Source of the DNA: Gammaproteobacteria bacterium
GTDB taxonomy: Bacteria; Pseudomonadota; Gammaproteobacteria; Arenicellales; Arenicellaceae
Length of the DNA stretch: 14,613 nucleotides
Direction: 5' to 3'
NCBI GenBank assembly: GCA_003485905.1
Contig: DNHK01000094.1
Coordinates: 1 to 14,613 of the forward strand
Shown: in pieces, positions 1 through 14,613 of the stretch
Numbering within the stretch: the first letter of the stretch is position 1
Layout: each line of letters opens with the position of its first letter
Translations under genes and position numbers: made by a program
The notes under the pieces: generated by a model
Databases searched by the model: none
Told to the model about the DNA's origin: nothing
The model's input: only the letters and a program-made list of their open reading frames with translations

Positions 1-380
1 ATCGCCACCTCCGGCAAATTCAGAAAATTAGCAATTGATTCCGCAAAAACAAACACCAGGCAGGCAAACCCTAATGCCGCAATCAAAGTCAATTTCCAGC
101 AAGCCATCAATAATTTCGCCGCTTCCCGCGGGTCCTTGTAAAGGTCAGATTCTTCAAGAAACCCAAAAATTGATCGTTTAAACCCTAAGCAGCACAGAAC
201 GCCAATTGCCTCGATAAAGGATGTAGCAAAAACATACTCACCATAATGTTCGGCACCAAATAACATACCGGCCAAAAACAAAAATGGTATTCGAACGCTA
301 AGACGGAATAAGAAACCACCATAATTAGCAGCAGCACCCACTGCGATATCTCTTTGATTTTTCTTATGATCTATAGACAT
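1..380 (-). CDS. Polysaccharide/oligosaccharide flippase (Wzx/MOP type), 5' part only
   Basis: The reverse strand reads open from an ATG at 380 to the window edge, giving the first 126 residues of a membrane protein that continues outside. The protein starts MSIDHKKNQRDIAVGAAANY, then a hydrophobic stretch (about residues 20-40, GGFLFRLSVRIPFLFLAG), a second (about 48-66) and a third (about 94-112). A short amphipathic N-terminus, an early Gly-rich TM1 with Arg, and evenly spaced TM helices are typical of the MOP superfamily of lipid-linked sugar flippases (Wzx, MurJ relatives). These move undecaprenyl-linked glycans across the inner membrane. The gene is divergent from ccmA and has no evident link to cytochrome maturation; its partners should lie to the left of the window. 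The family call rests on the N-terminal pattern only, and another multi-TM protein cannot be excluded. Confidence 0.6.
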   Translation of the reverse strand, partial: MSIDHKKNQRDIAVGAAANYGGFLFRLSVRIPFLFLAGMLFGAEHYGEYVFATSFIEAIGVLCCLGFKRSIFGFLEESDLYKDPREAAKLLMACWKLTLIAALGFACLVFVFAESIANFLNLPEVA

Positions 381-440
381 TTCTATCCACTTGTCTATTA
401 CCCTTTGGTCCGCAGTGCAGAGGCGATTTATGCCCTTCAG

Positions 441-458
441 TTTAGCTGATTTAGCTGA
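441..458. repeat. 9-bp perfect tandem repeat (TTTAGCTGA x2)
   Basis: TTTAGCTGA occurs twice back to back at 441-449 and 450-458. It lies between the flippase start codon and the candidate flippase promoter, so it falls in the predicted 5' leader of that transcript. It is immediately followed by the small palindrome-like AAAACGGGTTTT at 461-472. It could be a regulator half-site pair or chance; nothing else in the sequence identifies a binding protein. Confidence 0.45.
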
Positions 459-498
459 CGAAAACGGGTTTTAAACTTACGGTAGTGGTAAAATTCTT

Positions 499-526
499 AT
501 TCTAAAAATAACAGTCCTCTGTGCAA
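499..526 (-). promoter_or_regulatory. Candidate sigma-70 promoter for the flippase gene
   Basis: On the minus strand TTGCAC (-35, 526-521) is followed after 16 nt by TAGAAT (-10, 504-499), five of six matches to the consensus -10. It points at the flippase start 119 nt downstream, implying a fairly long leader. This is pattern matching only; AT-rich intergenic DNA often yields such sites by chance. Confidence 0.3.
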
Positions 527-673
527 CTGCCAATCCATCAGCGTAATAGAGCTAATTCAAATTACTTATGTTCTTTATTATCTAATTAGCGCCTTGATCG
601 ATTCATCTTTATTGCGCGTTCAATAACTCTAGATAATTCATTCAAAAGTAACTCTACAAGCAGCCCACCAGCC

Positions 674-1327
674 ATGCGATCACAAGTAAAAGAGACCGAT
701 CACATTTCAGAACTGCAGATTATCGACGCCGTCGTCACTCGCGGTGATACTGCATTGTTCGACCCGATTAGCTTTCGTTGTTTAAGTGGCCAAATCATAC
801 ATCTAGTAGGAGAAAATGGCGTAGGGAAAACAACCTTGATGCGTTCAATTTGTGGTTTTCGTTCAATTAGCTCAGGCCAGGTTCTTTGGAACGGAACAAG
901 TATTTACGGTAACGACGGCTTCTACTTGAATAGCGCCTATTTAGGACACCGGGATGCACATTCTCCTCTGCAATCTGCCTGGGAAAGCCTCCACTTCTAC
1001 CAAAGGCTCTACAATCCCGCTGCGGACCCGAAAGAAATTGATCCCTTACTTAATCAACTCGGCTTGCTGGCACAAGCTGACGTAGCAGTTGAGCATTTGT
1101 CATTTGGCCAAAAACGTAAACTTGCGATTGCCAGATTACTGCTATCGGAGCGCCAACTTTGGTTACTTGACGAACCGTTCTCTGGCGTTGATCGCGCAGG
1201 CCAGAAGTTAATCGAAAGTATTTGCCTGCAGCATATTCTGTCAAATGGCATGATGTTGATAACCAATCATGGCTCGTTAAAAAATACTGCCTTGCTGGAC
1301 GGTATTACCGAGGTCGAGCTTCGATGA
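674..1327 (+). CDS. ccmA: Heme exporter ATP-binding protein CcmA
   Basis: ABC-transporter ATPase of cytochrome c maturation System I. In the CcmABCD complex, ATP hydrolysis by CcmA drives release of heme-loaded CcmE from CcmC/D. It is a soluble protein on the cytoplasmic face, paired with CcmB. Visible motifs: Walker A GENGVGKT at residues 46-53, ABC signature LSFGQ at 142-146, Walker B LWLLDEP at 162-168 and H-loop His199. The segment YLGHRDAH (89-96) matches the CcmA-specific Q-loop region, with Arg where E. coli has Gln. The length of 217 aa is close to the usual 205-215. The 25-residue lead before the core fold makes the N-terminus slightly long, but no better start is visible. The TGA stop overlaps the ccmB start as ATGA, so the two are probably translationally coupled. 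This is the first gene of the nine-gene locus. Confidence 0.95.
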   Translation: MRSQVKETDHISELQIIDAVVTRGDTALFDPISFRCLSGQIIHLVGENGVGKTTLMRSICGFRSISSGQVLWNGTSIYGNDGFYLNSAYLGHRDAHSPLQSAWESLHFYQRLYNPAADPKEIDPLLNQLGLLAQADVAVEHLSFGQKRKLAIARLLLSERQLWLLDEPFSGVDRAGQKLIESICLQHILSNGMMLITNHGSLKNTALLDGITEVELR

Positions 1328-2043
1328 ATAACTTTAGCTCTAGGTCTACGGCCTCTGCCACTAATGGCTCGGTTTTAAACACACTAATGCGTCTGTTCTT
1401 GCGAGATTGTAAGCATCACCTACGTAAGCAAAGTGATATTCTTAACCCGCTTTGTTTTTTTATAATTATTTGCAGCCTGTTTCCATTGGGACTTTCTGCC
1501 GAGCGCGAGTTGCTAAATACAATAGGCGGCGGAGTAATTTGGGTGTCCATTCTGCTTTCCTTGATGATGGGCTTAAATCAGTTATTTCGAGACGATTATG
1601 AAGCTGGTGTACTGGAGCAGTTCTTATTTACTAATACATCGCTAACACAAGTCGTCCTCGCTAAAATTGCTGCGTATTGGTGTGTGAGTGCGCTACCCAT
1701 GATAATACTGTCTCCGATAGTTGGTACTGCTTATCATTTAACTAGCGATCAAATTCTGGTATTGGTGATGGGCTTGGCGCTCGGCAGCCCAACACTCGCA
1801 CTACTAGGCTCGATCGGCTCTGCGCTTACGCTAAACCTAAAAAACGGAGGGGTGTTATTGGCGATACTAATATTACCGTTATTTGCCCCCGTTTTAATTT
1901 TCGGCGCAGGGATGGTAAACGCGGTACATATTGGGCTGCCCGTTAATGCTCAATTATCCATCCTCGGAGCACTATTATTTGGTTCATTGAGTCTGGCGCC
2001 ATTTGCAACAAGCTTTGCGCTGAAAAATAGCTTGGATTATTAA
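1324..2043 (+). CDS. ccmB: Heme exporter membrane protein CcmB
   Basis: Membrane partner of CcmA in the CcmABCD holo-CcmE release complex, with about six TM helices and 239 aa from the ATG at 1324. I chose that start because it overlaps the ccmA stop as ATGA. The frame is open further upstream (an ATG at 1222), but that would run 100 nt inside ccmA. Family landmarks: ILNPLCFFIIICSLFPLGL (39-57), LFRDDYEAGVLEQ (87-99), MIILSPIVGT (126-135), GSPTLALLGSIGSALTL (154-170) and a C-terminal SLAPFATSFAL, all collinear with E. coli CcmB. CcmB proteins commonly begin near MRLFLRD, which here is Met22 (ATG at 1387). The first 21 residues (Ser/Thr/Asn-rich) are therefore either a small extension or untranslated, and 1387 is the alternative start. 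Confidence 0.93.
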   Translation: MNNFSSRSTASATNGSVLNTLMRLFLRDCKHHLRKQSDILNPLCFFIIICSLFPLGLSAERELLNTIGGGVIWVSILLSLMMGLNQLFRDDYEAGVLEQFLFTNTSLTQVVLAKIAAYWCVSALPMIILSPIVGTAYHLTSDQILVLVMGLALGSPTLALLGSIGSALTLNLKNGGVLLAILILPLFAPVLIFGAGMVNAVHIGLPVNAQLSILGALLFGSLSLAPFATSFALKNSLDY

Positions 2044-2105
2044 GTTACATACGGAATTACAACATATTGCCTATTACCGCTGAATATCAAAAATAATAAA
2101 AACTT

Positions 2106-2864
2106 ATGAATGTGTTTCTAAAATTCTATCATCGGCTAGGATCTCCCAGAGAGTTCTATAAAATTAGCGGAACTCTTATCCCATGGTTCGGGTCAATCAG
2201 TCTGATCTTAATTTTACTCGGTAGCTACCTAGGTTTAGTGGTTGCGCCGGCAGACTATCAGCAGGGAGAAAGCTACCGAATTATATACGTGCACGTGCCT
2301 TCAGCCTGGCTATCCATGTTTATTTACGCTGTGCTAGCAGTGTCGGCGATGATCGGCTTAATCTGGCGTATGAAAATGGCTTTCGTCGTCATGATCTGCT
2401 CTGCCGCACCCGGTGCATGGTTCACTCTATTGGCACTTATCACCGGTTCTTTATGGGGCAAACCTATGTGGGGAACCTGGTGGGAATGGGATGCCCGACT
2501 TACTTCAGAGTTACTCTTACTATTTCTCTATATCGGTATAATTGCCCTATATAATTCTTTTGATGAAAGGCATCTGGCAGAAAAATCAGCAGCTATCTTA
2601 GCTGTTGTTGGAGTCGTCAACCTACCAATCATTCATTACTCTGTAGAGTGGTGGAACACCTTACACCAAGGTTCCACGGTAATTCGCAGTGATGGCCCGT
2701 CTATGGATGTTAGAATGCTGTGGCCATTATTAATAATGGCGGTCGGCTTTAATTTTTATTATGGCTTGGTTCTATTATTGCGTGCGCGTAATCAAGTAGT
2801 TATACAAGAATTCCGAAACAGCTGGGTTAGAGAACTGCTAGTCAATAAAGGTGAGAGATCATGA
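2106..2864 (+). CDS. ccmC: Heme-handling protein CcmC
   Basis: Inner-membrane WWD-domain protein that presents heme to CcmE on the periplasmic side and, with CcmD, forms the platform for holo-CcmE. The tryptophan-rich WWD signature MWGTWWEWDARLTSELLLL spans about residues 121-139. The two heme-ligating histidines of the family are present as His63 (YVHVPSAW) and His187 (WWNTLHQG). NLPIIHYSVEWW (172-183) is a near-invariant CcmC block. About six TM helices and 252 aa are normal for the family. It starts 62 nt after ccmB with no obvious Shine-Dalgarno (AT-rich leader) and ends in an ATGA overlap with ccmD. Confidence 0.96.
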   Translation: MNVFLKFYHRLGSPREFYKISGTLIPWFGSISLILILLGSYLGLVVAPADYQQGESYRIIYVHVPSAWLSMFIYAVLAVSAMIGLIWRMKMAFVVMICSAAPGAWFTLLALITGSLWGKPMWGTWWEWDARLTSELLLLFLYIGIIALYNSFDERHLAEKSAAILAVVGVVNLPIIHYSVEWWNTLHQGSTVIRSDGPSMDVRMLWPLLIMAVGFNFYYGLVLLLRARNQVVIQEFRNSWVRELLVNKGERS

Positions 2865-3046
2865 ATGTTAGCGAATTCTTTGCAATGGGTGGGTACGCCG
2901 AATACGTATGGTCATCATGGCTATTAACATTACTGGTCCTCGCATGGAATGTGCTTGCACCACAGCGTAAACATCAAAAACTACTTGAGCAGTTGGAAGT
3001 TCAGACGAAGCGTGAACAGTTAAAAAATAGTACTCATAAAACATGA
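2861..3046 (+). CDS. ccmD: Heme exporter accessory protein CcmD
   Basis: Small single-TM protein (61 aa) that associates with CcmC and CcmE and is needed for release of holo-CcmE from CcmABC. The CcmD hallmark FFAMGGYAEYVW (residues 6-17) precedes one TM helix (about 17-33). A charged cytoplasmic tail follows (QRKHQKLLEQLEVQTKREQL), probably helical. It overlaps ccmC by ATGA at 2861 and ccmE by ATGA at 3043, indicating tight translational coupling. Such short genes are often missed, but the motif and location make this one secure. Confidence 0.92.
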   Translation: MNVSEFFAMGGYAEYVWSSWLLTLLVLAWNVLAPQRKHQKLLEQLEVQTKREQLKNSTHKT

Positions 3047-3519
3047 CACCCAAACAAAAAAGCCGCATGCGCGTCGTTTTACTGGTGCTCGCTGGTCTCT
3101 GTATAACGTCGTTACTAGCCTTAAACGCCTTTCGAAGCAATTTGATGTACTTCCTTACTCCTGCTGAAGTGGTGGCTGGTGATTACCCAGAGCAAGGAAT
3201 GTATCGGCTCGGAGGGATGGTTGTTGAGGGCAGTGTTCGTCGACTTGAAAATGGAATCACGGTTGAATTTGATCTCACAGACTATGAACAAACAGTCACT
3301 GTTAGATACACCGGCATTCTCCCTGACTTGTTTAGAGAAGGACAAGGTATCGTTGCACACGGTAAACTGGAAAACCAATTATTCACAGCAGAGGAAGTTT
3401 TGGCGAAACACGATGAGAGTTATATGGCTCCAGAAGTCGCTGAAGCAATGAAAAATGTCGATATGAGTGGAGCCATACCCTCAAGCGCGAGCAAATCAAG
3501 TTCCGGGGCTGCACTGTGA
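3043..3519 (+). CDS. ccmE: Periplasmic heme chaperone CcmE
   Basis: Membrane-anchored OB-fold chaperone that binds heme covalently through a histidine, receives it from CcmC and delivers it to CcmF/H. Residues 8-30 form an uncleaved N-terminal TM anchor (MRVVLLVLAGLCITSLLAL). The periplasmic beta-barrel domain follows, with GDYPEQGMYRLGGMVVEGSV (47-66) and TVRYTGILPDLFREGQG (86-102). The heme site is LAKHDESYMAPEV (120-132), with covalent His123 and axial Tyr127 in the HxxxY spacing. The C-terminal tail (140-158) is Ser/Ala-rich and looks flexible, as usual. The length of 158 aa is typical. It overlaps ccmD (ATGA) and ccmF (GTGA). Confidence 0.96.
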   Translation: MTPKQKSRMRVVLLVLAGLCITSLLALNAFRSNLMYFLTPAEVVAGDYPEQGMYRLGGMVVEGSVRRLENGITVEFDLTDYEQTVTVRYTGILPDLFREGQGIVAHGKLENQLFTAEEVLAKHDESYMAPEVAEAMKNVDMSGAIPSSASKSSSGAAL

Positions 3520-5489
3520 TTCCTGAGCTAGGGCATTTAGCACTTATCATGGCGCTTATTGTCGCAATGATTATGAGCGTAGTGCCATTAGTGGGCGCTC
3601 ACAAACGATATATAAATTGGATGAACATGGCACGACCGGCAGCACTTATACAGATGTTGTTTGTTGGCTTAGCTTACGCATGTCTAACATCTTCTTTTAT
3701 AACCTATGACTTTTCAGTTGCCTATGTCGCGCAGAATTCTAACTCCTCGTTACCGCTAATGTACCGGATATCAGGAGTTTGGGGTGGCCATGAGGGCTCA
3801 TTGTTGCTCTGGGCGTTAGTCCTTACCTTATGGACCGCAGCCGTCGCTGTTTTCAGTCGGGATATGCCACTTACCATGATTTCCAGAGTATTAGGTGTAA
3901 TGGGGTTAATCAATATCGGGTTTTTGGCCTTCATGCTTTTTACCTCAAACCCGTTTGAAAGAGTTATACCCGCCCTATTGGAAGGCCGCGATCTTAATCC
4001 AGTACTCCAAGATCCCGGACTTATTATCCATCCACCCATGCTGTATATGGGCTACGTAGGATTTAGCGTAGCCTTCGCGTTTGCAATTGCAGCGATGCTT
4101 GAAGGACGTTTAGATTCTGCTTGGGCCAAATGGTCACGTCCATGGACGACTATTGCGTGGGTTTTTCTGACCGCAGGTATTACCTTGGGCAGTTGGTGGG
4201 CATATTACGAACTTGGCTGGGGCGGCTGGTGGTTTTGGGACCCGGTCGAAAATGCATCCTTTATGCCATGGCTAGTGGGAACTGCCCTGATTCACTCTTT
4301 AGCAGTTGCAGAAAAACGATCAGCGTTTAAGGCCTGGACCGTATTACTAGCAATCACTGCTTTTTCACTGAGTCTACTTGGTACGTTTCTAGTTCGTTCT
4401 GGAGTCCTTACCTCGGTTCATGCGTTCGCAACTGACCCAGCCCGCGGCCTATTTATATTGGTGTTCCTTTTGATCGTGGTTGGTGGATCGTTACTTCTAT
4501 ACGCTATCCGTGCTTCACAGGTAAAAGCGCAAATAAGTTTTGAGTGGTTCTCTCGCGAATCGCTACTACTAGTCAATAATATATTGCTGGTAGTTGCTGC
4601 CGCTATGGTATTGCTTGGCACCCTATTTCCGTTACTAATGGACGCAATTGGTGCTGGAAAGTATTCAGTTGGCCCACCCTACTTCAATGCCATGTTCGTA
4701 CCCCTAACCCTACCACTGGCGATGCTGGTTGGAATTGGCGCTGTTTCTAAATGGAAGAAGGACGATCCCTCCCGCTTTAAACTCCTAGCCATTAGATTTT
4801 CGATAGCCTCACTTTTGCTCAGCGCAATTTGTACCGCGATGTTGGCCAATGGGTTTCATTATGTTGCGGCTGCCGTATTAGCAATCGCATGGTGGGTCGT
4901 TTGCTGGTCGCTATGGGCCGTATGGGATCGCTTGCGATATAAACAAAACAAACTTCGTTCGATACTCAGTATTCCCGCGTCCTTCTGGGGCATGCTTTTA
5001 GCACATGTAGGTATCGCAGTGTTTATTGTTGGAGTTAACCATATTAGTGCTTACAGCATTGAAAAAGACGTGCGTATGGCGCCTGGAGAATCTGTAGAGC
5101 TTGCAGCGTACGACATTACATTTATCGGGTCACAATCAATAAACGGCCCTAATTACAGTGGAAGTCGAGGAGAATTCTTGGTGCTCCGTGATGGCGAAGA
5201 ACTTTTTAGCCTAGAACCAGAGAAACGTTTCTATCCCGCGACCCAAAGCCCTATGACAGAGGCCGCCATTAATGGTTCGCTGCCGAGAGATATCTATATT
5301 TCACTAGGTGACGAGCTCGATAGTGGCGCATGGACCGCAAGGTTATATTATAAATCCTTCGCCGAATGTATTTGGTTAGGGGGATTCATGATGGCCTTCG
5401 GAGGTCTAATAACGATGTTTGATAGACGGTATAGACGACGCCGCAGCAAAACCACAGAAATGATCGAAAGCTCGGGCGCACGGGCTTAA
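3516..5489 (+). CDS. ccmF: Cytochrome c heme lyase subunit CcmF
   Basis: Large integral membrane subunit (657 aa) of the CcmFHI heme ligation module; it takes heme from holo-CcmE, reduces it and joins it to CXXCH cysteines of apocytochrome c. The start is GTG at 3516, overlapping the ccmE TGA as GTGA. Landmarks: VWGGHEGSLLLW (88-99), HPPMLYMGYVGF (172-183) and the WWD domain WWAYYELGWGGWWFWDPVEN (227-246). GTFLVRSGVLTSVHAFATDP (289-308) follows. Histidines 172, 260, 302 and 497 fall close to the four conserved CcmF histidines of E. coli, which bind the internal b-heme and the incoming heme. A soluble loop (about 510-610) precedes the last TM helix and a basic tail (DRRYRRRRSK). The length is normal, and no lesions are seen. 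Confidence 0.97.
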   Translation: MIPELGHLALIMALIVAMIMSVVPLVGAHKRYINWMNMARPAALIQMLFVGLAYACLTSSFITYDFSVAYVAQNSNSSLPLMYRISGVWGGHEGSLLLWALVLTLWTAAVAVFSRDMPLTMISRVLGVMGLINIGFLAFMLFTSNPFERVIPALLEGRDLNPVLQDPGLIIHPPMLYMGYVGFSVAFAFAIAAMLEGRLDSAWAKWSRPWTTIAWVFLTAGITLGSWWAYYELGWGGWWFWDPVENASFMPWLVGTALIHSLAVAEKRSAFKAWTVLLAITAFSLSLLGTFLVRSGVLTSVHAFATDPARGLFILVFLLIVVGGSLLLYAIRASQVKAQISFEWFSRESLLLVNNILLVVAAAMVLLGTLFPLLMDAIGAGKYSVGPPYFNAMFVPLTLPLAMLVGIGAVSKWKKDDPSRFKLLAIRFSIASLLLSAICTAMLANGFHYVAAAVLAIAWWVVCWSLWAVWDRLRYKQNKLRSILSIPASFWGMLLAHVGIAVFIVGVNHISAYSIEKDVRMAPGESVELAAYDITFIGSQSINGPNYSGSRGEFLVLRDGEELFSLEPEKRFYPATQSPMTEAAINGSLPRDIYISLGDELDSGAWTARLYYKSFAECIWLGGFMMAFGGLITMFDRRYRRRRSKTTEMIESSGARA

Positions 5490-5514
5490 CATTATTATTT
5501 AAGAAGAGCTTAGA

Positions 5515-6069
5515 ATGACTCAAGAATCATTTATACAAAAACCTCTCTTTTGGATTCCACTTACGCTATTCATTGGTTTGTGCATCTTACTAGCCGTCGG
5601 CTTAACCCTAAACCCTAGAGAAGTACCATCTCCATTAATTGGGAAACCAGCCCCGAAATTTGCTTTACCAATTTTAGGCAACTCGGAGCAAGTTTTTTCT
5701 ACTACCGACAACCTGGGGAAGCCATGGGTGCTGAATGTTTGGGCATCATGGTGCATAGCATGTCGTCACGAGCATCCAATTTTGAACGAATATGCACGTA
5801 ATAACGAAACATTTATCGTAGGGCTTAATTACAAAGATCCCCCCGCTAACGGTCAAGCCTGGCTAGATCAATTTGGCGACCCGTACACACTTTCAGTTAT
5901 TGATTTCGATGGCCGAACCGGAATTGATTGGGGCGTATATGGCGTGCCGGAAACCTTTGTCGTGGATGCGAGTGGAATTATTCGCTACAAACATATAGGT
6001 CCGATAACCGTTAGTTCATTGCAAAACGAAATCGTACCGCTATTGCGAGAGTTGAGTCTTGAAATGTAA
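5515..6069 (+). CDS. ccmG: Thiol:disulfide interchange protein CcmG (DsbE)
   Basis: Membrane-anchored periplasmic thioredoxin-fold protein that supplies reductant to keep apocytochrome c (and CcmH) cysteines reduced; it is itself recharged by DsbD/CcdA. N-terminal TM anchor at about residues 11-31, then the CcmG lead-in LIGKPAPKFALP (41-52). The active site is WASWCIACRHEHP with Cys80 and Cys83. GLNYKD (103-108) and the cis-proline loop GVYGVPETFVVD (140-151) fix the family. The dipeptide between the cysteines is Ile-Ala rather than the Pro-Thr of E. coli. The length of 184 aa is typical. An AAGAAGAG purine run at about 5500-5507 is a plausible ribosome binding site. Unlike most of the locus, it is followed by a 114-nt gap before ccmH. 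Confidence 0.95.
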   Translation: MTQESFIQKPLFWIPLTLFIGLCILLAVGLTLNPREVPSPLIGKPAPKFALPILGNSEQVFSTTDNLGKPWVLNVWASWCIACRHEHPILNEYARNNETFIVGLNYKDPPANGQAWLDQFGDPYTLSVIDFDGRTGIDWGVYGVPETFVVDASGIIRYKHIGPITVSSLQNEIVPLLRELSLEM

Positions 6070-6085
6070 GCCCCGTAAGGGTGTG

Positions 6086-6130
6086 TTTCGATTTACTTAA
6101 TGCTCCATGCTGCATTGTTCTCAATCGAAA
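6086..6130 (+). other. Two-tier stem-loop in the ccmG-ccmH gap
   Basis: The outer stem TTTCGATT (6086-6093) pairs perfectly with AATCGAAA (6123-6130). Inside it AATGC (6099-6103) pairs with GCATT (6112-6116) around an 8-nt loop, with a wobble pair possible below. Asymmetric internal loops separate the tiers. No T-tract follows, so it is not a classical intrinsic terminator. It may stabilise the upstream mRNA, serve as an RNase processing site that uncouples ccmHI from ccmA-G, or be a DNA-binding palindrome. The element is direct sequence observation; the role is inference. Confidence 0.45.
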
Positions 6131-6183
6131 TCATTAGACAGTAAAAATCCACATCGGACCACACCAAAACCAGTAAAACGTAA

Positions 6184-6663
6184 ATGCTATTAAAATTGCA
6201 CAAAGCATCACTAAAAATATTGGCCATAGTGATGGCCTTGCTAATGTCTATTCATGGCTCTGTTTTTGCAGAAATTGAGCTTCGTGAATTCCCCAATGAG
6301 GAAGTCAGAGAGAACTATCTACAGTTAATCGATGAACTCCGCTGCTTGGTGTGTCAAAACCAAAATTTGGCTGCATCGGATGCAGAATTGGCCAACGACC
6401 TTCGTGACGAAACTTTCGAAATGCTGTTGAATGGGCAGAGTGTCGCCGATGTTAAAGCGTTCATGGTCGCTCGCTACGGTGAGTTTGTACTATACAAACC
6501 GCCATTTTCTCCAGCTACATGGTTAATTTGGATAGGCCCTTTTGTGTTATTAGCGGCGGGACTCGTCATCGCTGTTTTTATTACGCGAAGATCCTCCAAC
6601 ACAAAAATACGAGAAATTAGTCAGACGGATTCGCTGCGAATTGACGAACTGCTTGGCAAATGA
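6184..6663 (+). CDS. ccmH: Cytochrome c maturation thiol-reductase subunit CcmH (short form)
   Basis: Periplasm-facing redox subunit of the heme ligation complex that handles the CXXCH cysteines of apocytochromes with CcmG and CcmF. A Sec signal peptide spans residues 1-29 with likely cleavage after SVFA. Then comes the CcmH/NrfF/CcmL three-helix domain with the redox motif LRCLVCQNQNLAASDAEL (52-69; Cys54 and Cys57). Further matches are LLNGQSVADVKAFMVARYGEFVLYKPP and a C-terminal TM helix (about 113-133) with a short cytoplasmic tail. It is 159 aa, so this is the stand-alone form and the TPR part is encoded separately as ccmI. The codon immediately before the ATG is TAA, so no longer start is possible. 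No clear Shine-Dalgarno is visible. Confidence 0.95.
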   Translation: MLLKLHKASLKILAIVMALLMSIHGSVFAEIELREFPNEEVRENYLQLIDELRCLVCQNQNLAASDAELANDLRDETFEMLLNGQSVADVKAFMVARYGEFVLYKPPFSPATWLIWIGPFVLLAAGLVIAVFITRRSSNTKIREISQTDSLRIDELLGK

Positions 6664-6710
6664 ATCACACGACTTCCCCTCTATTTTGATTTAAATTTAA
6701 CAAACTTTCT

Positions 6711-7952
6711 ATGATCACATTTATTATTGTTGGCTGCGTGATGGTACTCGTATCCCTGTTAGCACTGGTACTCCCTCTGAGCGCTAATAGTACATCAGCA
6801 CCCGTGAATAGTGAGGCGCACAACATAGAAATTGCACGCGAAAAACTGGCTGACTTTGAACTGCAAAAAAGCACCGGGTCAATCTCTGATGCTCAATACA
6901 CAAAACTATCAGAAGAAGCAAAACGGGTGCTCATGCATGAGGCAGATCTGGGTAATGCTCCGCAACTAATACACGGGAACCCCCTTTTGATCAGTGTCGC
7001 AATTGCTGCTTTGGTTCCTATACTTGCGCTAACTCTCTATTTGTCACTAGGATCACCAGAAGGTTTACAGCTTGCAGCCAGCGCTCCGCAACAAACTGCA
7101 CAGTCTGATCAGAGTATAGACAACCTCCTTCAAGATCTGGAGGACAAAATGATTAACAATCCCGATGACGCTGAAGGCTGGGCCTTGCTTGGAAGATCCT
7201 ATATGTCGATGCAACGATTTCCACAAGCGCATAAAGCCTATAGTAACCTTCGACGGATACTTGGGGATCAACCATCGGTTCTACTGCAATTAGCGGACGC
7301 AGAAGTAATGTTAAATGGTGGCGCATTTACTGAAAACACCAAACAATACGTATCACTTGCCTACGCTGCCGAACCTGACAATGTGCAAGCAGTATGGATG
7401 TCGGCAATGTTAGATACTCAGGAGGGAGATCTCGCTGGCGCTATTAATAAATGGGAAAAGCTAGATGCGCTTTTAGTCGGACAGCCCGAACAACAATCAC
7501 GAATTAGAAACCTACTCAGCCAAGCTCGTTCGACGTTACCCGAATCAGGGTCGCCCGATCTGACACCGACAGCCAGACAGACAGAATCTGTCGCGGAACA
7601 AAATCTAGTGTCTGTCACTATCGAAGTGGGACTTTCAAAAGATTTACCTGCTCCAATACAGGACGATATGCTGGTTTATGTTTATGCCCGAGCAGCTAGT
7701 GGGCCGCCTATGCCTTTGGCAGTCAAACAGCTTCGAGTCGGGGACCTTCCTAGCACAGTCATCCTGACTGAAAATGACGCCATGATTGATGGTATGACCC
7801 TGGCGCGATTTCCGCAGATCGTAATAGGAGCCAGGGTGTCAATCACGGGGGAACCAACTGCACAGCCTGGCGATATTCAAAGTGTCACGTCGGAACTAAC
7901 TTTACCTCTTGAAAACCCTATAGAACTGGAAATTAAGGATTTAGTTAACTAG
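6711..7952 (+). CDS. ccmI: Cytochrome c maturation TPR protein CcmI (CycH)
   Basis: Membrane-bound apocytochrome c chaperone of the CcmFHI complex; its TPR domain binds the C-terminal helix of apocytochromes. Order of parts (413 aa): TM1 (about 3-24), then a cytoplasmic helical loop with the CcmI-type heptad region (EIAREKLADFELQK...LSEEAKRVLMHE, 40-77). TM2 follows (about 91-113). A periplasmic TPR array (about 147-255) includes DDAEGWALLGRSYMSMQRFPQA and AINKWEKL. The C-terminal beta-rich domain (about 298-410) has VYARAASGPPMPLAVKQL, DLPSTVILTENDAM and the terminal LELE-like segment typical of gammaproteobacterial CcmI. It starts 47 nt after ccmH with an AT-rich leader. It is the last gene of the locus and converges on the MMPL gene 47 nt beyond its stop. 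Confidence 0.92.
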   Translation: MITFIIVGCVMVLVSLLALVLPLSANSTSAPVNSEAHNIEIAREKLADFELQKSTGSISDAQYTKLSEEAKRVLMHEADLGNAPQLIHGNPLLISVAIAALVPILALTLYLSLGSPEGLQLAASAPQQTAQSDQSIDNLLQDLEDKMINNPDDAEGWALLGRSYMSMQRFPQAHKAYSNLRRILGDQPSVLLQLADAEVMLNGGAFTENTKQYVSLAYAAEPDNVQAVWMSAMLDTQEGDLAGAINKWEKLDALLVGQPEQQSRIRNLLSQARSTLPESGSPDLTPTARQTESVAEQNLVSVTIEVGLSKDLPAPIQDDMLVYVYARAASGPPMPLAVKQLRVGDLPSTVILTENDAMIDGMTLARFPQIVIGARVSITGEPTAQPGDIQSVTSELTLPLENPIELEIKDLVN

Positions 7953-7955
7953 GTT

Positions 7956-7999
7956 TAGTTGTATCTGCAATGCAAACTTGCAGGGCACAATTGCAACTA
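7956..7999. terminator. Nested inverted repeats at the convergent ccmI/MMPL junction
   Basis: The 47-nt convergent gap holds CTGCAA (7965-7970) and TTGCAG (7978-7983) around a 7-nt loop. An outer pair TAGTTG (7956-7961) and CAACTA (7994-7999) encloses it. It could act as a bidirectional stop for the two converging transcripts. It has no T-tract on either strand and only moderate GC in the stem, so it is a weak candidate rather than a recognisable intrinsic terminator. Confidence 0.25.
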
Positions 8000-10528
8000 C
8001 TACGCAGCACTCTTTCGATTATCCATAAGTTGAATTACCGCTGGAAAGAAAGTTAACGAAGCAACAAGACAGCAAAGCAATCCTATACACGCCACCAGCC
8101 CCAAAGACACCAATCCATTATTGCCAGCAGAAAGCATACCGGCAAAACCAAACATAGTCGTCATCGTACTCAATACTGCTGCCATACCAGTTGTTCGAAT
8201 TGCTTTCAAAATCCCGTTACGCCCTTCCTCATCATAACGGTGATAAATGTGAATTGCATTGTCTATGCCAATACCTAAAACAGTAGGTAAAACTACCATA
8301 TTAAAAATATTGAGCTTAATTTCCCAAAACCCCATGAGCCCAAACATTACAATCATTCCCACAATGATTGGTGATAAAGCCAGGGCGGCCTTAGACGGAC
8401 GACGATACACAAGTAGCAACATAATAAATAGGCTTACCAGGACAGCACCTATCGACGTAGCGGCCTCCGACTTCATTAAGTTCAACATATCGACAAAGAT
8501 CATTGCCTCGGTTGCTGGATAAAATGTTTTGCCGTTCGCTTTAATTTCGCGAATATCGTCGACAAATTCTTGCGCATCCGCAAGCTTTGCAACACTCTTC
8601 GTATTATAGATATACACCAAATAACCACCCGAATCAGAAACTCCGGTGTAAACTAATTTAAGAGCTTCCGGAAGCTCTTCAGGTGTCAACTCGCCGATAC
8701 CGGTGTAGGCCAAAAACTCTTGCAAACTCTCTATTTGCTGCTGATCTTCTTCGTTAAAATCTTCAAGTAATCGAACTGCCTCTTCGATCTGTTTCTCTAT
8801 TAGCGTGATTTCAGCCAGCCGAGCTTCTTGCTCAGCCTTGTCTGGCACCAAATCATATATCGACTTCACTGCTTCAATACTCGAAACATCTACACTCTGT
8901 TGTCGAATACTTTCCACCGCTTCCACCACCGCAGCCACATCCTCTAGTGACTCAATAAAGACTACTGCGCGATCTGTTCGCAACGGAAATACTTTATTAA
9001 TATCATCTTTTACCGGCTGCAACTGCGGAATCTCCGCACGCAGCTTACTAAAATCATCTTCAAAACGTACCTTAGAAATTCCTGAACTAGCAACTAAGCA
9101 CACGACGAGTGTCCCAATCACCCATAGAGCCGGTTTTGCCATTGGCTTGTTTATTTCTCTATTTGCTACTAAACCGGTTGCTAGCTCCTTGCTTTGACCT
9201 CCTTTATTTTTCTTTGGTTTATATAACTTAATTTTCTCGGCCAACAGCATTAGTGAGGGAAAAACCAAGTACATAGAAATCAACGACAACAAGACACCTG
9301 TTCCAGCGATAAAACCAAATTCAAAAAACGCTTTAAAGTCAGATACCATCAACGCATAAAATGCGATAACCGTTGTGATGGCAGCCATTACCGAGGCACG
9401 CCCAGTTTTATCACACACCATCAACAAAGCTTGTTGTTGGCTATCACCATTTCTACGGGTTTCCTCATACCTGGACAAGTTGTGGATCCCAAAATCGATT
9501 CCCAATCCAAATAGGATGATCACGAGAAAAATTGTAATCAAATTTAAACTACCCAATACCACTTGGACGATGCCGAAGGTCCATAAAAACGCGACAATCA
9601 ATGGAACTCCTATGTAAACCAACGCCAGTACGCGCCTGTAAAACAACAACATCGCCATAAAGATCGCGCCTATCGACCAAAATGCGCTGTTTTTCAGATC
9701 AGTGATGACGGCATCAAATTCCTCAACACGGTTTCGCACCCGGCCGCCAATCTTGACAGTCATTCCCGGGTGATATTCAGACAAATCAAACGACGCCACT
9801 CTAGCTTCAACCTCATCAAGCAAACGTCTACTTTGACCCATCCCGGTGGTGGAACCACTCGGTAAAATATTTAGGATCGCGAGCTCACCGGATTCGTCCG
9901 TGAATAATTTACGTGCGCTGTCTGAATCATCGGATTCCGATTCATCGGCCCCGTATTTTTCCTGAATATCACTAAAGTCTATTGATGGGGGCGCATCCCG
10001 CCCCGCACCACGAATTCGAATTTGGACATCTGTATCGTTAATTTTAAAATCGAGATTTTCTTTCTCATATTCGATTCGATCTCCGAACCGAACTCTTACT
10101 TCCCTCAAATCCTCAACATCAACATATAGTAATTGGTGCTCCTGGAATATCTCGATGTCTTCCGCATACTCCGCGCTACTTACCCAATCCCACTCAAGTA
10201 TCGCTTCTCGAAGATCTTCCAGCAGTCGAATATTACCGTCTGGATCAGGTGAATTAGCCACCACCATAATTGAACTATAGCCACCAGTTTTTTCAACTAC
10301 CTTTTCAAGGTTTTCAACACTAGCAACACCATCGGGCATTAGCGACGTAATATCTGTATCCAACCGCATGTTCTTAGCGCGATCAAAACCTACATAAGCA
10401 AGTGCAAACGCGAGCAGTAAGATAATTAGATAACTACGCTGAATAAATCTAACTAAAAATCGAACAAATGCCGGTGCCTTCGACAAATCGCTATTCGCAT
10501 GATCATTGTTTTGTTCGCTTATATTCAT
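8000..10528 (-). CDS. MMPL/HpnN-like RND-superfamily transporter, probable lipid exporter
   Basis: Inner-membrane RND protein of 842 aa with the duplicated MMPL layout. Each half is one TM helix, a large periplasmic loop and five clustered TM helices. Half one: TM1 about 33-49, loop 50-278, TM2-6 about 281-428. Half two: TM7 about 467-484, loop 485-688, TM8-12 about 690-832. Both halves carry the family motif in their fourth TM region: GLGIDFGIHNLSRYEE (341-356) and GIGIDNAIHIYHRYDE (752-767). Their buried Asp is the presumed proton-coupling residue. Loop 1 has an acidic Asp/Ser/Glu-rich patch (193-204). Hopanoid (HpnN), mycolate (MmpL) and sterol (BstA) transporters share this architecture, so a hydrophobic lipid substrate is likely. 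It begins 6 nt after the secreted-protein gene, arguing that the two work together. There is no adaptor or outer-membrane channel nearby. Substrate is inferred, not shown. Confidence 0.85.
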   Translation of the reverse strand: MNISEQNNDHANSDLSKAPAFVRFLVRFIQRSYLIILLLAFALAYVGFDRAKNMRLDTDITSLMPDGVASVENLEKVVEKTGGYSSIMVVANSPDPDGNIRLLEDLREAILEWDWVSSAEYAEDIEIFQEHQLLYVDVEDLREVRVRFGDRIEYEKENLDFKINDTDVQIRIRGAGRDAPPSIDFSDIQEKYGADESESDDSDSARKLFTDESGELAILNILPSGSTTGMGQSRRLLDEVEARVASFDLSEYHPGMTVKIGGRVRNRVEEFDAVITDLKNSAFWSIGAIFMAMLLFYRRVLALVYIGVPLIVAFLWTFGIVQVVLGSLNLITIFLVIILFGLGIDFGIHNLSRYEETRRNGDSQQQALLMVCDKTGRASVMAAITTVIAFYALMVSDFKAFFEFGFIAGTGVLLSLISMYLVFPSLMLLAEKIKLYKPKKNKGGQSKELATGLVANREINKPMAKPALWVIGTLVVCLVASSGISKVRFEDDFSKLRAEIPQLQPVKDDINKVFPLRTDRAVVFIESLEDVAAVVEAVESIRQQSVDVSSIEAVKSIYDLVPDKAEQEARLAEITLIEKQIEEAVRLLEDFNEEDQQQIESLQEFLAYTGIGELTPEELPEALKLVYTGVSDSGGYLVYIYNTKSVAKLADAQEFVDDIREIKANGKTFYPATEAMIFVDMLNLMKSEAATSIGAVLVSLFIMLLLVYRRPSKAALALSPIIVGMIVMFGLMGFWEIKLNIFNMVVLPTVLGIGIDNAIHIYHRYDEEGRNGILKAIRTTGMAAVLSTMTTMFGFAGMLSAGNNGLVSLGLVACIGLLCCLVASLTFFPAVIQLMDNRKSAA

Positions 10529-10534
10529 ATCAGT

Positions 10535-11743
10535 CTAGTTCAACGTCATGAGGTCCGCTAAACCCTTTCCTGTCACTTTCGTGCTAATCCCGTTAGATAT
10601 ATACGTAAAGTCATACGAAATTCGATATCGAGTATTTACAGGAGTTTTAAACATTCGCACAAAAAATCGCTCAAATGGCTTCAATTCATCAACAACATCA
10701 AATTTTTGAACCTGAGTAGTTAAGCTAATTGTGCCATTCAATTCGCCGGCACCGACTGCAGTAATGGGTATATTCATACAGCACTCGGCACGCTTATCTT
10801 CCAATAACGATGCTTCAATCTCGAAAGACAAATCATCAACTACCGATGCCTCATGATCTAAAAGCCGAATATTGGCCCTGGTTTTTCCATTCTTCAACTG
10901 GCGAATATCAACTACCGGGCTAATATCGTGATCAGAAGAACTTCCTGTCGCAAAGGCTCGCAACCAGGCACTCGCAGCTTCTCCCATCGCGCTACTTGTG
11001 ACGTGCCTTAATCCATGCCCAACACCTTTGCCCAATGCTTGATATTCTTCGGCCACCCCAGTGTTTTCATCCTTGATCCGATATTGACCGGACACTGCCA
11101 TCTTCGGTGCAAAAACATTTACGTATTGATAACCTCTCTTTGTGCCGGACCATACGATACCCAGGTCCATTGGAGCGGCAATCGATTTTGCAACCAAGTC
11201 AATATCCCCTGATGGGTGAGAAAATTGAAAATGAAATGTGTCGTTATCTTTCCAGAAATGGTGTTGCGCAATTTGATAATCAAACTCACCTTCATGTTTA
11301 AACCAATCAGAACGCCCGCGACCGTTCTTAAGCGTTATCTCTCGACCTACCGGGTCAGTCAACTTTATTAACACCAACATACGGTGTTTGCCCGACCCAA
11401 AATTGCTGACTGCAATTTGTGCGCTGATGATTGTCCCATCATCGAAGTCGAACATAAAATCCCAACCTTCCGAATAAGTACTTCCATTTAAGTACGCCGG
11501 TGCATACACGGGAGCAATGCTATCGCCTTGATCCCACATGACACCCTTACCTGTACTTATCGAATGATTTAAACCGGCTTCAATCGCTACCACAGGCCCA
11601 ATTTGATTTGAACCCGGTGCAGGCGCTTCTGTAGAATTTTCCGATGTTGAGACGATATCCGTACCCGTCGCTGCCAACGATACCGACGGGAGCATTAGCA
11701 AACTCAACGCCAGACTAAGAAATTTGACTTGGTTCATAAACAT
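10535..11743 (-). CDS. Secreted lipocalin-like protein, tentatively Svf1/CrtC-AttH-like
   Basis: Secreted or periplasmic protein of 402 aa. A Sec signal peptide covers residues 1-24 (cleavage near VSLA/ATG); no lipobox Cys, so probably soluble. A Ser/Thr/Pro-rich linker runs to about 50. The rest is beta-rich with two apparent halves. The first (about 68-215) contains GWDFMFDFDDGTIISAQIAV (93-112), NGRGRSDWF (140-148) and YVNVFAPKMAVSGQYRI (207-223). The second (about 235-400) contains GKGVGHGLRHVTSSAMGEAA (238-257) and FDVVDELKPFERF (348-360). The pattern recalls the two-domain lipocalin-like fold of CrtC/AttH, and most of all fungal Svf1 (vFvP..x.G.I, AASxW, DvxxElp). Yeast Svf1 is reported to bind ceramide. 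The resemblance is from memory and remote. An alternative start is Met3 (11737). The neighbours suggest a lipid-carrier role. Confidence 0.6.
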   Translation of the reverse strand: MFMNQVKFLSLALSLLMLPSVSLAATGTDIVSTSENSTEAPAPGSNQIGPVVAIEAGLNHSISTGKGVMWDQGDSIAPVYAPAYLNGSTYSEGWDFMFDFDDGTIISAQIAVSNFGSGKHRMLVLIKLTDPVGREITLKNGRGRSDWFKHEGEFDYQIAQHHFWKDNDTFHFQFSHPSGDIDLVAKSIAAPMDLGIVWSGTKRGYQYVNVFAPKMAVSGQYRIKDENTGVAEEYQALGKGVGHGLRHVTSSAMGEAASAWLRAFATGSSSDHDISPVVDIRQLKNGKTRANIRLLDHEASVVDDLSFEIEASLLEDKRAECCMNIPITAVGAGELNGTISLTTQVQKFDVVDELKPFERFFVRMFKTPVNTRYRISYDFTYISNGISTKVTGKGLADLMTLN

Positions 11744-11834
11744 ACCGCGCTCAAGGTAGACAGATACTCGATTGAGATCTTTGCAGCCCGCTTTGTGAGC
11801 CGAGCTCCCAATACGTGCGCTAACTCACCCTTAC

Positions 11835-13112
11835 TCAACTATTATTTATAAGACCGAATTCCCTGCCAACACTTGCAAATATATCAAGTGCTTTATCAAG
11901 GTGCTCCGGCCTATGGCTTGCCATCACACTAGTTCTTATTAATGCTGCATCCTTAGCGACACCTGGATGAATGACGGGAGTCACAAACAAGCCTCCATCA
12001 AACAATTTTCGCCAAAACTGTAGTGCCTGCATGTCGTCCCCTACAAATACAGGTACTACGGTTGACTCGGTGTTAAGGGTATCAAAACCCAAATCAATTA
12101 ATCCATTTCTAAGGTAATCAGCATTTGCCCAGAGCCTTTCGCGGCGTTCAGGTTCGTTCTCAATAATATCAAGCGCTGCCAGCGCAGACGCTGTATTCGC
12201 CGCAGGTAAACTGGCTGAGAATATCAATGGTCGGGCATGATGTTTTAGATAGTCCATGGTGTCAGCATCACCAGCCAAACATCCTCCTATTGTCGCCATT
12301 GATTTACTGTAGGTACCCATTATGATGTCTACCTTATCTTCCACCCCAAAGTGTTGTGCGGTACCAGCGCCATTCTTACCCAAGACCCCAATACCATGCG
12401 CATCATCAACCATGACGGCCGCACCAAATTCATCTGCCAGCCGAGTGATCTCTGGTAACGGCGCTAGATCGCCTTCCATGCTAAAAACCCCGTCGACAAC
12501 GATCAACATCGGTCGGCCTTGATTTTCTGTCAGCAACCGATGTAAATCTTCCATGTCGTTATGATTATACTTGCGTGTTTGTCCATAGGACAAACGACAA
12601 CCATCATAGATACAAGCATGATTTGAGCGATCAATGATAACTACATCACCCTTACTAACTAAACCAGCAATCCCACCCAAATTAGCCTGAAATCCAGTAG
12701 GAAAAACAATCGCTGCTTGCTTGGAGAAAAATTTCGCTAATCGAGCTTCAAGTTCTTCATGTAAGGCTAAGGTGCCATTTAAAAATCGTGAACCCGCACA
12801 CCCAGTTCCATACTCGCGCGTTGCTTTAATCGCCGCTTCGACAACTTTAGGGTGACTTGTTAAACCCAGATAATTATTCGAGCTGAGCATAACCATGTCA
12901 CGGCCATCGCATCGAACCTCTGGTTCTTGGGCAGATTCCAAAGCCTTAAAATAGGGATATATATCCGCCGCGCGCAATTCTTCCACACGCTGATAATCAC
13001 CTACTCGATCAAAAATTGATGGTCGCGGTCGCATAGGCTTAATACCCGAATCACTCTCGGTGGATTCAACCAAGTTCTTAGTTAAACCGCTTGCCAAATT
13101 ATTATTTTTCAT
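11835..13112 (-). CDS. Serine palmitoyltransferase-like alpha-oxoamine synthase (PLP)
   Basis: Fold-type I PLP enzyme of the alpha-oxoamine synthase family (BioF/KBL/HemA/SPT), 425 aa. SPT condenses serine with a fatty acyl thioester to 3-ketosphinganine in the cytoplasm. Counting from the ATG at 13112: DIYPYFKALESAQ (50-62), SSNNYLGLTSHPKV (77-90), GTGCAGSRFLNGTLALHEELE (102-122), SNHACIYDG (163-171, ring-stacking His), VVDGVFSMEGDLAPLPEI (205-222), VDDAHGIGVLG (235-245, Asp/His for PLP), MGTYSKSMATIGG (265-277, Schiff-base Lys270) and LIRTSVMASHRPE (391-403, SPT-type Arg). Text such as HNDMEDL, GDLAPLPEI and NEPERRERLW strongly recalls Bacteroidetes SPT more than BioF, which has GTLGKA at the lysine. 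A TTG six nt upstream is possible, but the ATG overlaps the SDR stop as ATGA. BioF or 2-amino-3-ketobutyrate ligase is the main alternative. Confidence 0.72.
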   Translation of the reverse strand: MKNNNLASGLTKNLVESTESDSGIKPMRPRPSIFDRVGDYQRVEELRAADIYPYFKALESAQEPEVRCDGRDMVMLSSNNYLGLTSHPKVVEAAIKATREYGTGCAGSRFLNGTLALHEELEARLAKFFSKQAAIVFPTGFQANLGGIAGLVSKGDVVIIDRSNHACIYDGCRLSYGQTRKYNHNDMEDLHRLLTENQGRPMLIVVDGVFSMEGDLAPLPEITRLADEFGAAVMVDDAHGIGVLGKNGAGTAQHFGVEDKVDIIMGTYSKSMATIGGCLAGDADTMDYLKHHARPLIFSASLPAANTASALAALDIIENEPERRERLWANADYLRNGLIDLGFDTLNTESTVVPVFVGDDMQALQFWRKLFDGGLFVTPVIHPGVAKDAALIRTSVMASHRPEHLDKALDIFASVGREFGLINNS

Positions 13113-14155
13113 AACCAATTATTTCGCTGATACCAAGATACCAGCTCATTTATGGCGGTTGGCAGCGGATGCAATGTTTCATGCCGCAGCTCGTTCGTCG
13201 CCTTGCTAACATCAAGCGACCAATCTGGTTGTAAGAATTCGTCAATCCGCGTGCTATTTATTAACACTGTCCGATTGCTAAATCGGCTGACTAACTGGCC
13301 CATCCTACCTGCCAACTTTAATATTTTCTGACCGAATCGTACGCGTCTTGGTTCAACTTTCATTGCTAGCGCCGCTAGGCGTTCAAATTCACTCCAGCAA
13401 TACGGCTGTTGATCAGCAACGAAGAAAGTACTGCCATTACGTACCTCTGCAACTGCTGAGCGAGCCATCAATTTCACCAAATCATTTACATGACAAAGAC
13501 TTATAATTCGATCTACGGACCCCAATTGTATCAGGTATTTATACTTTAACAGTTTAAATATAGGCAAAAACTCCCGATCACCAGGACCATAAACCGCGCT
13601 AGGCCTTAAGATAATATAAGGTAAATGCGTCGATTTGCTGAACAGAAACTCTTCGGCTTCAAGTTTCGAACGGCCATATGCTGTTATCGGATTAGAAACA
13701 TCAGTTTCACGCCGCGGTTGACCTGCACTTGGCCCAGCTGCCGCCTGACTAGATACAAATACAAAACGCTTGATTGGTGGTTTAACTGCAAGCACTGCAT
13801 TGACCACATTCCGCGTGCCCATAACATTGTGTAAGTAATATTCTGCTTCACTTGGTGCCCCCGTTACCCCTGCCACGTGGAACACATAATCTACCCCAGC
13901 AACGCCTTCACGTAGGGCGTCCAGATTATGTAAATCGCCTACAACCCCACTCACTCCATTCAGACTATTAAACTCGGTAGGTAGCGATTGCCTAATCAAG
14001 CAGCGAACTTCATACCCCTCCGAAACCAACTCTGGCACAAGATGCTTGCCAACAAAGCCACTGGCACCGGTTACAAATGCCAGTTTCGAGCCACCCTGTC
14101 GATTATGTGACGCCGAATTCACATCTGCCTGAGACTCAACGCGCATCTCAGCCAT
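13109..14155 (-). CDS. Extended SDR (NAD-dependent epimerase/dehydratase family), candidate 3-ketosphinganine reductase
   Basis: Rossmann-fold oxidoreductase of 348 aa. A 23-residue polar leader precedes LAFVTGASGFVGKHL (25-39), the TGxxGxxG nucleotide site. GDLHNLDAL (73-81) supplies the adenine-binding Asp, and VFHVAGVTG (91-99) the usual second-strand motif. The active site is VSSQAAAG (134-141), Tyr160 and Lys164 (YGRSK), followed by RPSAVYGPGDREFLPIFKL (184-202). The C-terminal half (from about 210) is the variable substrate domain. Extended SDRs include sugar epimerases, hydroxysteroid dehydrogenases and the bacterial ceramide-pathway reductase CerR. Its overlap with the SPT-like gene (ATGA) favours reduction of that enzyme's ketone product, but no motif fixes the substrate. 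Its ATG overlaps the hflD stop by one base (TAATG). The alternative start is Met4. Confidence 0.8.
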   Translation of the reverse strand: MAEMRVESQADVNSASHNRQGGSKLAFVTGASGFVGKHLVPELVSEGYEVRCLIRQSLPTEFNSLNGVSGVVGDLHNLDALREGVAGVDYVFHVAGVTGAPSEAEYYLHNVMGTRNVVNAVLAVKPPIKRFVFVSSQAAAGPSAGQPRRETDVSNPITAYGRSKLEAEEFLFSKSTHLPYIILRPSAVYGPGDREFLPIFKLLKYKYLIQLGSVDRIISLCHVNDLVKLMARSAVAEVRNGSTFFVADQQPYCWSEFERLAALAMKVEPRRVRFGQKILKLAGRMGQLVSRFSNRTVLINSTRIDEFLQPDWSLDVSKATNELRHETLHPLPTAINELVSWYQRNNWL

Positions 14156-14613
14156 TAATCAGCGGCCCCACTTGCCAACAAGTCGCTTGCGGCAGTTTGA
14201 TAGGCTTTCCGTCTCAACAACATCTCAAACCGACCACCGCCTAATTGTTCCCAAAGCACCACACAGCGTATCCCTGCTAATAACATTGTTCTAATCTTGT
14301 TGCTTACGGCTTCTTGCTCAAGAAAACGTTGCTCTCCTTGCACGTAAACTCTCGGTTTTAAAGGACTAACGGCTTCTAGGTAAAGCTCAGCACAGCTGGC
14401 AAAGAGCTCTTCGTCATCGAGAGTTTTAATCCAGTCTAATCGATCAATTACTTTCTGCTGGGCAATTGAGTTTGAGAACAAAGACTTCTTAAGTGATATC
14501 AAAGTATTCATATATCGATACACGTCTATGGCCTTTCCATCAGTGGCTTGCCCAATCCCACCCGCCATCAAACCTAACCCCCTGCCTAGCCCGGACCGGC
14601 TGCCAAACACCGA
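14155..14613 (-). CDS. hflD: HflD (high-frequency-lysogenization protein D / YcfC), C-terminal part
   Basis: The frame is open to the window edge, so the gene starts outside; the 152 residues here are roughly the C-terminal three quarters of a protein usually a little over 200 aa. It begins SVFGSRSGLGRGL, matching the mid-N-terminal AVFGG... block of E. coli HflD. The diagnostic C-terminal stretch is YLEAVSPLKPRVYVQG (about 78-93), then KIRTMLLAGIRCVVLW and EQLGGGRFEMLLRRKAYQTA. HflD is a helical, peripherally inner-membrane-associated protein. In E. coli it binds phage lambda CII, and its housekeeping role is unclear. It normally follows mnmA, which should lie just beyond the right edge. Here its stop codon shares a base with the SDR start. 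The GTG at 14610 is an internal valine, not the start. Confidence 0.9.
   Translation of the reverse strand, partial: SVFGSRSGLGRGLGLMAGGIGQATDGKAIDVYRYMNTLISLKKSLFSNSIAQQKVIDRLDWIKTLDDEELFASCAELYLEAVSPLKPRVYVQGEQRFLEQEAVSNKIRTMLLAGIRCVVLWEQLGGGRFEMLLRRKAYQTAASDLLASGAAD

Follow-up and report, generated by a model that had tools for sequence, protein, structure and literature searches.

On balance, we favour the reading that four adjacent genes of an Arenicellaceae gammaproteobacterium act together as a conserved functional unit for the synthesis and export of a sphingolipid, the most probable product being an inositol-phospho-sphingolipid. The observations behind this reading are the gene content, its conservation, the position of the PLP enzyme within the serine palmitoyltransferase (SPT) clade, the predicted fold of the carrier, and the co-occurrence of an inositol pathway in relatives. 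The genes encode an SDR, the PLP enzyme, a secreted carrier and an MMPL transporter, and all four open reading frames lie on the minus strand of the window, i.e., the whole stretch of 14,613 nucleotides that was analysed. They are listed here with the signal peptide of the carrier and the adjoining hflD gene:

14155..14613, minus strand, hflD, 5' end cut (NCBIfam HflD, 114 bits)
13109..14155, minus strand, extended SDR, predicted 3-ketosphinganine/ceramide reductase (CerR-like), 348 aa, Pfam Epimerase/3Beta_HSD
11835..13112, minus strand, SPT-type alpha-oxoamine synthase, 425 aa from the ATG at 13112
11672..11743, minus strand, Sec-type signal peptide of the carrier, residues 1-24, read from the sequence
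10535..11743, minus strand, secreted double-lipocalin (AttH/CrtC fold) protein, predicted periplasmic sphingolipid carrier, 402 aa
8000..10528, minus strand, MMPL/RND transporter, predicted inner-membrane sphingolipid exporter, 842 aa, Pfam MMPL

The reading frame of the PLP enzyme becomes 11835-13118 (427 aa) if a TTG start is taken. The initial annotation had described four adjacent minus-strand genes, with the SDR stop and the SPT ATG overlapping as ATGA and the carrier and MMPL genes 6 nt apart, and all of these are present in the sequence. The intergenic gaps within the cassette are 6 and 91 nt, which leaves no room for an ACP gene between the four genes. Comparison with the Arenicellaceae MAG L001 gave a pattern of purifying selection for all four genes (dN 0.05-0.20, dS 0.84-1.60; NG86), and promoter-like (13 seen, 11.9 expected) and terminator-like patterns (10 seen, 6.1 expected, sd 2.6) were at or near chance. 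The hflD gene abuts the SDR gene upstream in the window, L001 and L002, and different upstream genes were found in other genomes; hflD is a neighbour in the window lineage only and lies outside the conserved cassette.

The four genes are real and are conserved beyond close kin. In a survey of the order, the carrier was found in 14 of 100 genomes and this type of SPT in the same 14, in which its best match scored 587-926 bits versus 303 bits at best in any other genome. In a survey of the class, the carrier was found in 3 of 274 genomes, including the centre genome G001, and SPT matches above 520 bits in the same three. Fisher tests in the order survey, which do not correct for kinship, gave p values of 2e-17 for carrier and SPT and 9e-14 for inositol-1-phosphate synthase (MIPS) and cassette; the co-occurrence is partly shared ancestry. 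Contig ends aside, the SDR-SPT-carrier-MMPL adjacency is kept in the 14 order genomes with the exception of G057, where only a carrier fragment of about 50 matched residues is left and where no phosphotransferase was seen close to the cassette or the MIPS locus. The four genes are not all whole in G064 (contig C72, L032), G068 (two contigs, L035 and L037) and G002 (contig ending in the carrier), and the SDR of G003 was detected by tblastn. The gene order is kept in about seven SPT groups, with identities of at most 86% between groups and with different flanks. Chance does not account for the arrangement, since it was met in both surveys between changing flanking genes, and the co-occurrence of the four-gene set in many other genomes agrees with what the initial annotation had anticipated.

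The PLP enzyme matched the Aminotran_1_2 family in a Pfam profile search, and its assignment to SPT rather than to BioF or KBL, as initially proposed, was borne out by phylogenetic analysis. In a tree of 45 rows it lies inside the SPT clade (fork of 30 rows, support 100/98) and E. coli Kbl and BioF lie outside; among the references of this tree only the Sphingobacterium enzyme is a solved, named SPT, the Parabacteroides, Roseomonas and Sphingomonas rows being SPTs by kin or context, and the program flagged a risk of long branches joining. In the same tree, the ACP-linked SPTs of Roseomonas and Sphingomonas group apart from the cassette SPT. Sixteen alignment columns separate the four reference SPTs, which agree at them, from 10 KBL-type rows; the window enzyme shares the SPT letter at 12 of these columns and the KBL letter at none, and has a different letter at the other four. 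A second column test gave the SPT letter at 15 of 15 columns; because its SPT rows include the window enzyme and its kin, this test is circular in part. Based on the tree and the separating columns, a KBL or BioF identity was rejected. Lys272, His167, Asp238 and His241, which we take to be the PLP lysine, the ring-stacking histidine, the PLP aspartate and the second histidine, are each present in 18 of 18 cassette SPTs; they are also found in Kbl and BioF and so define the wider family only. Among the 25 NCBIfam matches listed, the equivalog cut-offs of NF047600 (519 of 640 bits), NF047599 (408 of 500) and NF047603 (319 of 670) were not reached, nor were those of KBL and BioF, and the enzyme is called SPT-type because it scores below the equivalog cut-offs. 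It is predicted from these comparisons to be a serine palmitoyltransferase-type enzyme forming 3-ketosphinganine.

A very improbable variant is that the SPT-SDR pair makes another alpha-oxoamine lipid, either a sulfonolipid from cysteate or a 1-deoxy base, which the same MMPL-carrier pair would export. The amino-acid substrate cannot be read from the residues checked, and a cysteate-C-fatty acyltransferase (28eh) is related to the PLP enzyme, with 280 bits in a PDB search; however, the Sphingobacterium SPT scored far higher in that search (432 bits), and the tree, whose rows include no sulfonolipid enzyme, groups the window enzyme with SPTs. Moreover, transfer of a phospho-head-group needs a free C1 hydroxyl, which is absent from sulfonolipids and 1-deoxy bases.

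The cassette SDR is 29% identical over 323 aa to the SDR of a Sphingomonas SDR-ACP-SPT cluster (L170), named 'cerR' there by position only, and its identities to the SPT-adjacent SDRs of Aureispira and Rubrobacter are 31 and 33%. The initial reading of the SDR as a ketone reducer draws support from this homology, and a role as long-chain-base or ceramide reductase is supported at the level of sequence. The motifs TGxxGF.G and YGxSKL are near-invariant among the cassette SDRs. No TM segment was found in the SDR by a hydropathy scan and no signal-like start by eye; the ceramide reductase of Caulobacter is located in the periplasm according to PMC11087976.

No gene for an N-acyltransferase, an ACP or an acyl-ACP ligase is present in the cassette. 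PF04339, presumably the family of Caulobacter cerS, was found in 94 of 100 order genomes and is therefore uninformative for ceramide synthase. GNAT proteins adjoin SPT in Rubrobacter and Aureispira and look like N-acyltransferase candidates; neither relatives of these proteins nor a match to a Sphingomonas ACP query were found in the 1.147 Mb of loci examined.

The N-terminus of the carrier, with a basic n-region, a hydrophobic core and SLA before ATG, was read by eye as a Sec-type signal peptide, and a pattern search found no lipobox. No Pfam or NCBIfam model matched the carrier at E limits of 0.1 and 0.01. Its predicted fold is a two-domain beta fold of the AttH/CrtC double-lipocalin type over most of the protein; the 'lipocalin-like' label of the initial annotation is supported for the predicted fold and not by sequence, where no lipocalin-type Pfam family exceeded its cut-off in the 14 and 37 carrier members scanned. 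DUF6139 was matched in 12 of the 37 (best 20 bits versus a cut-off of 27). Carrier patterns had no match in viral contigs, and the carrier had none in plasmids by tblastn.

The same fold brings in the proposal that this protein is a periplasmic lipid-modifying enzyme, such as a hydratase, lyase or isomerase, with the MMPL protein as sole exporter, which we regard as unlikely yet deserving of weight. Thirteen of the 14 closest structures, all of the same full-length fold, are enzymes by title, including the pericyclases Fsa2, CghA and Phm7 and their kin, kievitone hydratase and a 25-phosphosteroid lyase; the fourteenth is a putative AttH with no role stated. Charged residues also speak for catalysis, seven of them being invariant in 14 members (Glu92, Asp95, His120, Lys139, Arg142, Arg246 and Arg359) and Glu92 and Arg142 still so in 37 members (mapped through the first row by eye). 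On the other hand, the carrier gene adjoins the transporter gene, or stands one gene away in G210 and G326, and the carrier falls to 26-31% identity where the SPT keeps 62-68%, a faster drift than that of the neighbouring enzyme. Yeast Svf1 is a lipid binder of the same fold class; a single weak match to Svf1_C (E 0.091, 13 bits of 25) was seen in one of 14 members (L026), and none in the 37 members of the larger alignment A9, which does not contain L026. The cassette protein differs from known AttH/CrtC proteins (NE1406, Fsa2, CghA and kievitone hydratase) in being secreted and tied to an MMPL gene, with identities of 7-13% to AttH/CrtC structures in structural alignments.

The transporter belongs to the MMPL family (Pfam, 159 bits), as first annotated. 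The more specific HpnN label did not hold, with 277 bits against a cut-off of 752 for TIGR03480 and 143 against 1100 for NF052374; the cut-off of BstA was likewise unmet (NF045600, 200 of 1400 bits), and both identities were rejected on these scores. The MMPL score also sets the cassette transporter apart from the HpnN hopanoid transporter, for which we know of no double-lipocalin partner. Asp345 in GLGIDFGIHNL and Asp756 in LGIGxDN are invariant in 12 aligned cassette MMPLs, and we assume that these two transmembrane aspartates couple transport to the proton gradient as in other RND pumps. The MMPL model has an RND fold and matched NCR1/NPC1, HpnN, CmeB/AcrB and MmpL5 within 1.4 Z units; being near-equal, these matches do not tell the cargo. 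An export role is suggested by the families and the neighbourhood of the two proteins. It is improbable that the MMPL protein and the carrier move an unrelated cargo, such as a hopanoid or a polysaccharide lipid, and that the SPT is their neighbour only by operon history. HpnN is the nearest named MMPL family, and in G660, where 39 kb gave no match to SPT, the carrier and MMPL genes are accompanied by inositol genes, so that it could be the head group, not the backbone, that determines the cargo; against this, the pair co-occurs with this SPT type in 14 of 14 genomes of the order and three of three of the class, and their adjacency is kept while other neighbours change.

The head group is suggested by genes seen in relatives only, whose SPTs are 92 and 88% identical to that of the window. 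MIPS was found in 12 of the 14 cassette-bearing order genomes and in none of the 86 others, and a cytidylyltransferase gene directly follows MIPS in all 12 MIPS loci examined; the best PDB match of the G002 cytidylyltransferase is a CTP:inositol-1-phosphate cytidylyltransferase. Of the 14 order genomes, 11 have CDP-alcohol phosphotransferases in the stretch around the cassette (in G035 as much as 37 kb was covered), and in the class survey such a gene is inserted between carrier and MMPL in G210 and G326. In G001 and G002 the c40 phosphotransferase is encoded within the MIPS locus; in G023 and G068 its gene comes two genes after MMPL and on the opposite strand (42-46% identical). The product is likely an inositol-phospho-sphingolipid, and we infer that the genome of the window also has the inositol locus.

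These inositol genes could serve a glycerol-based phosphoinositide or the solute di-myo-inositol phosphate, with the sphingolipid bearing another head group or none; we consider this less plausible, though not negligible. The best matches of the phosphotransferases are the bifunctional IPCT/DIPPS family or AF2299, and the known IPCT/DIPPS product in thermophiles is a solute (PMC9246714). Also in its favour, MIPS stands at a separate locus, and the tandem c5 enzymes have no match in G001 and one weak match in G002. The distribution argues otherwise: all 12 order genomes with MIPS are among those that have this SPT type, and cassettes of other genomes have related phosphotransferase genes next to or within them. 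A comparable gene set (MIPS, NTP transferase and CDP-alcohol phosphotransferase), with its function proposed there, is described for Bacteroidetes with phosphoinositol dihydroceramide (PMC9246714).

We infer every catalytic and transport step of the pathway that would yield an inositol-phospho-sphingolipid. In the cytoplasm, the SPT would condense serine with an acyl thioester; reduction of the 3-keto group would fall to the SDR, and an N-acyltransferase would complete the ceramide. The head group would then be added by a pathway whose genes lie close to the cassette or at another locus, with MIPS, CTP:inositol-phosphate cytidylyltransferase and CDP-alcohol phosphotransferase acting in this order. 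Finally, the proton-driven MMPL pump may lift the lipid from the inner membrane and pass it to the secreted double-lipocalin protein, which would shield it en route to the outer membrane.

How sphingolipids reach the outer membrane was stated to be unresolved in 2024, with Lpt-type candidates in Caulobacter (PMC11087976, PMC11324152). The Caulobacter-type cluster comprises aasR-cerR-acpR-spt, cerS, LptC2/F2/G2 and the CC_1166 flippase, and similar compact clusters, with Lpt-type proteins as the putative transport part, were reported in the gammaproteobacteria Azotobacter vinelandii and Pseudomonas luteola (PMC11324152). The expectation of the initial annotation that a compact synthesis-plus-export unit in a gammaproteobacterium would be new therefore needs correcting; the present case differs in the type of transporter, in the branch to which the SPT belongs and in the inositol pathway. 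Like the cassette region, the published clusters combine SPT and reductase, putative transport genes and a CDP-alcohol-type head-group enzyme (PMC11324152), whereas the cassette has no ACP or acyl-ACP ligase beside its SPT, which stands apart from the ACP-linked SPTs, and has the MMPL and double-lipocalin pair in place of Lpt proteins. A putative alternative cluster of Bacteroidetes contains MIPS, an NTP transferase, a CDP-alcohol phosphotransferase and a HAD hydrolase (PMC9246714). The relatives resemble it in that MIPS adjoins an NTP transferase and, in G001 and G002, has a CDP-alcohol phosphotransferase close by; they differ in that the inositol set co-occurs with the export pair in Gammaproteobacteria. 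BstABC of Methylococcus capsulatus, a proposed outer-membrane sterol route, likewise pairs an inner-membrane RND/MMPL-type pump with a periplasmic lipid-binding protein (PMC10942540); unlike the predicted carrier of the cassette, BstB is of the phosphonate-binding-protein family and not a lipocalin, and the Bst cargo is a sterol. By title and abstract start, no paper was found on MMPL export of bacterial sphingolipids; none was found on sphingolipids in Arenicellales, and a topic search on gammaproteobacteria and bacterial ceramide gave none.

Somewhat more tentatively than the functional unit itself, we propose that a proton-driven MMPL protein and a periplasmic double-lipocalin chaperone, counterparts of NPC1/NPC2 or BstA/BstB, constitute a dedicated sphingolipid export route that evolved with an inositol-phosphoceramide pathway in Gammaproteobacteria, independently of the Caulobacter Lpt-type route, and that the carrier family is a ceramide-binding one. 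The cassette names two proteins for sphingolipid transport to the outer membrane outside the Lpt-type candidates and gives a context to a double-lipocalin family that has no Pfam name. The pairing of inositol lipid with sphingolipid, known from Bacteroidetes, would also be extended to Gammaproteobacteria, probably Arenicellales. Because the SPT and its presumed export partners stand side by side, the export question becomes experimentally accessible as one unit, and the cassette suggests a specific way in which some bacteria might bring sphingolipids to the outer membrane.

Besides a cut hflD, the minus strand of the window encodes an extended SDR, a PLP enzyme, a secreted protein that matches no Pfam family and an MMPL transporter. 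The features are arranged as follows.

3 to 380, minus strand: PST-type flippase, N-terminal 126 residues
674 to 7952, plus strand: cytochrome c maturation (ccm) operon of ordinary appearance, assigned by eye, convergent with the cassette
8000 to 10528, minus strand: MMPL transporter, predicted exporter
10535 to 11743, minus strand: secreted protein with a predicted double-lipocalin (AttH/CrtC) fold, putative periplasmic carrier
11835 to 13112, minus strand: PLP enzyme
13109 to 14155, minus strand: extended SDR
14155 to 14613, minus strand: hflD, 5' end cut

The four cassette genes lie where the initial annotation had placed them, with the ATGA overlap between the SDR and PLP enzyme genes and the 6-nt gap between the carrier and transporter genes. 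Purifying selection was apparent on all four when the window was compared with the Arenicellaceae MAG L001. The flippase fragment is 33% identical over 94 residues to a flippase-like protein (L046) in the inositol cluster of genome G660.

The PLP enzyme had been annotated as serine palmitoyltransferase (SPT)-like, and phylogenetic analysis agreed. A maximum-likelihood analysis of 45 proteins, for which the programme warned of long branches, placed it in a 30-row fork (support 100/98) together with the enzymes of Sphingobacterium and Parabacteroides, the ACP-linked ones of Roseomonas and Sphingomonas, and rows of no known function from Priestia, Rubrobacter and Aureispira; BioF, and E. coli Kbl together with the order's own KBL-like proteins, lay outside. 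With the Sphingobacterium, Parabacteroides, Roseomonas and Sphingomonas enzymes as SPT references, 16 columns separate all four from ten KBL-type rows; the window's enzyme has the SPT letter in 12 of these and the KBL letter in none. Its best PDB match was the Sphingobacterium SPT (432 bits, vs. 270 for E. coli KBL and 220 for BioF), and an SPT model ranked first in NCBIfam, with 519 bits against a cut-off of 640. The catalytic residues were found, and are common to Kbl and BioF too. Cassette SPTs did not form a single clade separate from cassette-free paralogs. Four genomes (G060, G015, G029, and G003) have a second, cassette-free SPT-type gene divergent from an AraC-type regulator gene (loci L105 to L108; Pfam basis in L105 and L108), and these genes were placed inside the SPT clade. 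SPT-like proteins have already been reported from Black Sea MAGs of 38 phyla (PMC11334938), and finding an SPT in bacteria of this kind is therefore no novelty on its own.

The SDR belongs to the extended SDRs; among named families, HpnA (a hopanoid-associated sugar epimerase) and OleD are distantly related to it. It shares 29% identity over 323 residues with the SDR of a Sphingomonas SDR-ACP-SPT cluster, and 31 and 33% with the SPT-adjacent SDRs of Aureispira and Rubrobacter, respectively. A hydropathy scan found no TM segment in it, and no signal peptide was seen by eye. Because Caulobacter CerR was reported to be periplasmic (PMC11087976), the sequence of synthesis steps may differ from that in Caulobacter. 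No N-acyltransferase for the ceramide step was identified, and the cassette contains none. Plasmids of Rubrobacter (L174) and Aureispira (L168) carry an SPT-clade enzyme, a GNAT protein (about 380 aa, mutual identity 32-34%) and a CerR-like SDR, and these triads are candidate ceramide gene sets outside Proteobacteria.

Co-occurrence of the four genes in other genomes, expected if they form a module, was found across the order (probably Arenicellales). A carrier search of the genome collection returned two loci, L001 and L002, with SPTs 92 and 88% identical to that of the window. The carrier was present in 14 of 100 order genomes. When the same 100 were searched with the SPT of a distant cassette member, 54 had some match at E 1e-60; matches above 580 bits occurred only in the 14 carrier genomes, the best elsewhere being 303 bits. 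The Fisher values for carrier with SPT type (p 2e-17) and with inositol-1-phosphate synthase (MIPS; 9e-14) overstate independence, because the SPTs fall into about seven groups (between-group identity at most 86%). Regions were fetched from 12 of the 14 carrier genomes plus L001 and L002. The one-strand order SDR-SPT-carrier-MMPL is kept in 11 genomes and agrees with the visible parts of two cassettes cut by contig ends (G002 and G068); G057 retains the other three genes, its carrier being reduced to a fragment (46% identity over 50 residues). In relatives outside the close kin, identity to the window is 62-68% for the SPT, 49-53% for the MMPL (in L032, 43% across an end of 260 residues), 39-43% for the SDR and 26-31% for the carrier. 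The flanking genes vary and include hflD/ccm, RNase D (Pfam in L027), CDP-alcohol phosphotransferases and radical SAM genes. In the class survey (274 genomes), the carrier and an SPT above 520 bits were both found in G001, G210 and G326, and two more genomes had SPT matches at 330-339 bits; in the phylum survey (398 genomes), the carrier was found in G001 and G660. The MAG G064 has two cassettes (contigs C160 and C72). The 3.4-kb C72 carries an SPT identical to the one in G015, a sign that the bin may be cross-contaminated.

Some relatives (L027, with domain basis, L036, L025, L026, and L028) have downstream a PF05118 aspartyl/asparaginyl hydroxylase-domain protein, presumably of LpxO type, a PST flippase and a radical SAM protein. 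In others (L030, L034, L044, and L070) the genes include a fatty acid desaturase, assigned by PF00487 in L030, L044 and L070, and an LptA-like protein, for which PF03968 barely passes its cut-off in L070 and does not match in L034.

The MMPL protein has two conserved Asp motifs (Asp345 and Asp756) and a predicted RND fold, which does not discriminate cargo. Sphingolipid transport to the outer membrane was stated as not known, LptC2/F2/G2 and a flippase being the Caulobacter candidates, and contiguous sphingolipid clusters were described in A. vinelandii and P. luteola (PMC11087976; PMC11324152). For the pump and carrier, the nearest working analogy is BstABC (PMC10942540). Among the papers listed, drawn from a library with few subscription journals, none linked the export of bacterial sphingolipids to an MMPL pump. 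The SPT and SDR would make a sphingolipid, and carrier and pump would probably move it outward.

The head group is suggested by neighboring and co-occurring genes. A CDP-alcohol phosphotransferase gene sits between carrier and MMPL in G210 and G326 (Pfam in L045); other cassettes have one or two downstream, with an N-terminal extension read as an NTP-transferase-like domain from one weak Pfam match (E 0.0027). MIPS (PF01658) was found in 12 of the 100 order genomes, each of them one of the 14 with the carrier (G040 and G064 being the two without MIPS), and in 15/17 carrier genomes overall vs. 6/14 controls; the locus is probably present in the window's own genome. The MIPS gene of G001 and G002 comes after those of ribosomal protein S4, RNA polymerase alpha and ribosomal protein L17 (Pfam). 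A cytidylyltransferase gene directly follows MIPS in all 12 MIPS loci fetched, and that of G002 best matched CTP:inositol-1-phosphate cytidylyltransferase in the PDB (79.9 bits). The phosphotransferase of the G002 locus, with AF2299 and IPCT/DIPPS as best matches, ties this locus to the cassette, because MIPS-locus phosphotransferases are related to the enzymes of G023 (42-45% identity; gene two genes behind MMPL, opposite strand), G068 (45%) and, over part of the length, G210/G326 (about 30%). A similar gene set in Bacteroides vulgatus and Prevotella was proposed for phosphoinositol dihydroceramide (PMC9246714). In G660, a stretch of about 13 kb contains the carrier, MMPL, an NTP transferase, a flippase-like gene, a phosphotransferase and MIPS, and the 39 kb read gave no match to SPT. 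This combination points to an inositol lipid as the putative cargo of the pump, and the cassette would be best explained as a unit for inositol-phospho-sphingolipid synthesis and export.
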